The notes under the pieces: generated by a model | Database searches by the model: none | What the model saw: only the letters and a program-made list of their open reading frames with translations | What the model was told of the DNA's origin: nothing | Shown here: in pieces, positions 1 to 64,000 of the stretch | How the letters are laid out: the number at the start of each line of letters is the position of its first letter | Numbering within the stretch: the first letter of the stretch is position 1 | DNA from: Deltaproteobacteria bacterium | Lineage (GTDB): Bacteria; Desulfobacterota; Binatia; HRBIN30; JACQVA1 | Direction of reading: 5' to 3' | DNA length: 64,000 nucleotides | NCBI GenBank assembly: GCA_016178705.1 | Contig: JACOST010000015.1 | Coordinates: 124,001-188,000, forward strand | Position numbers and translations under genes: made by a program

Positions 1-633
1 CAAGCGCTGCTCAAAATCATCGAGGGCACCACGGCCAGTGTGCCACCCAAAGGCGGGCGCAAGCATCCGCAGCAAGAATTCTTGCAAGTCGACACCACCA
101 ACATCCTATTCGTCTGCGGTGGGGCCTTCGTCGGGCTCGAGGACATCATCCGGCGTCGCATCGGGATCAAGGGCGTCGGGTTCGGCGCCGACATTCGGCG
201 CAAACAAGAGCGCAGTACGAGCGATCTGCTGCACGACGTACAGACCGAAGACCTGCTCAAGTTCGGGCTGATACCGGAGTTCATCGGACGCTTGCCGGTG
301 ATTGCGAGCCTCGATGAGCTTGACGCCAGCGATCTCGTTCGCATCCTCAAGGAGCCGAAGAACGCGCTGACGCGGCAGTACCAGAAGCTCTTCGAGATGG
401 AGGGCGTGCACCTGAAGTTCACCGATGGAGCGCTCACCGCGATTGCGCGCGAGGCGTTGAAGCGGAAATCCGGAGCCCGCGGGTTGCGAGCCATCTTGGA
501 GAACACTATGCTCGAAGTGATGTACGATATTCCATCGCAACCGAACATCAAAGAGGTGTTGATCTCCGAAGAGGTCGTCACCAAGCACGAACAGCCAATC
601 GTGCTCTACCAAAAAGCGGCGGAAACGGCGTAG
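1..633 (+). CDS. clpX: ATP-dependent Clp protease ATP-binding subunit ClpX, 3' part
   Basis: The reading frame is open from base 1 and ends at TAG 631-633, so only the C-terminal half of ClpX (about 210 residues) is in the window. ClpX is the AAA+ unfoldase that feeds substrates to ClpP in the cytoplasm. The frame begins in the conserved [10 protein letters not shown] stretch, followed by the [10 protein letters not shown] and [11 protein letters not shown] blocks. It then shows the sensor-2 region ([14 protein letters not shown], Arg at about residue 160) and the family C-terminal domain. It lies 6 bp upstream of lon, the usual clpX-lon arrangement in Proteobacteria. Walker A and B lie off the left edge. 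Confidence 0.97.
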
Positions 634-639
634 GCGCCG

Positions 640-3117
<2,478 letters not shown>

Positions 3118-3124
3118 GGCTTTC

Positions 3125-3153
3125 TTGACTTGGGGTGACCCGGTTGTTATGAC
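3125..3153 (+). promoter_or_regulatory. Sigma70-like promoter for the HU gene
   Basis: TTGACT (3125-3130) and TATGAC (3148-3153) are separated by 17 bp, just after the lon stop and 31 bp before the HU start codon. Matches to the consensus are 5 of 6 and 4 of 6. It implies that HU is transcribed independently of clpX-lon. Seen by eye only. Confidence 0.5.
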
Positions 3154-3184
3154 TCCCGCCGCTTAACCTGTTGAAGGGAACCCG

Positions 3185-3457
3185 ATGACGAAGGCAGAGC
3201 TGATCGAGTCCGTCGCAAGTAAGGTGGATCTCCCCCGGGCGACGGCCGAACGAGCAGTTAACACGCTCTTCGATGACATCGTGGTGGCCCTCAAGCAGGG
3301 GGAAAAGGTGAACATCTCCGGATTCGGGACCTTTGCGATCTCAATCCGGAAGGCTCGCACGGGGCGAAACCCGAAGACCGGCGAGAGCATCGAGATTGCG
3401 GCCTCGCGGGCCGCCAAGTTTAAAGCTGGCAAGACGCTGAAGGATTCCCTCAACTAA
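3185..3457 (+). CDS. hup: DNA-binding protein HU
   Basis: This is a 90-residue HU/IHF family protein that bends DNA and compacts the nucleoid as a dimer. The HU signature GFGTFAISIRKARTGRNP is intact, and the arm carries the usual NPKTG tip. The length equals the normal HU monomer. The ATG at 3185 is preceded by GAAGGGA at good spacing. Placement right after lon is common in Proteobacteria. HU rather than IHF is favoured because it starts MTKAELIESVA, but the two families overlap in sequence. Confidence 0.95.
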   Translation: MTKAELIESVASKVDLPRATAERAVNTLFDDIVVALKQGEKVNISGFGTFAISIRKARTGRNPKTGESIEIAASRAAKFKAGKTLKDSLN

Positions 3458-3487
3458 CGCGGGGAACCGCTGCCGGAGCCGCAGGGC

Positions 3488-3559
3488 GGGCGGTTAGCTC
3501 AGGGGGAGAGCATCGGCCTTACAAGCCGGGGGTCATCCGTTCAAATCGGATACCGCCCA
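3488..3559 (+). tRNA. tRNA-Val (anticodon TAC)
   Basis: A 72-nt cloverleaf folds cleanly. The acceptor GGGCGGT (3488-3494) pairs with ACCGCCC (3552-3558), the D arm is GCTC/GAGC, and the anticodon loop CTTACAA gives TAC. The T arm is ATCCG/CGGAT around TTCAAAT. The discriminator is A3559, and CCA is not encoded. It is followed 61 bp later by tRNA-Asp. Confidence 0.95.
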
Positions 3560-3620
3560 TCACGCCGTGCCAGTGCGTAGAGAGAGGAGACACCGCCAAG
3601 TCGGGAGCAGAAATTTTACC

Positions 3621-3698
<78 letters not shown>

Positions 3699-3712
3699 GT
3701 TTGCAGAACCTA

Positions 3713-3732
3713 GACCCCTCGCGTGAGGGGTC
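3713..3732 (+). promoter_or_regulatory. Perfect 8-bp hairpin between tRNA-Asp and rplM
   Basis: GACCCCTC (3713-3720) and GAGGGGTC (3725-3732) form a perfect stem around a GCGT loop, 14 bp after tRNA-Asp and 33 bp before the rplM start. No T-run follows, so a classical intrinsic terminator is unlikely. It could be a tRNA 3' processing stem or part of an L13 leader that controls rplM-rpsI; the sequence alone does not decide. Confidence 0.4.
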
Positions 3733-3765
3733 GGTCTCCCGCGACGGTTCGTAGGTGAGGAAATC

Positions 3766-4203
3766 ATGAAGACAACATACATGGCTACCCGCGAGGAAGC
3801 GCTCGCCGCGCGTCGCTGGTATCTCGTTGACGCCGACGGCAAGGTGCTCGGTCGCGTTGCCAGTGGCGTCGCGAACCTCCTGCGCGGCAAGGGCAAGCCC
3901 ACATTTACCCCGCATCAGGATACCGGCGACTTCGTCGTGGTCGTGAATGCCGCCGGTCTCAAGTTGACCGGCAAGAAGGTCGAACAGAAACTCTATCGAC
4001 GCCACAGCGGCTATCCCGGTGGGGTGAAGACGGAACAAGTCGGCAAGATCTTGCGCGAACGTCCCGATCGCGTATTGAAGGTGGCGGTCGCGGGCATGTT
4101 GCCGAAGAATCGCTTGGGGCGGCAACTGGCCACCAAGCTGAAAGTATACGCGGGGCCGGATCATCCGCACACGGCGCAGCAGCCCGTGATCATCTCTGTG
4201 TGA
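3766..4203 (+). CDS. rplM: 50S ribosomal protein L13
   Basis: This is a 145-residue L13, an early-assembly protein of the large subunit. The family blocks [18 protein letters not shown], the glycine/lysine loop [17 protein letters not shown] and the C-terminal HPHTAQQP are present. The length is normal. The ATG at 3766 follows GTGAGGAAATC, giving a good ribosome-binding site. It lies 12 bp upstream of rpsI, the near-universal rplM-rpsI operon. Confidence 0.98.
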
Positions 4204-4215
4204 CTGAGGTAAACC

Positions 4216-4617
4216 ATGATGGCTGAACGCAAGAACGCATACGCCGCCACCGGCCGCCGCAAGACCGCTGTGGCCCGAGTGAGCCTCATTCCCGGCGCGG
4301 GCACGGTCACAGTCAATCGCCGCTCGCTCGACGACTACTTCGGCCGACCAACCTCTCGCATGGTCGTCGCACAACCGTTCGATGTCACCGGCACCACTGG
4401 CCAATTCGACGTATCCGCCAACGTCCGGGGCGGCGGTATCTCCGCGCAAGCGTCGGCCGTACGGCACGGCATCACGCGGGCGTTGCTGATCGCCAACCCC
4501 GACTTCCGACCGGCGCTGAAGAAGGCGGGCTTCATTACCCGCGATCCGCGCGAGGTCGAACGCAAAAAGTACGGCCGTCACAAGGCGCGCAAGCGACCGC
4601 AGTACTCGAAGCGCTAA
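4216..4617 (+). CDS. rpsI: 30S ribosomal protein S9
   Basis: This is a 133-residue S9 with the family start [15 protein letters not shown], the conserved [15 protein letters not shown] block and the basic C-terminal tail ending SKR that reaches the ribosomal P site. The gene follows rplM by 12 bp. ATG codons at 4216 and 4219 are both possible starts after GAGGTAAACC. It converges on lptG with only 12 bp between the stops and no obvious terminator. Confidence 0.98.
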
Positions 4618-4629
4618 GCTTCCGGCACG

Positions 4630-5709
4630 TCACTCGCCGCCGAGGAAGAGCGCGGTTCCGATCAATACGAACACTCCGTTGGCGGACCACGCGGCGATGG
4701 CGGCTGGCAACACGCCGCTATTGCCGAGCGAGTTTGCCAACGCGAGCACAACCCAGTAACCGAAACCGGCCGCCAGCCCCACACCGATCACCCCCGCCAC
4801 GCTTGGATGGCGCCGCACGCGGCCCGCCAGCGAAACGCCTAGCAGCGCCAACACCAGACTGGCGAACGGTACCGCCAACTTCAGGTGTAGATCGACCAAG
4901 TAGATCGACGCATCGATGCCCTTGCGGGTGAGGGTCGCGATGCGCTCGCGCAGCATCATGAAGCTCAACTCTTCGGGCGCGCGACGCACGTCGAGGAAGT
5001 CGTCGAGCGTTTCCGGGATCGTGACCGTATTGGCGGGCAGTGCGCGCGTCACGATCTGTCTACCAGAGAACTCACGCTGACTGGCCGCACTGGTTTCCCA
5101 GCCGACGCCGTTCCACCGTGCGGTGGCCACCTCTATGATGCTGGACGGGGCGAACGACGCGTCGATGCGGTAGATAGTCAGCCCATGCAACGTGCTGCGC
5201 GCGCCATCGACGTAGTCGATGTTATAGAACCCCTCGCGGCCGTGGTACCAGATCTCGTGATCACTCAGTAGGCTGCGTTGCGGTCGCTTGCGAATCTCAA
5301 CGACGTTCACATACTGAAACTTGCGCGAGCAATAGGGGACGACGGTCTCCTCCCAGAGCAGCGACGCACCGCTGATCACGCCCGCAATGATGAGCAACGG
5401 CACCGCCATTTGGCCGAGACTGACCCCCAGCGCGCGAAACGCGACGATCTCGTTGCGACGCGACATCGTGCCCAGACTCACCAGCACCGCCGCCAGCACC
5501 GCCGGCGGGGTGACCTGTGTGACGATCAACGGAATCTTGAACAAGAAGTAGCGCGCCGCCAGCGCCGGCGTCGCGTCGTTGCGCAGCAGGGTGTCGAGCC
5601 GATCGAAGAAGTCGATGATCAGGTACAGCCCGACGAAGCTGGCCAGAATCATCGCGAAGAGCCGCAAGAACTCCCGCGCGACATAGCGACTGATGACACT
5701 CGACAACAT
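4630..5709 (-). CDS. lptG: LPS export ABC transporter permease LptG
   Basis: This is a 359-residue inner-membrane permease of the YjgP/YjgQ family. With LptF and the LptB ATPase it extracts lipopolysaccharide from the inner membrane and passes it to LptC/LptA. The N-terminal membrane helices (residues about 10-120, with the LGTMSRRNEIVAFRALG coupling region) flank a periplasmic beta-jellyroll domain, and three more helices follow after residue 265. It follows lptF by 19 bp. Assignment as LptG rather than LptF rests on gene order and on its shorter, more divergent periplasmic domain. Confidence 0.93.
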   Translation of the reverse strand: MLSSVISRYVAREFLRLFAMILASFVGLYLIIDFFDRLDTLLRNDATPALAARYFLFKIPLIVTQVTPPAVLAAVLVSLGTMSRRNEIVAFRALGVSLGQMAVPLLIIAGVISGASLLWEETVVPYCSRKFQYVNVVEIRKRPQRSLLSDHEIWYHGREGFYNIDYVDGARSTLHGLTIYRIDASFAPSSIIEVATARWNGVGWETSAASQREFSGRQIVTRALPANTVTIPETLDDFLDVRRAPEELSFMMLRERIATLTRKGIDASIYLVDLHLKLAVPFASLVLALLGVSLAGRVRRHPSVAGVIGVGLAAGFGYWVVLALANSLGNSGVLPAAIAAWSANGVFVLIGTALFLGGE

Positions 5710-5728
5710 GAGCGATGCCGGCGGCGAA

Positions 5729-6919
5729 CTAGGGCCCGGCGTTGGCGCTCACGCGTGCCACCCAGCGGGCCCGCAGGGTCACCAGCCACTGATCTACCGC
5801 CGCCAAGCTCGATAAGCTGGTCTCCCGCGCCGCGCGCCAGAGCAGTGTGCTTGCCAGTGTCGCCATCACCAGGTTGGGGATCCACAAGGCCACGATGGGT
5901 GGCAGGGTGCCGCGCTCGCCGAGGCTCTCGCCCAAACTGAGCAGGAGATAGTAGCTCAGGATCAACACCAAGCTGGTCGAGAAGCCGCGCGATCGTACGG
6001 CGCGGGTCGGCTGCACACCGAGCGGCACGCCGAGCGCGGCGAACACCAGGCAGGCAAATGGAATGGCGAACTTGCGGTGCAATTCGACCTGCTCGACCAG
6101 TGCCGGGATGCCGGCCTCCGCTTTCGTCGTGATGGCTTGGCGCAGCTCGCCGACCGTCAACTCGCTTGGTTCGCGTTCCCGTCGCCGCACGCGCGCTAAC
6201 GCCGTGTCGAGATCGAGGCTCAAGTCGTACACGCTGAAGTCGGTTTTGTTGTAGCTCCGTCCCCCCGGCTCGAAGCTGTGGATGGTCCCGTCGAGCAAAC
6301 GCAGGGTCAGCGTCTGGCTCGCTTCGTTGTTGATGACGATCCCCAATTTGGCGAAGACGGTGTTGTGCTGCATCGCGTCGCGGGTGTCGGAAATCACGAT
6401 GCGCCTGAGGGTGGTGCCGGGCGGTTCGATTTCTTCGACGTAGATGACCAGCCCCGTGAAGTCGTCGTTGAATACTTGTTCGCGGATGCCCGCGCTCGCT
6501 CGCACCTTGGCGATCGAGTACAACGCGTCGCGCAGCTGGCGATTGCCCCAGGGCCGCGCATACATCGACAAGCCCAGCGTGACGCAGTAGATGACGACGG
6601 CGATCGCGGCCACGGGACGCAGCAGTTGATACAAACTGACCCCCGAGGTGTGCAGCGCGACGATTTCGCTGTCGGAGGAGAGGCGGCCAAACGCAATGAG
6701 CACGCCCAGCAGCAGCGCCATCGGCACGGTGACTTCGAGGAACGCGGGCATGATGTACGAGAACAGTTTGAGCACTTGCAGTGCCGGCACGCCGCGGTTG
6801 ACGATCAGCTCGACGAGCTTGAGAATGCGCGCGATCAACAGGATGCCGGTGAAGACCGCCAGGCCCAGCAGAAACGGCACGAGAATCTCGCGGGTGATGT
6901 AACGATTGAGCGTCCGCAC
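5729..6919 (-). CDS. lptF: LPS export ABC transporter permease LptF
   Basis: This is a 396-residue partner of LptG in the LptB2FG transporter. It starts RTLNRYITREILVPFLLGL, typical of LptF, and has the coupling helix motif FGRLSSDSEIVALHTSG near residue 80. A periplasmic domain follows, then C-terminal helices containing FACLVFAALGVPLG. The GTG start at 6919 is only 14 bp from the divergent rlmB start, so the two promoters must overlap or lie within the opposing genes. Confidence 0.93.
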   Translation of the reverse strand: MRTLNRYITREILVPFLLGLAVFTGILLIARILKLVELIVNRGVPALQVLKLFSYIMPAFLEVTVPMALLLGVLIAFGRLSSDSEIVALHTSGVSLYQLLRPVAAIAVVIYCVTLGLSMYARPWGNRQLRDALYSIAKVRASAGIREQVFNDDFTGLVIYVEEIEPPGTTLRRIVISDTRDAMQHNTVFAKLGIVINNEASQTLTLRLLDGTIHSFEPGGRSYNKTDFSVYDLSLDLDTALARVRRREREPSELTVGELRQAITTKAEAGIPALVEQVELHRKFAIPFACLVFAALGVPLGVQPTRAVRSRGFSTSLVLILSYYLLLSLGESLGERGTLPPIVALWIPNLVMATLASTLLWRAARETSLSSLAAVDQWLVTLRARWVARVSANAGP

Positions 6920-6933
6920 GTGAGCGAATCGTA

Positions 6934-7695
6934 GTGAAACGCCGATTCAATGTAAATCAACGACCGCCCACGCAGCGAGTGTACGGGATCCATGCGGTGG
7001 CGGCCCGTCTGGAGATGGCGCCGCCGCTGGTCGAGCGCGTGTACGTCCGAGCCGAGGCCTCGGGGCGGGTGGCTGCGCTGGCGGCCGCGGCGACGCGCGC
7101 CGGCGTCGAGCTGCAGCGCATCGCCCCCGCCGTGCTGCGCGAACTGTGCGGCAGCGACCATCATCAAGGAGTGGTCGCCGACGTGCCGCCGTTTCATTAC
7201 CGCGATATCGAGTCAGTGCTGATACCAAAGCTGGCTCGGGTCGTCGTGCTCGATCAGCTGCGCGATCCACAGAATTTCGGCGCGTTGCTGCGAAGTGCGG
7301 AGGCCGCCGGCGTCGGGTGCGTCGTCGTCCCCAAAGATGGCGCGGTCCGCGTGACGCCGAGTGTCGAGAAGGCGGCGGCGGGTGCGGCCATGCGCGTACC
7401 GGTGGCCCTGGTGGTGAACGTCGCGCGTACGCTGCAAACGTTGAAGGACGCCGGGTTCTGGATCATCGGTCTCTCGGCCCGGGCGCCCGCCGATCTGTTC
7501 TCCTATGAGCCGCCGGCGCGCGTTGCCATTGTCTTGGGCGGCGAAGAGGGCCTGCGGCGATTGGTGGAGGAGCGCTGCGATGTCCTGCTCGCTGTGCCGA
7601 TGCAGGGACAGGCCGAATCGCTGAACGCCTCGGTCGCGGGAGCACTTGCCATGTATGCGTTGCGCCCGCGTTCGCGCACCGCAGGTTTTGCTTGA
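6934..7695 (+). CDS. rlmB: 23S rRNA (guanosine-2'-O)-methyltransferase, RlmB/TrmH family
   Basis: This is a 253-residue SPOUT methyltransferase. The N-terminal substrate-binding domain begins VYGIHAVAARLE and the SpoU catalytic core follows. Motif 1 is DQLRDPQNFGALLRSAEAAG (Asn and Arg of the active site), motif 2 is IVLGGEEGLRR, and motif 3 is VPMQGQAESLNASVAGALAMY. Members use S-adenosylmethionine to 2'-O-methylate a ribose; RlmB targets G2251 of 23S rRNA. The GTG at 6934 is the first start in frame. TrmH-family paralogues look alike, so the exact target is inferred. Confidence 0.88.
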   Translation: MKRRFNVNQRPPTQRVYGIHAVAARLEMAPPLVERVYVRAEASGRVAALAAAATRAGVELQRIAPAVLRELCGSDHHQGVVADVPPFHYRDIESVLIPKLARVVVLDQLRDPQNFGALLRSAEAAGVGCVVVPKDGAVRVTPSVEKAAAGAAMRVPVALVVNVARTLQTLKDAGFWIIGLSARAPADLFSYEPPARVAIVLGGEEGLRRLVEERCDVLLAVPMQGQAESLNASVAGALAMYALRPRSRTAGFA

Positions 7696-7720
7696 CATAT
7701 ACGCGAGCCTCCGCCAATTA
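7692..7720 (+). promoter_or_regulatory. Possible promoter for the PPC-repeat protein gene
   Basis: A perfect TTGACA (7692-7697) overlaps the rlmB stop codon and is followed after 17 bp by CAATTA (7715-7720), a weak -10. It lies 44 bp before the TTG start of the next gene. Confidence is limited by the poor -10. Confidence 0.35.
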
Positions 7721-7764
7721 GCGCACGCCAGTCGTCAGGTACATCGTCAATAAAGGTCTTCGCG

Positions 7765-10326
7765 TTGCGCACTGCTCAGCTGCGGCCCAGCCTAATCTAC
7801 GGCCTCATCTTGTTCGCGCTCGGTGTCGTGTTCGCCACGCATGCGCGCGCCCAATTTCTTGCCGGCGACGTCAACGGAGATGGCCACGTCTCGCTGGATG
7901 ACCTGGCCGATCTCCCATCGGAGTTGTTCGATGGAGACGGTGATGATGTAGCGGATGTCGCGAGCGGAGAGTTTCCGGGCGCCGCCGGCGCCGATGCGAA
8001 TCAGGACGGGCTGATCACCGCCGCCGATTTTTCGCAGGTGGTCGTGTTGCAGCCCGGCTTGACGCCGGCCGTACCGACCGTGACGCCTACCCGTCCATCG
8101 CCAACTCTGACACGAACGCCGACCACCACGCCGACGCCGAACCTGACACCCGCCACGGCGACCGCGACCCCAACGGCTACCGCGTGCGTGCCGCAGAACA
8201 TCGGCGTCGGTACCGTCGGTGGTGCACTCGGTCCCGGCGATTGCACGAGCGGCTCAAGCGAGCACTTCATCGACGCGTACAGCGTCGCGGCGCACCCCGG
8301 GACTGCCTTGAAGATCGACGTCACTTCAACGAGTTTTTTACCGAGGATCTTGTTGCGCGACGCCGGGGGATACTTCGGATCGTATACTGGTCCACTTCCG
8401 GTCGAGTTATTGGTAACGACCAACCGGCCCTATGAATTCACGGTCACCAGCGGCACGGTGGGTCAGCCGACCGGAAGCTATACGCTGACTGTGAGCACCC
8501 GCATGTGCCAACCGACGCCGCGCAGCGTCACGCCCTCGAGTACCGGTACTCGCGTCAATGCAACCTTGCGCGAAACTGACTGTCCGGACCCTGCCGTGCC
8601 CTCGTCTCCTGCGCATCGGTTTACGTTTACGGCGTTGGCGGGGTCGGCGCTCTCGGTGCGGATGAGCACGGCGGCCATAGACCAAGACGTGCCCGACCCG
8701 GTCATCACGATCTATGGCCCGCCGCCGACCGCCGACAGCTTCACCGGGATCGAACTCGCCTCGGATGATGAGAGTGGCGGCCCGGTGGACAACGGCACCA
8801 CCGATGCGTTGCTGTCCTTCTACGCCGTTGAGAGCGGGACCTATACCGTCGTTGCCAGCGGCGGTGTTGGGAAGTACAGCGCCACATTCTCGCTCCCGTC
8901 TTGCACCCCGATTCCGGTTACGGTGTCGAATCAGTTGATGACGGTTACCGGCACACTGACGGCCGATTCTTGTCCGGCGCCATTTCCCTTGCCCAATGCT
9001 TCGAAGGGCGATCCCAACAGCCGCGCGGCCGTGTACACGATTGCGGCCGACGCCGGGGATGTGATCGCGGCCGAGATGCTGTCGGTCGATTTCGATGCCC
9101 AGTTGTACTTGCTGGGCCCCGACCACACGGTGGTGGCAAGTGACGACGATGGCTCGGAGAACGACATCACCGATGCGCAACTCGCGTTCACCGTCCCCCA
9201 GGCCGGCATCTACACGGTGGTCGCCGCCAGCAACGATGCGTCGATCACGCAAGAGGGATCGACCGGCAAATACAGTCTGGCCCTGCAGAAGTGTCCTGCC
9301 AGCCCGCTCTCGCTCGATACCGTAACCTCCGACAGTTTCAGTCGGACACTCGACTGTCGTGGCACCAAGGGGGTCTTCGTCAACAGCTATAAATTTACCA
9401 ACAACAATCCGTCACAGTTTGTCTTCGCGACAATGGTGGCGGACCCATCGTCCGATATCGACTCGGTGTTGGCGCTGACGACGCCGAGCGGACAGGTGTT
9501 GGTCAATGACAACGATCCGTTTGTGGCGGACTTCACGTCGGATGCGCGCATCGCTCGCGTGCTCCCGCTGGCGGGCACCTACTTTCTGACCGCCTCCTCA
9601 TTTCAAGATGGGGGTCCGGTCGAAGGCGGCTACGCCGTCTCCGTCGCGCGGTGCCGCACCATCGCGGCCGCGGCAGGCACGGTACACGGCGAGTTTCGCG
9701 ATGACGACTGTGAACTGGCCTCGCTTGGAGACGAGCCGGGTGTGAAGTTGAACGTCTTTACGATGGCGACAAACGCGAACCAGTCAATCTCCATTGTTCC
9801 GCCTGACGGAGCGTGTGGGTTGGTGGCCACTGCCGACGGCCTGCAGGGGCCAGGGCCAGCATGCTCACCTGACTTCTTGGCGATGCCGCTCGCCAGCGCC
9901 GGCACCACGGCGGTGATTGTCAGCGCGTCCGATCCGACCGTGCGCGGCCCGTACGAGTTCGAGCTGCGCACCTGCCCGGCCAGCGGGATAATCGGCTTCG
10001 CCTCCTCAACCGTCGGATTCATTAGCGGCGGCGACTGTCACGACGCCAGCGGCCTGCCGGGTGACTTCTATTTGTTCCGCGCGCCGTCATCCTTGATTGC
10101 CTTCAACGGCGACGTCACCGCACACGTGATGAGCTCGTTCAGTGACAGTTCGTTGGTGGTCGACAACACCGGCCTTTCCAGCGTGGCGAATGAGTTGGTG
10201 GAGAATCCCGAAGATCTATTGCCGATTGGCTCCGATCTCGTCTTTGGCCTCACGGTACGGCCGGCGCGCGCCGATACCACCGGCAGCTACGCCTTGCACG
10301 TCAATATCGCCCATTTGCACCAATAG
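7765..10326 (+). CDS. Secreted protein with N-terminal EF-hands, Thr/Pro linker and PPC-like repeats
   Basis: This is an 853-residue exported protein. A signal peptide (hydrophobic residues about 10-25, cut after THARA) is followed by two dockerin-like EF-hand loops, GDVNGDGHVSLDDL and ADANQDGLITAADF. A short Thr/Pro-rich linker (about residues 103-140) comes next, then about six repeats of a bacterial pre-peptidase C-terminal (PPC)-like beta-sandwich. These are separated by Cys-containing joints such as LPSCTP and QKCPAS. The start is TTG 7765, supported by AAAGG eight bases upstream and by the clean signal peptide. No enzymatic domain is visible, so an adhesive or structural extracellular role is inferred. 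Unlike its neighbours, the EF-hand pair is at the N terminus. Confidence 0.8.
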   Translation: MRTAQLRPSLIYGLILFALGVVFATHARAQFLAGDVNGDGHVSLDDLADLPSELFDGDGDDVADVASGEFPGAAGADANQDGLITAADFSQVVVLQPGLTPAVPTVTPTRPSPTLTRTPTTTPTPNLTPATATATPTATACVPQNIGVGTVGGALGPGDCTSGSSEHFIDAYSVAAHPGTALKIDVTSTSFLPRILLRDAGGYFGSYTGPLPVELLVTTNRPYEFTVTSGTVGQPTGSYTLTVSTRMCQPTPRSVTPSSTGTRVNATLRETDCPDPAVPSSPAHRFTFTALAGSALSVRMSTAAIDQDVPDPVITIYGPPPTADSFTGIELASDDESGGPVDNGTTDALLSFYAVESGTYTVVASGGVGKYSATFSLPSCTPIPVTVSNQLMTVTGTLTADSCPAPFPLPNASKGDPNSRAAVYTIAADAGDVIAAEMLSVDFDAQLYLLGPDHTVVASDDDGSENDITDAQLAFTVPQAGIYTVVAASNDASITQEGSTGKYSLALQKCPASPLSLDTVTSDSFSRTLDCRGTKGVFVNSYKFTNNNPSQFVFATMVADPSSDIDSVLALTTPSGQVLVNDNDPFVADFTSDARIARVLPLAGTYFLTASSFQDGGPVEGGYAVSVARCRTIAAAAGTVHGEFRDDDCELASLGDEPGVKLNVFTMATNANQSISIVPPDGACGLVATADGLQGPGPACSPDFLAMPLASAGTTAVIVSASDPTVRGPYEFELRTCPASGIIGFASSTVGFISGGDCHDASGLPGDFYLFRAPSSLIAFNGDVTAHVMSSFSDSSLVVDNTGLSSVANELVENPEDLLPIGSDLVFGLTVRPARADTTGSYALHVNIAHLHQ

Positions 10327-10361
10327 ACGACCACGACAGTGAACGTTGGTCGAATTTCCGC

Positions 10362-10390
10362 TTGACCCGTGCAAGCGGCGTGCTTTATAT
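10362..10390 (+). promoter_or_regulatory. Promoter-like element at the 5' end of the lipoprotein gene
   Basis: TTGACC (10362-10367), a 17-bp spacer and TTATAT (10385-10390, or TATATG one base later) resemble a sigma70 promoter. It overlaps the first possible GTG (10369), so if it is real the translation start must be later than the longest frame suggests. Confidence 0.3.
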
Positions 10391-13300
10391 GCCATGTGCG
10401 TTTTTCAGCGATCCGGACACAGAAGACGTGGCGTGGTCAGGTAGCGCTATGGCGGCAACGCTCTACTCTCCGTGCGGTAGGGCACTGCATCGGCGTGCTC
10501 GCACTCTCGACAGTGATCGGTTGCGGCGGCGGAGGGGGCGGCAGCGCTCCGAGTACGCGGGGTGGCCTCACTCTACGCGCCCTGTGGGAACGGCAGAATT
10601 CGGCTGTCGGTTCACAGCTCGCAACGTTTGACGGCGGGACCGAAATTCCTCTTTGTGTTCAGACCGTCGAGGTCCGGGTCGACGGCGACGGGTATACTCG
10701 CCGCAAGTTCGTCGATCCCAATGATCACGAAGCAACGATTGACAATCTGCCGGCCGGGTCGGTGAACGTATTCGTCTTCGGCTACGACGTGCCATTTGGC
10801 GAACCGCCGGATCTCGCGACGGTTGGCATCGCGCCTTGTTATGCAAGTGCGGCCGTGCCGGCTCAGATTACCGCAGGGCAGACCACCGACGTCGGGAATG
10901 TGAACGTCCTATCGCGCCCGTTCGTCACTTCCTTTGTGCCGTTGCCGGGCGAGACTGGGGTGTCGCGTTCGGCGCCAGTAACGTTCGTCGTAGCGACCGC
11001 GAGCGGAGGCATCAGCCGCGACAGTGTGACGATTGCTGTCAACGGTACGGTATTGGTGAATGACGGGCTGCCCTCGCACGGTGCGGACCTCACCGCGTGT
11101 GCCGACGGCAGCGCTTCGCCGTGTGTCGTTCCGAGCCAGAATCTGCATGGTTTCCGCTTCAGCACCTCGGTGAATACGTTCCCCGCCTTCACCACGATCC
11201 CCGTGTCGGTTAGCGCAAACGATACCAACACACCGCCGCGCGCCATCATCCCCGATCCCTATGAGTACCAGTTCACCACCGGCAACGAGATCACGACCGC
11301 GACGCCGACTAATTCACCGACCGGCACGGCGACCGCAACCCCGACCTTGTCGGTAACGCCTCTGCCGACCGCGACCGGTACCGACACTGCCACCGTGACG
11401 CCGACCGATACCGCGACGGCAACGGCGACGGTCGAATCGACTCCAACATCAACGTCAACCGACACCGCCACCGCGACAGCCACTGCGACCCAGACGGCCA
11501 CCGTGACGGCAACCGATACACCGACGCTCACGCCAACGACCACTGAGACGCCAACGTCTACGGAAACCGCGACGCTGACGGAGACGCCGACCAGTACCCC
11601 GAGCGACACGCCAACCACGAGCCCAACGGCAACGGAGACTTCCACCGAGACGCCGACCGGCACAGCGACGGAAACCGCCACCGATACTCAGACCGCGACG
11701 GCGACCGAGACGCCCACGCTAACCCCAACCGGGACGTTTACCGAGACGCCAACCGAAACCGAGACGCCGACCCCAACCGAAACGCCGACGATTACCGCAA
11801 CTCCGACGGCGACGGATACGGAGACGCCGACCGCAACCGCGACACCAACGCCGCTGACCTACATCGTCACGAATCTGGATGACAGCGGCGATGGCTCACT
11901 GCGCGCGGCGATCACCTTGGCCAACACCGATGAATTGCCGAGCCGGATTCTGTTCGCTCAAGATCTCATGGACGGCGAAATCGCACTCGATACGCCGCTG
12001 CCGCAACTCATCGCGGATGCCACTTCGATCGACGGCGCCTTCGGCACGCCGGCGCCGCATATCGCGGTCCTCGGATCGATCGACGCACCGGTCATGACTA
12101 TCGTCGGGCACGGCATTCGACTACGCGGCTTGGCGTTGACCGGTGCGACCAGCGGTGTTCGGCTGGCCAGTGGATCATCTGACGCCCTCATCGCTGGCAA
12201 CTACATCGGTGTCGAACTCGATGGGTCCACTCCCGCACCCAACAGCGATGCCGGAATCGACCTCGACGGATCGGGTCACACCCTTCAGGGCAATACGATT
12301 GCCGCGAACTTGGGTGACGGCATCATCATTCATGACACTGCCAGCGCTGCGACCGTGGTCTCGAATACCATTGGTGCGACGGCTGATCGTAGCGCGGCAG
12401 TCGGCAATGTGGGTGCGGGTGTTCGCGTGTCCGGTCAGATGGCCGTGATCAAAGACAATCTCGTCGTGGGCAACGGCTCGAGCGGCATCGCGCTTGGCGG
12501 AATGGCCGTCCACGACGTGACGATCACCAACAACGACATCGGAGATGAGATCCTCAGCGGCAACGATGGCGACGGCATCACCGTTGAAGCGGCCACGCAC
12601 GTCACGATCGGCGGTGCTGATAGCGGTAACCGCATCCGCGACAACTTCGGCGCCGGCGTGAACATCCTCGGAGCCGGTGCCACCGCCGTGCAGCTCACTC
12701 GTAACTCGATCGTCGCCAACGGTGGTCTGGGCATCGCACGCAGTGGCGGCGCCGAGACCTTGGTGAGCGCTCCGATGCTCTTTGTGACCGGCAATACGAT
12801 CGCGGGCACCGGCTTGGTGAGTGCGGCGGTCGAGTTCTTTGCCACCGGTGTGCCTCCCGATCCGACCGGCGCAGGCGAAGGAGAGTTCTTCCTCGGCAGT
12901 ACCACGGCGGATGACCAAGGCGCCTTCTCGTTCAACTTCGCTCCGGCCGAGGTCACGACCGTGACCGCGACACAAACCGACGCGGCGAACAATACGAGCG
13001 TGTTTGCTGTCAACGTCCAAGTCGCGCCGCCGCCGACTAGCACACCGACGGAGACGCCGACAGAAACCCCGACGGACACGGAAACGCCCACGGCAACCGA
13101 GACCTCGACCGAGACGCCAACCCCGAGCGTGACCGAAACGCCACTGCCGACTGCGACCGATACCGCGACCGCGACTGTCACAGAGACCGCGACCGAGACG
13201 CCGACCGAGACGCCAACGCCAACCGCGACCGAAACCCCGACGGTAACGGAGACTCCCACGGTAACGGAGACTCCCACGGTAACGCAGACGCCCACGCTGA

Positions 13301-15045
13301 CTGAGACCTCCACCGAGACGCCGACGGTTACTGAAACGCCGACCGATACGCCGACGCCGACCGATACGCCGACGGCAACTGACACGCCCGAGGTGAGTCC
13401 CACCGAGACGACGACGGCGACGGTTACCGAGACCGCCACCGTCACGGAGACACCAACCGAGACGGCGACTCCGACGGAGACAGCGACGCCGACAGTGACG
13501 GACACGCCGACGGAGACGCCGACCGCGACGCCAACCGCGACCCCGACGGAAACGCCGACTCAGACCGACACACCGACCGATACGCCGACGCCGACTGCGA
13601 CCGCGACCGACACTGATACGCCAACCGCGACGCCAACCAGCACCGACACGCCGACGGCGACGCCGACGGCGACCGATACGCCTACCGACACTCCGACCAA
13701 CACCGCGACCGCAACGGCCACCGCAACCGACACCGCCACCGCCACCAGTACCGCGACCACGACGGCAACCCGGACCGCGACATCGACGGACACCCCGACC
13801 AACACACCAACGCCGACCGCGACCCCAACGCCATCGGCGGCGGCCTATATCGTGACCAACACCAACGACAGCGGGGCGGGATCACTGCGCACCGCAATGA
13901 CGCTCGCCAACACCGACGGCGTCGCCAGCGCGATCACGTTTGATCCAAGTCTGACGGGTCAGACGATTGTGCTGGCCACCGCACTGCCCGCTTTGAGCGA
14001 AGCCCAGACCACGATCAACGGCGACATCAACGGCGATCTGCAGCCCGATATCCGCGTCGCCGGTACGATGGCCTTCACCGGATTTGTTGTCCAAGCCGAT
14101 CTCGTTGAGCTCCGTGGCTTGGCGATCACCTCGATGTCCGTCGGGATCCAACTGACCTCCACCGCGCACACTGCGGTGATCGCGAACGACTACGTCGGCC
14201 TAGCACTCGATGGGGTGACGGCAGCAGGTAACAACGGGACGGGCATCGTGGTCGGCGGCTCCGGCCATTTGATCGATCACAATGTGATCAGCGCCAACGC
14301 CGTCCACGGCGTTCTCGAAGTCAGCACGGCGAGCAGCGTCACGATCACCGGCAACACGATCGGCGCCACGGCCGATCGCTCCGCGGCACGTGGCAATACC
14401 GGAACCGGTATCTTCCTGCTCGGACGCGCGACCATTGGCGGCACCGCTGCGGGCGCCGGTAACTTCATCATTGCCAACGGCGGTAGCGGCGTCTTCCTGC
14501 AAGCGATCAGCGGCTCGGTCCACGACATCTCGATCCTCGGCAACCAGATCGGCGACCCCGCCGTGGGCGGCAACGGGATCGATGGCATCACCATCGATCT
14601 GGCCACCAATGTGACCATTGGCGGGCTGGCGAGCGGTGCGCCCAATACTATCGCAAACAACGCGGGGATTGGCGTCGCCATCGTCAAACCCAGCACCGGC
14701 ATCGCGGTGCGCGCCGATAGCATAGCCAACAACACCGGCGCAGGCATTCGTCGCAGCGGTGGTGCTGAAACGATCATCGCGAAGCCCGTGCTGAGTAAGA
14801 GCGGAACGCTGCTGACGGGTACTATGGCTGTGGCGAACGCCGCCGTTGATGTATTCCGCACCGACACGCCACCTGACAGCAGCGGCGCCGGTGAAGGGAA
14901 AACGTACCTCGGTACCACCACGGCCAACGGAGCCGGGACCTTCTCGTTCTCGTTGGCGGGCCAAGCGGCCGGGGTGTTCACCGCAACGCAAACGGATGCC
15001 AGCAACAACACCAGTGAGTTCGCGGTGAACATCACGGTGCCATGA
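10369..15045 (+). CDS. Very large lipoprotein with two beta-helix modules and two Thr/Pro tracts
   Basis: The longest frame has 1558 residues. A hydrophobic segment ending in the lipobox VIGC (Cys about residue 51) predicts a lipid-anchored protein. An Ig-like region follows (about 180-305). Then come Thr/Pro/Glu/Asp tract 1 (about 310-494), right-handed beta-helix module 1 starting [15 protein letters not shown] (about 495-885), tract 2 (about 889-1158) and module 2 starting [15 protein letters not shown] (about 1159-1558). The modules are clear duplicates, sharing [12 protein letters not shown]. The start is uncertain: GTG 10369 or GTG 10396, and no ATG precedes the signal segment. It is followed by a Slam-like gene 58 bp downstream, which suggests surface display. 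A structural or adhesive role is inferred. Confidence 0.82.
11296..11850 (+). repeat. Thr/Pro-rich coding tract 1 (acidic)
   Basis: About 185 codons of irregular period-2 and period-4 repeats (TPT, TET, TDT, TAT) sit inside the large lipoprotein. Glu and Asp are frequent and Arg/Lys are absent, so the linker is strongly negative. It joins the N-terminal region to beta-helix module 1. Confidence 0.9.
13033..13842 (+). repeat. Thr/Pro-rich coding tract 2 (acidic) with recent 18-bp tandem duplication
   Basis: About 270 codons of TETPT/TDTPT-type repeat separate the two beta-helix modules. The 18-mer at 13243-13260 is repeated exactly at 13261-13278 and again with two changes at 13279-13296, evidence of recent slippage. 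Charged residues are almost all Glu/Asp until one Arg near the end. Confidence 0.9.
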
Positions 15046-15103
15046 GCGCGGCGACTTTTATGCGCACAAGCAATCGCATGACCGGCACGGGGGCAGAGCG
15101 AAG

Positions 15104-16684
15104 ATGACATGCAGGCGGAGGTACTGGGCGGTGACGCTCCTGGTGATCGGGATGTCGCTGCCTCTCGTCGCGCCGGTGTCGGCCAACCAGCGCTCGCAGG
15201 CGCTGTACGCGAAAGGGCTGGTGCCGTTCCACAACGGCAAGTGGGACGACGCCTACCAGTTGTTCGACGAGGCTGTGAAGGCCGATCCGAGCGATGCGCT
15301 GGCGCTGTACTATCGCGGGCTGACGGCGGCGCGCCGCGGTCAACCCACCGTGGCGATCCCCGATATGGAGCAAGCCGCGAAACTGCGTCCGCGCTTGGCT
15401 CATCTCGCGCTCGATCTCGGCATCACTTACTTCGACGCCGGCCAATTCGCCCAGGCCAAGACCTGGCTCGATCAGGCCTACGCAACCGCCGACGATCGCC
15501 TGCGCGCGGCGTTTTTCCTCGGCATGACGTGTTATCGTTTGCGCGAGTTCGACAAGGCCAGCGCGTATTTTGCCGAAGCCGAAAAGGATCCCGAGCTGCG
15601 CGCTAATGCGCACTACTATGCCGGGCTGGTCGCCCTGCAACAGGGGCAAACGGCTGAAGGCCGCAAGCAGATGGAACAGGCCGCGCAAGGCCGCGCCGAG
15701 AGCGAGACCGCCAAGTCCGCGCAGCAATTCCTGTCCGGCGGCAGCGTGCGCCAACCGCCCGCTCCGGGCCAACCGGCAGCGCGACCGTGGTCGGTCTACG
15801 GCGATATGCGCCTGGAGTACGACAGCAACGTCAACCTCGGCCCCAACAATTCCCCGGTGTCGGGCTCCAACACGGGCAAGTCGGATGGCGATGTGGCGCT
15901 CGGTTTTGGCGGCGCGTACAACCTCCTCGACATCGATGTGGCTCGCATCACCGCATCGTACGACTTCTATCAGAGCCTCTTTTTCACCGACAGTGATTTC
16001 AACCTCGAAGCCCACCAATTGCGCCTGCAGGGAACGGTCCCGGCGGGTCCGGTGCAGCTTGGGTTGGCGGGGGCGTATGGGTACTACCTACTCGGCGGCG
16101 ATACGTTTTATCAGGAAGGGGTGGTGACACCGTGGGTGACCATCCCCGAAGGCGAGAGCTTGAGCACGCAGATCTACTATGCCTTCCGCGCTCGCAATTT
16201 CATCCTCAACACCTACAATCCATCTCGCGATGCCACTAATGATGCCGTCGGCATCCGCCAATACGCTCTGCTCGGCGCCGAGGACCGCATCCTCAGCGTC
16301 GGCTACCAGTTCGACAAAGAACTCGTCGAGGCGGCCTTCCTCGCAGATGATGTCACCGGCGTCCGTCACCGGAATTCGTTTCAATACAATGGCAACCAAT
16401 TCGATGTCAGTGTGGAATTGCCGCTGGCCGATGTCGCAACGGCGCGGTTTGCCTACCTACTGCGGTTGGAAGACTACCAGTTCCCCGACCAGTTCGCGGT
16501 GCCCGCCTACGCCTTTCGCCGGCATGATGTTGAGAATCAGATCTTCGCGTCGGTCTTCCGCGACATGACGGACTATCTCCAGCTCGGTTTGACCTACATC
16601 GGCACGTTCAATCAATCGAACATCAGCGACCCGTACCAATACAATCGGAACGTCGTCTCGGTCGGCGCGCGGCTCCACTACTAA
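15104..16684 (+). CDS. TPR plus outer-membrane beta-barrel protein, Slam-like
   Basis: This is a 526-residue protein. Residues 1-28 form a signal peptide ending PVSA, and residues about 30-212 are TPR helices (e.g. LALYYRGLTAARRGQ, NAHYYAGLVALQQGQ). After a Pro-rich hinge, residues about 229-526 are amphipathic beta-strands ending in the C-terminal aromatic RLHY expected for a BAM-inserted barrel. The barrel opens with LEYDSNVN, a motif I associate with DUF560/Slam proteins, which move lipoproteins to the cell surface. TPR-then-barrel order and length also match Slam. It directly follows the giant lipoprotein gene (58 bp) and precedes the FecR gene (18 bp). A generic TPR porin is the main alternative. 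Confidence 0.72.
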   Translation: MTCRRRYWAVTLLVIGMSLPLVAPVSANQRSQALYAKGLVPFHNGKWDDAYQLFDEAVKADPSDALALYYRGLTAARRGQPTVAIPDMEQAAKLRPRLAHLALDLGITYFDAGQFAQAKTWLDQAYATADDRLRAAFFLGMTCYRLREFDKASAYFAEAEKDPELRANAHYYAGLVALQQGQTAEGRKQMEQAAQGRAESETAKSAQQFLSGGSVRQPPAPGQPAARPWSVYGDMRLEYDSNVNLGPNNSPVSGSNTGKSDGDVALGFGGAYNLLDIDVARITASYDFYQSLFFTDSDFNLEAHQLRLQGTVPAGPVQLGLAGAYGYYLLGGDTFYQEGVVTPWVTIPEGESLSTQIYYAFRARNFILNTYNPSRDATNDAVGIRQYALLGAEDRILSVGYQFDKELVEAAFLADDVTGVRHRNSFQYNGNQFDVSVELPLADVATARFAYLLRLEDYQFPDQFAVPAYAFRRHDVENQIFASVFRDMTDYLQLGLTYIGTFNQSNISDPYQYNRNVVSVGARLHY

Positions 16685-16702
16685 CAGCGGGGTGTATGAG
16701 CG

Positions 16703-17629
16703 ATGACGCGGACGTACAGAATTTCGATCGGTCTGCTGCTGAGTGTCGCAGTGCTCGCGGTGCAGGTACGCACGGCCGCAGCGCAAAGCGCCGGAGGGCA
16801 CGAAGTGGCGACGGTTGCTGCCGTGGTCGGCGGTGCCGAGTTGCAGCGCGCAGGTGGCGGAGACTGGCAGCTCATGGTGGTGGGGAGCGGCTTGTTTACC
16901 GGCGACCATGTCCGCACCCGCGCCACCAGCCGAGCCAAGCTGGTGTTCCAAGACGATTCAGTTGTCGATGTCGGCCCCGCCACCGAGATGGTGATCGACA
17001 AAGAAGACTTCAATCAAAGCGCGCGCCAGTATCGGTCAGCGCTCAAACTCGTGACCGGCAAGATCCGGGCGTTGGTGAGCGAGTATTACACCACACCGAA
17101 CTCCCGCTACGAAATCGAGACGCCCACCGCAGTCGCCGGCGTGCGCGGCACTGAGTTCATCGTTGTGTACGATGCGAACGCGGATTACACCGACGTCGTC
17201 GTGATCGAGAACGAAGTCGTGGTCGAGGGCACCCTGGGTGTGGTTGGCGGCACTGTTCGCGTCGGCCCGCAAATGGCGAGCCGCATACAGAAGGGGCGCT
17301 TCCCTTCCGCTCCACGAAAGATCGATGCCGCGTTGCTGCAACAGTACCTCGAAGGACTCGACATCGTTGGTACCGGCGGTCACGACAGTCTCGGCAGCGC
17401 CCACGCCGCAGTGAAGGGGCAATTGCTGTCGCCAACCGACAGCGCAGCCCAAGTTGGGAAGGTCGCCCGCACTGCCACTCGAACCGCGGGCCTGGTTGTC
17501 AACGCTCCCGATCAATCACCCGGCGCCGGCTACTCGAAGGACATCGGCACCAACACCCAACCACTCAACGCGTTCCAGGTCACCCCGCCGGGCAGCGTCC
17601 CAAAGGGTGGCGTCCACGTCGGGTTCTAG
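16703..17629 (+). CDS. Periplasmic FecR-domain protein
   Basis: This is a 308-residue protein with a signal peptide (cut near AAA-QSAGG) and no later membrane helix, so it is probably periplasmic or secreted. The FecR domain spans about residues 33-180, with the characteristic GDHVRTRATSRAKLVFQD and TPTAVAGVRGTEFIV blocks. The last 100 residues are low in recognisable structure. Classical FecR proteins are anti-sigma regulators anchored in the inner membrane, but no sigma factor is nearby. Soluble FecR domains of this type often sit beside TPR and surface proteins, so it may assist the preceding Slam-like barrel. It converges on the exporter adaptor with a 17-bp gap. Confidence 0.85.
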   Translation: MTRTYRISIGLLLSVAVLAVQVRTAAAQSAGGHEVATVAAVVGGAELQRAGGGDWQLMVVGSGLFTGDHVRTRATSRAKLVFQDDSVVDVGPATEMVIDKEDFNQSARQYRSALKLVTGKIRALVSEYYTTPNSRYEIETPTAVAGVRGTEFIVVYDANADYTDVVVIENEVVVEGTLGVVGGTVRVGPQMASRIQKGRFPSAPRKIDAALLQQYLEGLDIVGTGGHDSLGSAHAAVKGQLLSPTDSAAQVGKVARTATRTAGLVVNAPDQSPGAGYSKDIGTNTQPLNAFQVTPPGSVPKGGVHVGF

Positions 17630-17646
17630 CTTCCGCGCGTCCCTGC

Positions 17647-18876
17647 TCAGCCGGCCAAGCGCACACGACCGCCGTCGCGCACAGCGGCATCGTCTGACAC
17701 CACGATTGCTTCACCACCCTTGAGGCCGCTGGTGACGCGGGTGCGATCGCCGACTTCGCCGGCGGTTTCGATCGGCGTGCGATGCGCGCGTTCGTCACTC
17801 ACCACCCACACGAACAGACTTCCCTGCGAATCGCGTCGCACGGCCGCCGCGGGCACCAGCACAGCCGGCTTCTCCACCTCCTGCGCTGTCGCCTCGGCGA
17901 GAAAGGTGATGCGCGCGCTCATGTCGGGCAGCAGGCGCGCGTCGGGCTGCAGGATGTGGACCTCGATGCGCAGCGTGCCCTTCTGCCGATCGACTTGTGG
18001 GTAGAGTTTCACCACCTGTGCCGCGTAGTGCGCGTCGGAAAATGCGTCCGGCGTCACTTGCGCGGCTTGGCCCATATGGACGCGATTGAGGTCGGCCTCG
18101 TTGACGTCGACTTGGGCGCGCATGTCGGTGAGGTTGGCCAAGCGGATCAAGTCGCCGGAACCCGCGAACCCGCCGGGCACGGCGATCTCGCCCACTTCCT
18201 TCAACTTCGCCAACACCACGCCGTCGGTCGGGGCGTGCAGTGTGGTGTACTCGAGGTTGACCTTTGCCTGCGCCAGCTCGGCTTCGATTTGCGCGATGGT
18301 GGCACGCGCCACCGCTGCCTTGTTCTCGAAGACATCGAGTTCTTGTTTCGAGATCACCGCTTGCTGATGGAGGGCGCGGCCGCGCGCCAAATCGGCGTCG
18401 GCCAAGTTGAGGTTCGCGCGCGCGACCGCAAGACCGGCTTCGGTGCGCGTCATTGCGGCACGATAGTCGCGGTCATCAATTTGGACGAGCGGATCGCCTT
18501 TGCGGACGTTCTGCCCCTCTTCGACGAAGTAGTGGTCGATGCGGCCGGGGACGCGGACGCCGATCGATACGTAGCGATCGCCGGTGACGATGTAACCGGA
18601 ACCCGACAGCACCGGGGCCGGCCCGGCTTGGCCCGGAGCCGACATCGTGGCATAGGCGACGGTGACCGTCGGCGCGCGCCCGAGCACGGACCAGGTGCCA
18701 AGCGCGGCGACAGCAAGCAACCCAACGGTCACCGCGATCCAAATGGGACGGCGACGCGTGCCGCTCGGTTTGCGCGGCGCCGGCGGCGCGCCACGATCGA
18801 GTCGCAGCGATTCCAAGTCAGCGCGCAGTCGTTCGTGTCGTTCCGGATTGGGGTTCGCCATCGCCTCAGCACTCAC
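17647..18876 (-). CDS. ABC exporter periplasmic adaptor (HlyD/MacA family)
   Basis: This is a 409-residue membrane-fusion protein. One N-terminal membrane helix (about 47-69) is followed by the lipoyl half-motif GRIDHYFVEEGQNVRKGDPL and a coiled-coil hairpin (about 135-205). The second lipoyl half, VNLEYTTLHAPTDGVVL, and then beta-barrel and membrane-proximal domains complete the fold. It bridges an inner-membrane transporter to an outer-membrane exit. It is last in a minus-strand operon of ATPase, two permeases and adaptor. The start may be ATG 18861 instead of GTG 18876. No TolC-like gene is present in the window. Confidence 0.9.
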   Translation of the reverse strand: MSAEAMANPNPERHERLRADLESLRLDRGAPPAPRKPSGTRRRPIWIAVTVGLLAVAALGTWSVLGRAPTVTVAYATMSAPGQAGPAPVLSGSGYIVTGDRYVSIGVRVPGRIDHYFVEEGQNVRKGDPLVQIDDRDYRAAMTRTEAGLAVARANLNLADADLARGRALHQQAVISKQELDVFENKAAVARATIAQIEAELAQAKVNLEYTTLHAPTDGVVLAKLKEVGEIAVPGGFAGSGDLIRLANLTDMRAQVDVNEADLNRVHMGQAAQVTPDAFSDAHYAAQVVKLYPQVDRQKGTLRIEVHILQPDARLLPDMSARITFLAEATAQEVEKPAVLVPAAAVRRDSQGSLFVWVVSDERAHRTPIETAGEVGDRTRVTSGLKGGEAIVVSDDAAVRDGGRVRLAG

Positions 18877-18903
18877 AAGTCATGCGGAGAAAGTCAACGA
18901 ACA

Positions 18904-18978
18904 GTAGGCAGAGGGCAGCAGGCAGCAGGCAGCAAGACAACCAGAGACCATGAACTAGAGACCACAAACCACGAACCA
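18904..18978. repeat. Low-complexity intergenic repeat between adaptor and permease
   Basis: This spacer holds a GGCAGCA-type tandem repeat (18904-18934), then a degenerate direct repeat built on GAGACCA/ACCACAAACC/ACGAACC (18940-18978). It codes for nothing I can recognise and has no promoter features. Confidence 0.7.
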
Positions 18979-18980
18979 AC

Positions 18981-20156
18981 TCACGCTTTGCGCAGCGCTT
19001 CGATCGGTCGCATGCGCGCGGCGCGCCACGCCGGACCGAAGCCGCCGGCGAGGCCGATCACGACCGCGAGCACCAGTGAGGCGACCAGGTCGTGGCCGGT
19101 GACGCGCAGACTGACGACGTTGGTGGTGAACGTCGCCGCGTTGAACGACACGCCGCCGAGCAGGACCCCGAGGAGGGCCGAGAGCGCGAGTGCGAGCACC
19201 GCGCCGAGCGCGAATCCGATCGCCGCCAGCAGGATCGCCTCCACTTGAAACGCGGAAAGAATCGCCAGCCGCGAAAAACCCAGCGCGCGCAGCGTGCCGA
19301 TCTCGGCGGTGCGCGCTTGCACCGATGCGTACATCGAGTTCGCAGCGCCGAATCCGGCGCCGATGCCGGCGAGCACGGCGATGCCGATCACCAAAACGTA
19401 GAGCGAGTTCGCCGACTCCGACTGCTTGGCGTAGTACTCTGTCTCGCGCTGCGCGTGGAGCGCAAAACGCGGATCATCATCGACCCGGCGCATCAAGGGT
19501 TCCAGCTCGGCTGCCGAGGCCGCCCGCATGCGCAGACCGGAATACGGCGATGGTCGCTTGGCATCGTTGGCCAATTCGCGCACGTCGACCCACACCTCGC
19601 TCTCGAATGACGAGCCGCCGGCATCGAGAATCCCGACGACCTTCCAAGTGCCGTGGCCGAACTGGAGATCGCTGCCGAGCGTCGTGCCGATGTAGCGGCC
19701 AGCCACACCGCGTCCAACTACGACCTCGTGCGCGCTGGGCGTGAACATGCGCCCCTCGGCGATCCGAACACTGCTGTGAACCGCCAAAGCGACCGGCTCG
19801 ACGCCACGCACGAGCACGTTCTCCCGACCGCCGGCGGGGGTGTGGAAGAACGGCTGTACCACCAACTCCGGCGAGGCTAGCGGCTGATCAGCGCTGTCGC
19901 GCGCGATCCCGTCGAAGAAGCGGATGGCTTGATACGCCTCGAGCGGCAACCAACTCGCGCCGTCGTTGTCCGACCCTTTGCGCATCACGATCAGATTCAG
20001 CGGATCGCCGCTCGATGTCACCGTCCGCTTCAGACTGGAGATCAGCCCGAGAAACAGACTGCACGCGATCACGACGAGCGCGATCACACTCGCCGACATC
20101 ACACTGCGCATCGGCCGCGCGGCGACGTTCTTGAAGCTATACGATATCGGGAGCAT
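18981..20156 (-). CDS. ABC transporter permease, FtsX/MacB type (second)
   Basis: This is a 391-residue permease. Residues about 17-42 form the first membrane helix, then a large periplasmic MacB-PCD domain (about 45-250), then three helices, with the FtsX core at about 255-391. The EIGTLRALGFSR coupling motif is present and the protein ends IEALRKA, typical of the family. It is the second of two different permeases in the operon, 114 bp downstream of the first. MacB-type transporters drive substrates through the periplasm by mechanotransmission rather than across the inner membrane. Confidence 0.92.
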   Translation of the reverse strand: MLPISYSFKNVAARPMRSVMSASVIALVVIACSLFLGLISSLKRTVTSSGDPLNLIVMRKGSDNDGASWLPLEAYQAIRFFDGIARDSADQPLASPELVVQPFFHTPAGGRENVLVRGVEPVALAVHSSVRIAEGRMFTPSAHEVVVGRGVAGRYIGTTLGSDLQFGHGTWKVVGILDAGGSSFESEVWVDVRELANDAKRPSPYSGLRMRAASAAELEPLMRRVDDDPRFALHAQRETEYYAKQSESANSLYVLVIGIAVLAGIGAGFGAANSMYASVQARTAEIGTLRALGFSRLAILSAFQVEAILLAAIGFALGAVLALALSALLGVLLGGVSFNAATFTTNVVSLRVTGHDLVASLVLAVVIGLAGGFGPAWRAARMRPIEALRKA

Positions 20157-20270
20157 GGAACGAAGCGAGCCTTCGGCTCGCGCTGATGGCTGATCGCATA
20201 TCGCTGATGGTTCGGATTGTCATCCGGATGTCTCGGCTATCTGCCATACGCCATATGCTATCCGCCGCAG
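20157..20270. repeat. Intergenic spacer with hairpin and degenerate palindromic repeats
   Basis: A 7-bp stem GCGAGCC/GGCTCGC with a TTC loop lies at 20165-20181. It is followed by near-palindromic pieces such as GCTGATGGCTGATCGC, ATCGCTGATGG and GCCATACGCCATATGC. No T-run follows the hairpin. It sits inside the exporter operon, so it may modulate expression of the downstream permease or simply be a vagrant repeat. Confidence 0.65.
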
Positions 20271-21437
20271 TCAGAACACCTCGTGCAGCGTCTGCACCAC
20301 CGGTTTGCGGGCGGCGCCGAATGACGGGACGAGGCCGGCCAACATGCCGACGAAGAGCGACAGGAAGATCCCCTGCACCACCACCGGCGCGGTGACGATG
20401 AAACTGCCGAGCGGCCCGAGCGCCGGATTCCATCCGGTCGAGGCTTTGAGCGCATGCGTCAATCCGATCGTGAGCAGCACGCCGAGGCTCCCCGCCACTG
20501 TGGACAGCGCGACGGCTTCGGCGAATAGCGTTCCGAAGATGACGCGCCGGCCGAAGCCGATTGCTTTGAGCACCGCGAGTTCGCCGGAGCGCTCGCGCAC
20601 CCCCATCGATGCGGTGTTGGCGGCGATGAACACGATGCACAAGGCCACCAGTCCGGTGACGATCAGGATGATGGTGAGGAAGCCCTTGAGCGATCCGAAG
20701 AAGTTCGCGAAGTAGCTCTTCTCGGTCTCGCACGCGGTCTCCGCTTCGCTGTTGTGCGACATGTCGTCGATCTGGCGCATGATGGCGTTGACGCGGTTGG
20801 GATCGCTGGCACGCACCCAGATCACGTTGGCGATTCCGAGACCGGGCATCCCCTTCGCTTTGAGCGCTTCGTCGAGATAGGTCCAATTCAACCACAACAG
20901 CGGTGAGGTTTCGCGCGGCATCTCACCGACGATGCGCAGGTCGAGATTGGCCGGCCAGACCGTGCTCCGCAGCGTGATGCGGTCGCCGATCTTCCAGCCG
21001 TACTTCTGCATCGTCTGACGCCCGACGATCGCGCCGTCGCGGTAGCGTTGGAAGTCGGCGAGTTGCTCGGCCGGGATGTTGTAGTCCGGGTAGACGGCGC
21101 CGACATGCTCGGCTTCGACGGCGAAATTCGGAAAGGTCACCCGTCCTTCTTCTTCGAAGGCGCCGCCGAACCACATCGTCGCGGTGGCCGCCGCGACGCC
21201 GTCCACTTCACGCACCTTGCGCGTGAATGAGAACGGCATCGAGTACACCACGCCACCCTTGTTGTGCACGGAAATGCGAGTGTTGCTGGCGACGCTGTTG
21301 AGGATCGCGTCGAGTCCGGCCGGCATCGTGAGCAACAAGCACACAAGCACCACTGCGAGCATGATCGCCCCGCCGGTGAGCGCGGTGCGCAGCTTGTTGC
21401 GCCCGAGATTGGCGCGAATGAGGCCGAAGTATTTCAT
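20271..21437 (-). CDS. ABC transporter permease, FtsX/MacB type (first)
   Basis: This 388-residue permease of the DevC/MacB superfamily has a helix at about 20-42, a periplasmic domain (about 45-255), then three helices with the FtsX core GVRERSGELAVLKAIGFGRR. It ends KPVVQTLHEVF. It differs clearly from the next permease, so the complex may be a heterodimer like LolC-LolE. It follows the ATPase by 51 bp; that gap holds a short repeat. Confidence 0.92.
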   Translation of the reverse strand: MKYFGLIRANLGRNKLRTALTGGAIMLAVVLVCLLLTMPAGLDAILNSVASNTRISVHNKGGVVYSMPFSFTRKVREVDGVAAATATMWFGGAFEEEGRVTFPNFAVEAEHVGAVYPDYNIPAEQLADFQRYRDGAIVGRQTMQKYGWKIGDRITLRSTVWPANLDLRIVGEMPRETSPLLWLNWTYLDEALKAKGMPGLGIANVIWVRASDPNRVNAIMRQIDDMSHNSEAETACETEKSYFANFFGSLKGFLTIILIVTGLVALCIVFIAANTASMGVRERSGELAVLKAIGFGRRVIFGTLFAEAVALSTVAGSLGVLLTIGLTHALKASTGWNPALGPLGSFIVTAPVVVQGIFLSLFVGMLAGLVPSFGAARKPVVQTLHEVF

Positions 21438-21475
21438 GGTCGTGACTCGTGTTCGTGATTCGTGACTCGGGTACC
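21438..21475. repeat. CGTGACTCGTG-type intergenic repeat (copy 1)
   Basis: Units close to CGTGACTCGT / CGTGATTCGTGACTCG fill the gap between ATPase and permease. A clearly related repeat occurs at 57836-57882, 36 kb away. Confidence 0.7.
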
Positions 21476-21488
21476 GTTTGCCGGCTAT

Positions 21489-22217
21489 CTATTGTCGCGC
21501 GGCGCCGCCGGCGGCGATGCGAATCGCTTCCGCCGCGCGGTCCGCGTCTTCACCTTCGAGCAATACGCCCTTGTCGAGGTGCAACGCATCGTCGACGAAG
21601 CGCAACGCGCGGGAGTCGTGAGTGACCATGACGATGGTCTTGCCGAAATCGTTCTTGAGTTGCCGCAGCAGCGCCAGAATGTCCTCGGCGTTGCGGGCAT
21701 CGAGATCGCCGGTCGGTTCATCCGCGACGATCAGATCGGGGTCGGTGACGATGGCGCGCGCAATCGCCACGCGTTGTTGTTCGCCGCCCGAGAGCGTGCG
21801 CGGCGAGTGATCCATCCGATGATCGAGGCCGACCACACGCAGCGCCGTCTCCGCTCGCCGCGCGCGCTCGGCCTTCTTCAGCGGAGTCAACAACAGCGGC
21901 AGCGCCACATTGTCGCGCGCCGACAGCACTGGGATCAGGTTGAAGAACTGAAAGATCAGGCCGACGTGGCGGGCGCGCCAGTGGGCGAGTTCGTCTTCGC
22001 TGAGGTCGTTCAGTCGCTGCCCGACGACGAGCACGTCACCTGAGTTCGGCCGGTCGATGCCGGAGATGAGATTGAGCAGGGTCGATTTGCCCGAGCCCGA
22101 CGGCCCCATGAACGCCACGAAGTGCCCCGCTTCGATGTGCACGCTCACGTTGTCGAGCGCGTGCACCTCATCCGCGTTGCGGTGGTAGGAACGGGAGACG
22201 TTTCTGACGTCGATCAT
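21489..22217 (-). CDS. ABC transporter ATP-binding protein (MacB/LolD type)
   Basis: This is a 242-residue ATPase starting [12 protein letters not shown]. Walker A is GPSGSGKST, the Q-loop lies in [16 protein letters not shown], the signature is [14 protein letters not shown], and Walker B is [12 protein letters not shown]. It energises the two permeases downstream. The longer frame reaching 22322 was rejected because the added 35 residues are not family-like and occupy the promoter region shared with the divergent gene. Confidence 0.95.
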
Positions 22218-22304
22218 CGCGTTTGAGTCGACTCTATCGGGAAGCCCTGTGAGCGGCAAGATCAGCGCTTGACGCGAACGACTCGACAGCGGGCTGAAGT
22301 TGGG

Positions 22305-22334
22305 TTGACTTCCGTCGCCCAAGCGGACGACAAT
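22305..22334 (+). promoter_or_regulatory. Possible promoter of the EF-hand-tagged PPC protein
   Basis: TTGACT (22305-22310), an 18-bp spacer and GACAAT (22329-22334) precede the ATG at 22392 by 57 bp, in the spacer shared with the divergent exporter operon. Confidence 0.35.
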
Positions 22335-22391
22335 TGCCGCGATCGACTTTCGTCGTCAGCAACGCTAGCCGAAAGGGTGCGGAGGGGGACC

Positions 22392-25037
22392 ATGCGTGGC
22401 ACGCAGCATTTGGGAGCTCACCTCTGGCGAGTCACGCTCGTGTTCGGCTTCGTGATGGGTGCTCTGCCGGGTTGGATTTCGGTTGCACAGGGTGGGATCA
22501 GCCCGTGCTCGGGGTTCACCGATCTCGGCAGCGCGTACCCGCCCATCACCCAGACGGGCACGACCGTCGGCGGTAACGATTTCCTCAAAGGATCATGCGC
22601 CGGTATCGGCACCGCACCCGAGAAGACGTTCAAATACACGGCGCCGATCGGCGGCCAGTACACCATCGACACGATCGGATCATCGTTCGACACCGTACTC
22701 TACGTCATGAACGGTCGCTGCAGCGGCGAGCTGCCGTCGGCCTGCAACGACGATATTTCGCAGGTGGAGCACCTGTCACAGGTTTCGGTGGCGCTCGATC
22801 CGGGCGACACGGTCTACATCGTTGTCGATGGATACAACGGAAACAGCGGCAACTTCACCCTCCACATCAATGGGCCATCGTGCCCGATTCCCACTGATCT
22901 CGGCAATGCGCTCACGGCCGGTACGGCCGGAACCACCAGCGGGCCCAACGTGCTCGAAGGCTCGTGCGCCGGCGATCAGGCTGAGAAGACCTTCCTCTAC
23001 ACCGCCCCCGTCGGCGGCGCGTATACGATCGACACCGACGGCTCGGAATTTCAGACCGCTCTGTACGTGCGCAATGGCGCCACCTGCCAAGGCGCGGAGC
23101 TGGCGTGCAAGCCGATCCTTCTTGCCGACGCGGGCGCGGCCGGTCTCGTGCCAATCAGTGTGATGGTGAACCTGACTCCGGGACAGCAGATCTACATCGT
23201 CGTGGACGGGCTCGGCGGCGGCAACACCGGCAACTTCCAACTCCACATCACGGGACCCGGATGCCCCAGCCCGGGATCGGCTTCCGGTTTGCCGGTCGCC
23301 GTCGGCGGCTCGACATTTGAGGAACCGAACTCACTTGCCGGCACCTGTGGAGGCAGCGGCGCCTCCGACACCGAGACGCTCTACACCGCGCCGATCAGCG
23401 GCAGTTACACCATCGATACGATCGGCTCGGCGTTCGACACGGTCCTGTATGTGCGCAGCGGCAGCAGTTGCACCGGTGCGCAACTCGCTTGCAATGACGA
23501 CATCTCCCAGGGCAATCAGCGATCACAAGTCATGGTGGACCTTACCGCAGGGCAGACCATTTTCATGGTGGTAGACGGATTTCTCAATCACAGTGGAGCG
23601 TACTCGCTCAACATCAACGGACCCTCGTGTCCGGCGGCCACGAACCTTGGCAGTGCGATTCCAGCGTTCGCTAGCGGCACGACCACGGCTCAACCGAATT
23701 CGCTCAAAGGAGTGTGCGATGGGGCCACTGACCCGCTCGACGCGCCGGATCGTTCGTTTCTTTACACCGCGCCGTTTAGCGGCACGTTCCTCATCGACAC
23801 CGTTGGCTCGGCCTTCGACACGGTCTTGTATGTTCGCGACGTCAATTGCCTCGGCGCGCAACTAGCCTGCAACGACGACATCGGCGGAGGGGTTCATCAG
23901 TCGCAGGTGATGGTGCCGCTCACCAGCGGCCAACACATCGCGATCGTTGTCGATGGGTACAAGAACGCGAATGGAAATTTCAACTTGCATATCGCCGCTG
24001 CCGCGCCGCCCGTTCCTACGACGACGCCGACCACTCCGCCGAGTATCGGACCGACAAACTCTCGCACCGCGACGCAGACGACGACCGCGACCCGCACTGC
24101 CAGCGCGACCGTGACCGCATCAGAAACGCGCACGGCTACGCCGACGGCGTCAGTCACGAACACCACCACCGGCACCCGCACCGCTTCGGCCACCGCGTCG
24201 GTGACGATCTCCGCCACGCTCACCGCGACGGCCACCGCGTCGGCTACTGCGACCGGGTCACGGACCGCCACCGCGTCGGCGACGGCCACCGGCACGCGTA
24301 CGGCCACGGTCACTGCGACTGAATCAGCGACCAGCACCGGTACTCGCACCGCCACTCCTACCGCAACGGGCACGGGCAGCGCCACGCGCACCGCAACGGT
24401 CACCGGCTCGATCACGCGCTCGGCTACCTCGACCACGACGGCCACTGTGACGCAGTCCGCGACCGCCAGCAGCACGCACACCCCCAGCGCGACGGCATCA
24501 CCGTCCACCACAGCCACCGTATCGCCGACGCCGACATCGACCGACACGCCATCCCCCACCGTCACGCACAGCGCGACCGGCACTCCCACGGAGACGTCGA
24601 CGGTGAGTCCGACGTCGGTGTTCACCGCGACCATCACCGCGAGTCCGTTGACCACCGCGACGACATCGCCCACGACCAACCCTTCCACTGTCGTGATCGC
24701 CACAGCGACGATGACGTTCTCGGGTGGGCCCAGTGCCACACCGACGCCAAGCGCCACCGCGACGACGCCCGTACCGCCCACCGAACCGGGCGCACCGTCA
24801 CCCACGCCAACCATGACACCAATCGTTGAGACGTGGACACCAATCGTTGAGACGTGCGTGGGTGATTGCGGTGACGACGGCGAGGTTACGGTCGAAGAGC
24901 TGATCATCGGCGTCAACATCGCGCTCGGTACCGCGCCGCTCGACCTGTGCCCGCAGTTCGATAGCGACGACAGCGGTGACGTGACCGTGGAAGAACTGGT
25001 GCAGGGCGTCAACAACGCCCTCGGCACCTGTGCGTAG
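22392..25037 (+). CDS. Secreted PPC-type repeat protein with Thr-rich linker and C-terminal EF-hand tag
   Basis: This is an 881-residue exported protein. The ATG follows a strong GGAGGGGG site. The signal peptide covers about residues 1-33. Four repeats of about 130 residues follow, each with a core like YTAPIGGQYTIDTIGSSFDT, then ACNDDI and IVVDGYN...FTLHINGPSC. Residues about 541-820 are a Thr/Ala/Ser linker with scattered Arg. The last 60 residues hold two EF-hand loops framed by Cys, starting CVGDCGDDGEVTVEEL and ending LGTCA. No enzymatic domain is visible. The C-terminal pair closely matches that of the propeller protein at 25968-27227. Confidence 0.85.
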   Translation: MRGTQHLGAHLWRVTLVFGFVMGALPGWISVAQGGISPCSGFTDLGSAYPPITQTGTTVGGNDFLKGSCAGIGTAPEKTFKYTAPIGGQYTIDTIGSSFDTVLYVMNGRCSGELPSACNDDISQVEHLSQVSVALDPGDTVYIVVDGYNGNSGNFTLHINGPSCPIPTDLGNALTAGTAGTTSGPNVLEGSCAGDQAEKTFLYTAPVGGAYTIDTDGSEFQTALYVRNGATCQGAELACKPILLADAGAAGLVPISVMVNLTPGQQIYIVVDGLGGGNTGNFQLHITGPGCPSPGSASGLPVAVGGSTFEEPNSLAGTCGGSGASDTETLYTAPISGSYTIDTIGSAFDTVLYVRSGSSCTGAQLACNDDISQGNQRSQVMVDLTAGQTIFMVVDGFLNHSGAYSLNINGPSCPAATNLGSAIPAFASGTTTAQPNSLKGVCDGATDPLDAPDRSFLYTAPFSGTFLIDTVGSAFDTVLYVRDVNCLGAQLACNDDIGGGVHQSQVMVPLTSGQHIAIVVDGYKNANGNFNLHIAAAAPPVPTTTPTTPPSIGPTNSRTATQTTTATRTASATVTASETRTATPTASVTNTTTGTRTASATASVTISATLTATATASATATGSRTATASATATGTRTATVTATESATSTGTRTATPTATGTGSATRTATVTGSITRSATSTTTATVTQSATASSTHTPSATASPSTTATVSPTPTSTDTPSPTVTHSATGTPTETSTVSPTSVFTATITASPLTTATTSPTTNPSTVVIATATMTFSGGPSATPTPSATATTPVPPTEPGAPSPTPTMTPIVETWTPIVETCVGDCGDDGEVTVEELIIGVNIALGTAPLDLCPQFDSDDSGDVTVEELVQGVNNALGTCA
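24013..24852 (+). repeat. Thr/Ala/Ser-rich coding tract
   Basis: About 280 codons of TAT, SAT, TRTAT-type repeat link the beta-sandwich repeats to the EF-hand tag. At the end a 20-mer at 24816-24835 recurs exactly at 24837-24856 (21-bp period), encoding TPIVETW then TPIVETC. Confidence 0.9.
24855..25034 (+). other. C-terminal paired EF-hand (dockerin-like) tag
   Basis: Two calcium-type loops, DCGDDGEVTVEE and DSDDSGDVTVEE, are each followed by a GVN-ALG helix, with Cys at the start, middle (LDLCPQFD) and end (GTCA). The same architecture ends the propeller protein on the opposite strand at 25971-26159. Confidence 0.8.
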
Positions 25038-25066
25038 AGAAGGCGGAACCAGGGACCACAACGGGA

Positions 25067-25849
25067 CTACGAACCCTTCCGGAACCACGGCACGAACGCG
25101 CTGGTGCGCTGCACGTAGTCGGCATACTCCGGCCGCGTCTTCTTCAGTTTGCGTTCGAGCAACGCCACGCCCGAGACGCGCATCAGGAAGAACGTCATCA
25201 CCGCTGGACCGACTGCGGTCCAGATTCCGCCAGGCGTCGCGAGCGCGATGCAGAACAAACCCCACCACACCATCGCGTCGCCGAAGTAGTTTGGATGGCG
25301 CGAGTAGCGCCACAGGCCACGATCCATCACTTTGCCCCTATGGTTCGGATCGGCTTTGAAGCGCGCCAACTGGAAGTCGCCGATCGCTTCGAAGCCTAGA
25401 CCGATGGCCCATAGCGCCGCGCCGACAGCATCGAGAACGGTGAGATGAGCGGGCAGGGCGCTTGCCTGCGCCACTTGCACCGGCAGCGACACGACCCACA
25501 TCAACGCGCCCTGCAAACCGAAGACAAGATAGAGGCTGACGAACCAGAAGCGTCCACCGTGTTGTCGCCGCATGGCTTGATAGCGATAATCTTCCTCGTG
25601 GCCCCAATTGCGCCACAGGAGATAGCCCGCCAGCCGCAAGCCCCACAGGCTGGTGAGTGTGGTGATCAAGAGTTTGCGCGGCGGATATCCGCTGCCGGCG
25701 ACGAAGGCGACGTTGGCGATGAGGGTGAAGCCAAGGCCCCAGAAAATATCGACGATGCTGGCGTCGCGTCGGATGAGACTGAGGAGCCACACTAACAACA
25801 TCAGCAGCACGACGGCAGCGAAAGTCACGGAGAAAACGGTGAAGGTCAT
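25067..25849 (-). CDS. DUF1295 membrane protein (steroid 5-alpha-reductase-like)
   Basis: This is a 260-residue multi-pass protein with about six or seven helices. The family blocks RRDASIVDIFWGLGF, WGLRLAGYLLWRNWG and EDYRYQAMRRQ appear in order. The C-terminal reductase/methyltransferase-like signature is LWRYSRHPNYFGDAMVWWGLF, and the protein ends EYADYVQRTSAFVPWF. DUF1295 belongs to the steroid 5-alpha reductase / isoprenylcysteine methyltransferase fold; the substrate here is unknown. It converges on the EF-hand protein gene with a 29-bp gap. Confidence 0.9.
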   Translation of the reverse strand: MTFTVFSVTFAAVVLLMLLVWLLSLIRRDASIVDIFWGLGFTLIANVAFVAGSGYPPRKLLITTLTSLWGLRLAGYLLWRNWGHEEDYRYQAMRRQHGGRFWFVSLYLVFGLQGALMWVVSLPVQVAQASALPAHLTVLDAVGAALWAIGLGFEAIGDFQLARFKADPNHRGKVMDRGLWRYSRHPNYFGDAMVWWGLFCIALATPGGIWTAVGPAVMTFFLMRVSGVALLERKLKKTRPEYADYVQRTSAFVPWFRKGS

Positions 25850-25967
25850 AGCGATCTCATCGGTGCATTTCTTGGCGGCAAATCTACTCCCGTGTAGCCG
25901 ACACCATCGCTGCCCTCAAACATCCGGTTCCATCCGGTTCCAGGCGTGACTACTAACGCCGATCCAA

Positions 25968-27227
25968 TCAGTCTTCCCCGACGCACTCGTTGAGCGCGGC
26001 GTTGACCGCCAGCACCAGCTCGTCGACCGTCACCACCTTGCTCCCGTCGTGATCGAAGGCCGGGCAATCGTCCAGCGCGGCATCGCCAAGGGCGATGTTC
26101 ACGCCGCGCACCAATTCATCGACCGTCACGCTTCCGTTGTGATCGCAGTCGCCGACGCACGGCCCGAGCGTCGATGTCGGTGTCGGCGTCGGCGTATCGG
26201 TGACCGTTGGCGTCGCGGTGGCGGTCGGTGTGGCGGTAGGCTGGGGCACATCTACGACGGCGACCCCGCGCGGCCCGCTCTCCACTCGGACCGTCGACGC
26301 CACCACGTTTCGAGCGGTGTCGATCACCGCGACGGTGTCCGGCGCATTGTTCGTCACGTAGACCCGGCTCCCGTCCGGCAGCAGCGCGAGCCCCTGTGGG
26401 TCCGTGTTCGCACCTATCGCGACCGCCACAATCTCCTTGCTCTTGGGATCGATGGCCTGGAGCGTTCCAACGTCGTTGCTGACGTAGATGCGACCATCCG
26501 GTGCGACCGCGACCGCAATGGGCCCGCCCCCGAGCGTGATCGTGTCGACGACGGAGAGCGCCGCCGTATCAAGCACCGACAGCGTGCCGCTCCCATGATT
26601 CGCCACGTACGCGCGCGCGCCGTCGGGCGCAAACGCAATGCCACGCGGACCCGTCCCAACCGCGACTTTCGCGCGCACATGGTGGTCGGCCGCATCAATG
26701 ATCCATACGCTCGCCCCGTTCTGCAGGCTGACGTAGACCGCGTCGTCGGCGGGTGTGATCGCGACACCCAACGGTTCGGACCCGACTGCAATCGTGGCGG
26801 CGCTCGCGCACGCCGTCGAGGTCGACACGCAGGCCGCGAGATCGAGGAATGAGATCGTGTTGTCGCCGCGGTTGGCGACATATGCGCGATCTCCGCGATG
26901 CGTGACCGCGATGCCACTGGGTTCCGCACCGACGTCGAAGGCAACCACGACTTGGTTGCTGCGCGTATCCACTCCAACCACCGCCGCGAACTTGAACTCG
27001 GTCACGTACATGCGGATTCCGTCGGAGCCGCCAGCCAACTGGTTCGCCGAACCGACGGGCACGTTGATAACCACAGTGTTGGTACGGGGGTCGAGCACCG
27101 AGACGCTGTCGGCGTCGCGATTGGCCACGTATACGAACGGCCGCGCTTCCGTCGTCACCGGTGCGATTGATGCTGAGGCGAAGAGGGCCATCCCCAACCC
27201 GGCTCGTCTCAGTGCGCGCGATCCCAT
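25968..27227 (-). CDS. Secreted YVTN-type beta-propeller with C-terminal EF-hand tag
   Basis: This is a 419-residue exported protein. A signal peptide (about 1-28, ending TEARP) precedes a seven-bladed-type propeller with repeated YVANRDADSVSVLD, IAVTHRGDRAYVANRGDNTISFLD and YVTNNAPDTVAVID units. A short Thr/Pro linker then leads to two EF-hand loops in a Cys-framed tag starting CVGDCDHNGSVTVDEL. The second loop has Lys where Gly is usual. The frame remains open upstream to 27920, but that part lies antisense to the polyprenyl synthase and lacks family sequence, so ATG 27227 was chosen. The function is unknown; such propellers bind surfaces or proteins. Confidence 0.88.
   Translation of the reverse strand: MGSRALRRAGLGMALFASASIAPVTTEARPFVYVANRDADSVSVLDPRTNTVVINVPVGSANQLAGGSDGIRMYVTEFKFAAVVGVDTRSNQVVVAFDVGAEPSGIAVTHRGDRAYVANRGDNTISFLDLAACVSTSTACASAATIAVGSEPLGVAITPADDAVYVSLQNGASVWIIDAADHHVRAKVAVGTGPRGIAFAPDGARAYVANHGSGTLSVLDTAALSVVDTITLGGGPIAVAVAPDGRIYVSNDVGTLQAIDPKSKEIVAVAIGANTDPQGLALLPDGSRVYVTNNAPDTVAVIDTARNVVASTVRVESGPRGVAVVDVPQPTATPTATATPTVTDTPTPTPTSTLGPCVGDCDHNGSVTVDELVRGVNIALGDAALDDCPAFDHDGSKVVTVDELVLAVNAALNECVGED
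25971..26159 (-). other. C-terminal paired EF-hand tag (second example)
   Basis: The loops DCDHNGSVTVDE and DHDGSKVVTVDE with following GVNIALG and AVNAALN helices match the tag at 24855-25034, including the Cys positions. The shared tag suggests a common sorting, anchoring or calcium-dependent assembly step. Confidence 0.8.
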
Positions 27228-27361
27228 ACGTAGAAGGTTGCACGACCGGCCGCGATTATTCCAGCCGAAGGCGAGAAACATGGTGGATTGCCCCGTTGCG
27301 GCGTTCGAACATTCCGCGCGGCCCGCCCCTACTCGCCTTTCATCACTCACAATTCCAGGTG

Positions 27362-27390
27362 TTGACACCTTGGAGCTTTTGACATTATCT
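27362..27390 (+). promoter_or_regulatory. Possible promoter for the polyprenyl synthase
   Basis: A perfect TTGACA (27362-27367) is followed by weak -10 candidates CATTAT (27383-27388) or TTATCT (27385-27390). It lies 38 bp before the GTG start in the 201-bp spacer shared with the divergent propeller gene. Confidence 0.35.
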
Positions 27391-27428
27391 GGCCGCGTTA
27401 GCGCTCTTGTCTCTCTAAGGATTGCTGC

Positions 27429-28418
27429 GTGAGCATCGCCCGTCCGCGCCTCAGGCGCCACTACTCCGACGCGGCTGGCATCCTGGTCAGTGATGAGCTG
27501 GAACGCGTCGAACTGCGGCTGAGTGAGTTGATTCGCTCGCGTGAACCGCGGCTGAACGACATCGCCCAGTATCTGGTGGGATCGGGCGGCAAGCGCGTAC
27601 GTCCCGCCGTCACATTGCTGGTCTTCCGCGCCTGCGGTGGACAAGATCTCAACGACATCATCGACGCCTCCACCGCGTTGGAGCTGATTCACTCTGCCAC
27701 GCTGCTGCACGACGACATCATCGACGGCAGTGAAGTCCGGCGCGGCAATGACTCCGCGCTGCGCAAGTACGGCCTCGCCGATACTCTGGTCACCGGCGAC
27801 TTCCTCTTCTGCCGCGCCTTTCAACTGTGCGCGCGCTTCGAGGAGAGAGTGATCAACTGGGCCGCCGAAGCGTGCGTGAGTCTGACCGAGGGCGAGATCA
27901 TGCAAGCGCGCTTCCGCCACAATCCGATGGTGACCGTGGACGACTACATCGAGATCATCACGCGGAAGACGGCATCACTGTTCCTACAAGGCGCGCGCAC
28001 CGGCGCCCACCTCGGCGGCGCCGACGAGGCGACGGTCGAACGCATGGGCGAGTGCGGGTTCGCGGTCGGGATGACCTTTCAGATGGTCGATGACTTGCTC
28101 GACGTGGCTGGCACCGAAGAGCGCATCGGTAAACCGGTGGGGATTGATCTGCGCGATGGCAATCCGTCGCTCCCCGTGGTGCTCGCGATGCGCAACGATG
28201 CCGAGCTGCGGCGGCTGTTCGAGAAGCCTGAGCCAACCGCGGCGGACATCACCGCCGCGCTTGATCGCATTCGCCGTTCGGGTGTGCTCGACGACGTCCG
28301 CATTCGCGCCATGAGCTACGCCGATCGTGCCCGTGCGGCCATTGACGTTGTGCAGCCCTCGCCGTTCAAGGACAACCTGCTCGACTTGATCGATCAACTC
28401 GTCGAACGCGTATCGTAA
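27429..28418 (+). CDS. Long-chain trans-polyprenyl diphosphate synthase
   Basis: This is a 329-residue all-alpha prenyl elongase that condenses isopentenyl diphosphate onto allylic diphosphates to make quinone side chains. The first Asp-rich motif is DDIID (residues 95-99, followed by SEVRRG) and the second is DDLLD in FQMVDDLLDVAG. GGKRVRP near residue 54 binds the diphosphate. Small residues before the first motif (HSATLLHDD) fit a long-chain product (octaprenyl or similar), but chain length cannot be read from sequence. The GTG start at 27429 is the first in frame. It converges on a HAD gene with a 3-bp gap. Confidence 0.93.
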   Translation: MSIARPRLRRHYSDAAGILVSDELERVELRLSELIRSREPRLNDIAQYLVGSGGKRVRPAVTLLVFRACGGQDLNDIIDASTALELIHSATLLHDDIIDGSEVRRGNDSALRKYGLADTLVTGDFLFCRAFQLCARFEERVINWAAEACVSLTEGEIMQARFRHNPMVTVDDYIEIITRKTASLFLQGARTGAHLGGADEATVERMGECGFAVGMTFQMVDDLLDVAGTEERIGKPVGIDLRDGNPSLPVVLAMRNDAELRRLFEKPEPTAADITAALDRIRRSGVLDDVRIRAMSYADRARAAIDVVQPSPFKDNLLDLIDQLVERVS

Positions 28419-28421
28419 CCG

Positions 28422-29156
28422 TCAGCCCAGCACAGTCTCCAGCTCGATTAAGTGCGCCACGGTGTGCGTCGGCGCGCATGCGCCGTCGGGCAACGGTTCG
28501 CCAGTGGGGTTGAGCCACACGGTATCCATCCCGACCGCCGATGCGCCGGCGACATCATCGTGGAGACTATCGCCGACGAACAACGCGTCGCTCGCATCCA
28601 CACCGAGCTGGCGTAGCGCCTCGTGAAAGATCGAGGGATGCGGCTTGCGGCGGCCGAACCCGTCGGAGATGGCGATCGCGCGAAACAGCGGCGTGAGTGC
28701 GTCGCGATCGAGGATCGCCCGCGCGGTCGGGCCGTGATCGAAGTTCGAAACAAGGGCGAGCGGATAGCGCGTCGTTAGCCGCTGCAGCAGGGTTCGATGC
28801 TGCGCCGGCGTTTCGGTTGAGGCGGCGAGGTGGCGCATGTGCGCGAGCGAGAAGCGCTCAGCGCGCCCCGCTACATCAGCGCCGATGGCGCCCAGACGCA
28901 GCAGCGCGCGCCGAAAGCGTTCCGGTGACGGCACCTCGCGATACTCGGGCGGGCGCGCCCGGATGATCTCGGCGGTGGTCTCGGTGATCGCGCGGAGAAA
29001 CTCGTCGTGGCTCACGCCGGGGAGTTCTTGCGCGACCACCTCACGCATCCAATCCATAGTTGAGCGCCAACGCGTACCGGCGACCTGCAGCGTCGGCACG
29101 TTTTTGCGGAACAGCACCACCGTGTCGTACAGATCGAACAGAATCGCGCGATACAT
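28422..29156 (-). CDS. HAD-superfamily hydrolase, haloacid-dehalogenase-like
   Basis: This is a 244-residue HAD enzyme starting MYRAILFDLYDTVV. The nucleophile motif is D-L-Y-D-T, with Tyr in place of the general acid Asp of phosphatases, as in haloacid dehalogenase subfamily members. Motif II is LALVSNFDHG, motif III is the Lys in GRRKPHP, and motif IV is DALFVGDSLHDDVAGA. It is last in an operon with DUF2203 and DUF4149 genes. The substrate is unknown. The frame continues far upstream, but that part overlaps DUF4149 and is not family-like. Confidence 0.88.
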   Translation of the reverse strand: MYRAILFDLYDTVVLFRKNVPTLQVAGTRWRSTMDWMREVVAQELPGVSHDEFLRAITETTAEIIRARPPEYREVPSPERFRRALLRLGAIGADVAGRAERFSLAHMRHLAASTETPAQHRTLLQRLTTRYPLALVSNFDHGPTARAILDRDALTPLFRAIAISDGFGRRKPHPSIFHEALRQLGVDASDALFVGDSLHDDVAGASAVGMDTVWLNPTGEPLPDGACAPTHTVAHLIELETVLG

Positions 29157-29173
29157 TGAAGGAAGGGTGCCGG

Positions 29174-29659
29174 CTATCGGGTGTCGGGGTGTCGGAGGGT
29201 GACGCCCGCAATCACCGCGATCGCGAGGCCGCCGACGAGCACCGCGCCGTTGAGCTGTACCGCCCGATGGTGGAGGTCGTCGAACTCGGCCTTGACCGTG
29301 TCGGGCACATCGACTTGGTGTAGCTGAGGCCGCAGCGCTTGCGCACGGGGTTGCACCACGAGACCTGCGTAGACGGTTGCGGTAAGCATGGTCGCAGCGA
29401 GCACGCTCACCAATGTCCACGCACTGCGTCGCGTGACTCGGCGCAGGGTCAATGCCGTCAACAGGAGCACGCCGCCGCCGGCGGCGCCAACGCGATAGTA
29501 GATCGGGAAGAGCGCCGAAGCCACGCGCCCGGCTTCCTCGACCGGGAACGAGAGAAACAATGTGGGAGCCACCACCAACGACATGAAGACGACGGAGCCA
29601 AGCCACACGCTCAGCGTGAGCAGGAACAACACGCGAGCGGCGCCGGCGAGCAAGGACAT
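29174..29659 (-). CDS. DUF4149 membrane protein
   Basis: This is a 161-residue protein with four predicted membrane helices (about 5-30, 45-70, 80-100, 135-155). The family hallmarks are WLGSVVFMSLVVAPTLFLSFP at the N terminus and FDDLHHRAVQLNGAVLVGG before the last helix. The function of DUF4149 (TMEM205-like) is unknown. It follows the DUF2203 gene by 6 bp and precedes the HAD gene by 17 bp, so the three are probably co-transcribed. Confidence 0.88.
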   Translation of the reverse strand: MSLLAGAARVLFLLTLSVWLGSVVFMSLVVAPTLFLSFPVEEAGRVASALFPIYYRVGAAGGGVLLLTALTLRRVTRRSAWTLVSVLAATMLTATVYAGLVVQPRAQALRPQLHQVDVPDTVKAEFDDLHHRAVQLNGAVLVGGLAIAVIAGVTLRHPDTR

Positions 29660-29665
29660 CCCAAC

Positions 29666-30088
29666 CTACTGCAAGTACGTCGCGCGCGCGCGCCGCTCCG
29701 ACAGCGGTTGCCGCCCCGCGAAGCCCTCATGGAGGGAGTGCCAGTAGCCGATCTCCTTCTCGCCGAACTGCCAGCACCACACTGCTGGCTCACCGTTGAT
29801 CTCGGTCGGGAAGTCGACCAGCCCGAGATCGAGTCCTTTGAACTCGCCCCCGCACTCTTCGATCTCGCCGAGCAGTTGCTCCACTTCCACGATGGCCGGC
29901 CGCAGCGTTGGACGCAGCTCGATGATCTCGCTGCTGGTCAGATCGCCAGCGACTTTGCCGGTCTGCTGCGCCAGCTCGTCGATGCCGCGGCGCAATTCGG
30001 CGACCCGTTGCTGCAACCGGCCCATGATCAACTCGAGTTTGGGGATCAAAGCGTTGGCTTCTTCCAAACTGAACACGTGCTGCTCCAT
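29666..30088 (-). CDS. DUF2203 protein
   Basis: This is a 140-residue cytoplasmic protein starting [18 protein letters not shown], with an excellent GGAGGG site upstream of ATG 30088. An N-terminal coiled coil (about 15-75) is followed by the DUF2203 signature [41 protein letters not shown]. The role is unknown. It heads a three-gene operon and is divergent from the second lon. Confidence 0.88.
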
Positions 30089-30236
30089 CCAACCCTCCCA
30101 CACGTCCACGTGCGCGACCTACCGGCTCACAAATGTGATGTCAAACTCGCTCGCGGCCCCTTGTCGGCTACTGATGTGTGTATTAAGGTCCCGCTCACGC
30201 TCGACGACTGCTCAACGCGCGGCACCCAGAGTGACG

Positions 30237-32657
30237 ATGGCCGACCTTACAGATAAAGACATCAAAGAGCATCGCTTCTTCGGCTTCGAAGACGATCTTA
30301 GCGGGATCACGATCCCGAGCGAATTGCCCGTGCTGCCGCTGCGCGGCGTGGCGATCTTTCCGTCGGCGATCGTACCGCTGCTGATATCGCGTGGCGCCTC
30401 GCTGCAAACGGTCGAGGCCGCACTGGCCAGCGATCGCATGCTCGCGCTGGTCGCGCAGAAAAATCCCGAAGAGGAAACGCCGCAACCGTCGGCGCTGTTC
30501 AAGCGCGGCGCGGCGGGACGCATCCTCAAGATGCTCAAGTACCCGGACGGCAGTGTGCGAATTCTCGTGCAGGGTCTGCGCCGCATCGAGACTGATAACT
30601 ACACCCAGCTCGATCCGTTTCTGCGCGCCGGCTTGCATGTACTGGCCGACATCCCCGACACCTCGGACGGGAGCGAGGCCGTGCAGGCGCACATGGTCAA
30701 CCAGTTCGCCAAGTTCGTCTCGATGATCCCCTTCCTTCCCGACGAGCTGCAGGTGGTAGTGACCAACATCAAGGACGCCGGACGGGTCACCGATCTGATT
30801 GCCTCAAACCTGAACATCAGCGTGGAGGAGAAGCAGGAGTTGGTGAGCACACTCGAAGTGCGCACGCGCCTGGAGCGGCTGTCGGCGATCTTGAACCGCG
30901 AGATCGAGCTGCTCGAACTGGGGCAGAAAATCCAATCGCAAGTGCAGACCGAGCTGTCGAAGAACCAAAAGGAGTTCTTCCTACGCCAGCAGCTGCGGGC
31001 GATCCAGAAGGAACTCGGCGAAGGCGATTCGCGCACCGCGGAGGTCGACGACCTGCGCACCAAGATGGAGCAGGCCAACCTGCCCGAAGCCGCCCTCAAA
31101 GCCGCCGAAGCCGAGTTGGAGCGTCTGCGCATCATCCCACCGGAATCGGCGGAACACTCGGTGGTGCGCACCTACATCGAGTGCTTGGTCAGCCTGCCCT
31201 GGTCGGTATCGACCACCGACAACCTCGACATCGCACACGCCCGCGGGATTCTCGACGAGGACCATTTCGATCTCGAGAAAATCAAGGATCGCATCCTCGA
31301 GTTCCTCGCGGTGCGCAAACTCAAGAAGGATTCGAAAGGCCCCATCCTCTGCTTCGTCGGTCCGCCCGGCGTCGGCAAGACGTCGCTGGGCAAATCGATC
31401 GCGCGCGCGCTCGGTCGCAAGTTCATTCGCCTGTCGCTCGGCGGCGTGCGCGACGAAGCGGAGATGCGCGGACATCGCCGCACCTACATCGGCTCCATGC
31501 CGGGGCGCATCATTCAAGGATTGCGCAACGCGGGCTCCAACAACCCGCTCTTCATGCTCGACGAGGTCGACAAGCTGGGCGCGGATTTCCGCGGCGATCC
31601 GTCCTCCGCCCTACTCGAAGTGCTCGATCCCGAGCAGAACAACAGCTTCCAGGATCACTATCTCGACGTGCCGTTCGACCTGTCGAAGGTCATGTTTGTC
31701 ACCACCGCCAACATGCTCGAACCGATTCCGCCGCCGCTCCGCGATCGCATGGAGATCATCGAGTTGACCGGCTACACGGAGGAGGAGAAGCTCGAGATCG
31801 CGCGCCGACACGTGATTCCGAAGCAAGTGCGCGAGAACGGCCTCACCGCCGACCAGGTCACGTTCACCGACGCCGCGGTGCTCCACCTGGTGCGCCACTA
31901 CACGCGCGAAGCCGGTCTGCGCAACATCGAACGTGAAATCGGCAGCGTGTGCCGCAAGGTCGCCCGCGCGGTCACCGAAGGCCAAACCGCGACGGCATTC
32001 ATCACACCTGAAAGGATTCACGAACTCCTCGGACCGGAACGCTACTTCACCGAGGTCGCCGAGCGCACCCACGACACCGGCGTCGCTGTCGGCTTGGTGT
32101 GGACACCGATGGGCGGCGACATCATCTTCATCGAAGCCACCAAGATGACCGGCAAGAAGGGCCTGATGCTCACCGGCCATCTCGGCGAGGTCATGAAGGA
32201 GTCCGCCCAGGCGGCGCTTAGTCACATCCGTAGTCGTGCTGAGCGCTATGGGCTGGCGCCCGATTTTTTCGAGAACGCCGACATCCACATTCACGTCCCC
32301 GCCGGCGCCGTGCCGAAAGACGGGCCATCCGCGGGCGTGACGATTGCGACCGCGCTCGCGTCGCTGCTGACCGGACGGCTGGTGCGGCACGACCTCGCGA
32401 TGACGGGCGAGATCACGCTGCGCGGCAAAGTCCTCCCGGTCGGTGGCGTCAAGGAGAAGGTTTTGGGTGCCCGCCGCGCCGGCATCAAGACGGTGCTGCT
32501 GCCAAAACGCAACGAGACGGACCTCGAAGACATCGTCGACGCCGTCCGCCAGGAAATGACTTTCCATTTCGTCGACAATCTCGACGAAGTCCTCGCGCTG
32601 GCGCTCGAACCGGCGCAGAAAACGAGCGCGAAGCCGCGGCGCGCAGCCGTGTCGTAA
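30237..32657 (+). CDS. lon: ATP-dependent Lon protease (copy 2)
   Basis: This is an 806-residue second LonA. The N-terminal domain starts [20 protein letters not shown], Walker A GPPGVGKT is at residues 375-382, and the catalytic Ser698 lies in PKDGPSAGV with Lys741 in GGVKEK. The start at ATG 30237 was chosen because the longer frame back to 29796 is antisense to the DUF2203 gene. It is diverged from copy 1 mainly in the N-terminal substrate domain (acidic start [18 protein letters not shown]). It stands alone; two Lon proteases with distinct roles are known in myxobacteria. Confidence 0.96.
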
Positions 32658-32663
32658 CTCGCG

Positions 32664-33443
32664 CTAGCTCTCACCTCCGATCATCCGCACCGCCCACGGC
32701 AGGATGATGAGCAGTTGGATCGCATCGAACACGCCATGCGCGACGATGCACGGCAGCAGCCGCCCGCGCTGTTGCAGCGCGCGACCGATCAACAGCGAGA
32801 TGGTCAGCACGCTCACCATCATGAATGGCAACCCGTAGCTCGCGTGCGCCAGCGTGAACAACACGCTCGACAACACCAAACCAACCCGTCGCTGCAAGAA
32901 GCCGCGGAAGAACAGTTCCTCGACGGTCATCGCCGCAACAATGATCAACAGCTTGCGCGTGAGTGGCAACGCCGCCATCCAGGCGATCAACGGCGGGATT
33001 TCCTGCGGCGGCGATGGTCCCACGCCAGAGCCGACGGCGATGCCGGCCACGCCCATCGTCACGGCAATCGTAATCGCCCAGCCGGCCAATCCGAGCGCGA
33101 CGCCGTGGCGGAGATCCGCGGCGATGTGATCAAATGGAAACGAGCGTGGGGTGAAGCGCACCTGGCGAAGCGCCCGCCACGTCACCAGAAACAGCAGCAG
33201 TAGCGCGTGACCGGCAAACACGGCCGGAAACCACACCTCATCGACATCGTCCGCAATCAATCGGCTGCCGCCCGCGAGTGGATAGAACACGACAATCGTG
33301 AGGATGCCGCCGAACAGCAGCGCGGCAACCACCCGACGCCAGGGCGCGGAGAATTCCCGCTGCATGAAGTCGAGCCGGCCGGTCAGGGCCAGCAACGCGA
33401 GGCAGGTCAACGAACAGATGGCGGCAAATTGCAACGGCAACAC
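32664..33443 (-). CDS. CPBP-family intramembrane metalloprotease
   Basis: This is a 259-residue protein with about eight helices. The CPBP (Abi) motifs are the Glu-Glu pair in MTVEELFFRGFLQRR, the His in FTLAHASYG, and the last motif IVAHGVFDAIQ. The family includes CAAX prenyl endopeptidases and bacterial proteases of unknown substrate. It starts at GTG 33443 and converges on lon copy 2. A link with protein quality control is possible but rests only on position. Confidence 0.87.
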   Translation of the reverse strand: MLPLQFAAICSLTCLALLALTGRLDFMQREFSAPWRRVVAALLFGGILTIVVFYPLAGGSRLIADDVDEVWFPAVFAGHALLLLFLVTWRALRQVRFTPRSFPFDHIAADLRHGVALGLAGWAITIAVTMGVAGIAVGSGVGPSPPQEIPPLIAWMAALPLTRKLLIIVAAMTVEELFFRGFLQRRVGLVLSSVLFTLAHASYGLPFMMVSVLTISLLIGRALQQRGRLLPCIVAHGVFDAIQLLIILPWAVRMIGGES

Positions 33444-33571
33444 CCGTTGACCAAACCGAGATTCACCGGGCGGGTCAAGTCGGCGTAGTGCGTGGAACCG
33501 GCGAGTTGCGCGGATTGCAATGGATCGGAGCGTGACCGTCGCCGATCACGAAATTCGAACACGGGGAACGG

Positions 33572-34009
33572 CTACAACGCCGCCGCCTGCAGCCGCCGAT
33601 CGAGCGCATCGAGCGCGCGCACGCGCGCCCGCGTGCCGAGGTGCATGCGAACGGTCTGCACCAGTCGCGCGCGCGACACTGGCCGCGGCAGGAAATCGAC
33701 CAAGCCCTCCGCCATCGCGCGTTCGCGATTCGACAGATGGTCATGACAGGTAAACAGCACGACCGGGATGCTGCGCCCTTCCGCTCGCTCGCGCAGCGCC
33801 GCCAAGGTCGCCCAGCCGTCCATGACCGGCATGCCGAGATCGAGCAGGATCAGATCGATCGGTTCGCGCGCGACAATTTCCAGGCACTCGATACCGCCGC
33901 TAGCTGTGCGGCACGCAATGCCTTCACGGACCAACGACCGGACTGTGATGTCCAAGTTAGCTGGAATGTCATCCACCACCAGCACCGTTCCCGACTCGTT
34001 CGCGCGCAT
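33572..34009 (-). CDS. Single-domain response regulator (receiver only)
   Basis: This is a 145-residue CheY-like protein. ATG 34009 follows a strong GGAGG. The acidic pair is VVDD (13-14) and the phosphoacceptor is Asp57 in LILLDLGMP. The conserved Thr site is LFTCHDH, but the usual Lys before Pro is Arg (LPRPVS). There is no output domain, so it signals by protein contact. No histidine kinase is adjacent; orphan kinases lie at 38320-41111. Confidence 0.88.
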   Translation of the reverse strand: MRANESGTVLVVDDIPANLDITVRSLVREGIACRTASGGIECLEIVAREPIDLILLDLGMPVMDGWATLAALRERAEGRSIPVVLFTCHDHLSNRERAMAEGLVDFLPRPVSRARLVQTVRMHLGTRARVRALDALDRRLQAAAL

Positions 34010-34249
34010 GAATCCTCCGTTCGAGCTCATGGAGGTGCAACAATACAACCTTCGTGCCGCTCCCGCTTCAGCAAGGCCGGCGCAGCGAGCCTGCGGCCTA
34101 ACGGTCCCGCTTGCCCCCAAATGTTGACGGCAGCTCGCGACGCTGACACTCGCGCTGGCGGTGACCAAAATTGCTCACGATCAGCCGCATACGGCTGCGT
34201 GGCGAGGTGGCCTAGCATTGCGCAGAGCATGACGCGCACAAATCAGAAC

Positions 34250-34278
34250 GGCCGTCGAAGGTGATGCCTTCGGCGGCC
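34250..34278. terminator. Strong 12-bp hairpin downstream of the thiolase operon
   Basis: GGCCGTCGAAGG (34250-34261) pairs with CCTTCGGCGGCC (34267-34278) with one G-U, around a TGATG loop. On the plus strand GCTTTTCT follows; on the minus strand GTTCTGATTTG follows. It lies 29 bp past the thiolase stop (minus strand) and probably ends that transcript. Confidence 0.6.
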
Positions 34279-34306
34279 GCTTTTCTAGCAATCGTGGAGT
34301 GGGGAC

Positions 34307-35443
34307 TTACGCGGTCAAGATGTGAATCGTGCAGGCCGATCCCAGGCCGATCACGTGCGCGAGGCCAACCTTCGCCCCTTCCACTTGGCGCGCCCCGGCT
34401 TCACCACGCAAGTGCATGACCACCTCGTAGATGTTCGCCACGCCGGTGGCGCCCAAGGGATGGCCTTTCGACAGCAAGCCGCCGCTGACGTTGACCGGAC
34501 TCTTGCCGCCGTGAGCGAACCATCCCTCGTCCACTCCGCGGCCAGCTTCCCCTTCTTTGCACAGCCCGAGGTTCTCGTAGTGCAGCAGCTCGGCGGTGGC
34601 GAAGCAGTCGTGCAACTCGACGAGATCGAGATCTTCCGGGCCGACGCCCGCCCGTTCGTAAGCTTGCTTGGCGGCGGTGCGCGTGAGCGTGCTCACATCG
34701 GGCAGGGTCAGATCGCGGTCGCTCCAGGGATCGGACGTGAGCACGGAGCACCCCACCTTGACCGGCTTCTTGGCGTACTTCTTCATCACCGCCTCCGACA
34801 CGACGATCGCGGCGGCAGCGCCGTCGCCGGTGGGGCAACACATGTAGAGCGTGTTGGGGTACGCGATCATGCGCGCCTTCATCACCGCATCGAGGTCCAT
34901 CTCGTTCTGGTACTGCGACAGCGGGTTCTTGGTCGAGTGCTTGTGATTCTTCACTGAGATCTTGGCGAAGTGCTCCATCTTAGTGCCGTGCTTCCGCATG
35001 TGCTCGACACCGGCTTGCCCGAACACCGCCGGCATCAGTCCGCTGCCGAGAATGCCTTCAACGCTGCCTTCGCGCGACGCGCCGCCACCACCGAGCAGGC
35101 CCGCTTTGCCCATCTGTTCGGAACCCACCGCCATAGCAACTTCGTACTCACCCGAGCCGACCGCGAAGTACGCTTCGCGAAAGGCCGTCGAGCCGGTCGC
35201 GCACGCATTCGCCACATTGATGACCGGAATACCGGTCTGCCCGATCTGCTGCAGCAGACGTTGCCCGACCATCGCGCCCGCCTGCAACAAATTGCCCGAG
35301 GCGAGCAACTGAATGTCCTTCATCGTCATGCCGGCATCTTTGAGCGCCAGTAACGCGGCCTGGGCCGCCAACTCGGGCACGTCTTTGTCCGGATAGCGGC
35401 CAAACTTGATCATCCCGACTCCGAGCACGTACACGTTTCTCAT
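34307..35443 (-). CDS. Thiolase-family acyltransferase (SCP-x / lipid-transfer type)
   Basis: This is a 378-residue thiolase of the SCP2-type branch. The nucleophile Cys81 sits in NVANACATGS, followed by VELHDCFATAE and the C-terminal GGLLSKGHPLGATG. These proteins cleave or condense beta-ketoacyl-CoA, often with long-chain or sterol side chains. A near-perfect AAAGGAGG precedes the ATG. It follows a DUF35 Zn-ribbon gene by 36 bp; such partners bind acyl-CoA and assemble with thiolases. Whether it degrades or synthesises cannot be told. Confidence 0.93.
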   Translation of the reverse strand: MRNVYVLGVGMIKFGRYPDKDVPELAAQAALLALKDAGMTMKDIQLLASGNLLQAGAMVGQRLLQQIGQTGIPVINVANACATGSTAFREAYFAVGSGEYEVAMAVGSEQMGKAGLLGGGGASREGSVEGILGSGLMPAVFGQAGVEHMRKHGTKMEHFAKISVKNHKHSTKNPLSQYQNEMDLDAVMKARMIAYPNTLYMCCPTGDGAAAAIVVSEAVMKKYAKKPVKVGCSVLTSDPWSDRDLTLPDVSTLTRTAAKQAYERAGVGPEDLDLVELHDCFATAELLHYENLGLCKEGEAGRGVDEGWFAHGGKSPVNVSGGLLSKGHPLGATGVANIYEVVMHLRGEAGARQVEGAKVGLAHVIGLGSACTIHILTA

Positions 35444-35479
35444 GGCAAACCTCCTTTGCGTTCCGCGTGGCGGCAGCCT

Positions 35480-35914
35480 TTAGTTCTTGCTCGCCGGGCG
35501 GAAGAAGAACGCGATGATGTCGTTACCCTCTTTGTCCTCCCGGACCTTCCTGGTGATCATTTCCACCGGCATGCCGAACGGGATCTTGGCGGGATCGGGC
35601 TCGACATCGATGATGTTGCAACGCACACTCACGCCTTCGGGCAAATCAACGATGGCGGCGACATAGGGCGTCGGGATCCCGGGCGCCGACTGGTGGACAA
35701 TCGAGTACACCCACAAGCTGCCCTTCGTGCTTAGCGGAATTTCGGAGAAGGGACCGGTCGTGCTGCACTTCGAGCACGCCACGCGGTTCCCGAGATAGAC
35801 CGCACCGCACTGGTCGCACTTCTTACCCACCAGATGCGGGCGATCACCGAGCCGCAGGAACGGCACGATCGGCCGCGCCTTCTTCTCGCCACTCGCTTGT
35901 GTTCCTTCTGCCAT
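35480..35914 (-). CDS. Zn-ribbon/OB-fold (DUF35) acyl-CoA-binding partner
   Basis: This is a 144-residue DUF35 protein. The rubredoxin-like ribbon has CDQCG and CSKCS, followed by an OB-fold with the hallmark WVYSIVHQSAPGIPTPYVAAIVDLPEG and FGMPVEM. It is translated upstream of the thiolase, with which this family forms a functional complex that channels acyl-CoA. Confidence 0.93.
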   Translation of the reverse strand: MAEGTQASGEKKARPIVPFLRLGDRPHLVGKKCDQCGAVYLGNRVACSKCSTTGPFSEIPLSTKGSLWVYSIVHQSAPGIPTPYVAAIVDLPEGVSVRCNIIDVEPDPAKIPFGMPVEMITRKVREDKEGNDIIAFFFRPASKN

Positions 35915-36020
35915 CAGCTCAGCCCCCTTACTCTAGTTCCACGAGATGGGTACGGCTCGCGACGCACCCTTGAGCCCAAGGTTCGCTCAGCGCGAGCGCC
36001 ACGTCAAGCGTGCAATCGCC

Positions 36021-36560
36021 TCACGAACTCCATATCTCGACGACAAAGCCGATCACCATATAAGCGATGAAACCGAGCCCACCGATGGCGGCGCCGCGGG
36101 CCAGTGACACACGAAAGGCGGCACGAGCCGCCACGATGGTTGCCGCGAACAGCCAAAACCAAACGATCATACGAACGAACGGGCCAGCCCACGGAATGAC
36201 ATCGAGGAAATTGAGTACCGCCGGCACGTCGGCAAAACCAAGGCAGGCCGCAATCGCGCGCCACGAACTTGGTCCAGAGCGCAACACCCAGTTCCCAATG
36301 GCGAACGTCAGCGCGCTCAGCACGATCCAACCAACCACGCTGACGAAGATGCCGAACAGCGCGCCGACGAGTCCAGGAATAGCCGTGAGGGAGACGCCCT
36401 TAGCGATGCCCGCAAGAACCACAACGCCGAGCGCTTGCGATAGCCCGGTGCGGTCGACCGCCACCTCTTCGTACAGCGTGCGATCGAGCATCAACGCACG
36501 GATCAGTTGCTGAATCGGCCGTGGCCGGCGATACGGTGGCAGGGAGGTAAACAGACTCAC
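36021..36560 (-). CDS. YIP1-family membrane protein
   Basis: This is a 179-residue protein with about five helices after a short cytoplasmic N terminus (IQQLIRALMLDRTLYEEV). The layout and SWRAIAACLGFADVPAVL match bacterial YIP1 domains. Function is unknown. It follows the GT-C-like gene by 9 bp and is probably co-transcribed with it. Confidence 0.8.
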   Translation of the reverse strand: MSLFTSLPPYRRPRPIQQLIRALMLDRTLYEEVAVDRTGLSQALGVVVLAGIAKGVSLTAIPGLVGALFGIFVSVVGWIVLSALTFAIGNWVLRSGPSSWRAIAACLGFADVPAVLNFLDVIPWAGPFVRMIVWFWLFAATIVAARAAFRVSLARGAAIGGLGFIAYMVIGFVVEIWSS

Positions 36561-36569
36561 CGCGCTTCC

Positions 36570-38075
36570 TTAACTGCCGCTCGGTCCCACCGCAACCGCG
36601 CCGCGGCGGCGGTAGATCATGCAATCGCCGTCTTCGTACACTCGTTCCATCGCCGGATCCGCGGCCAGCGCCGCCAAAAAGCGCTCATGCGTCCGGTCGC
36701 TCAGCACCACATCGGCGTCAAAACGATCGAGTACGCGCGAGGGCGGCGTCACCTCGCCCCGACCCAGTTGCTGCCACAGCCGGTAGAGTTCCGCATCGCG
36801 TTGCGCCAGATACGCCGGGTCGAGACCGATGACGTAGCGATTGCGCTGGTTGTGAAAGAACAGCAGCGGAAAGTCGTCCCAATTGGGCGTCAACACGATC
36901 GCCGCCGGCGACGTATGCTGCGCCAGCCAAGCTGCTCCGGCTGCATAGCGCTCCGGACCCGGGCGACTACGCAATTGGCCGATGGCGAACGCGGCACTTG
37001 CGCCGCAAGCGACGACGAGAATCCCAGCGCCGATGCGCTGCGTGTTCTCCGTCAAGCGCGCGATATGGGGCTCGATCCACGCGTGCAGCGTCGCGGCCAG
37101 CGCGAGAAGGATGAACGGCCCCGCGTATTCGATGAAGCGACGCGATCGCCACATCAACACGAAGAATACCGCCGCCACCAGCAGCAGCGCGAGACGGTTG
37201 GCGTCGAGCCGCGCCCGCCCGCGCCATGCCACCCACGCGGCGGTGGCCAGCACCGCAATCGCTCCACCCCATCCCAACCATTGCGCGACCGGATACGGAT
37301 ACCACTCCGTTCCGACACGCATGGTCTCGCTGATCTCCTGTTTGCTCAGATAGTGCTGCGCGATGAACCACAGATTGTTGGGCAAGTAGGGATTCACCAG
37401 CAATCCGATCGCGATGCCGGCCGACGAATACGTGAGTAGACGCCATTCCGTGCGTCGCTCGCACAACGCAATCGCCACCACCATCGCTCCGGCAATCACG
37501 AACAACAGGGGAAACGCATCGTAGAGCCAAGTGTACACGACGGCGATCGGCAGGAGCCATGCAAAGCGCCGGGCCAGCGCGAGGTTCAACGCGATCAACA
37601 ACACCACCAGCGAGAGCGCCTGCACGCGCGGCATCTCCATCCGGTAGAGAAAATCGGGAGCCAACGCGCCGAGTGCGAGCAGCCACCACAGCGCACGCCG
37701 CACACGTAACCGTACGAGCGAGAGATAGACCGCCGCGAATGCGGCCGCCCCGAATATCGCACTGGCCCACTTGGCGCCGGTCAGCACATCGCCAGCGGTG
37801 AACGGAGCGAGCAAGATGTGGAAGAGCATGTGATGGTCCGAATAGCGGTCCGCGGAGCGAATCGTCAGCGGTAGCCACGGGAACGCCGGCGGAAAGCCGT
37901 GCAGCCCGGCGACGCGGATGAGTGCCGCGTAGCGCGCGTGAAAGTAGCCGTCCACCGACCCGAGCGTTGGGGTGGAGAACTGCAGCGCAACGGACGTGCC
38001 GGCGAGCAGCAATACAACCAGCAGGTGTCGCCGCCACTCCCACCCGCCTCGCCTTGACCGTCCCCGCCGTGCCAT
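36570..38075 (-). CDS. Polytopic GT-C-type protein resembling STT3/PglB oligosaccharyltransferases
   Basis: This is a 501-residue protein with about ten to twelve helices and a soluble C-terminal part (from about 375). Features recalling STT3/PglB are Asp42 in SVDGYFHARYA (first loop Asp motif), SDHH at 79-82 (second loop), RSRRFIEYAGPF at 310-321, and a soluble domain opening AAWLAQHTSP followed by NWDDF (398-402) where STT3 has WWDYG. It is shorter than STT3. It may be a lipid-linked-sugar glycosyltransferase of another GT-C family; the resemblance was judged by eye. Confidence 0.65.
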   Translation of the reverse strand: MARRGRSRRGGWEWRRHLLVVLLLAGTSVALQFSTPTLGSVDGYFHARYAALIRVAGLHGFPPAFPWLPLTIRSADRYSDHHMLFHILLAPFTAGDVLTGAKWASAIFGAAAFAAVYLSLVRLRVRRALWWLLALGALAPDFLYRMEMPRVQALSLVVLLIALNLALARRFAWLLPIAVVYTWLYDAFPLLFVIAGAMVVAIALCERRTEWRLLTYSSAGIAIGLLVNPYLPNNLWFIAQHYLSKQEISETMRVGTEWYPYPVAQWLGWGGAIAVLATAAWVAWRGRARLDANRLALLLVAAVFFVLMWRSRRFIEYAGPFILLALAATLHAWIEPHIARLTENTQRIGAGILVVACGASAAFAIGQLRSRPGPERYAAGAAWLAQHTSPAAIVLTPNWDDFPLLFFHNQRNRYVIGLDPAYLAQRDAELYRLWQQLGRGEVTPPSRVLDRFDADVVLSDRTHERFLAALAADPAMERVYEDGDCMIYRRRGAVAVGPSGS

Positions 38076-38319
38076 CGGCGCTCCTTAGCCCGACGTGACC
38101 TCGCCGGCAACGCGCCGCCCGGGTTCAGCGACGGCAGATTCTTCTGGCCTTGTGCCGGTCGAAACGTCATCCCGGTGTCGCTCGCCATAGCGCTGTCGGC
38201 GTCGGCTGGGCCAGCGACGGCAGCATGGACGACGGTTTTGCCGACACGACGTGGCACCTGCCTTGCTGTCACACGAAATGCGCATTCTTGAGCGCAAGAC
38301 CAACGAGGGAAGTTCTGCC

Positions 38320-39678
38320 GTGCCGTTCGATACCGAATCACTCAGCCGGAAGCGCGCCTTCATCCTTCTGCGCTACGCCTTCATCATCGCCTCGGGATAT
38401 CTCATTCTCTTCGAGGGGCACCCCGCCCAGCCCGATCCGGTCGTGCCCTACCTCATCATTGGCGCCCTGCTATCGAACGCGCTGCTGGGGTTCTTGCCGG
38501 AGCCGTATCTGTTTGGTTGGGCGGTGCAGATCCCGGTCTTGATCGCCGACACGTTGTGGATCGCGTACAGCCTCTCGCTGCCCGGGCAGATCGGGCAGCA
38601 GTTCTTCCTCTTGTACTTCTTCGTGCTCACGCTGGCCGCGGTCGGTGAAAGTCTCGCCACCGCGCTGATCGGCGCGGTTCTGATCGGCACGGCGGATTGT
38701 TACTTCTCCACCCAGGGCGGTTCGATGTGGTCGTCGCCATCGCTGATTCGCATTCCGTTCTTCTTTACGGTAGCGCTGTTCTACGGCCACATCGGCACGC
38801 GCGCGCGCCTGGACCGTGATCGCTTGACGCGAGATCGCGAAGTCGCCAAACAGCTCGAGCATCTGGTCGAGATCCGCACCCAGGAAGCCAACGCGAAGGC
38901 CGCCGCCATGGAAGCACTCTACAAGCAAGCCGAAGAGGCGAGCCGCCTGAAGTCGGAGTTCGTCGCCAACATGTCGCACGAGCTGCTGAGTCCGTTGCAC
39001 GTCATCCTCGGTTACGGCGATCTGCTCACGCAAGGCGCCTGGGGGAAACTCGATGAAGCTGCGCACGAGCTGCTCGATCGGATGCGCCACAATGGGCGCC
39101 GCCTCTTGGCGATGGTCACCAACGTGTTGGACCTCGCCCGCGTCGACGCCGGTGAGGCCCCATTGTTCCTCGCGCCGGTTGATCTCGCCGAGTTGGCAGA
39201 GGACGTGACCGACCCGGCCACCTTGCCGCGCCCGGAATACATCAGCGTGCAGACGCGCCTGCAGCCCGATCTGCCGACGCTGATCACCGACGGCCACAAA
39301 CTGCGCATGACCTTGGGACACTTGCTCAGCAACGCGGTCAAGTTCACGCACGAGGGCGAGGTCGTATTGGCGATCACCGCTGACGATGCCGGCAACCAGG
39401 TGACATTTGCGGTTAGTGACACCGGCATCGGCATCCGCGACGATGACCTCGACAAGATCTTCGTCGAGTTTCGCCAACTCGATGGCTCGCTCCAGCGACG
39501 CTACGAAGGCGTTGGGTTGGGTTTGGCGTTGGTGCAGCGGTACGCCAAGCTGCTCGGTGGGACGTTGAACGTATCGAGCACGCTGGCGATCGGGAGCAGC
39601 TTCGCCCTGACGCTGCCCGTGGTCGCCTCCCGCACTGCCGAAGCGGTTGCGGACTCCGCCGCGCGTCAAGTCGCATGA
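38320..39678 (+). CDS. Membrane sensor histidine kinase (paralogue A)
   Basis: This is a 452-residue kinase. Five or six N-terminal helices (about 12-160) form an integral-membrane sensor, then a coiled coil, a HisKA domain with His220 in ANMSHELLSPLH, and a HATPase_c domain with the N-box LLSNAVKFTHEG, G1 DTGIGI and G2 GVGLGLALVQR. GTG 38320 was chosen over 38251/38278 because GAGGGA lies upstream and the resulting N terminus aligns with paralogue B. The stop overlaps the next kinase by 4 bp (ATGA). No partner regulator is adjacent. Confidence 0.9.
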   Translation: MPFDTESLSRKRAFILLRYAFIIASGYLILFEGHPAQPDPVVPYLIIGALLSNALLGFLPEPYLFGWAVQIPVLIADTLWIAYSLSLPGQIGQQFFLLYFFVLTLAAVGESLATALIGAVLIGTADCYFSTQGGSMWSSPSLIRIPFFFTVALFYGHIGTRARLDRDRLTRDREVAKQLEHLVEIRTQEANAKAAAMEALYKQAEEASRLKSEFVANMSHELLSPLHVILGYGDLLTQGAWGKLDEAAHELLDRMRHNGRRLLAMVTNVLDLARVDAGEAPLFLAPVDLAELAEDVTDPATLPRPEYISVQTRLQPDLPTLITDGHKLRMTLGHLLSNAVKFTHEGEVVLAITADDAGNQVTFAVSDTGIGIRDDDLDKIFVEFRQLDGSLQRRYEGVGLGLALVQRYAKLLGGTLNVSSTLAIGSSFALTLPVVASRTAEAVADSAARQVA

Positions 39679-41111
39679 CCGCGCCGGCGGTCACACTGAC
39701 CGAGCGGCGCCACACATTCCTGATCGTCCGCTACGTTCTGATCATCGCCGTCGCTGGCCTCGTGGTGGTGCAGGAAGCCGGCCCGGTGCCGCTTAGCATC
39801 GTCACCGTCATCTGTGCCGCGCTGGTGTCCAACGTCGGCCTGAGTCGGGTGCCGACACACTATTTCTTTCTCTGGTGGATTCAAGGCCCGGTGCTGATCG
39901 GAGATACGTTGTGGGTTTCGGTGGTGCTGCTCGCCACGCAACTGGGACAGGAATTCTTCCTGTTCTTCTTCGTGTTGTTCCTCGCGGCCATCGGCGAGAA
40001 CCTCGGGCTACTCGCGGTCGGCGCGGTGGTGATCGGTTGCGCGAGCATCCTGCTGGCCGGCCCGCAAGCCCTCACTGCGGCTTCATTGATCCGCGTGCCG
40101 TTCTTCTTCGCCACCGCGATCTTCTACGGTTACATCGTCGACAACACCAAGCAGGAACGCCGGGTCGCCGCAGAGAGCGAAGCGTGGGCCACCCAACTTG
40201 CCGAACAGGTGCGCGCTCGGACCCACGAATTGGAGCAGCAGAGCGAGCAGCTCCGCGTGCTCTACACGCGGGTGATCGAAGCCAGCCGCCTCAAGTCTGA
40301 ATTTGTCGCCAACATGTCGCATGAGTTGCGCTCGCCCCTCAATGTGATCATCGGCTACGCCGATCTCCTCATCAGCGGTGACTTCGGCGCGCTACCCGAC
40401 GAGGCGATCAAAGTGTGCGGGCACATTCAGCACAGCGCCTCCAAACTGCACCGGCTGCTGCAAAACGTGCTCGACTTCGCCAAGCTCGAGGAGCACCAAG
40501 TCACCGTCCGGCCGAGCGAGGTGGTGGTAGCCACGCTGGTGCACCAAGTCATGAGCAGCGCCTGTCAGCCGCACCCGCCCGAGGTCGCATTGCGGGTTCA
40601 AATGCCAGCGGATCTAACAGCGATCATCACCGATGCGCAGAAGCTGAGCGAGATCCTGGAGCAGTTGCTGTCCAACGCAATCAAGTTCACTCCTGCGGGG
40701 GGCCGCATCACCGTAGCCGTCGAGAACCTGCCCGCGGCCAAGCGCATTCGCTTCACCGTGCAGGACACGGGTGTCGGCATCAGTCCCGAGCACCTCGAAC
40801 TGATCTTCGAAGACTTCCGCCAGATCGACGGAACCTCAACCCGAGCACACGGTGGCGTCGGGTTGGGTCTGGCGCTGGTGCGGCGCTATCTGGGATTGCT
40901 CGAAGGCGAGATCACGGTAAGTTCCGAACTCGACCGCGGTTCGACATTCAGCTTCACCTTGCCGCACAAGCTCGCTCCGAGCACCCTGGGGCCGAGCGCC
41001 GTTGGGTCGGCTGAAGCGACGGCTGGCCCGACCGCACCACCGGCACAAACCGCCCAGGCCGAGACGCTCGCGCCGGCCAGCGCGCCACTCGCTGCCCCGA
41101 CCTATCGATAG
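39675..41111 (+). CDS. Membrane sensor histidine kinase (paralogue B)
   Basis: This is a 478-residue kinase with the same membrane sensor as paralogue A (compare FLIVRYVLIIA, SLIRVPFFFATAIFYG with its counterparts). HisKA has His216 in ANMSHELRSPLN, and the catalytic domain has LLSNAIKFTPAGG, DTGVGIS and GVGLGLALVRR. A Pro/Ala-rich tail of about 40 residues is unique to this copy. Start and upstream stop overlap as ATGA, so the two are translationally coupled and may act as a heterodimer. Confidence 0.92.
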   Translation: MTAPAVTLTERRHTFLIVRYVLIIAVAGLVVVQEAGPVPLSIVTVICAALVSNVGLSRVPTHYFFLWWIQGPVLIGDTLWVSVVLLATQLGQEFFLFFFVLFLAAIGENLGLLAVGAVVIGCASILLAGPQALTAASLIRVPFFFATAIFYGYIVDNTKQERRVAAESEAWATQLAEQVRARTHELEQQSEQLRVLYTRVIEASRLKSEFVANMSHELRSPLNVIIGYADLLISGDFGALPDEAIKVCGHIQHSASKLHRLLQNVLDFAKLEEHQVTVRPSEVVVATLVHQVMSSACQPHPPEVALRVQMPADLTAIITDAQKLSEILEQLLSNAIKFTPAGGRITVAVENLPAAKRIRFTVQDTGVGISPEHLELIFEDFRQIDGTSTRAHGGVGLGLALVRRYLGLLEGEITVSSELDRGSTFSFTLPHKLAPSTLGPSAVGSAEATAGPTAPPAQTAQAETLAPASAPLAAPTYR

Positions 41112-41142
41112 CCGAACTCGCCCGACCGCGCGTCGCCGCAAG

Positions 41143-42774
41143 TCACCGCCCGATCAGATCGCGCAGCTTGCGCTCGAGAACGCCGCCCGCGTCGGGCGGA
41201 GCAGACTCTGGCTTGCCGTGGTGTTTGCCACCGAACAACTTGTCGACCAGTTTGTCGGCCGCGCCGCGCTGGAGTGCCCGCTCGATCAGCTGATCGATAT
41301 ACGCTGGATCGGGTTTCGGCTTCGCCTGACCGAGTTGGCCGCGCAAGACGAACGGAATCGCCAGCTGGCCCTGGTCATCGACCACGTATCGAACCTCCTT
41401 CACGTCGGCCACCACATCGTCGCTGAAGCGTTTCGACATCAGCACCATGCCATGCAGATTCACTTCGCGCGTCAGCGCGACAGTGCCGGCGGCGTGCGCG
41501 CCGAAATCTTCACCGGCCAGCGTAAGGTCATCGGTTTCCGCACGGCCATCGGCCAGGCGCAGCGTCGCCGCCAGGCGCTCGAACCGCGTATCGGTTGCGT
41601 TCAGCAGCCGGCCGTACTTGGGTTTGAGGTGATGCGAGAGCGCCTGGGCCAAGCCCGGGAGGTGCGAAAGCTTCGTCAGCAGCTCGTCGACGAGATTGAA
41701 ATCGTGAATCGTACCGTGGGTTGCCTCGACCGCCACACGGCCCGCAAGCGACTCGAGCAATCTGGATCCCACGCGACCGCTGAGGTCGATGCGCAGCGAA
41801 CCTGTGCCTTCGATCGGATGCACGGACGCCGCGCCGCGTAGAACCTGCAGTTGGGCGAGGCTGACGCCGGCAATCTCACCCGCGAGGTGCAGCGGCCCGT
41901 CGCTGGACAGTGCGACCGCGCCCGAGAACGCAAAGCTGCCGCCCGCAGCGTTGCCACGAACGCGTTCGAGCTCTAGCGAGTGATCGGTAACGAGGGCTTG
42001 AATGTCGAGACCGTCGACGGTCACATGGAGATTCGCGAACGGGCCGACGCTGCCGTGCAGAATCAGTGGTATCCGCGTGCGATCTGTCGCCGGGCCGACG
42101 CTACCCGCGAGGTGCACGCTCGGCGGCTCATCACCGAGTGCGGCATCGATCTGAAGCGGTATTGGCCGTGCGCGCCCGAAGTCGCGCACCCCTAGATCGA
42201 CGTGCCGTATCGTCGTCGTCGACTCCACGGCCGGTCCGCGATCGACGGCGATCAGCGTGCCGTCACGAACCACCGCCGACTCGATCACCAGAGCGAACGG
42301 GGGCTCGGTGGTTGGCGAGCCCTCGCGATCCGCCACCAACCGCACGGTCGCCGGGGTTTCGGCGAGTGGAGCAAGTTGCGACTGACGGCCAAGGCTGTCG
42401 ATGTTGCGCCGTCCGTCGATCGATACGAAACGGATCGTCGGCAAAACGATCGCCACGTGTCCAACCTCGAGGCGGCGCTGCAGCAACGGCATCAACCTCA
42501 ACTCTGCCGTGACTTCCGCCGCACGCAGAAACGGCTCCCGGCCGAATTCCGGATCTTCACCGACCTCGACCTCCGTCAGCACGATGCTGAGCGCCGCTCG
42601 CACGCGTACCGTGATTCGCGCGACTCGCACCGGCCTCCCGAGGGCCGCTTGTACACGCGCGAGGATCGCCTCGCGGTTCGCCGCGACGAGACGGTCGAGC
42701 GCCACCGTCACGATGACCGCCGCCAGCGCCAACAACAGCACCAGCGCCACTAGACCGAGCGCGAGTTTGCGCAT
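41143..42774 (-). CDS. AsmA-family protein
   Basis: This is a 543-residue protein with one N-terminal helix (about 5-28) and a long beta-rich periplasmic part. The AsmA N-terminal signature AILARVQAALGRPVRVARI and the C-terminal repeat-rich region with GSLRIDLSGRV are present. The AsmA-like/VPS13-type bridge proteins (AsmA, TamB, YhdP) help move phospholipids between membranes. Its size is nearest to AsmA itself. It converges on kinase B with a 31-bp gap. Confidence 0.85.
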   Translation of the reverse strand: MRKLALGLVALVLLLALAAVIVTVALDRLVAANREAILARVQAALGRPVRVARITVRVRAALSIVLTEVEVGEDPEFGREPFLRAAEVTAELRLMPLLQRRLEVGHVAIVLPTIRFVSIDGRRNIDSLGRQSQLAPLAETPATVRLVADREGSPTTEPPFALVIESAVVRDGTLIAVDRGPAVESTTTIRHVDLGVRDFGRARPIPLQIDAALGDEPPSVHLAGSVGPATDRTRIPLILHGSVGPFANLHVTVDGLDIQALVTDHSLELERVRGNAAGGSFAFSGAVALSSDGPLHLAGEIAGVSLAQLQVLRGAASVHPIEGTGSLRIDLSGRVGSRLLESLAGRVAVEATHGTIHDFNLVDELLTKLSHLPGLAQALSHHLKPKYGRLLNATDTRFERLAATLRLADGRAETDDLTLAGEDFGAHAAGTVALTREVNLHGMVLMSKRFSDDVVADVKEVRYVVDDQGQLAIPFVLRGQLGQAKPKPDPAYIDQLIERALQRGAADKLVDKLFGGKHHGKPESAPPDAGGVLERKLRDLIGR

Positions 42775-42904
42775 GCTGTCCGACGCTAAGGGCGGGCGGC
42801 GGTGAAGTCAATTTGGCCGCGATCGCCGCCTTCTCGATCTGACTGCACTTTGACTGCCTCCCGCCCCGCCGCTACAACCGCTCGCGCCACGGAGGAAACG
42901 GAAC

Positions 42905-43708
42905 ATGGCCTACGAGCACATCACGTTGACCACGACCGACGACGGCATCGTTACGCTGACGTTCAACCGGCCAGAGACGCGCAACTCGATGACGCCGGCG
43001 ATGGGCGAGGAAGTCGTCGCCGCAGTCGAGCAAATTCGCGCCGACGCAGCGGCGCGGGTATTCGTACTCACAGGCGCCGGTAAGTCGTTCAGCTCCGGCG
43101 GCGATCTCGGCATGCTGGCGCGCGACAGCGGTGCAGTGAAGGACGAGGCGGGGCCAAGCATGGCTGGCTCGCCGCGCGACTTTTACACACGCTATCTCGC
43201 CATTCGCCGGCTCGCGATCCCGACCATCGCCGCCATCAACGGCCACGCGATTGGTGCCGGGCTGTGCATTGCGCTCGCGTGCGATCTGCGCGTCGCGGCC
43301 AGCGATGCAAAGATGGGTATGACCTTCACCAAGCTCGGCATTCATCCCGGTATGGGCGCCACGTACTTCTTACCGCGCCTGATAGGCACCGCTCGCGCCG
43401 CGGAGTTGTTCTTCACCGGCCGCATCATCGACGCGGCCGAGGCCGAGCGACTTGGTTTGCTGACGCGCGTGGTGCCGCGTGAGCAGTTCGACGACGCGGT
43501 ACTCGCGCTGGCCCGCGAGATCGCCAGTTGCGGCCCAATCGCGGTGCGGATGACCAAGCGGGCGATCTATCGCGGCACCGAGCACACCCTCGATGACATG
43601 CTCGACTTCGAGTCGCTGCAGCAGGGCATTACCTTCACCACTGCCGACGCCCGCGAGGGCGTCCTCGCAATCATGGAGAAGCGCACACCGAAGTTTGCTG
43701 GGAAGTGA
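42905..43708 (+). CDS. Enoyl-CoA hydratase/isomerase family protein
   Basis: This is a 267-residue crotonase. The oxyanion-hole blocks are GAGKSFSSGGDLGML and AINGHAIGAGLCIALACDLRVA. Of the two glutamates of classical hydratases, the one equivalent to rat Glu164 is kept (RAAELFFTG), while the Glu144 position appears to be Phe (MTFTKLGIHPGMG). The second catalytic residue is therefore missing and the reaction may be isomerisation or another CoA conversion. GGAGG lies upstream of the ATG. It probably works in fatty-acid or aromatic-acid breakdown. Confidence 0.9.
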   Translation: MAYEHITLTTTDDGIVTLTFNRPETRNSMTPAMGEEVVAAVEQIRADAAARVFVLTGAGKSFSSGGDLGMLARDSGAVKDEAGPSMAGSPRDFYTRYLAIRRLAIPTIAAINGHAIGAGLCIALACDLRVAASDAKMGMTFTKLGIHPGMGATYFLPRLIGTARAAELFFTGRIIDAAEAERLGLLTRVVPREQFDDAVLALAREIASCGPIAVRMTKRAIYRGTEHTLDDMLDFESLQQGITFTTADAREGVLAIMEKRTPKFAGK

Positions 43709-43796
43709 AGCGCCTGCATCTCGAAGCGCGGACCTAGCGTGTCGGTCAGCAGCGGGGTCCACTGCCGCAGCACGACCGGACCTGAGCAATCGAAAG

Positions 43797-43850
43797 TCTA
43801 GTTTCAAGGGCTGACCCCAACTGCCAGCAGGGCTGACCCCAACTGCCAGC
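43797..43850 (+). repeat. Left end of inverted-repeat unit
   Basis: The 23-mer at 43797-43819 (TCTAGTTTCAAGG... ending TGACCCCA) is the exact inverse of 44528-44550. Within this end a 22-bp unit (43807-43828) is duplicated in tandem at 43829-43850. Confidence 0.9.
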
Positions 43851-43865
43851 TTTGAGTGCTTCACC

Positions 43866-44465
43866 CTACAGCCCCCGCTCTAGACGATCGTCAACGAAAC
43901 GAAACAAATTCTCACCAGCCTTGCCGACAGACAGGCGTTCCTTCAATAGCTCGTTGTAAAACTTTGGCGTCGGCCCGCGGTGTCCGGTGAGTATGCGATC
44001 GAGCTGATCCACTCGCTCCTTTGGATCTCCACGGAATGGAGCCAGCTGTAGTGTCTCCCCGTCCCACTGCGAACTGCGAATCATCCACTGCTCACCTTCC
44101 TGCAAGTTGTCGAGGACGAGTGGGACATATCCACTCCTAAAGACGATCAATTTCGGATCGAGGTAGTCCAACATGCTGAACGGTGGCCGGAGCCGCGGCC
44201 CCCAGGATGGGATGATGTAGGCTCCATTTGGGTCAGTGACGGTCTCAACAATCGTCAAGCGTTTGTCGTGGCCGCCGAAGCCTCCGACGCTTGTGAGAAG
44301 AACCCATTCAGCAACAACGACTACGCCTTCGATTGACTGCTGTGTTTCCGCATCGACAACCCTGCCACGAATCGATCTGGCGAAGTAAACGGGCGGGGCG
44401 CAGCCACTGAAGCCAAGCAAGATCACGGGCGCGGCTAGCCATCCGAGCAACAAGCGCTTCGACAT
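43866..44465 (-). CDS. Small lipoprotein with carboxypeptidase-regulatory-like fold
   Basis: This is a 199-residue predicted lipoprotein: MSKRLLLGWLAAPVILLGFSGC with the lipobox at Cys22. The region about 30-125 looks like a carboxypeptidase-regulatory (transthyretin-like) beta-sandwich: GRVVDAETQQSIEGVVVVAEW and TDPNGAYIIPSWG. The rest is unrecognised. Its AT content looks higher and its codon usage less biased than its neighbours, and it sits inside an inverted-repeat unit, both consistent with transfer. Confidence 0.75.
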   Translation of the reverse strand: MSKRLLLGWLAAPVILLGFSGCAPPVYFARSIRGRVVDAETQQSIEGVVVVAEWVLLTSVGGFGGHDKRLTIVETVTDPNGAYIIPSWGPRLRPPFSMLDYLDPKLIVFRSGYVPLVLDNLQEGEQWMIRSSQWDGETLQLAPFRGDPKERVDQLDRILTGHRGPTPKFYNELLKERLSVGKAGENLFRFVDDRLERGL

Positions 44466-44510
44466 GACTCGTTCTCACCCACATCGCGTGCGAATCGTCG
44501 TCGAAAGTGG

Positions 44511-44550
44511 CACTGGGGTCATGGCACTGGGGTCAGCCCTTGAAACTAGA
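44511..44550 (-). repeat. Right end of inverted-repeat unit
   Basis: 44528-44550 is the exact inverse of 43797-43819. GGCACTGGGGTC occurs twice here (44509-44520 and 44523-44534), mirroring the doubled motif of the left end. Confidence 0.85.
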
Positions 44551-44662
44551 AGTAGGCCGCTCCAACCTCTCCCAACGCTGCCCCCTGCTCTCCTCAGTGC
44601 CGCCACGCGCGCTATCGCCTTGCTGACCGCGTGCGGCGCTCATCCCGGGTCACGTCGGGACA

Positions 44663-45220
44663 CTACTTGATGATCTTCTGCACGGCTTTGAAATCGGGCG
44701 CCGCCGCGGTGCGGACCCACTCGAGGCAAATCATTTCGACGCTGGTCGGCACGGCGCCCGACCCGATCATCTTCTCCCAACCGACTCGGTAGTCGAGTTC
44801 GAAGCGCGACGAAATGGCGTCGTGCGGCAGATGGACTTGATACCCTTGATCGAGCAGGTCGTGGACGGTCTGATTCACGCACGCGTGCGCCTCGAGGCCA
44901 CACACCACGATCTGCCGACGATGGAGCCCGTCGAGCGCGGCGGCAAAACTCGTCTCGCCGCAACAGCTCAGCGAGAGTTTCTCGATTACCCGCTGGCCCG
45001 GCGGAAACAGCTCGACCAATTCCTTCATCGTGTGACCGAGCCCCTTAGGATACTGCTCCGTCACAAGCAAGGGAATCTCCAGTTGCGCGGTGACGCGCAG
45101 CAAGCGATTGAGCGCACGCATCACACCGTCGTGGTTGACCGTGGCCCCGCGGTAGGCTTCCTGGACATCGATCATGACCACGGCGCTGTGCGCGCGGTCG
45201 AGCACGCGAGGATGAGCCAT
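44663..45220 (-). CDS. Isochorismatase-like cysteine hydrolase
   Basis: This is a 185-residue alpha/beta hydrolase of the isochorismatase family. The catalytic triad reads Asp18 (VVMIDVQEAY), Lys81 (VIEKLSLSC) and Cys114 (VCGLEAHACV). The family cleaves C-N or vinyl-ether bonds; the short form resembles the human ISOC1/YcaC group of unknown substrate. ATG 45220 is used; a TTG one codon earlier is possible. The start codon lies in an 11-bp triplicated motif. Confidence 0.9.
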   Translation of the reverse strand: MAHPRVLDRAHSAVVMIDVQEAYRGATVNHDGVMRALNRLLRVTAQLEIPLLVTEQYPKGLGHTMKELVELFPPGQRVIEKLSLSCCGETSFAAALDGLHRRQIVVCGLEAHACVNQTVHDLLDQGYQVHLPHDAISSRFELDYRVGWEKMIGSGAVPTSVEMICLEWVRTAAAPDFKAVQKIIK

Positions 45221-45244
45221 CAATGAGCCATCACGGAGCCATCA
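45214..45244. repeat. 11-bp triplication at the hydrolase start codon
   Basis: GAGCCATCA begins at 45214, 45225 and 45236, each containing an ATG on the minus strand in a different frame. Only the ATG at 45220 opens the hydrolase frame. No normal ribosome-binding site is seen here. Confidence 0.75.
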
Positions 45245-45264
45245 CTTCATGCGGTCGTCGTTGA

Positions 45265-45876
45265 CTAGCGAGTCACTACGCGGCCACCGCGTGCGAACCC
45301 ACGAGGTAATCCGCGCGGCAAGAGCGGATGGAGCGCCACGCCTTGCCCGATCGGCAGGCGCTCATGGAGAAACGGGCCATCGCGATCAAGTTGAAACTGG
45401 TCTTGCAGCAACATGCGCAGGGTTTGGTGGCGCGAGCGGCCGCGGTCAAACCCCGTCGTGACGAACGGCGCGTAGTCCGGATACACGCTGGCGCCGTCGT
45501 AACTGTTGGCGATGGCGAGCGGGCCACTGATCTGCACATCACTGCCGCTGCCACTCTCACCACGCGCCAGCGCCAGGCCTTGCACCAACCCGTTTGCGTA
45601 GGCCACGGACGCATCGGACGGAGTCTGCGAGTGGTCGTAGATCACCTGCGCCCGACGCCGCGGCTCCGCCGCGGACGCCGGCGCTTCCGGCGGGCCGGCG
45701 TTGTCGAGGGGTTTCGGGTGCTCGACTACGACAACATGAGTCTCGGTCGCGGCGGGAATGTCGTCGCGGTTGTTGGTGAAATGTCGACCGCCATCGGCGT
45801 CCCGCCACTCGACGATATCGGCGCGAGCAGCGGCGGCCATGATCGTGAGGAGGAGCAACACAACTGTCGATTTCAT
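45265..45876 (-). CDS. Exported DUF4124 protein
   Basis: This is a 203-residue protein. The signal peptide MKSTVVLLLLTIMAAAARA is followed directly by a DUF4124-type segment DIVEWRDADGGRHFTNNRDDIP. The remaining 150 residues, including a Pro/Glu-rich stretch and QGLALARGESGSGSDVQISGP, are unrecognised. ATG 45876 gives the clean signal peptide. DUF4124 proteins are periplasmic and of unknown function. Confidence 0.75.
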   Translation of the reverse strand: MKSTVVLLLLTIMAAAARADIVEWRDADGGRHFTNNRDDIPAATETHVVVVEHPKPLDNAGPPEAPASAAEPRRRAQVIYDHSQTPSDASVAYANGLVQGLALARGESGSGSDVQISGPLAIANSYDGASVYPDYAPFVTTGFDRGRSRHQTLRMLLQDQFQLDRDGPFLHERLPIGQGVALHPLLPRGLPRGFARGGRVVTR

Positions 45877-45935
45877 GGCCACGGATTGTATGCGAATGGG
45901 AAACCGGAGTCGATCGTCAGCGCGGACCGGACAAG

Positions 45936-46094
45936 AGCGGATTCACCACAGAGCGCGCCGAGAGCGCCGAGTCTGAGCGTGAGAGAACACGAAGGCTTCA
46001 ACTGAGTCCATCGCCAAAGAGGCGATTGAAGTGCCGCGAAGGCTCTCGTGGCGACTCTGTCTCTGCGATCTCCGTGGCCTCGGCGGTGAGTGTT
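45936..46094. repeat. Intergenic imperfect inverted repeat (CACCACAGAG type)
   Basis: TTCACCACAGAGCGCGCC... on the left is matched in inverse by CTCTGCGATCTCCGTGGCCTCGGCGG near 46056-46089. The copies are degenerate versions of a CACCRCAGAGRC-type unit. No coding potential was seen in this 230-bp spacer. Confidence 0.55.
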
Positions 46095-46108
46095 CTGGCA
46101 CATTCGGG

Positions 46109-46801
46109 CTAACGCTGGCTCGGCGTTTTGATGATCCGCCAGATCGCCGCCGCATCGGTGAAGTCGCGCACGACGACCTCGGCGCCGGCCGCCGCCAGCC
46201 GCTGCCGGCCGCGCTCACTCTCGTTGATCCCAACGAAGCGCAGCCCCAACTCGCGCGCGGCTTCGACATCCCACACGCCGTCGCCGAAGCTAACGATGTG
46301 CGCCGGCGCGAAGCGGCGCCCGTAGTGGCGCTCGGCCACTGCGATGGCGCGCTGCACGATGTCGGCGCGGCGCGTCTCGCTGGTGGAAAAGCCGCCGCAC
46401 GGGAAAAGGTGCTCCAATTCCGCATAGCGCAGCTTGACTCGCGCCGACGGCTCAACGCAGCCGGTCGCGATCGCCACCGGCGCTGTCTGCGCGCAGGCCG
46501 CGACGAACTCCGCGGCACCCGCCAACCGGCGCACCGGGGCCACGCCGGTCACGATCGTGCGTTCGAGGTGGGTGACGAAGCGCGTGACTACGTGCGCAAT
46601 CTCCTCCGCCGTGGCGGTACGGCCGAGCGCGCGCGCAATCACCGCCCCAATGTAGCTGGTATCGCTCGCCGTCACGTTCGGCGGCCAACTCGCGTCGATA
46701 GCGGCGCCGTACAACTCGCGGAACGCTTGGACGTAGGCGATCTCCTCGGCGACGTGAATCAGCGTGCCGTCGATGTCGAAGAGGAGCAAGGTGTCGTTCA
46801 T
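46109..46801 (-). CDS. HAD-superfamily phosphatase
   Basis: This is a 230-residue HAD hydrolase with the full DxD nucleophile motif LLLFDIDGTLIHV, motif II VAIATGCVEP, and motif IV IVSFGDGVWDVEAA, typical of phosphatases such as phosphoglycolate or pyrophosphate hydrolases. The ATG overlaps the stop of lgt copy B by 4 bp (ATGA), so it is translationally coupled. The substrate is unknown. A longer frame to 47017 would overlap lgt and was rejected. Confidence 0.88.
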   Translation of the reverse strand: MNDTLLLFDIDGTLIHVAEEIAYVQAFRELYGAAIDASWPPNVTASDTSYIGAVIARALGRTATAEEIAHVVTRFVTHLERTIVTGVAPVRRLAGAAEFVAACAQTAPVAIATGCVEPSARVKLRYAELEHLFPCGGFSTSETRRADIVQRAIAVAERHYGRRFAPAHIVSFGDGVWDVEAARELGLRFVGINESERGRQRLAAAGAEVVVRDFTDAAAIWRIIKTPSQR

Positions 46802-47559
46802 CGGCTTGCCGCGATCCGTGCCGCCAGTGGGGCTCGACGCACCAAGAGGGTACCGAGCGCCAACGACGCCAGGCTGAACCACTGTGCCGTCGTCATACCC
46901 AGCAGCCAGGCCGGGTTGCGCCGAATGAACTCGATCGCGAAGCGCGCGATCGCCGTGGCGATCAGATAGCGTCCGATCTGCGAGCCCGCGGGCGGATGAT
47001 GCCGTCCACGCTGCCACAGCCAGGCGAACAGCGCGGCGCTCGCCGCCATCTCGTACAACGGCGCCGGGTGAACTCGCTCAGCCGTTGGCACTACGCCGTC
47101 CGGATAGCTCATGCCCCACGGCAAGTCGGTGGGGACGCCGTAGTCGCCATCACCCGCCAATTGGCAGCCGAGGCGCCCGAACGCTAGGCCAACGGCCAGC
47201 GCCGGGGCAACCACGTCCGCGATGGTCATCAACGAAAGTTGATAGCGTCGCGCCCAAGTGAGCACGGCACCGGCACCGCCGATTACGCCGCCGTACCACA
47301 CCCAGCCGCTGGCCGCGGTGAGAAAGCGCAGGGGATGCTCGCTGAATTGATTCCACGCGGTCGGAATCATGAACACCCGTGCACCCGCCCAGCCGCCGAC
47401 GTAGGCCCACAACGTGATGTCGTAGGCCAACCGTACATCGAGCGTGCGCCGTCGCAGCTCGGCGCGGATCACCAGCAAGCCGAAGACGAAGCCTGCCAAC
47501 GCCGCCGCCCAGAAGCTCGGCACCGCGTAGTCGCCGACACGGAGCAGAACCGGATGCAT
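46798..47559 (-). CDS. lgt: Prolipoprotein diacylglyceryl transferase (tandem copy B)
   Basis: This is a 253-residue, seven-helix enzyme that attaches diacylglycerol to the lipobox Cys, the first step of lipoprotein maturation. The Lgt signature appears as AFGRLGCQLAGDGDYG, with the essential Arg kept. The usual His of HGG is Tyr (WYGGVIGG), a variant seen in other deep lineages. PLYEMAASAALF and RFAIEFIRRNP match the C-terminal part. It starts directly after the stop of copy A. Confidence 0.92.
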   Translation of the reverse strand: MHPVLLRVGDYAVPSFWAAALAGFVFGLLVIRAELRRRTLDVRLAYDITLWAYVGGWAGARVFMIPTAWNQFSEHPLRFLTAASGWVWYGGVIGGAGAVLTWARRYQLSLMTIADVVAPALAVGLAFGRLGCQLAGDGDYGVPTDLPWGMSYPDGVVPTAERVHPAPLYEMAASAALFAWLWQRGRHHPPAGSQIGRYLIATAIARFAIEFIRRNPAWLLGMTTAQWFSLASLALGTLLVRRAPLAARIAASR

Positions 47560-48321
47560 CTAGTGGGAACGTGCCGTCCAGGGCCGCGCGCACAACGCCA
47601 ACCCGACGAGACACGATGCGACGCTGAGCACCTGCGGTAACGTGAGCCCCACCGCAACGACGTGCACAATGATGTGATTGATGCGCACGAATTCCACCCC
47701 GAAGCGCGCCAGCCCCGTGGTGATGAGGTACAGGCCGAGGATCACTCCCGGCCGGTAGCCCCGCGTGCGCAAGCGCCAGAGCGCAAAGAATATCGCCGTG
47801 TAGACGAACATCTCGTACACGGGCGTCGGATGCACAAGTTCCGTCGTGGGGACGGTGCCGTTCGGATAGCTCATTGCCCACGGCAGTGAGGTCGGGACGC
47901 CGTAGTCACCATCACCGGAGAGCTGACACCCGATGCGACCGATTGCTTGCCCAATCGCCATCGCCGGGCCAGCGATGTCCCCGGCAACCAAGATCGAGAG
48001 CCCTTTGCGCCAACACCCCCAGTAGACCGCCGCCGCGCCACCCATCACCCCACCCTGCCACACCCAGCCGCTGCCGGAGAACAGGAACTCGAAGGGATCC
48101 TGCACGAACACGTCCCAGGCGCTGGTCAGCAGAAACAGTCGCGCCCCGATCAAGCCACCAACATACGAGTACAGAATGAAGTCGTAGGCCCACGCTGGAT
48201 CGTACTCGAGGCGCGCGAACTCTGCGCGGACAACTTGCAGAGCCACAAAGAATCCAAGGAAGAGCATGACCCAAAAGCTCTCCACCGGAATGGGGCCGAG
48301 ATGAAAGAGAACGGGATACAC
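47560..48321 (-). CDS. lgt: Prolipoprotein diacylglyceryl transferase (tandem copy A)
   Basis: This is a 253-residue paralogue of copy B, exactly the same length. It starts MYPVLFHLGPIPVESFWVM from GTG 48321. The signature is AIGRIGCQLSGDGDYG, and the HGG position is Gln (WQGGVMGG). It abuts copy B with no spacer. The frame stays open upstream to 48423, but those residues are not family-like. Two lgt genes suit a genome rich in lipoproteins. Confidence 0.9.
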   Translation of the reverse strand: MYPVLFHLGPIPVESFWVMLFLGFFVALQVVRAEFARLEYDPAWAYDFILYSYVGGLIGARLFLLTSAWDVFVQDPFEFLFSGSGWVWQGGVMGGAAAVYWGCWRKGLSILVAGDIAGPAMAIGQAIGRIGCQLSGDGDYGVPTSLPWAMSYPNGTVPTTELVHPTPVYEMFVYTAIFFALWRLRTRGYRPGVILGLYLITTGLARFGVEFVRINHIIVHVVAVGLTLPQVLSVASCLVGLALCARPWTARSH

Positions 48322-48394
48322 CGTACCCGTCTGCCTGAGCTGAGCGCGTGGAGCAAGCGAGCCTCCACGGAGGATTTGTTTGGCGCGAGCCGCG

Positions 48395-48532
48395 CTAGCG
48401 AAGGAGCACGGCCCAGAAGGCAATCGCCACCAGAGCGGCCCACAGCAGCACGCTCACTCCAGTGCCCAACACAAAGCCAAGCAGCGGCAGATCGGAACGG
48501 CCGGGGAGTTCCTCTTCAGAGTGGCTGCCCAT
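48395..48532 (-). CDS. 45-residue single-pass membrane protein
   Basis: A short gene starts MGSHSEEELPG and contains one strong membrane helix (about 17-44, GFVLGTGVSVLLWAALVAIA), ending AVLLR. GGAG lies 6 bp before the ATG, and the frame starts 11 bp after the double-HTH gene and ends 73 bp before lgt copy A on the same strand. Acidic N terminus and basic last residue suggest N-out or a hairpin-free type. No family is recognised. Confidence 0.6.
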   Translation of the reverse strand: MGSHSEEELPGRSDLPLLGFVLGTGVSVLLWAALVAIAFWAVLLR

Positions 48533-48543
48533 TGAGCGCTCCA

Positions 48544-49374
48544 TCATCCGGAGCGCCGCATCGGATCGCGCCGTTGTGGGTCGAAGCTCGACGCGTCGGT
48601 AGCGGCCACGTCAACCGCGCGCGTACCCGCCGCGGTACCCATCCGGAGGGGACTAGCGCGACCCGCACTCGATCGGGTGGGAGCCAACCCGATGGCACCA
48701 CCGAGTCGGAAGTGCGCGACCCAACGCCGCAAGCTGTTCTTGCCGATGTGGAAGTTGCGGGCAACCTCACCGATCGTCCGCCCGTCGGCGAGTTCGAGCA
48801 GTGCCCGCGCGCGTTGCGCGTGCGGCGCGTCGGCGTGACGCAACGTCGCCAGCAATTCGCGCCGCAATTCGGGCGTAACGGCTCCAATCCCCCGCGGCCT
48901 TTGCACCCAGTGCTGACGGACCGCCGCGCCCGGCCGCAGCAGCAGCCGCAGCGATTCCACGCTGATGGTCCGGACGATCCCCTGCCGGATGAGATGATCG
49001 CGCAACTTGTAGAGCGACCACATCGCGTACGGTTCACCGAGCGCCCGCGGATCTAGATCGGCCCGCCGGACAATCTCGGTGCGCGTCGCCGCGTCGAACA
49101 CCACGTTCTTGGGCTTGCCGGCATTGCCGTGCTTGAGGCCTTCCATCCCCCGCTTGTGGAACCGCACCACCCATCGCCGCACACTGTCGCGGTGCATCCC
49201 GACCGCGCGCGCGATGGCCCCTAGCGACTCGCCCTCGGCGCGGGCAAGGATGATCCGGACGCGCCGCACCAGGTTGGAGGGGCCACTGTGGATAACCCGC
49301 TCCAAGTCGACCCGTGTCGCCGGGGATAGATCGATCTTCGTTACTTCCTTCGTTACTTCGTTCATACCCACCAT
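48544..49374 (-). CDS. Double helix-turn-helix protein derived from an IS630-type transposase
   Basis: This is a 276-residue protein. Residues 16-82 and 165-232 are two related HTH domains (GESLGAIARAVGMHRDSVRRW and GRTIGEVARNFHIGKNSLRRW). Residues 86-150 resemble the second winged HTH of IS630 transposases (DLDPRALGEPYAMWSLYKLRDHL). No DDE catalytic domain follows, so it cannot transpose. It may be a domesticated DNA-binding regulator or a decayed remnant. GGAGGGGGCG precedes the ATG. Its operon-like position ahead of the small membrane protein and lgt genes favours regulation. Confidence 0.75.
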   Translation of the reverse strand: MVGMNEVTKEVTKIDLSPATRVDLERVIHSGPSNLVRRVRIILARAEGESLGAIARAVGMHRDSVRRWVVRFHKRGMEGLKHGNAGKPKNVVFDAATRTEIVRRADLDPRALGEPYAMWSLYKLRDHLIRQGIVRTISVESLRLLLRPGAAVRQHWVQRPRGIGAVTPELRRELLATLRHADAPHAQRARALLELADGRTIGEVARNFHIGKNSLRRWVAHFRLGGAIGLAPTRSSAGRASPLRMGTAAGTRAVDVAATDASSFDPQRRDPMRRSG

Positions 49375-49560
49375 CGCCCCCTCCGAACGCCGGCCGCAGG
49401 GCGGCGCAAGGCTCCCGAGCCTCTAGGCGTTTCCCCCACTTGCAACCGCAATTGGGAACTCACGGTATGTGAAGTTATCGAATCCCCGGGGTGGGGCAAT
49501 TCAGGAATAACCCGCGGCACCCCCCGGGTTTCCCCCTAAGTCCTCGGGAACAGCCCGGAC

Positions 49561-50184
49561 TCACACCGCCGCAGGTGACCCCTGCGCCAGGATCACCAAT
49601 CGAACCAACTCGGCGAGCGAATCGACTTCAAGCCGCCGCATCACTTGGCTGCGGTGGACTTCGACGGTCTTGGGACTGAGACCGAGCCGATCCGCGATAA
49701 TCTTGTTGGGGTAGCCAACGATCACCAACTCCATCACCTCACGCTCGCGCGGGGTGAGGCGCGCCACCCGCAGTGCGGCTTCGGCGCGAACCGCACGCGC
49801 GTGGCGGGTTTCGCGATCGATCGTGATCGCCTGCCGAACGCGTTCGAGCAGCAGCTGATCGCTGAAAGGTTTTTCGATGAAGTCGAAGGCGCCGGCTTTG
49901 AGTGCCCGCACCGCCATCGGCACCTCGGCGTAGCCGGTGACGATCCGAATCGGCAACCCGATCTCGCGCCGATTCAACTCCTGCTGCAGATTCAGCCCGC
50001 CCATGCCCGGCATGCGGACGTCAAGCACCAGACAGCCTGGACGGCCCGGATCGTATGCATCCAAAAACTCTTCGGCGGTGGCGAAGGTCTCCACCGCGAC
50101 ACCGACCGATTGAATGAGCCACTGCAGCGACTCGCGCATCGCGGCATCGTCGTCGACAACAAAGACTTTGGGTTCATCTGTCAT
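49561..50184 (-). CDS. FixJ/NarL-type response regulator
   Basis: This is a 207-residue regulator. The receiver has DDD at 11-13, the phosphoacceptor Asp55 in CLVLDVRMPG and Lys105 in FIEKPFS. The C-terminal LuxR-type HTH is LTPREREVMELVIVGYPNKIIADRLGLSPKTVEVHRSQVM. It overlaps the end of the upstream kinase by 11 bp, so the two form a coupled two-component pair. FixJ family members activate transcription after phosphorylation. Confidence 0.95.
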   Translation of the reverse strand: MTDEPKVFVVDDDAAMRESLQWLIQSVGVAVETFATAEEFLDAYDPGRPGCLVLDVRMPGMGGLNLQQELNRREIGLPIRIVTGYAEVPMAVRALKAGAFDFIEKPFSDQLLLERVRQAITIDRETRHARAVRAEAALRVARLTPREREVMELVIVGYPNKIIADRLGLSPKTVEVHRSQVMRRLEVDSLAELVRLVILAQGSPAAV

Positions 50185-53100
50185 CGGCCGAAGTTTCCGC
50201 TGCCTCGCAGGATTGAACTTGCAGAGACGGCGCTGGCAGCACGAAGCGAAACGTCGTTCCCTGGTCAGGGTTGACCATCGCCCACAAGCGGCCACCGTGC
50301 GCCTCGATGATCGAGCGGCTGATCGACAACCCCATACCCAAACCATTGGGCTTGGTGGTAAAGAAGGCGTCGAAGACGCGTTCGCACAGGCCCGCCGTCA
50401 TGCCACAACCGGCGTCCTGAACGGCCACCTCGATCCCATTCGGCCCCAGCGCCGTGCGCACCCAGATTTCACCTCCGCCATTGCCTTGCATCGCGTCGAG
50501 CGCGTTGCGCACCAAATTCACGACCACTTGTTCGATTTGTACACTATCGACCTGCACACGGGGAAGCAGATCAGCGAGATCGAGCCGTACCCGGGTTGCG
50601 TGTTCTCGGACGCCGGTGTGCGCAAAACCAACGCCAGCGCGCACCAGCGTGTTCAATTGCACCCACTCGCGCTGCGGCGGGCCGCTGCGCAAGAACTGCC
50701 GATGCCGCTGCAGAACTTCCCCGGCCCGCAGCGCCTGGGTCGCCACTTGTTCGATGACGTACACGAGGTCTCCCAATTCCACCGAGCCCGTCTGCAGCCG
50801 GCGGACGCAGCCGCGCGCGTAGCTGACAATGGCGGACAGCGGTTGATTGAGTTCGTGCGCCAAGCCGGCCGCCATCTCACCGAGTGTGCTCACGCGCAAC
50901 GCGTGCGCCAACTCGGCCTGGCGCTGGCGCGCGTCCTCCTCCGACCGTTTGCGGGCCGTGACATCCGTGAGCGAGCCCGCCATGCGATACGGCTTGCCGT
51001 TGGCGTCGCGGATCGCGACTCCGCGCGATAGCACCCAGCGGTAGCTCCCATCCTGGTGACGAAGGCGGTACTCGCATTCCAGCACCGGAGACAGCCCGGC
51101 CAGATGCGCGTTGACCGCGGCGGAAACTTGTTGTCGATCCTCAGGATGCAGTCGCGCCGCCACGTCGTCCCAACCAGTACCGACTTCACTGACCTCAGCT
51201 GGCTGAAAGCCCATAACGGCCGCCCATCGCGGTGACCGGTACGTTTCGTTGGTCTCGAGATTCCAATCCCACAACCCATCGTTGGCACCGGCGACGGCGA
51301 GCGCGAAGCGCTCCTCGCTCTCGCGGCGGGCTTCCTCGGCGCGGCGGCGCTCAGTGATGTCCTGGACCTGCGAAATAACGTAGAGGGGGGTACCGTCTGG
51401 CGCACGCACCAGCGAACTCGTCGACCATCCCCAGACCGTGTGACCGCGTTGGTGAAAATATCGCCGTTCGAGCTGCCAGGAATCGATTTTCCCCTCAACC
51501 AGCCGGCGCAGATGCTCGATAGTGTCGAGCATGTCCTCAGGATGCGTGACCTCCCACACCGGGAGGCGGATGAGCTCATCCTCGCTGTATCCGAGCATCT
51601 GACACATCGCGCGATTGATCCGAATGGATCGGCCATCGAGGCCAACCATGGCCATGCCGATGGGTGCATGCTCGAACGCGTTCGAGAACCGTTCTTCACT
51701 CTGGCGGAGCGCTTGGTCGATACGTTTACGCTCGGTGATATTTTGGAGCAGGGCGACGATATGCAATGGCTGGCCACTCGCGTCGCGAACCAAGGACACG
51801 CTGATCGCCGCCCACACCTCGTGCCCGAGCCGATGGATGTACCGCCGTTCGCCCTGGTACGCGTGAATCGTTCCGGCCCGCAACTGCTGCAACTGCTCGG
51901 CCGCGGCGACCAAGTCAGCGGGATGCGTAGTGGATCGAATGGGCTGGGCCAGGAGTTCGGCCTCCGAATAGCCCAGCATCTCGCACAACGCGCGATTGAC
52001 TTGCAGGGGGCGTTCACCGAGATCAGAGACCACCATACCAACCGGGGCGTGCAGGAAGGCACTTTGAAAGCGCTCTTCGCTCGCTCGCTGCGCCGCCTCA
52101 GCGAGTTTGCGGTCGGTGATGTCTTGGGCGGCCCCGACGATGCGCAGTCCGCCACTCCGCTCGTCCCGCTCGGGCCGGGCGTAGTCGCGCAGCCAGCGGA
52201 AGTCGCCCGCTTTCGTCCGCATCCGGAACTCGCTGACATCTGGCTCCCCTGCTTGCAGCCGCGACACACGAGCGAGCACAATGCCCCGATCATCGGGATG
52301 GATCAGTTCATCAATGCCACGCACGCCTCGGATTTCCTCCGCGCTAAATCCGGTAATGCGCGAGAACGCCCCCGTGAACCACTCGAAGACTACTCGACCG
52401 TCCGGCTCGATGCGGAACGCGTACGCGTAGTCGGAAGTCAGCTCCGAAACTTGACGGTAGCGTTCCCTGCTTTCCGCGAGCGCCGATTCGGCGTGCTTGC
52501 GGGCGGTAATGTCTTGCAACTGCGATACGGTGTGGAGCGGTTCGCCGTCACGGTCGCGCACCAACGAGACGCTCATCTGCGTCCAGACAACTTCGCCTGA
52601 CTTATGGAAGTAGCGGCGCTCGGCTTGGTAGCTAGCCACTTCACCCGTCAACAGTCGCTGCAGATCAGCCTGCGCCGATTCGAAGTCATCGGGATGCATC
52701 AGGTCACGCACGAGCTTGGGCAGGAGTTCCTCTTCGCTGTACCCGAGCATGTCGCACAGGGCACGATTGATCTGGAGGGCCCGTCCATCCAGCGTGACCA
52801 GCGCCATGCCGATCGAAGCGCCATCGAAAGCCCGTTGGAAACGAGCCTCGCTCGTGCGGAGCGACTCCTCCGCGAGTTTGCGCTGGGTGATGTCGATGCC
52901 CGCACTGACCACGATCCCGGCATCGCGCAACACACAACTGGACCAGGCGACCGCAAAGCGACGGCCGTTGCGGGTCACGTCGGACTCGAATTGCGTCGGC
53001 GTCTCACTCTGCACAATCGTCTCGAACAGCGCGCGCGACAGCCGCGCCTCCTCGTCGGTCTCCGCCGTTTCCTGAATGTGTCTTCCTTGCACTTGCTCGA

Positions 53101-54445
53101 AGGTGCGACCGTCCGCCGCATCGCAGGCCAAGCTGCGGCGGATGATGCGCCCCTCGAGATCGCAGACGACCACGAACGCGTCGATGGTGTCGAGAATCCC
53201 CGCCACAAAGTCGCGCTCGGCGCGCAGGAAATCTTGGGCACGGGTGCGCTCCTGCAGCTCGCCTTGCAGTTGCTGGTTCGCGGATTCCAGCGCTGTGGTT
53301 CGCTCGGCAACGCGCAACTCGAGCTGCTGATTGGCCGCGGCCAACGCCTCCTCAATGCGCTTGCGTTCGCTCAGATCGAAGACGAACGACACGCCCGTGC
53401 GACCGCTGGCGTCAAGCGAGGCGCCGCTGGTCGCGATTGGGACGCGGTGGCCGTCCTTGTGAATGTATTCCTTCTCGAACGTGTCGCACACACCCGTCGC
53501 CGCGATCTGCTCCAGACCGCGCACGTCGAGGTGCGCGTATTCCGGCGGGGTCATGCCCTTCCAGCGCACGCGGCCTGCCGCCAAGTCGTCGCGCGTGTAG
53601 CCGACCATCTGCAGGAACGCGTCGTTGGCCTCGGGAATCCCGCCGTCGGCGTCCCAGAAGAGAACCCCGACAGTGTTCGCATCGAACAAGCGACGGAAGC
53701 GCGCCTCGCTGCGCCGCAACGCATCTTCGGTGCGCTTCAGTGCGGTGATATCGAGTACGAAGGCAACGCCTTCGTCTCCGCCTTCGTTGAATGACCGGCC
53801 GCCGACAATGACAGGTACACGATGGCCATCCGGGCGAACAAATTCCTTCTCGTATGGCCTGGCACCGCCGCTGGCGTGGACCTCGGCGAGCCCGCGCGCA
53901 TCCAGATGCGCGTACTCCGGTGGTGTGATGTTCGGCCAACGCAGGGATCCGTCGTTCAGCTCGGTACGCGTGTAGCCGATCGTATCGAGAAACCGCTCGT
54001 TGGCATCCGTTATGCGCCCATCGGCGTGCCAAAAGAGGATGCCGAGTAGGTCGGAATCGAAGAGGCGGCGATAGCGCCGCTCTGCTTCTTCAAGACGTTG
54101 GTAGGCCGCCCGCACAGTCTCGGCTCCCCAACTCACCAGTGAGCCGGTTGCGAGGAAGAGAATGATGCGAGCGAGAGTTTGCGGGTCCGACAGCGACCGG
54201 AAGCAGTAGGCGTCCACCAGCATCGACAGCGCAGTGGCCAGCAGCCCCGGCCCCAGTCCGCCATAGGCCGCGCTGACCAGCACCGCCGCAAAGATGGTGA
54301 CAAAGGAGTCCGGGGTCACCAGCGGCGCGAGCAGCAGCTTCGACCCAAGCCCGAGCGCGGTGGCGATTGCGACAACGCCGTACTGCCGCACCCGCGTGGG
54401 GGTGGCTCGACTGCGTCGCTCCAGACTAGCGTGGTCCTGTGACAC
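50174..54445 (-). CDS. Multi-PAS sensor histidine kinase (FixL-like)
   Basis: This is a 1423-residue kinase. The N-terminal part (about 20-115) has several membrane helices in a DUF4118-like arrangement. Eight PAS/PAC domains follow. PAS1 and PAS2 are sister copies (PEYAHLD...GHRVP); PAS4, 6 and 7 are another set (INRALCDMLGYSEEEL). The HisKA domain has His1197 in GLAHELNQPLSAI, and a HATPase with DAGCGM and GLGMGLSISRSI ends the protein. It starts at GTG 54445. The ligand is unknown, and no haem-PAS motif was confirmed. It is coupled to the FixJ-type regulator. Confidence 0.93.
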   Translation of the reverse strand: MSQDHASLERRSRATPTRVRQYGVVAIATALGLGSKLLLAPLVTPDSFVTIFAAVLVSAAYGGLGPGLLATALSMLVDAYCFRSLSDPQTLARIILFLATGSLVSWGAETVRAAYQRLEEAERRYRRLFDSDLLGILFWHADGRITDANERFLDTIGYTRTELNDGSLRWPNITPPEYAHLDARGLAEVHASGGARPYEKEFVRPDGHRVPVIVGGRSFNEGGDEGVAFVLDITALKRTEDALRRSEARFRRLFDANTVGVLFWDADGGIPEANDAFLQMVGYTRDDLAAGRVRWKGMTPPEYAHLDVRGLEQIAATGVCDTFEKEYIHKDGHRVPIATSGASLDASGRTGVSFVFDLSERKRIEEALAAANQQLELRVAERTTALESANQQLQGELQERTRAQDFLRAERDFVAGILDTIDAFVVVCDLEGRIIRRSLACDAADGRTFEQVQGRHIQETAETDEEARLSRALFETIVQSETPTQFESDVTRNGRRFAVAWSSCVLRDAGIVVSAGIDITQRKLAEESLRTSEARFQRAFDGASIGMALVTLDGRALQINRALCDMLGYSEEELLPKLVRDLMHPDDFESAQADLQRLLTGEVASYQAERRYFHKSGEVVWTQMSVSLVRDRDGEPLHTVSQLQDITARKHAESALAESRERYRQVSELTSDYAYAFRIEPDGRVVFEWFTGAFSRITGFSAEEIRGVRGIDELIHPDDRGIVLARVSRLQAGEPDVSEFRMRTKAGDFRWLRDYARPERDERSGGLRIVGAAQDITDRKLAEAAQRASEERFQSAFLHAPVGMVVSDLGERPLQVNRALCEMLGYSEAELLAQPIRSTTHPADLVAAAEQLQQLRAGTIHAYQGERRYIHRLGHEVWAAISVSLVRDASGQPLHIVALLQNITERKRIDQALRQSEERFSNAFEHAPIGMAMVGLDGRSIRINRAMCQMLGYSEDELIRLPVWEVTHPEDMLDTIEHLRRLVEGKIDSWQLERRYFHQRGHTVWGWSTSSLVRAPDGTPLYVISQVQDITERRRAEEARRESEERFALAVAGANDGLWDWNLETNETYRSPRWAAVMGFQPAEVSEVGTGWDDVAARLHPEDRQQVSAAVNAHLAGLSPVLECEYRLRHQDGSYRWVLSRGVAIRDANGKPYRMAGSLTDVTARKRSEEDARQRQAELAHALRVSTLGEMAAGLAHELNQPLSAIVSYARGCVRRLQTGSVELGDLVYVIEQVATQALRAGEVLQRHRQFLRSGPPQREWVQLNTLVRAGVGFAHTGVREHATRVRLDLADLLPRVQVDSVQIEQVVVNLVRNALDAMQGNGGGEIWVRTALGPNGIEVAVQDAGCGMTAGLCERVFDAFFTTKPNGLGMGLSISRSIIEAHGGRLWAMVNPDQGTTFRFVLPAPSLQVQSCEAAETSADDR

Positions 54446-54500
54446 GTTGTTACACCCGAGTCAGCATTAGCACTCCAGCGACGTGCCCGTGAAGCGCGCG

Positions 54501-55271
54501 CTACATGCCGACGATATTGTAGCCGGCGTCAACATGCGTCACTTCACCGGTTACCCCCACACCGAGGTCGCTGCACAGGAATAACGCTGCGCGCGCTACC
54601 TCATCGGCCGACACGTTGCGGTGTAGCGGCGCGCGTTCCTCGTGGTGGTGCAGCATCGTCCGAAACCCCGCGATACCGGCGGCCGACAGGGTCCGAATGG
54701 GTCCGGCAGAGATCGCGTTCACGCGCACTCCGGTCGCGCCGAGATCCCACGCCAGGTAGCGCACGCAGGCTTCCAGCGCGGCTTTGGCGACGCCCATCAC
54801 GTTGTAGCCAGCGACGACTTTCTCGGCGCCGAAGTAACTCAGCGTGAGCATCGAGCCATGGTGCCTCGCCAGCAGTGGCTCGGCGGCGCGGGCAATCGCC
54901 ACCAACGAGTAGGCGCTGACGTCGAGCGCAAGGCGAAAACCGTCGCGTGAGGTTTCGATGAAGCGTCCCTTCAAATCGTCTCGCTGGGCGAACGCGACCG
55001 CGTGCACGACGATGTCGAGGCCGCCCCACTGCGTCCCGAGCACATCGAACGCCGCACCGATCTGCTCATCGCTGGTGACATCGCACGGCAACACCGTCTC
55101 GACCCCGAGCGAGGCGGCCAGCGGGCGCACCCGCTTCTCGATCGCCTCGCCGGCATAGGTCAGCGCCAACTCCGCCCCCTCGCGCGCAAACGCCTGCGCG
55201 ATCGCCCACGCGATGCTGTGATCGTTCGCGACGCCGAGGATGACCGCCTTCTTGCCGTCGAGCAGTGCCAT
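54501..55271 (-). CDS. fabI: Enoyl-ACP reductase (NADH)
   Basis: This is a 256-residue FabI that reduces trans-2-enoyl-ACP in the last step of fatty-acid elongation. The cofactor site is ILGVANDHSIAWAIA. Tyr146, Tyr156 and Lys163 (AGYNVMGVAK) match E. coli numbering exactly. The C-terminal block NAISAGPIRTLSAAGI is present. The ATG at 55271 gives the standard N terminus; the longer frame was rejected. It is divergent from the PBP1A gene across a 203-bp spacer. Confidence 0.97.
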   Translation of the reverse strand: MALLDGKKAVILGVANDHSIAWAIAQAFAREGAELALTYAGEAIEKRVRPLAASLGVETVLPCDVTSDEQIGAAFDVLGTQWGGLDIVVHAVAFAQRDDLKGRFIETSRDGFRLALDVSAYSLVAIARAAEPLLARHHGSMLTLSYFGAEKVVAGYNVMGVAKAALEACVRYLAWDLGATGVRVNAISAGPIRTLSAAGIAGFRTMLHHHEERAPLHRNVSADEVARAALFLCSDLGVGVTGEVTHVDAGYNIVGM

Positions 55272-55474
55272 CGGCTTCTTCCTACACCGAACCGGCGTTC
55301 GCGCAAACCGCCGCAGTTCGCCCCTCGCGCTGCCTTTGCACAGCAGCCCGCAGCAGTGCGGCCGCCATGCCGGCGAAAGCCGGAATGACGAGTGGGGCAA
55401 GGTGCTCCATTTCGTATGCAAAGCCGCTCGCGCTTGACCCCTCCGACTGGCGCCGATATCGTTTGCTCACGATC

Positions 55475-57832
55475 ATGACTCGCCCTCGAACGAAGCGTGG
55501 AGTGCTGGCGCGCTTCGTGCGTTTCTGGCGCAACCTGTTTGTCACCGTCGCGATCCTTGGCGTCATCGGGGGCGGCCTCGCCGTCGCGCTGGTGTACTGG
55601 GAGATCAGCTCGACGCTGCCGCCGGTCGACCGCATGACGGACTACCACGCGCCGGTCGCCACCCAAGTATTTGCCGACGACGGCACGTTGATTGGCGAAC
55701 TGTACATCGAGCGGCGCTACCTGACCCCGATCGACCAGATCCCGGCGATGGTCCGCAACGCCTTCATCGCCGCAGAGGACGACGGCTTCTACCACCACAA
55801 AGGCGTCGACGTGGTCAGCATTGGCCGCGCGCTGTTCAACAACCTCGCCTCAGGCGCCAAAGTGCAGGGCGGCAGCACCATCACCCAGCAGGTGGTGAAG
55901 TCGCTGCTGCTGACGCCGCAGAAGAGCTACACGCGCAAACTGCGCGAGATGTTGCTGGCCGTCCGGCTGGAACGGCAGCTCAGCAAAGACGAAATTCTCT
56001 ATCTCTATCTGAACCACATCTACCTCGGCAGCGGCGCGTACGGCGTGGCGGCGGCGGCGCGCGAGTACTACGCCAAGCCGCTCGACGAGCTGAGCCTTGC
56101 CGAGGCGGCGCTGCTGGCGGGGTTGCCCCAAGCACCGAGCCGCTACTCGCCATTCCGGCACTGGTCGCACGCCAAAGCGCGCCAGCGCTACGTGCTCGAT
56201 CGCATGGCCGCGGCCGGCTTCATCACTGTCGAGGAACGCGACGCGGCCCGCCGCGCGCCGCTGGCGCTCGCTCCGCGGCATGGCAACTTCATCCATGCCC
56301 CCGACTACGTCGAGCACGTGCGCCGACTGTTGGAAGAACGCTACGGCGAAACCGCGCCCTACGAACTCGGCCTCAAGGTCTACACCAACGCCAACGTCGC
56401 CATGCAAACCGCGGCCGAGAATGCGCTGCGCGATGGCATACGCGAACTCGATGCGCGCGAGCACTACCAAGGCGCGCTGCGCCACCTCGATCCAACCGAG
56501 GCCGCGACGTTCACCAAACAGCAGTCGCAGAGCCTCGGCGAAGCGCCGCTGCTGCGCACGCGGCCGTACGAGGCGGTGGTGACCGATACCCGCAACGGCA
56601 TTGTGCGCGTGCGGATCGGCATCTTCCGGGGCCCGGTACAGACCACGCCTACTGACGGGCACAACGCACCGGTCTTGCGTTCGCTGAGCATCGGCGACGT
56701 GATCCGCGTCCAAGTCGCCGCACCCGGCAAAGGCACCGACTATCAGTTCATGCTCGATCAGAGTCCGTTGATCGAAGGCGCACTGGTCGCGCTCGAACCG
56801 ACCACCGGGGCGGTGAAGGCCATGGTCGGCGGCTACGATTGGGAACGCAGCCAGTTCAATCGGGTCGTGCAAGCCGCGCGGCAGCCGGGTTCGGCGTTCA
56901 AGCCGCTGGTCTACGCCGCCGCGCTCGATCACAACTACACGCCGGCGTCGATCGTCGTCGACGGGCCGATCTCGTTCGCCGACAACAACCACGTCTGGTC
57001 GCCGCACAATTACGAGAACAAATTCTTCGGCCCAACGTCGCTGCGCGACGCGCTGACCTTCTCCCGCAACATCGTTACCGTGAAGATCACCGTGAACATC
57101 GGCGTCAAGTATCTGATCAGCTACCTCCATCAGCTCGGTCTCAACGCCACGCTCGAGCCCAATCTCTCCGTCGCGCTGGGCTCGGCGGAAGTTACGTTGC
57201 TCGATCTCGCGACCACCTACGCCGTGTTCGCCAACCGCGGCCAGCGCCCCGAGCCGATCTTCATCCAGAAGATCACCGACGCCCAAGGCAATGTGCTGGA
57301 AGATCGGACGCCGCAACTGCGCCAGGTGATCTCGCCCGAAACCGCCTACCAGATCACCAGCATGCTGGAGGACGTGATCCGCCGCGGCACCGGCAAGAAG
57401 GCGCAGGAACTGCAACGGCCGGCGGCGGGAAAAACCGGCACGACCAACGACTTCATGGATGCGTGGTTCATTGGCTACACCCCACAACTGTTGGCTGGCG
57501 TATGGGTCGGCTTCGACGAAAAGCGCACCATCGGTTCGAAGGAAACCGGTGGCCGCGTCGCCGCGCCGATTTGGACGCGCTTCATGCAGCGCGCGCTCGA
57601 AGGCCAGCCGATCCTCGATTTCCAGGTACCTGACGGCCTGAGCTGCGTGCCGATCAACGCCCATAGCGGGCAACGGGTGCGCTACGGCGAGGGCGCGTTG
57701 CTCGAATGTTTTCACAAAGGCACTGAGCCAGGCGCCCCGCAAGCCGCGGTCGCCCAACTCGTCGCCGACGAGGCGCCGCCCAGCGCCGAGCCCGCCGCCG
57801 CGACGTTGGATTTCTTCCGCAGCGAGGACTGA
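55475..57832 (+). CDS. mrcA: Bifunctional penicillin-binding protein 1A
   Basis: This is a 785-residue class A PBP that polymerises and cross-links peptidoglycan. One membrane anchor (about 22-42) precedes the GT51 domain with Glu101 (AAEDDGFYHHKG) and GGSTITQQVVK. The transpeptidase has Ser473 in SAFK, Ser530-Arg-Asn and Lys653-Thr-Gly (KTGTT). A PBP1A-type OB insert lies between. The ATG at 55475 places the anchor normally; the frame is open upstream but overlaps fabI. Confidence 0.95.
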   Translation: MTRPRTKRGVLARFVRFWRNLFVTVAILGVIGGGLAVALVYWEISSTLPPVDRMTDYHAPVATQVFADDGTLIGELYIERRYLTPIDQIPAMVRNAFIAAEDDGFYHHKGVDVVSIGRALFNNLASGAKVQGGSTITQQVVKSLLLTPQKSYTRKLREMLLAVRLERQLSKDEILYLYLNHIYLGSGAYGVAAAAREYYAKPLDELSLAEAALLAGLPQAPSRYSPFRHWSHAKARQRYVLDRMAAAGFITVEERDAARRAPLALAPRHGNFIHAPDYVEHVRRLLEERYGETAPYELGLKVYTNANVAMQTAAENALRDGIRELDAREHYQGALRHLDPTEAATFTKQQSQSLGEAPLLRTRPYEAVVTDTRNGIVRVRIGIFRGPVQTTPTDGHNAPVLRSLSIGDVIRVQVAAPGKGTDYQFMLDQSPLIEGALVALEPTTGAVKAMVGGYDWERSQFNRVVQAARQPGSAFKPLVYAAALDHNYTPASIVVDGPISFADNNHVWSPHNYENKFFGPTSLRDALTFSRNIVTVKITVNIGVKYLISYLHQLGLNATLEPNLSVALGSAEVTLLDLATTYAVFANRGQRPEPIFIQKITDAQGNVLEDRTPQLRQVISPETAYQITSMLEDVIRRGTGKKAQELQRPAAGKTGTTNDFMDAWFIGYTPQLLAGVWVGFDEKRTIGSKETGGRVAAPIWTRFMQRALEGQPILDFQVPDGLSCVPINAHSGQRVRYGEGALLECFHKGTEPGAPQAAVAQLVADEAPPSAEPAAATLDFFRSED

Positions 57833-57835
57833 TCG

Positions 57836-57882
57836 TCGTGAGTCGTGACTCGTGAGGCGTGATTTCGTGACTCGTGAGCGGA
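57836..57882. repeat. CGTGACTCGTG-type intergenic repeat (copy 2)
   Basis: GTCGTGAGTCGTGACTCGTG and following CGTGATTTCGTGACTCGTGAG lie just after the PBP1A stop. The same motif family is at 21438-21475. The rest of the 142-bp spacer to dxr shows nothing clear. Confidence 0.7.
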
Positions 57883-57974
57883 AGGTCTGAAGTCGATGAA
57901 CCTGTGTCCCGCCGCCGATTCACGGTTTAACGCTGGCGTTGCGCCTGGGAACTTGTGCTAAGGTCGTCACGTTC

Positions 57975-59153
57975 ATGAAGCGGCTCGCACTCCTCGGCTC
58001 CACTGGCTCGATTGGCGTCACGACGCTCGATCTGGTGGCTCGCTTTCCGGATCGCTTTCGCATCGAGGCGCTGGCGGCGGGTAAAAACGTCGAGCGGCTG
58101 GTCGAGCAAGTGCGCCGGTTCGAGCCCCGCATCGTCGCGGTGGCGGACGATGACGGCGCGCGCGCGCTGCGCGCGGCGTTGCCCGGTTTCCGCGGCGCGC
58201 TGCTGGTCGGTCCGGACGGACTCGACCGTGTCGCCACTGCGCCCGGCGCCGAGTTGCTGGTGTCGGCGTTGGTCGGCGCACTCGGCCTTGGTCCAACTAT
58301 GGCCGGCATTGCTGCGGGCAAAGACGTCGCGCTGGCGAACAAGGAAGTGCTCGTGGTCGCCGGCGAGCCGGTCACCCGCGCGGCCCGCGAAGCGGGCGTG
58401 CGGCTCTTCCCCCTCGACAGCGAACACAATGCGATCTTCCAAGCGCTACGCGGGCATGAATTCAGCGAGGTAAAGCGACTGGTACTGACCGCCTCTGGCG
58501 GGCCGTTTCGCACGCACTCGCGTGCGCAGCTGCACGCGGTCACGCGCGAGCAGGCGTTGCAGCATCCGACCTGGAAGATGGGCAACAAGATCACCATCGA
58601 TTCGGCGACGCTGATGAACAAGGGCCTCGAGGTGATCGAGGCCCACTGGTTGTTCGGTCTCCCGCCCGAACAAATCGATGTGGTGATCCATCCGCAAAGC
58701 ATCGTCCACTCGATGGTCGAGTACATCGACGGCTCGGTGATCGCGCAGCTCGGGGTATCCGACATGGCGATTCCGATCTCGTACATCCTCGCCTATCCCG
58801 ATCGCTTGCCGCTTACGCACCTGCCCGCACTCGATTTACCACGCGCGGCGAGCTTGACCTTTGAAGCGCCCGATCTCGATCGCTTCCCGTGCCTGGCCCT
58901 CGCCTATCGCGCACTGCGCGCCGGAGGCACCGCGCCGGCTGTGCTCAACGCGGCCAATGAAGTGTTGGTCGACTCGTTCCTGCACGACGCGATCCCGTTC
59001 CTCGACATCCCGCGGACGCTCACGACCGTGCTCGATCGCCACCCGGTGATGGCCGCCAGCGATCTCGCCACGCTGCTCGCCGCCGACCGATGGGCGCGCA
59101 CCGAGGCGGCGCGGCTCACGCGCGACGCGACCGCACAACGCGCGAGCGCGTGA
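57975..59153 (+). CDS. dxr: 1-deoxy-D-xylulose-5-phosphate reductoisomerase
   Basis: This is a 392-residue enzyme of the MEP isoprenoid pathway, converting DXP to MEP with NADPH. The nucleotide site is LLGSTGSIGVTTL at the N terminus, metal ligands lie in PLDSEHNAIFQAL, and the substrate loop is LTASGGPFR...HPTWKMGNKITIDSATLMNKGLEVIEAHWLF. IHPQSIVHSMVEY and the C-terminal four-helix region are complete. It supplies precursors for the polyprenyl synthase elsewhere in the window. Confidence 0.97.
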   Translation: MKRLALLGSTGSIGVTTLDLVARFPDRFRIEALAAGKNVERLVEQVRRFEPRIVAVADDDGARALRAALPGFRGALLVGPDGLDRVATAPGAELLVSALVGALGLGPTMAGIAAGKDVALANKEVLVVAGEPVTRAAREAGVRLFPLDSEHNAIFQALRGHEFSEVKRLVLTASGGPFRTHSRAQLHAVTREQALQHPTWKMGNKITIDSATLMNKGLEVIEAHWLFGLPPEQIDVVIHPQSIVHSMVEYIDGSVIAQLGVSDMAIPISYILAYPDRLPLTHLPALDLPRAASLTFEAPDLDRFPCLALAYRALRAGGTAPAVLNAANEVLVDSFLHDAIPFLDIPRTLTTVLDRHPVMAASDLATLLAADRWARTEAARLTRDATAQRASA

Positions 59154-59242
59154 GTGCGTCGTGGGAAGTCATCGCTGGAAATCATGCTTTACAGTCAACA
59201 GGTCGGGTGGTAGCGTCCCACGTTCAGTTGTGGAGGAACGCC

Positions 59243-59608
59243 GTGAAGCAACGGCAGCTCAAAGGATTCGAGAAGCTCCTCACGGAGCGCCGTCAAGAAT
59301 TGTTGGATGAAGCGGAACGGACCGTCGGTGGCATGACCGACGGAAAGGACAGCTTTCCCGACCCGACCGATCGCGCCGCACTCGAGTCGGACCGCAACGC
59401 CACCCTGCGCATCCGTGACCGCGAGCGCAAGCTGCTCAGCAAGATCGACGAAGCGCTGGAGCGCATCGGCGACGGCAGTTACGGCTTGTGCGAATCGTGT
59501 AGCGAGCCGATCAGCGTCGCCCGTCTCAAGGCCCGCCCCGTCACCACGCTCTGCATCGATTGCAAGAACGCGCAGGAAGCCGAAGAACGCCGTCTACGCC
59601 ACGCCTGA
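59243..59608 (+). CDS. dksA: DksA/TraR-family transcription factor
   Basis: This is a 121-residue protein. A coiled coil (about 1-75) carries the acidic tip-like region DPTDRAALESDR. The C-terminal zinc finger is CESCSEP...CIDCK. DksA binds the RNA polymerase secondary channel and works with ppGpp. GTG 59243 was chosen because GGAGG lies 6 bp upstream. At 121 residues it is shorter than E. coli DksA (151) but typical of related forms. Confidence 0.93.
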   Translation: MKQRQLKGFEKLLTERRQELLDEAERTVGGMTDGKDSFPDPTDRAALESDRNATLRIRDRERKLLSKIDEALERIGDGSYGLCESCSEPISVARLKARPVTTLCIDCKNAQEAEERRLRHA

Positions 59609-59611
59609 TCG

Positions 59612-59671
59612 GAATGCGGAGTGCGGAATGCGGAATTTGGAACGGGAATCCGGATTCCGCACTCCGCATTC
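59612..59671. terminator. Perfect 18-bp inverted repeat between convergent dksA and acyl-CoA dehydrogenase genes
   Basis: GAATGCGGAGTGCGGAAT (59612-59629) is exactly inverted at 59654-59671, with a 24-nt loop. It lies between two convergent stops (59608 and 59687), so it could end both transcripts. No T-run follows, and the GCGGAATGCGGA units suggest an intergenic repeat family. Confidence 0.55.
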
Positions 59672-59686
59672 GCCATTCCGAATTCG

Positions 59687-60868
59687 TCACGTTCCTCGCG
59701 GCAAGCCCAGCACCTGCATGGCGATGATGCCACGCATAATCTCCGAGGTGCCTGAGGCAATGCTGGCGGCGGGCGACATCAGAAAACTCGCCTGCACCCA
59801 CTCCGCCGGATTGATTTCCTCACCCGGTTCCAACGTCTCGTAGCGCAACCCGTCGACTCCCAGGATGGACATGCCGATGCGGGGCATCGCCTGCGTCAAC
59901 TCGGTCCAATGCAACTTGATGATCGACGCTTCCGGTCCCGGCATGCCCATGCGCAGCAACTTGTCGAGCGTGCGCTGACACGTGCTGCGGAACGTTTCGA
60001 CCCCGAGATAGACATCAGCGAGCGCCTGCCGCTTGATCGGATCCGTCGTCGCTCCCCGGTCGCGGGCCAGCTTCACCAACTGATCGCGCGCGCGGGCGAG
60101 CAGAATCTGCATCTCGACCACGTAGAGAATGCCGCGCTCGTTTTGTAGCGCCGCGGTGGCGATCTGCCAGCCGTGGTGCAGCTCGCCGAGTAGATTCTCG
60201 CGCGGCACTCGCACCTCTTCGAAGAACATTTCGTTGAACTCGGCTTGCCCGCCCATTTGGCGCAACGGGCGCACGGTGATGCCGGGGCTCTTCATGTCGA
60301 CGAGCAGACACGAGAGGCCATTGCGGCGTTTGGCATCGGGATCGGAGCGACAGAGCAACATGCACCAGTCCGCATGCTGCGCCAGCGTGGTCCACACCTT
60401 CTGACCATTGACGATGAAGTGATCGCCATCGAGGATCGCGGTCGTCCGCAACGAGGCGAGATCGGAGCCGGCGCCCGGCTCGGAAAAGCCGAAGCACCAG
60501 AGATCATCGGCGGTGAGGATGCGGTGGGCGAAGCGGCGCTTCTGTTCGTCGTTGCCGTACGCGATCAGTGGCGGACCGGCGATGCCGATGCCGAGGCTGC
60601 CGACCAATTGCGGCGCGCCCGCACGCGCCATCTCCTGGGTGTAGACGATCTGCTCCGAAATCGACGCCGCGCGGCCGCCGTATTCCACCGGCCAGGTGAT
60701 ACCGACCCACCGCGCGTCGGCGAGTTTCTTCTGCCATGCGCGCAGACGCGGCACCCGCTCCGCTTCTGGAAATTGCGCGGCGCGTTCGGGCCGGAGATCC
60801 TCCGACATGTTGGCAGCCAGCCAGTTGCGCAGTTCGGTGCGGAACGCGTCGAGATGTTCTTCGCTCAT
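59687..60868 (-). CDS. Acyl-CoA dehydrogenase
   Basis: This is a 393-residue FAD enzyme for alpha,beta-dehydrogenation of acyl-CoA. The N-terminal helical domain has WPVEYGGR, then the FAD/substrate block FSEPGAGSDLASLRT and NGQKVWTTLAQHADW. The C-terminal helices end IASGTSEIMRGIIAMQVLGLPR. Its long-chain or steroid subclass cannot be told; an ACAD with an IASGTSEIMRG ending is typical of FadE-like proteins. Electron acceptors (ETF) are not in the window. Confidence 0.95.
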   Translation of the reverse strand: MSEEHLDAFRTELRNWLAANMSEDLRPERAAQFPEAERVPRLRAWQKKLADARWVGITWPVEYGGRAASISEQIVYTQEMARAGAPQLVGSLGIGIAGPPLIAYGNDEQKRRFAHRILTADDLWCFGFSEPGAGSDLASLRTTAILDGDHFIVNGQKVWTTLAQHADWCMLLCRSDPDAKRRNGLSCLLVDMKSPGITVRPLRQMGGQAEFNEMFFEEVRVPRENLLGELHHGWQIATAALQNERGILYVVEMQILLARARDQLVKLARDRGATTDPIKRQALADVYLGVETFRSTCQRTLDKLLRMGMPGPEASIIKLHWTELTQAMPRIGMSILGVDGLRYETLEPGEEINPAEWVQASFLMSPAASIASGTSEIMRGIIAMQVLGLPRGT

Positions 60869-60967
60869 AGCGCTGCACCAAAGCGCGTCGCCATCGGCAG
60901 GTCAACCCACGCTTGCAGGCCCCGGACAAATCCGGTACGTGACTCGCCGTTGTTTCCTCCCGCGTGT

Positions 60968-61040
60968 GGGGCCGTAGCTCAGCTGGGAGAGCGCTAGAAT
61001 CGCACTCTAGAGGTCGAGGGTTCGATCCCCTTCGGCTCCA
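60968..61040 (+). tRNA. tRNA-Ala (anticodon CGC)
   Basis: This is a 73-nt cloverleaf. The acceptor GGGGCCG (60968-60974) pairs with CGGCTCC (61033-61039) with one G-U. The D arm is GCTC/GAGC, the anticodon stem is CTAGA/TCTAG with loop ATCGCAC giving CGC, and the T arm is GAGGG/CCCTT. CCA is not encoded. Confidence 0.93.
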
Positions 61041-61258
61041 CTTTTCTTTTCAAGCAGGCTTGTTCTTTCGTCGCGTTGCCGCTGCCGCGGTGTTGCAGAC
61101 GCGCTCCACCTTACTTCATGCGCGTATCGCGATTGACCTACACCCAAGAGCAAGACCCCGCTCGACCCGCAACGGTGCGGAGTGCTGTGTTTTCGAAGTC
61201 GTCACCGCAGAAAGAATTTTCTTCTCTTACCGCCGCCACATCCGGTATAAACTGCGGA

Positions 61259-63328
61259 GTGTCTTCCGTCCGGCAGCTACTTGTTCTCGCAATCATTGCA
61301 GCGCTGGTGCGTGCCGAACCGATTGCTGCAGCCCCACCCGCTGTGTCGTTCGGCCCACAGCGGGTATACGGGGTCAGTTCGCTGCCGATTGCGCAAGGGC
61401 TCGCCGCCGGCCTGTTCAACAGCGACGCGACGTGGGATCTCATCACCACCAGCGCGGATGCCGACGGAAACAACACGCTCAACTTGTTCCTCGGCAAACC
61501 AGATGGAACGTTCGAAATCCAACCGGCAGTCGCACCCGCCAAGTTGCAGCTGACGAGTGTCGGTGGACCGGCATCGATCGACGGGATCGCCGCCGGTCCA
61601 GTGGTGCCCGGAGATGCACAAGCGGATGTCACCATCATCGGGAGCCTCATCTCCGGCTTCAACCTGCTTCCTCTGTTGCAAACCTACGAGAACAGTCCGC
61701 TCACATTCCGTAGTGCGTTCGTCGTGCAGCCCGCGTGCGGTGATATGCTCATTCCGCCCGAGCCGTGCTCCTTTGATTCCATCACCATGGCCGACTTCAA
61801 CGGAGACGGCGTGCTCGATGTCGTGGCCGGAGATTCGCTCACGGGTTTCATCACCCTGTTCAAGCGGCTTTCCACGGTCCTGTATCGTCTCGATCCGATT
61901 CTTGGCACCGGCTCCACCCCCAGTGACCCCGGCGCATCGCTTCCGGTAGCCTCGATGGTTGCACGGTTCGACGGCGATGCGCTCCCCGATCTCGCCGTTG
62001 CGCTCCAAGGCGAGAACGCGGTCGCCGTCCACTTGAACAACAACGCCGCCAGCGGCAGCCCATTCGGTCCGCCGACCCTCTTTCCCACCGGCCCCGCCCC
62101 GCTGGCGCTACGGGCGGCCGACTTCGATGGCGACGGTAAGTTGGATCTTGCGGTGCTGAACTCCGATGGCACCGTCACCATCCATCTCAACACGACCATC
62201 GGCAGCGGAAGCGTCTCGTTCGCCGACGCTGTTCCGTACATCTTCGGCAGCTTTCCGTCGGCACTTGAGGTGGGCGACTTCAACCACGATACGATCGCCG
62301 ATCTCGCCGTCACCGACACCGCCACCGATGAAGTGATCGTGCGCGTCGGCAACGGCGACGGTACCTTCGCCTCTGCGCTGCACTTCGGCGTGGGCGCCGA
62401 CCCTGAAGAATTGGTCGCAGGAGATTTCAACGGCGACGGCTACACCGACTTCGCGACGCTCGACTCTGACTTGAGCAGCGGCAATCCAACGGCGTCGCTG
62501 TCTGTCCTGCTCGGCAATGGGATCGCACCGCCCTTCACCCCCACGTCAACGCCGACTATCACTCAAACACCGACGATCACTCGCACCCCAACCAAGACCG
62601 CCACGCCGACGCGCACTGCTACCAACACCCCACTGCCGACGAGCACGGCCAGCGCGACGAATACGACGACGTCGACTAAAACCCGCACCGCGACCTCCAC
62701 CAGCACCATCACTCGCACGAGTTCCCCGACTCCAACCTCTACGAAGACACCAACTCCGACGATTTCGCGGACGCCAACAAAGTCCGGCACGCCAACTCAG
62801 ACCGGTACGTCCACCCGCACGCCAACCATCACCGCGACGCCGACGATCACGCTCACCGCCACCGTGACGGCCACCGCAACCATCACGTTGACCCGGACGA
62901 TCACCCCAACGGCGTCGGTGACAGCATCGCCGACGGTGACTCTCACTGGCACTCAGACCGACACTCCGACCGCTACACCAACTCCAACCATCACGCCGAC
63001 ACCGCTGGATACCGCCACACCGTTACCTCCAACCGTGACCCGCACCGCTGCGCCGTCCAAGACCGCAACCCTCATCCGCACCCCGACGCGTACGCCCACC
63101 CGCACGATCACGCGCACGCCGGGTCGTACTGCGACGCGGACCGCGACGCGCGTTCCAACCCACACGATCACCCGCACGCCGGCTCGTACGGCGACGCGCA
63201 CCCCGGCGCGTACGCCTACCCGAACCATCACGCGCACACCCACTCGCACGATCACGCGCACGCCGGCCCGTACGCCGACGCGCACCCGCACTCGCACCAT
63301 CACCCGCACACCGACGCGCACGCCGTGA
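61259..63328 (+). CDS. Secreted FG-GAP-repeat protein with a basic Arg/Thr/Pro tail
   Basis: This is a 689-residue exported protein. GTG 61259 gives a normal signal peptide (SSVRQLLVLAIIAALVRA...). Five FG-GAP/VCBS-type blades carry Asp-rich calcium loops: ADFNGDGVLDVV, ARFDGDALPDLA, ADFDGDGKLDLA, GDFNHDTIADLA and GDFNGDGYTDFA. From about residue 426 the protein is a Thr/Pro tract that becomes Arg-rich (RTPTRTITRTP) and runs to the stop codon with no folded cap. TATAAA at 61246-61251 lies so close to the GTG that a leaderless message is possible. An adhesive or surface role is inferred. Confidence 0.82.
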   Translation: MSSVRQLLVLAIIAALVRAEPIAAAPPAVSFGPQRVYGVSSLPIAQGLAAGLFNSDATWDLITTSADADGNNTLNLFLGKPDGTFEIQPAVAPAKLQLTSVGGPASIDGIAAGPVVPGDAQADVTIIGSLISGFNLLPLLQTYENSPLTFRSAFVVQPACGDMLIPPEPCSFDSITMADFNGDGVLDVVAGDSLTGFITLFKRLSTVLYRLDPILGTGSTPSDPGASLPVASMVARFDGDALPDLAVALQGENAVAVHLNNNAASGSPFGPPTLFPTGPAPLALRAADFDGDGKLDLAVLNSDGTVTIHLNTTIGSGSVSFADAVPYIFGSFPSALEVGDFNHDTIADLAVTDTATDEVIVRVGNGDGTFASALHFGVGADPEELVAGDFNGDGYTDFATLDSDLSSGNPTASLSVLLGNGIAPPFTPTSTPTITQTPTITRTPTKTATPTRTATNTPLPTSTASATNTTTSTKTRTATSTSTITRTSSPTPTSTKTPTPTISRTPTKSGTPTQTGTSTRTPTITATPTITLTATVTATATITLTRTITPTASVTASPTVTLTGTQTDTPTATPTPTITPTPLDTATPLPPTVTRTAAPSKTATLIRTPTRTPTRTITRTPGRTATRTATRVPTHTITRTPARTATRTPARTPTRTITRTPTRTITRTPARTPTRTRTRTITRTPTRTP
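62534..63325 (+). repeat. Thr/Pro-rich coding tract ending in basic Arg/Thr/Pro repeats
   Basis: About 264 codons; the last 90 residues are almost only R, T, P, I and A, with units such as ITRTP and RTPTRT. Charge is strongly positive, opposite to the lipoprotein tracts at 11296-11850 and 13033-13842. Confidence 0.9.
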
Positions 63329-63356
63329 AGCGCGCTCGGCGCGGCTACCGGCTATC

Positions 63357-64000
63357 TTAGAATTCTGGCGGCGTTGCGATCTCGATCGCGGCCACACTGC
63401 TGTCTACCATCATCACCGATCGGCCGCGGCGCGCGATCCAGCGCGCCGGCGACGTCCGCCCGCTGTCGCGCGCGACATCTGTCGCCTCATCTTTTGACGG
63501 ATAGCGGCGCTGCAAATGCCGGCGTCCCGCCATGTGGAACCGTTCCGCGGCGGCGTCATCGGCCCATCGGCTCTGCCAGCGCCACGCGAAGTCGCTCGAC
63601 TCGGCGCGGACGCAGATCTGCAAGCGATCGCTACGCCACCCGTCCATCGCAAGCAGCGGACCCGTTTTGAGCTGCAGGAGCGGCGGGATGTGAAACGCTC
63701 CGACACCGGTGTCGACCGCGCGATCCCAGCCGACGGGACACGTGAGTGGCTCATCAATCGCGTCGGTTGCGGTTGAGGTCGCGGCCTCCGGATCAAGGAT
63801 CGCCGCCGTCGTCTCGGGCGGATTCGCCAGCAGCGCATTGAGCGCCGCCCAGCCGCGCCCGCGCGCGACATCGCAGAGTGCACGCGTGGCGCGATCGTAG
63901 CGCAGTTGCCAATCGCGGTTGGTGTCAGGGTGTTGCCCGGCCGCGACCGCCATGCGCCGGCGCATGGCCAGATACGCCTCGAGCGCGCCGGCATCGATCG
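63357..64000 (-). CDS. Unknown protein, cut by the right edge
   Basis: The frame is open from TAA at 63357-63359 to the window end, at least 213 residues (reading IDAGALEAYLAMRRRMAVAAG from the edge). It is soluble-looking, with Trp/Arg-rich segments such as SSDFAWRWQSRWADDAAAERFHMAGRRHL and a C-terminal SVMMVDSSVAAIEI strand. I recognise no family. The N terminus lies beyond the window. It converges on the FG-GAP gene with a 28-bp gap. Confidence 0.6.
   Translation of the reverse strand, partial: IDAGALEAYLAMRRRMAVAAGQHPDTNRDWQLRYDRATRALCDVARGRGWAALNALLANPPETTAAILDPEAATSTATDAIDEPLTCPVGWDRAVDTGVGAFHIPPLLQLKTGPLLAMDGWRSDRLQICVRAESSDFAWRWQSRWADDAAAERFHMAGRRHLQRRYPSKDEATDVARDSGRTSPARWIARRGRSVMMVDSSVAAIEIATPPEF

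Follow-up and report, generated by a model that had tools for sequence, protein, structure and literature searches.

A divergent Slam-like candidate cassette combines a giant lipoprotein, a TPR-barrel protein and a constant FecR-domain partner

Main

Slam (SlipAM) proteins (PF04575, DUF560) of the type 11 secretion systems (T11SS) of Neisseria and relatives join an N-terminal TPR domain to a 14-stranded C-terminal barrel, and all predicted Slam cargos in PMC5449769 carry a C-terminal eight-stranded barrel. A 2025 survey (PMC12282271) describes a departure from this pattern in the cluster 3 T11SS of marine Rhodobacteraceae, near which TbpB-type barrels are rare and for which the authors suspect another targeting domain. 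The bacterial order studied here shares that rarity, with FecR-domain proteins and lipoproteins of a common N-terminal domain next to the barrel gene where cluster 3 has DUF1194 proteins; the word FecR is absent from the main text of the survey. FecR-domain proteins with a signal peptide are also found in the Burkholderia BiofilmReg operon, listed as a response regulator, a LysM-FecR protein, a CHASE2 kinase and a DUF4136 protein (PMC5192318). Some loci described below likewise have a CHASE2 neighbour, whereas no TPR-barrel protein is among the listed components of that operon.

Here we analyse a 64,000-nucleotide window of a genome from the Binatia, within the Desulfobacterota (contig JACOST010000015.1, positions 124,001 to 188,000), in which three adjacent genes probably form a divergent type 11 (Slam-like) cassette that exports a giant lipoprotein to the cell surface by means of an N-terminal targeting domain. 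The likeness to Slam systems extends to domain order, a homologous barrel sequence, a lipobox gene next door and multiple paralogues in a genome, every one paired with a separate cargo. Unlike Slam, the barrel protein of the window is too divergent for PF04575 and has a constant FecR partner; the cargos scanned lack the C-terminal eight-stranded barrel, have an N-terminal domain in common instead and carry giant beta-helix or propeller passengers on T/P-rich linkers. The first-pass annotation had proposed a new variant outside Gammaproteobacteria and Betaproteobacteria. Occurrence there is not new, because Slam relatives have already been reported in all proteobacterial clades (PMC5449769), but the FecR partner, constant in 33 of 33 loci, stands.

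Results

Three co-oriented genes encode a lipoprotein, a barrel and a FecR-domain protein

The ORF listing confirmed the three genes, their strand and their spacing as first annotated, with 58 bp between the cargo and barrel genes and 18 bp between the barrel and FecR genes (Table 1). Scanned directly against Pfam and NCBIfam, the three proteins gave TPR-type families, FecR and Beta_helix only; in the same kind of scan, the protein of a neighbouring gene matches PPC. The proposed lipobox of the 1558-aa protein was borne out at residues 49-52, behind a long basic n-region, and the gene has two possible GTG start codons (10369 and 10396). The FecR domain of the third protein spans residues 68-172, behind an N-terminus that is Sec-type by eye.

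Table 1 Features of the candidate export cassette, in window coordinates
Feature	Position	Strand	Basis
Cargo gene, giant lipoprotein, 1558 aa	10369..15045	+	ORF; Beta_helix match; architecture analysis
Signal peptide with lipobox V-I-G-C	10369..10524	+	Predicted lipidated Cys52 (10522-10524), then Gly run
Conserved N-terminal cargo domain, residues 66-304, proposed targeting domain	10564..11280	+	Alignment A4
T/P-rich linker 1	11287..11877	+	Cargo architecture analysis
Beta-helix module 1, passenger	11857..13002	+	Pfam Beta_helix; architecture analysis
T/P-rich linker 2	13003..13863	+	Cargo architecture analysis
Beta-helix module 2, passenger	13846..15042	+	46% identity to module 1
TPR-barrel gene, 526 aa, divergent Slam/T11SS outer-membrane protein homologue	15104..16684	+	
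Periplasmic TPR domain, residues 23-210	15170..15733	+	Pfam; AlphaFold2
14-stranded barrel domain, residues 229-525, opening with the LEYDSNVN region	15788..16678	+	AlphaFold2
FecR-domain gene, 308 aa, Sec-type N-terminus, constant partner	16703..17629	+	PF04773, 2.9e-15
C-terminal G-x-hydrophobic-x-hydrophobic tail, GGVHVGF	17606..17626	+	FecR protein end

Homology to Slam barrels runs the length of the barrel

Pfam gave no PF04575 match for the 526-aa protein of the window. The cut-off of that profile (22 bits) was passed by L017 (30.0), a paralogue from the same genome, and by two distant family members, L086 (32.3) and L116 (29.0), and TPR_Slam was matched in 30 of 40 family members at E up to 0.1. 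We compared profiles directly with hhalign, each figure being a single comparison and not a database search. Against 14 PF04575-positive barrels of the same phylum, the family barrel aligned over 280 of 288 columns (probability 100, E 1.5e-49), with controls at 17.6% for the reversed profile and at most 0.5% for 20 shuffles. These 14 come from alignment A3, which holds 17 of the 23 loci L106-L128 (without the family members L113 and L127, and without L116, L118, L121 and L126); the TPR-less L114, L122 and L123 were set apart.

Three Slams encoded beside TbpB-like lipoproteins matched at 96.9% (E 1.3e-10) as full proteins and at 96.6% (E 6e-10, 279 columns) as barrels alone, with barrel-only controls at 0.5% when reversed and at most 0.6% in 20 shuffles. 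The barrel match fell to 75% with a narrower 16-sequence alignment, and the three Slams compared singly gave 94.9, 18.4 and 1.9%. Because paralogues match PF04575 and the profile comparison spans the whole barrel, the missing match of the window protein no longer speaks against a Slam relationship. With a SlipAM-homologous barrel and a conserved neighbourhood of lipobox genes, the Slam reading of the first-pass annotation survives. Of the three checks it suggested, the strand count and the recurrence of triads turned out as expected, and the profile search gave a mixed result.

BBP2_2 (PF10082), a barrel family that shares its C-terminus with SlipAM, was considered as an alternative assignment. 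It matched 19 of the 40 family members (E up to 0.1), but its matches in the genomes span only the last 67-94 of 378 profile positions.

Cargos share an N-terminal domain and differ in their passengers

Missed by the first-pass annotation, a domain of ~240 aa follows the lipobox Cys and is common to the cargos. Judged by its sequence, this domain is new: a Pfam scan of the 17 members of alignment A4 (17 of 21 cargos; L066, L070, L074 and L075 excluded) turned up nothing better than 0.016. An AlphaFold2 model of the domain is all-beta, and its Foldseek matches are generic Ig/FnIII; we give the fold no name because the model is too weak (pLDDT 64.7). The lipobox-column Cys is kept in 20 of 21 aligned upstream cargos, a set that includes L081 from outside the order and excludes L017, and is also present in 3 downstream cargos. 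Exceptions are the L016 cargo, which lacks the Cys, L017, with a poor lipobox (L-Q-G-C), and L074, which lacks the N-terminal domain.

Behind the T/P-rich linkers, the cargos carry a beta-helix, a beta-propeller or no passenger. The beta-helix cargo noted at first thus holds for the window, where the Beta_helix match (1.6e-17) corresponds to two right-handed modules with T/P-rich linkers between, but is only one of several passenger types among relatives. No TbpB-type C-terminal barrel (PF01298/FHBP_C) was matched in 11 cargos scanned, the window cargo and ten others. The cargos of L018, L072, L079 and L081, for which no family was matched, may have a diverged C-terminal barrel below detection.

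Barrel, FecR and cargo genes recur and are co-inherited across the order

The barrel family is present in 15 of 15 genomes searched from the order. In all 33 loci analysed in these genomes, the next gene after the barrel gene encodes a FecR protein, a recurrence that places the pairing beyond chance. A cargo with the N-terminal domain adjoins the barrel gene in 23 of the 33 loci, and contig ends cut 4 more, so the triad suggested from one locus does recur. Five orphan loci (L057-L061) have barrel and FecR genes without such a cargo in the stretch examined, which for L059 is a 5.4-kb contig. Three weak or truncated matches lie outside the 33 loci (G003:C721, G003:C329 and G013:C333); the last (L135) encodes a small TPR lipoprotein.

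The N-terminal domain has 25 matches in 14 of 15 genomes. Of these, 23 adjoin a barrel gene, and for the other 2 the contig breaks off within the cargo gene; in no case with a visible neighbourhood does the domain stand apart from a barrel gene. Across 23 loci (N-domain E <1e-50; L066 dropped), cargo domain and barrel co-vary with r 0.765, and swapping cargos among paralogues within genomes equalled this value in 5 of 5000 trials, so that domains are co-inherited with their cognate barrels. Comparisons with FecR used 22 loci, leaving out L067, in which the FecR gene falls into two ORFs. Neighbouring genes can be co-inherited without physical interaction.

These neighbourhoods also bear on a reading that we consider unlikely, in which the barrel is not a translocon but joins the FecR protein and CHASE2 cyclases in a sensory module that signals from the outside in, and the lipoprotein binds the ligand in the periplasm or at the surface. 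Among the 33 order loci, 5 have a gene resembling CHASE2 cyclases in the stretch examined, as do 6 of the 11 extended SlipAM loci from the phylum. Pfam confirmed CHASE2 in four of the five (L075, L076, L079 and L080; L071 is split over several ORFs and lay outside the scan) and in all six extended loci (five cyclases and the L144 kinase), and CHASE2 is also found near L086 and L150. The Burkholderia operon of a LysM-FecR protein and a CHASE2 kinase, with its role in biofilm formation (PMC5192318), offers a precedent. Against this, 28 of the 33 order loci show no CHASE2 gene in the stretch examined, which for the window is its first 30 kb and for some others a short contig. In addition, homology to Slam barrels extends over the whole barrel, and the partner that ranks second to FecR in conservation, a lipoprotein whose passengers vary, suits a cargo role better than that of a sensor. 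Export and sensing could coexist.

FecR proteins of the order are small and end in a conserved tail

FecR proteins of the order are small, about 270-320 aa after allowing for over-long ORF starts, and carry no passenger. Their C-terminal tail motif was found in 26 of 28 non-orphan loci and 0 of 5 orphan loci; it was defined post hoc, as a stricter replacement for a looser motif that also matched the orphans. The orphans are close relatives and may represent one event. By-eye reading of the gene lists revealed no FecI sigma factor or TonB receptor.

Our wider searches covered an even draw of 198 genomes, with at most 7 or at most 13 candidates scored per genome. L136 and L139, from the same phylum, and L150, from a Paracoccus plasmid, have a SlipAM-like barrel gene and a FecR-domain gene in tandem, as in the window. 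In these three, a single large protein contains both FecR and a TbpB-type barrel, whereas the window's order has a short FecR protein and a separate lipoprotein. The L136 protein ends in a TbpB_B_D barrel over the Pfam cut-off; the matches of L139 and L150 are below it.

Such fusions, the large size of several FecR proteins beside SlipAM (571-1505 aa) and the orphan loci that keep barrel and FecR alone would all fit a FecR protein that is the real cargo, with the lipoprotein as a periplasmic or separately exported partner. We regard this as quite improbable for the order, where the FecR proteins are small and passenger-free, the long variable passengers and linkers sit on the lipoprotein, and the lipoprotein N-terminal domain goes with a barrel gene wherever this could be checked.

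The barrel protein is predicted to have 14 strands

As first annotated, the protein consists of TPRs, recognized by Pfam, and a C-terminal barrel, seen in the AlphaFold2 model (mean pLDDT 83.6). The model has exactly 14 strands (E229-240 to E513-525), the number expected of a Slam. CymA and OmpG are monomeric barrels of 14 strands, and BcsC has 16. The model aligned to CymA with Z 21.7 (rmsd 3.6 over 282) and to OmpG with Z 19.9 (rmsd 3.7 over 262).

A polysaccharide-export porin with a TPR scaffold, like BcsC, PgaA or AlgE, is very hard to credit: although the TPR-barrel protein BcsC (9b8a, E 7e-12) tops the Foldseek PDB matches, we rejected that identity because of the strand number (14 predicted, against 16 also given for PgaA), the higher Z of CymA and OmpG, which give the best structural alignments, and the lack of a glycan operon or polysaccharide synthase in the gene lists of the cassettes inspected by eye. 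No Slam structure is among the PDB matches listed by Foldseek. A PDB sequence search with the whole family alignment was swamped by TPR proteins, and in a plasmid search with the window barrel protein nothing matched over 80% of its length, the ten records matching the TPR part.

Discussion

For the Slam-like export that we favour, we propose the following route. The cargo, bearing a lipoprotein signal, would be lipidated and reach the outer membrane through the Lol pathway; in support of the export reading, the genome of the window encodes LolA and a Skp-like OmpH. At the membrane, the barrel protein may use its periplasmic TPRs to recognize the cargo N-terminal domain beside the lipid anchor, and the unfolded chain would be threaded through the 14-stranded barrel. 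The cargo would end up lipid-anchored on the outside, its T/P-rich linker keeping the beta-helix passenger at a distance from the cell. In this scheme FecR would be a dedicated periplasmic partner of export, as a cargo-handling adaptor or gate, and is perhaps itself exported.

More tentatively, and in our judgement somewhat more doubtful than probable, the N-terminal domain might be a second, independent type 11 targeting signal in place of the C-terminal eight-stranded barrel. It would be a double beta domain close to the membrane, part of a three-part system in which FecR, as dedicated third component (periplasmic adaptor or gate), docks through its C-terminal beta tail and almost any passenger is displayed behind a T/P stalk.

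For T11SS cargo recognition outside the pathogen-rich cluster 1, the order amounts to a natural experiment, its 23 barrel-cargo pairs combining one common N-terminal domain with passengers that are unrelated among those looked at, and FecR beside each of the 33 barrels. This provides a candidate for the targeting domain, suggests what a third component might be, and would tie FecR-domain proteins to an export route. If it works, such an N-terminal module for giant passengers would also be of use in surface display.

A conserved three-gene cassette

The first-pass annotation had proposed a Slam-like surface-lipoprotein cassette here, and open reading frames (ORFs) confirm the order and spacing of its three genes, which encode a giant lipoprotein (the presumed exported cargo), a TPR-barrel protein and a FecR-domain protein.

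Cassette genes and surrounding features in the window
Feature	Coordinates	Strand	Length	Basis or content
Gene directly upstream of cargo gene	7765-10326	+	853 aa	Sec-type N-terminus, EF-hand/dockerin-like repeat, T/P linker, PPC domains
Cargo lipoprotein gene	10369-15045		1558 aa	ORF
Antisense ORF within cargo gene	11259-11681	-		V-G-V-S-V repeats
Antisense ORF within cargo gene	12435-13505	-		V-G-V-S-V repeats
TPR + C-terminal barrel protein gene	15104-16684		526 aa	ORF
FecR-domain protein gene	16703-17629		308 aa	Sec-type N-terminus + FecR domain
Convergent gene set	17647-22322	-		HlyD-like protein, two FtsX-like permeases, ATPase

The predicted recurrence of such triads in related genomes was borne out across the window's order (15 genomes). 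A same-strand FecR gene follows the barrel gene at all 33 order loci analysed (L numbers; barrel gene plus flanks), some ORF starts overlapping the barrel gene, and a FecR profile run over 506 kb around these loci found 34 ORFs in all, one gene being split. Cargos sharing an N-terminal domain (N-domain) adjoin 23 of the 33 loci, 20 on the upstream side and the other 3 (L076-L078) downstream of FecR. Contig ends cut four loci (L019, L055, L065 and L080), and the L074 cargo has a lipobox without the N-domain. L057-L061 are orphans, with barrel and FecR genes only in the fetched stretch; they are orthologous loci of one family. L059 amounts to a single 5.4-kb contig, and the other four, fetched with long stretches, have their gene context in common. 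By eye, these four lie between DNA-ligase-like and response-regulator genes, with thioredoxin next in three.

The barrel protein is a divergent SlipAM homologue

Searching the profile of Slam and the T11SS outer-membrane proteins (SlipAM/DUF560, PF04575) returned no match for the window's barrel protein. Three relatives scored over the cut-off: L017, L086 (22% identity to the window protein) and L116 (which scores 435 bits with the family profile). The window genome encodes four full-length barrel-protein paralogues (31-37% identity), of which L017 (C28:697530) is the sole PF04575 match in that genome at E up to 0.001. The family is present in all 15 genomes analysed for the order and, at E up to 1e-20, in 10 of 198 genomes of the phylum, the window's own counted (an even draw, with up to 7 candidates scored in each).

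When the barrel halves of 40 family members were compared, profile to profile, with those of 14 phylum proteins matching PF04575, the probability was 100 (E 1.5e-49, 280/288 columns); the reversed profile reached 17.6% and 20 column shuffles at most 0.5%. A second comparison used three plasmid-borne Slams whose neighbouring genes are annotated as TbpB-like or Slam-dependent lipoproteins: their barrels matched the family profile at 96.6% (E 6e-10, 279 columns), the reversed control reaching 0.5% and 20 shuffles no more than 0.6%. Both scanned cargos of these Slams carry TbpB_B_D (PF01298), the TbpB-type C-terminal barrel. This second match weakened with fewer sequences, to 75% using a 16-sequence alignment, and stood at 94.9, 18.4 and 1.9% against each Slam singly.

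An AlphaFold2 model of the window protein, built from an alignment of 14 sequences (mean pLDDT 83.6), comprises a superhelix of TPRs and 14 strands, exactly the number anticipated in the first-pass annotation and described for the Slam1 barrel (PMC5449769). By VIA-align the nearest solved folds were two monomeric barrels, CymA at a Z of 21.7 (rmsd 3.6 over 282) and OmpG at a Z of 19.9 (rmsd 3.7 over 262), with TPR proteins such as MamA also among the closest; the top Foldseek match was BcsC.

According to PMC5449769, every Slam-dependent cargo predicted there carries an eight-stranded barrel; PF01298 was absent from all 11 cargos scanned here. PMC12282271 describes the TbpB-type barrel as rare near cluster 3 and raises other targeting domains as a possibility. 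As the window protein has no match to the Pfam profile and its cargo is without the defining barrel, it should not be filed as Slam proper; it is a divergent SlipAM homologue. The Slam-like cassette itself is real and conserved, and very probably works like Slam. Its suggested novelty outside Gammaproteobacteria and Betaproteobacteria is reduced, since T11SS has been described across Proteobacteria (PMC8406197, PMC12282271) and Slam relatives are reported in all proteobacterial clades (PMC5449769). What is new is the domain at the cargo N-terminus, together with FecR as a constant partner.

A shared N-terminal domain on variable cargos

In 21 aligned cargos (20 from the order and L081 from the same class), the part adjoining the lipid anchor is conserved and the remainder is not. 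The window cargo is a mosaic: a lipobox (V-I-G-C, residues 49-52) and Gly run precede the N-domain (66-304), a T/P-rich linker, a beta-helix module (from 497), a second T/P-rich linker (879-1165) and a further beta-helix module (from 1160) that is 46% identical to the first. Beta-helix passengers also occur in L074, beta-propellers in L056, L062, L016 and L068, and a carboxypeptidase-regulatory-like plus TSP3 passenger in L015; no family was recognised in the passengers of L018, L072, L079 and L081, and the cargos of L054, L071 and L073 end shortly past the N-domain.

No Pfam match better than 0.016 was found for the N-domain in any of 17 members. Searching the 15 order genomes gave 25 matches in 14 genomes, 23 of them adjoining a barrel gene. 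At G001:C206 (genome and contig) the gene runs off the contig within T/P repeats; its upstream genes resemble the ones preceding the window cassette, and the remainder that matches it, along with barrel and FecR genes, lies on contig C258. The G003:C1012 frame reaches the contig end in T/P repeats, any neighbour lying beyond the contig. Among the 25 matches, none with a visible neighbourhood was without a barrel gene. Across the 198-genome draw (up to 13 candidates scored in each), the N-domain occurred in G000, G002 and G032 only, plus a weak partial match in G196. Within the class but beyond the order, G032 alone also has a barrel match at E up to 1e-20; G105, G134, G162 and G187 show neither barrel match nor N-domain.

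Triads are inherited as units

Across 23 loci, distances between barrels correlate with those between cargo N-domains (r 0.765). When cargo labels were swapped among same-genome paralogues, which keeps the species tree, the observed r was reached in 5 of 5,000 trials (swap mean 0.321; the unswapped arrangement is one of 3,840). FecR distances correlate with those of the barrel (r 0.684) and the N-domain (r 0.811; 22 loci), values reached in 2 and 1 of 5,000 swaps, respectively. Triads are thus inherited as units, co-inheritance alone being no proof of contact.

The FecR partner and a probable link to signalling

In the window's order the FecR partner is constant and short. Its C-terminal tail reads G-x-hydrophobic-x-hydrophobic in 26/28 non-orphan and 0/5 orphan loci, a motif chosen after looking, in a comparison where the five orphans may be a single event. 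PF04575 matches in the phylum led to 23 fetched loci, with flanks of up to about 1.5 kb; a FecR gene adjoins the barrel gene in 12, and two of these (L113 and L127) belong to the window's own family. Several of the 12 encode large FecR proteins (571 to 1505 aa); at L137 only the family profile identifies the protein as FecR, Pfam giving no match.

The L136 protein, beside the best PF04575 match of the phylum sample (64 bits), joins an N-terminal FecR domain to a C-terminal TbpB_B_D over cut-off (35.5 bits); the combination of FecR domain and T11SS-type cargo barrel in one protein therefore exists elsewhere. Two more N-terminal FecR proteins beside SlipAM-like genes, L139 (same phylum) and L150 (Paracoccus plasmid), score below the TbpB_B_D cut-off of 26 (24.7 and 22.1), and Pfam found no TbpB_B_D in those of L085, L138 and L140.

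A CHASE2 gene adjoins each of the L136, L139 and L150 FecR-TbpB-type proteins. CHASE2-type genes were seen close to 5 of the 33 order loci and to 6 of 11 extended SlipAM loci; part of the barrel family is therefore likely linked to signalling. Pfam confirms CHASE2 in 4 of the 5 order loci (four scanned) and 6/6 extended loci.

The word 'FecR' is absent from the main texts of PMC8406197, PMC12282271 and PMC9090332, and titles and abstract openings among the matches listed, with subscription journals mostly uncovered, yielded no publication pairing FecR with Slam or T11SS. The two listed papers that contain FecR together with one of Slam, DUF560 and T11SS deal with a siderophore and with resistant Acinetobacter.

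On four Bdellovibrio-type contigs (L099, L100, L102 and L103), the FecR gene lies upstream, not downstream, of a gene for a larger TPR-barrel-like protein (684-738 aa); the pair thus exists in reversed order in another lineage.

Proposed mechanism

In the reconstituted Neisseria system, Skp assists the passage of unfolded TbpB through Slam1 (PMC9090332). By analogy, the cargo would acquire its lipid, reach the outer membrane and be threaded through the barrel; the window genome encodes LolA and a Skp-like OmpH protein. The membrane-proximal N-domain, as the sole constant part of the cargo, would be what the export machine recognises, and FecR would assist.

Neighbouring genes

The 853-aa protein was left out of the cassette because no lipobox was flagged and no N-domain match fell at its position; by eye, a similar gene lies upstream at the orthologous G001 locus (L133). 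The cargo genes of two relatives (L133 and L134) are broken off at contig ends within T/P repeats. The two long antisense ORFs are mirror frames of the T/P repeats and not genes, which automatic annotation may nevertheless call. Translations of the convergent set, read by eye, resemble a MacAB-type exporter.
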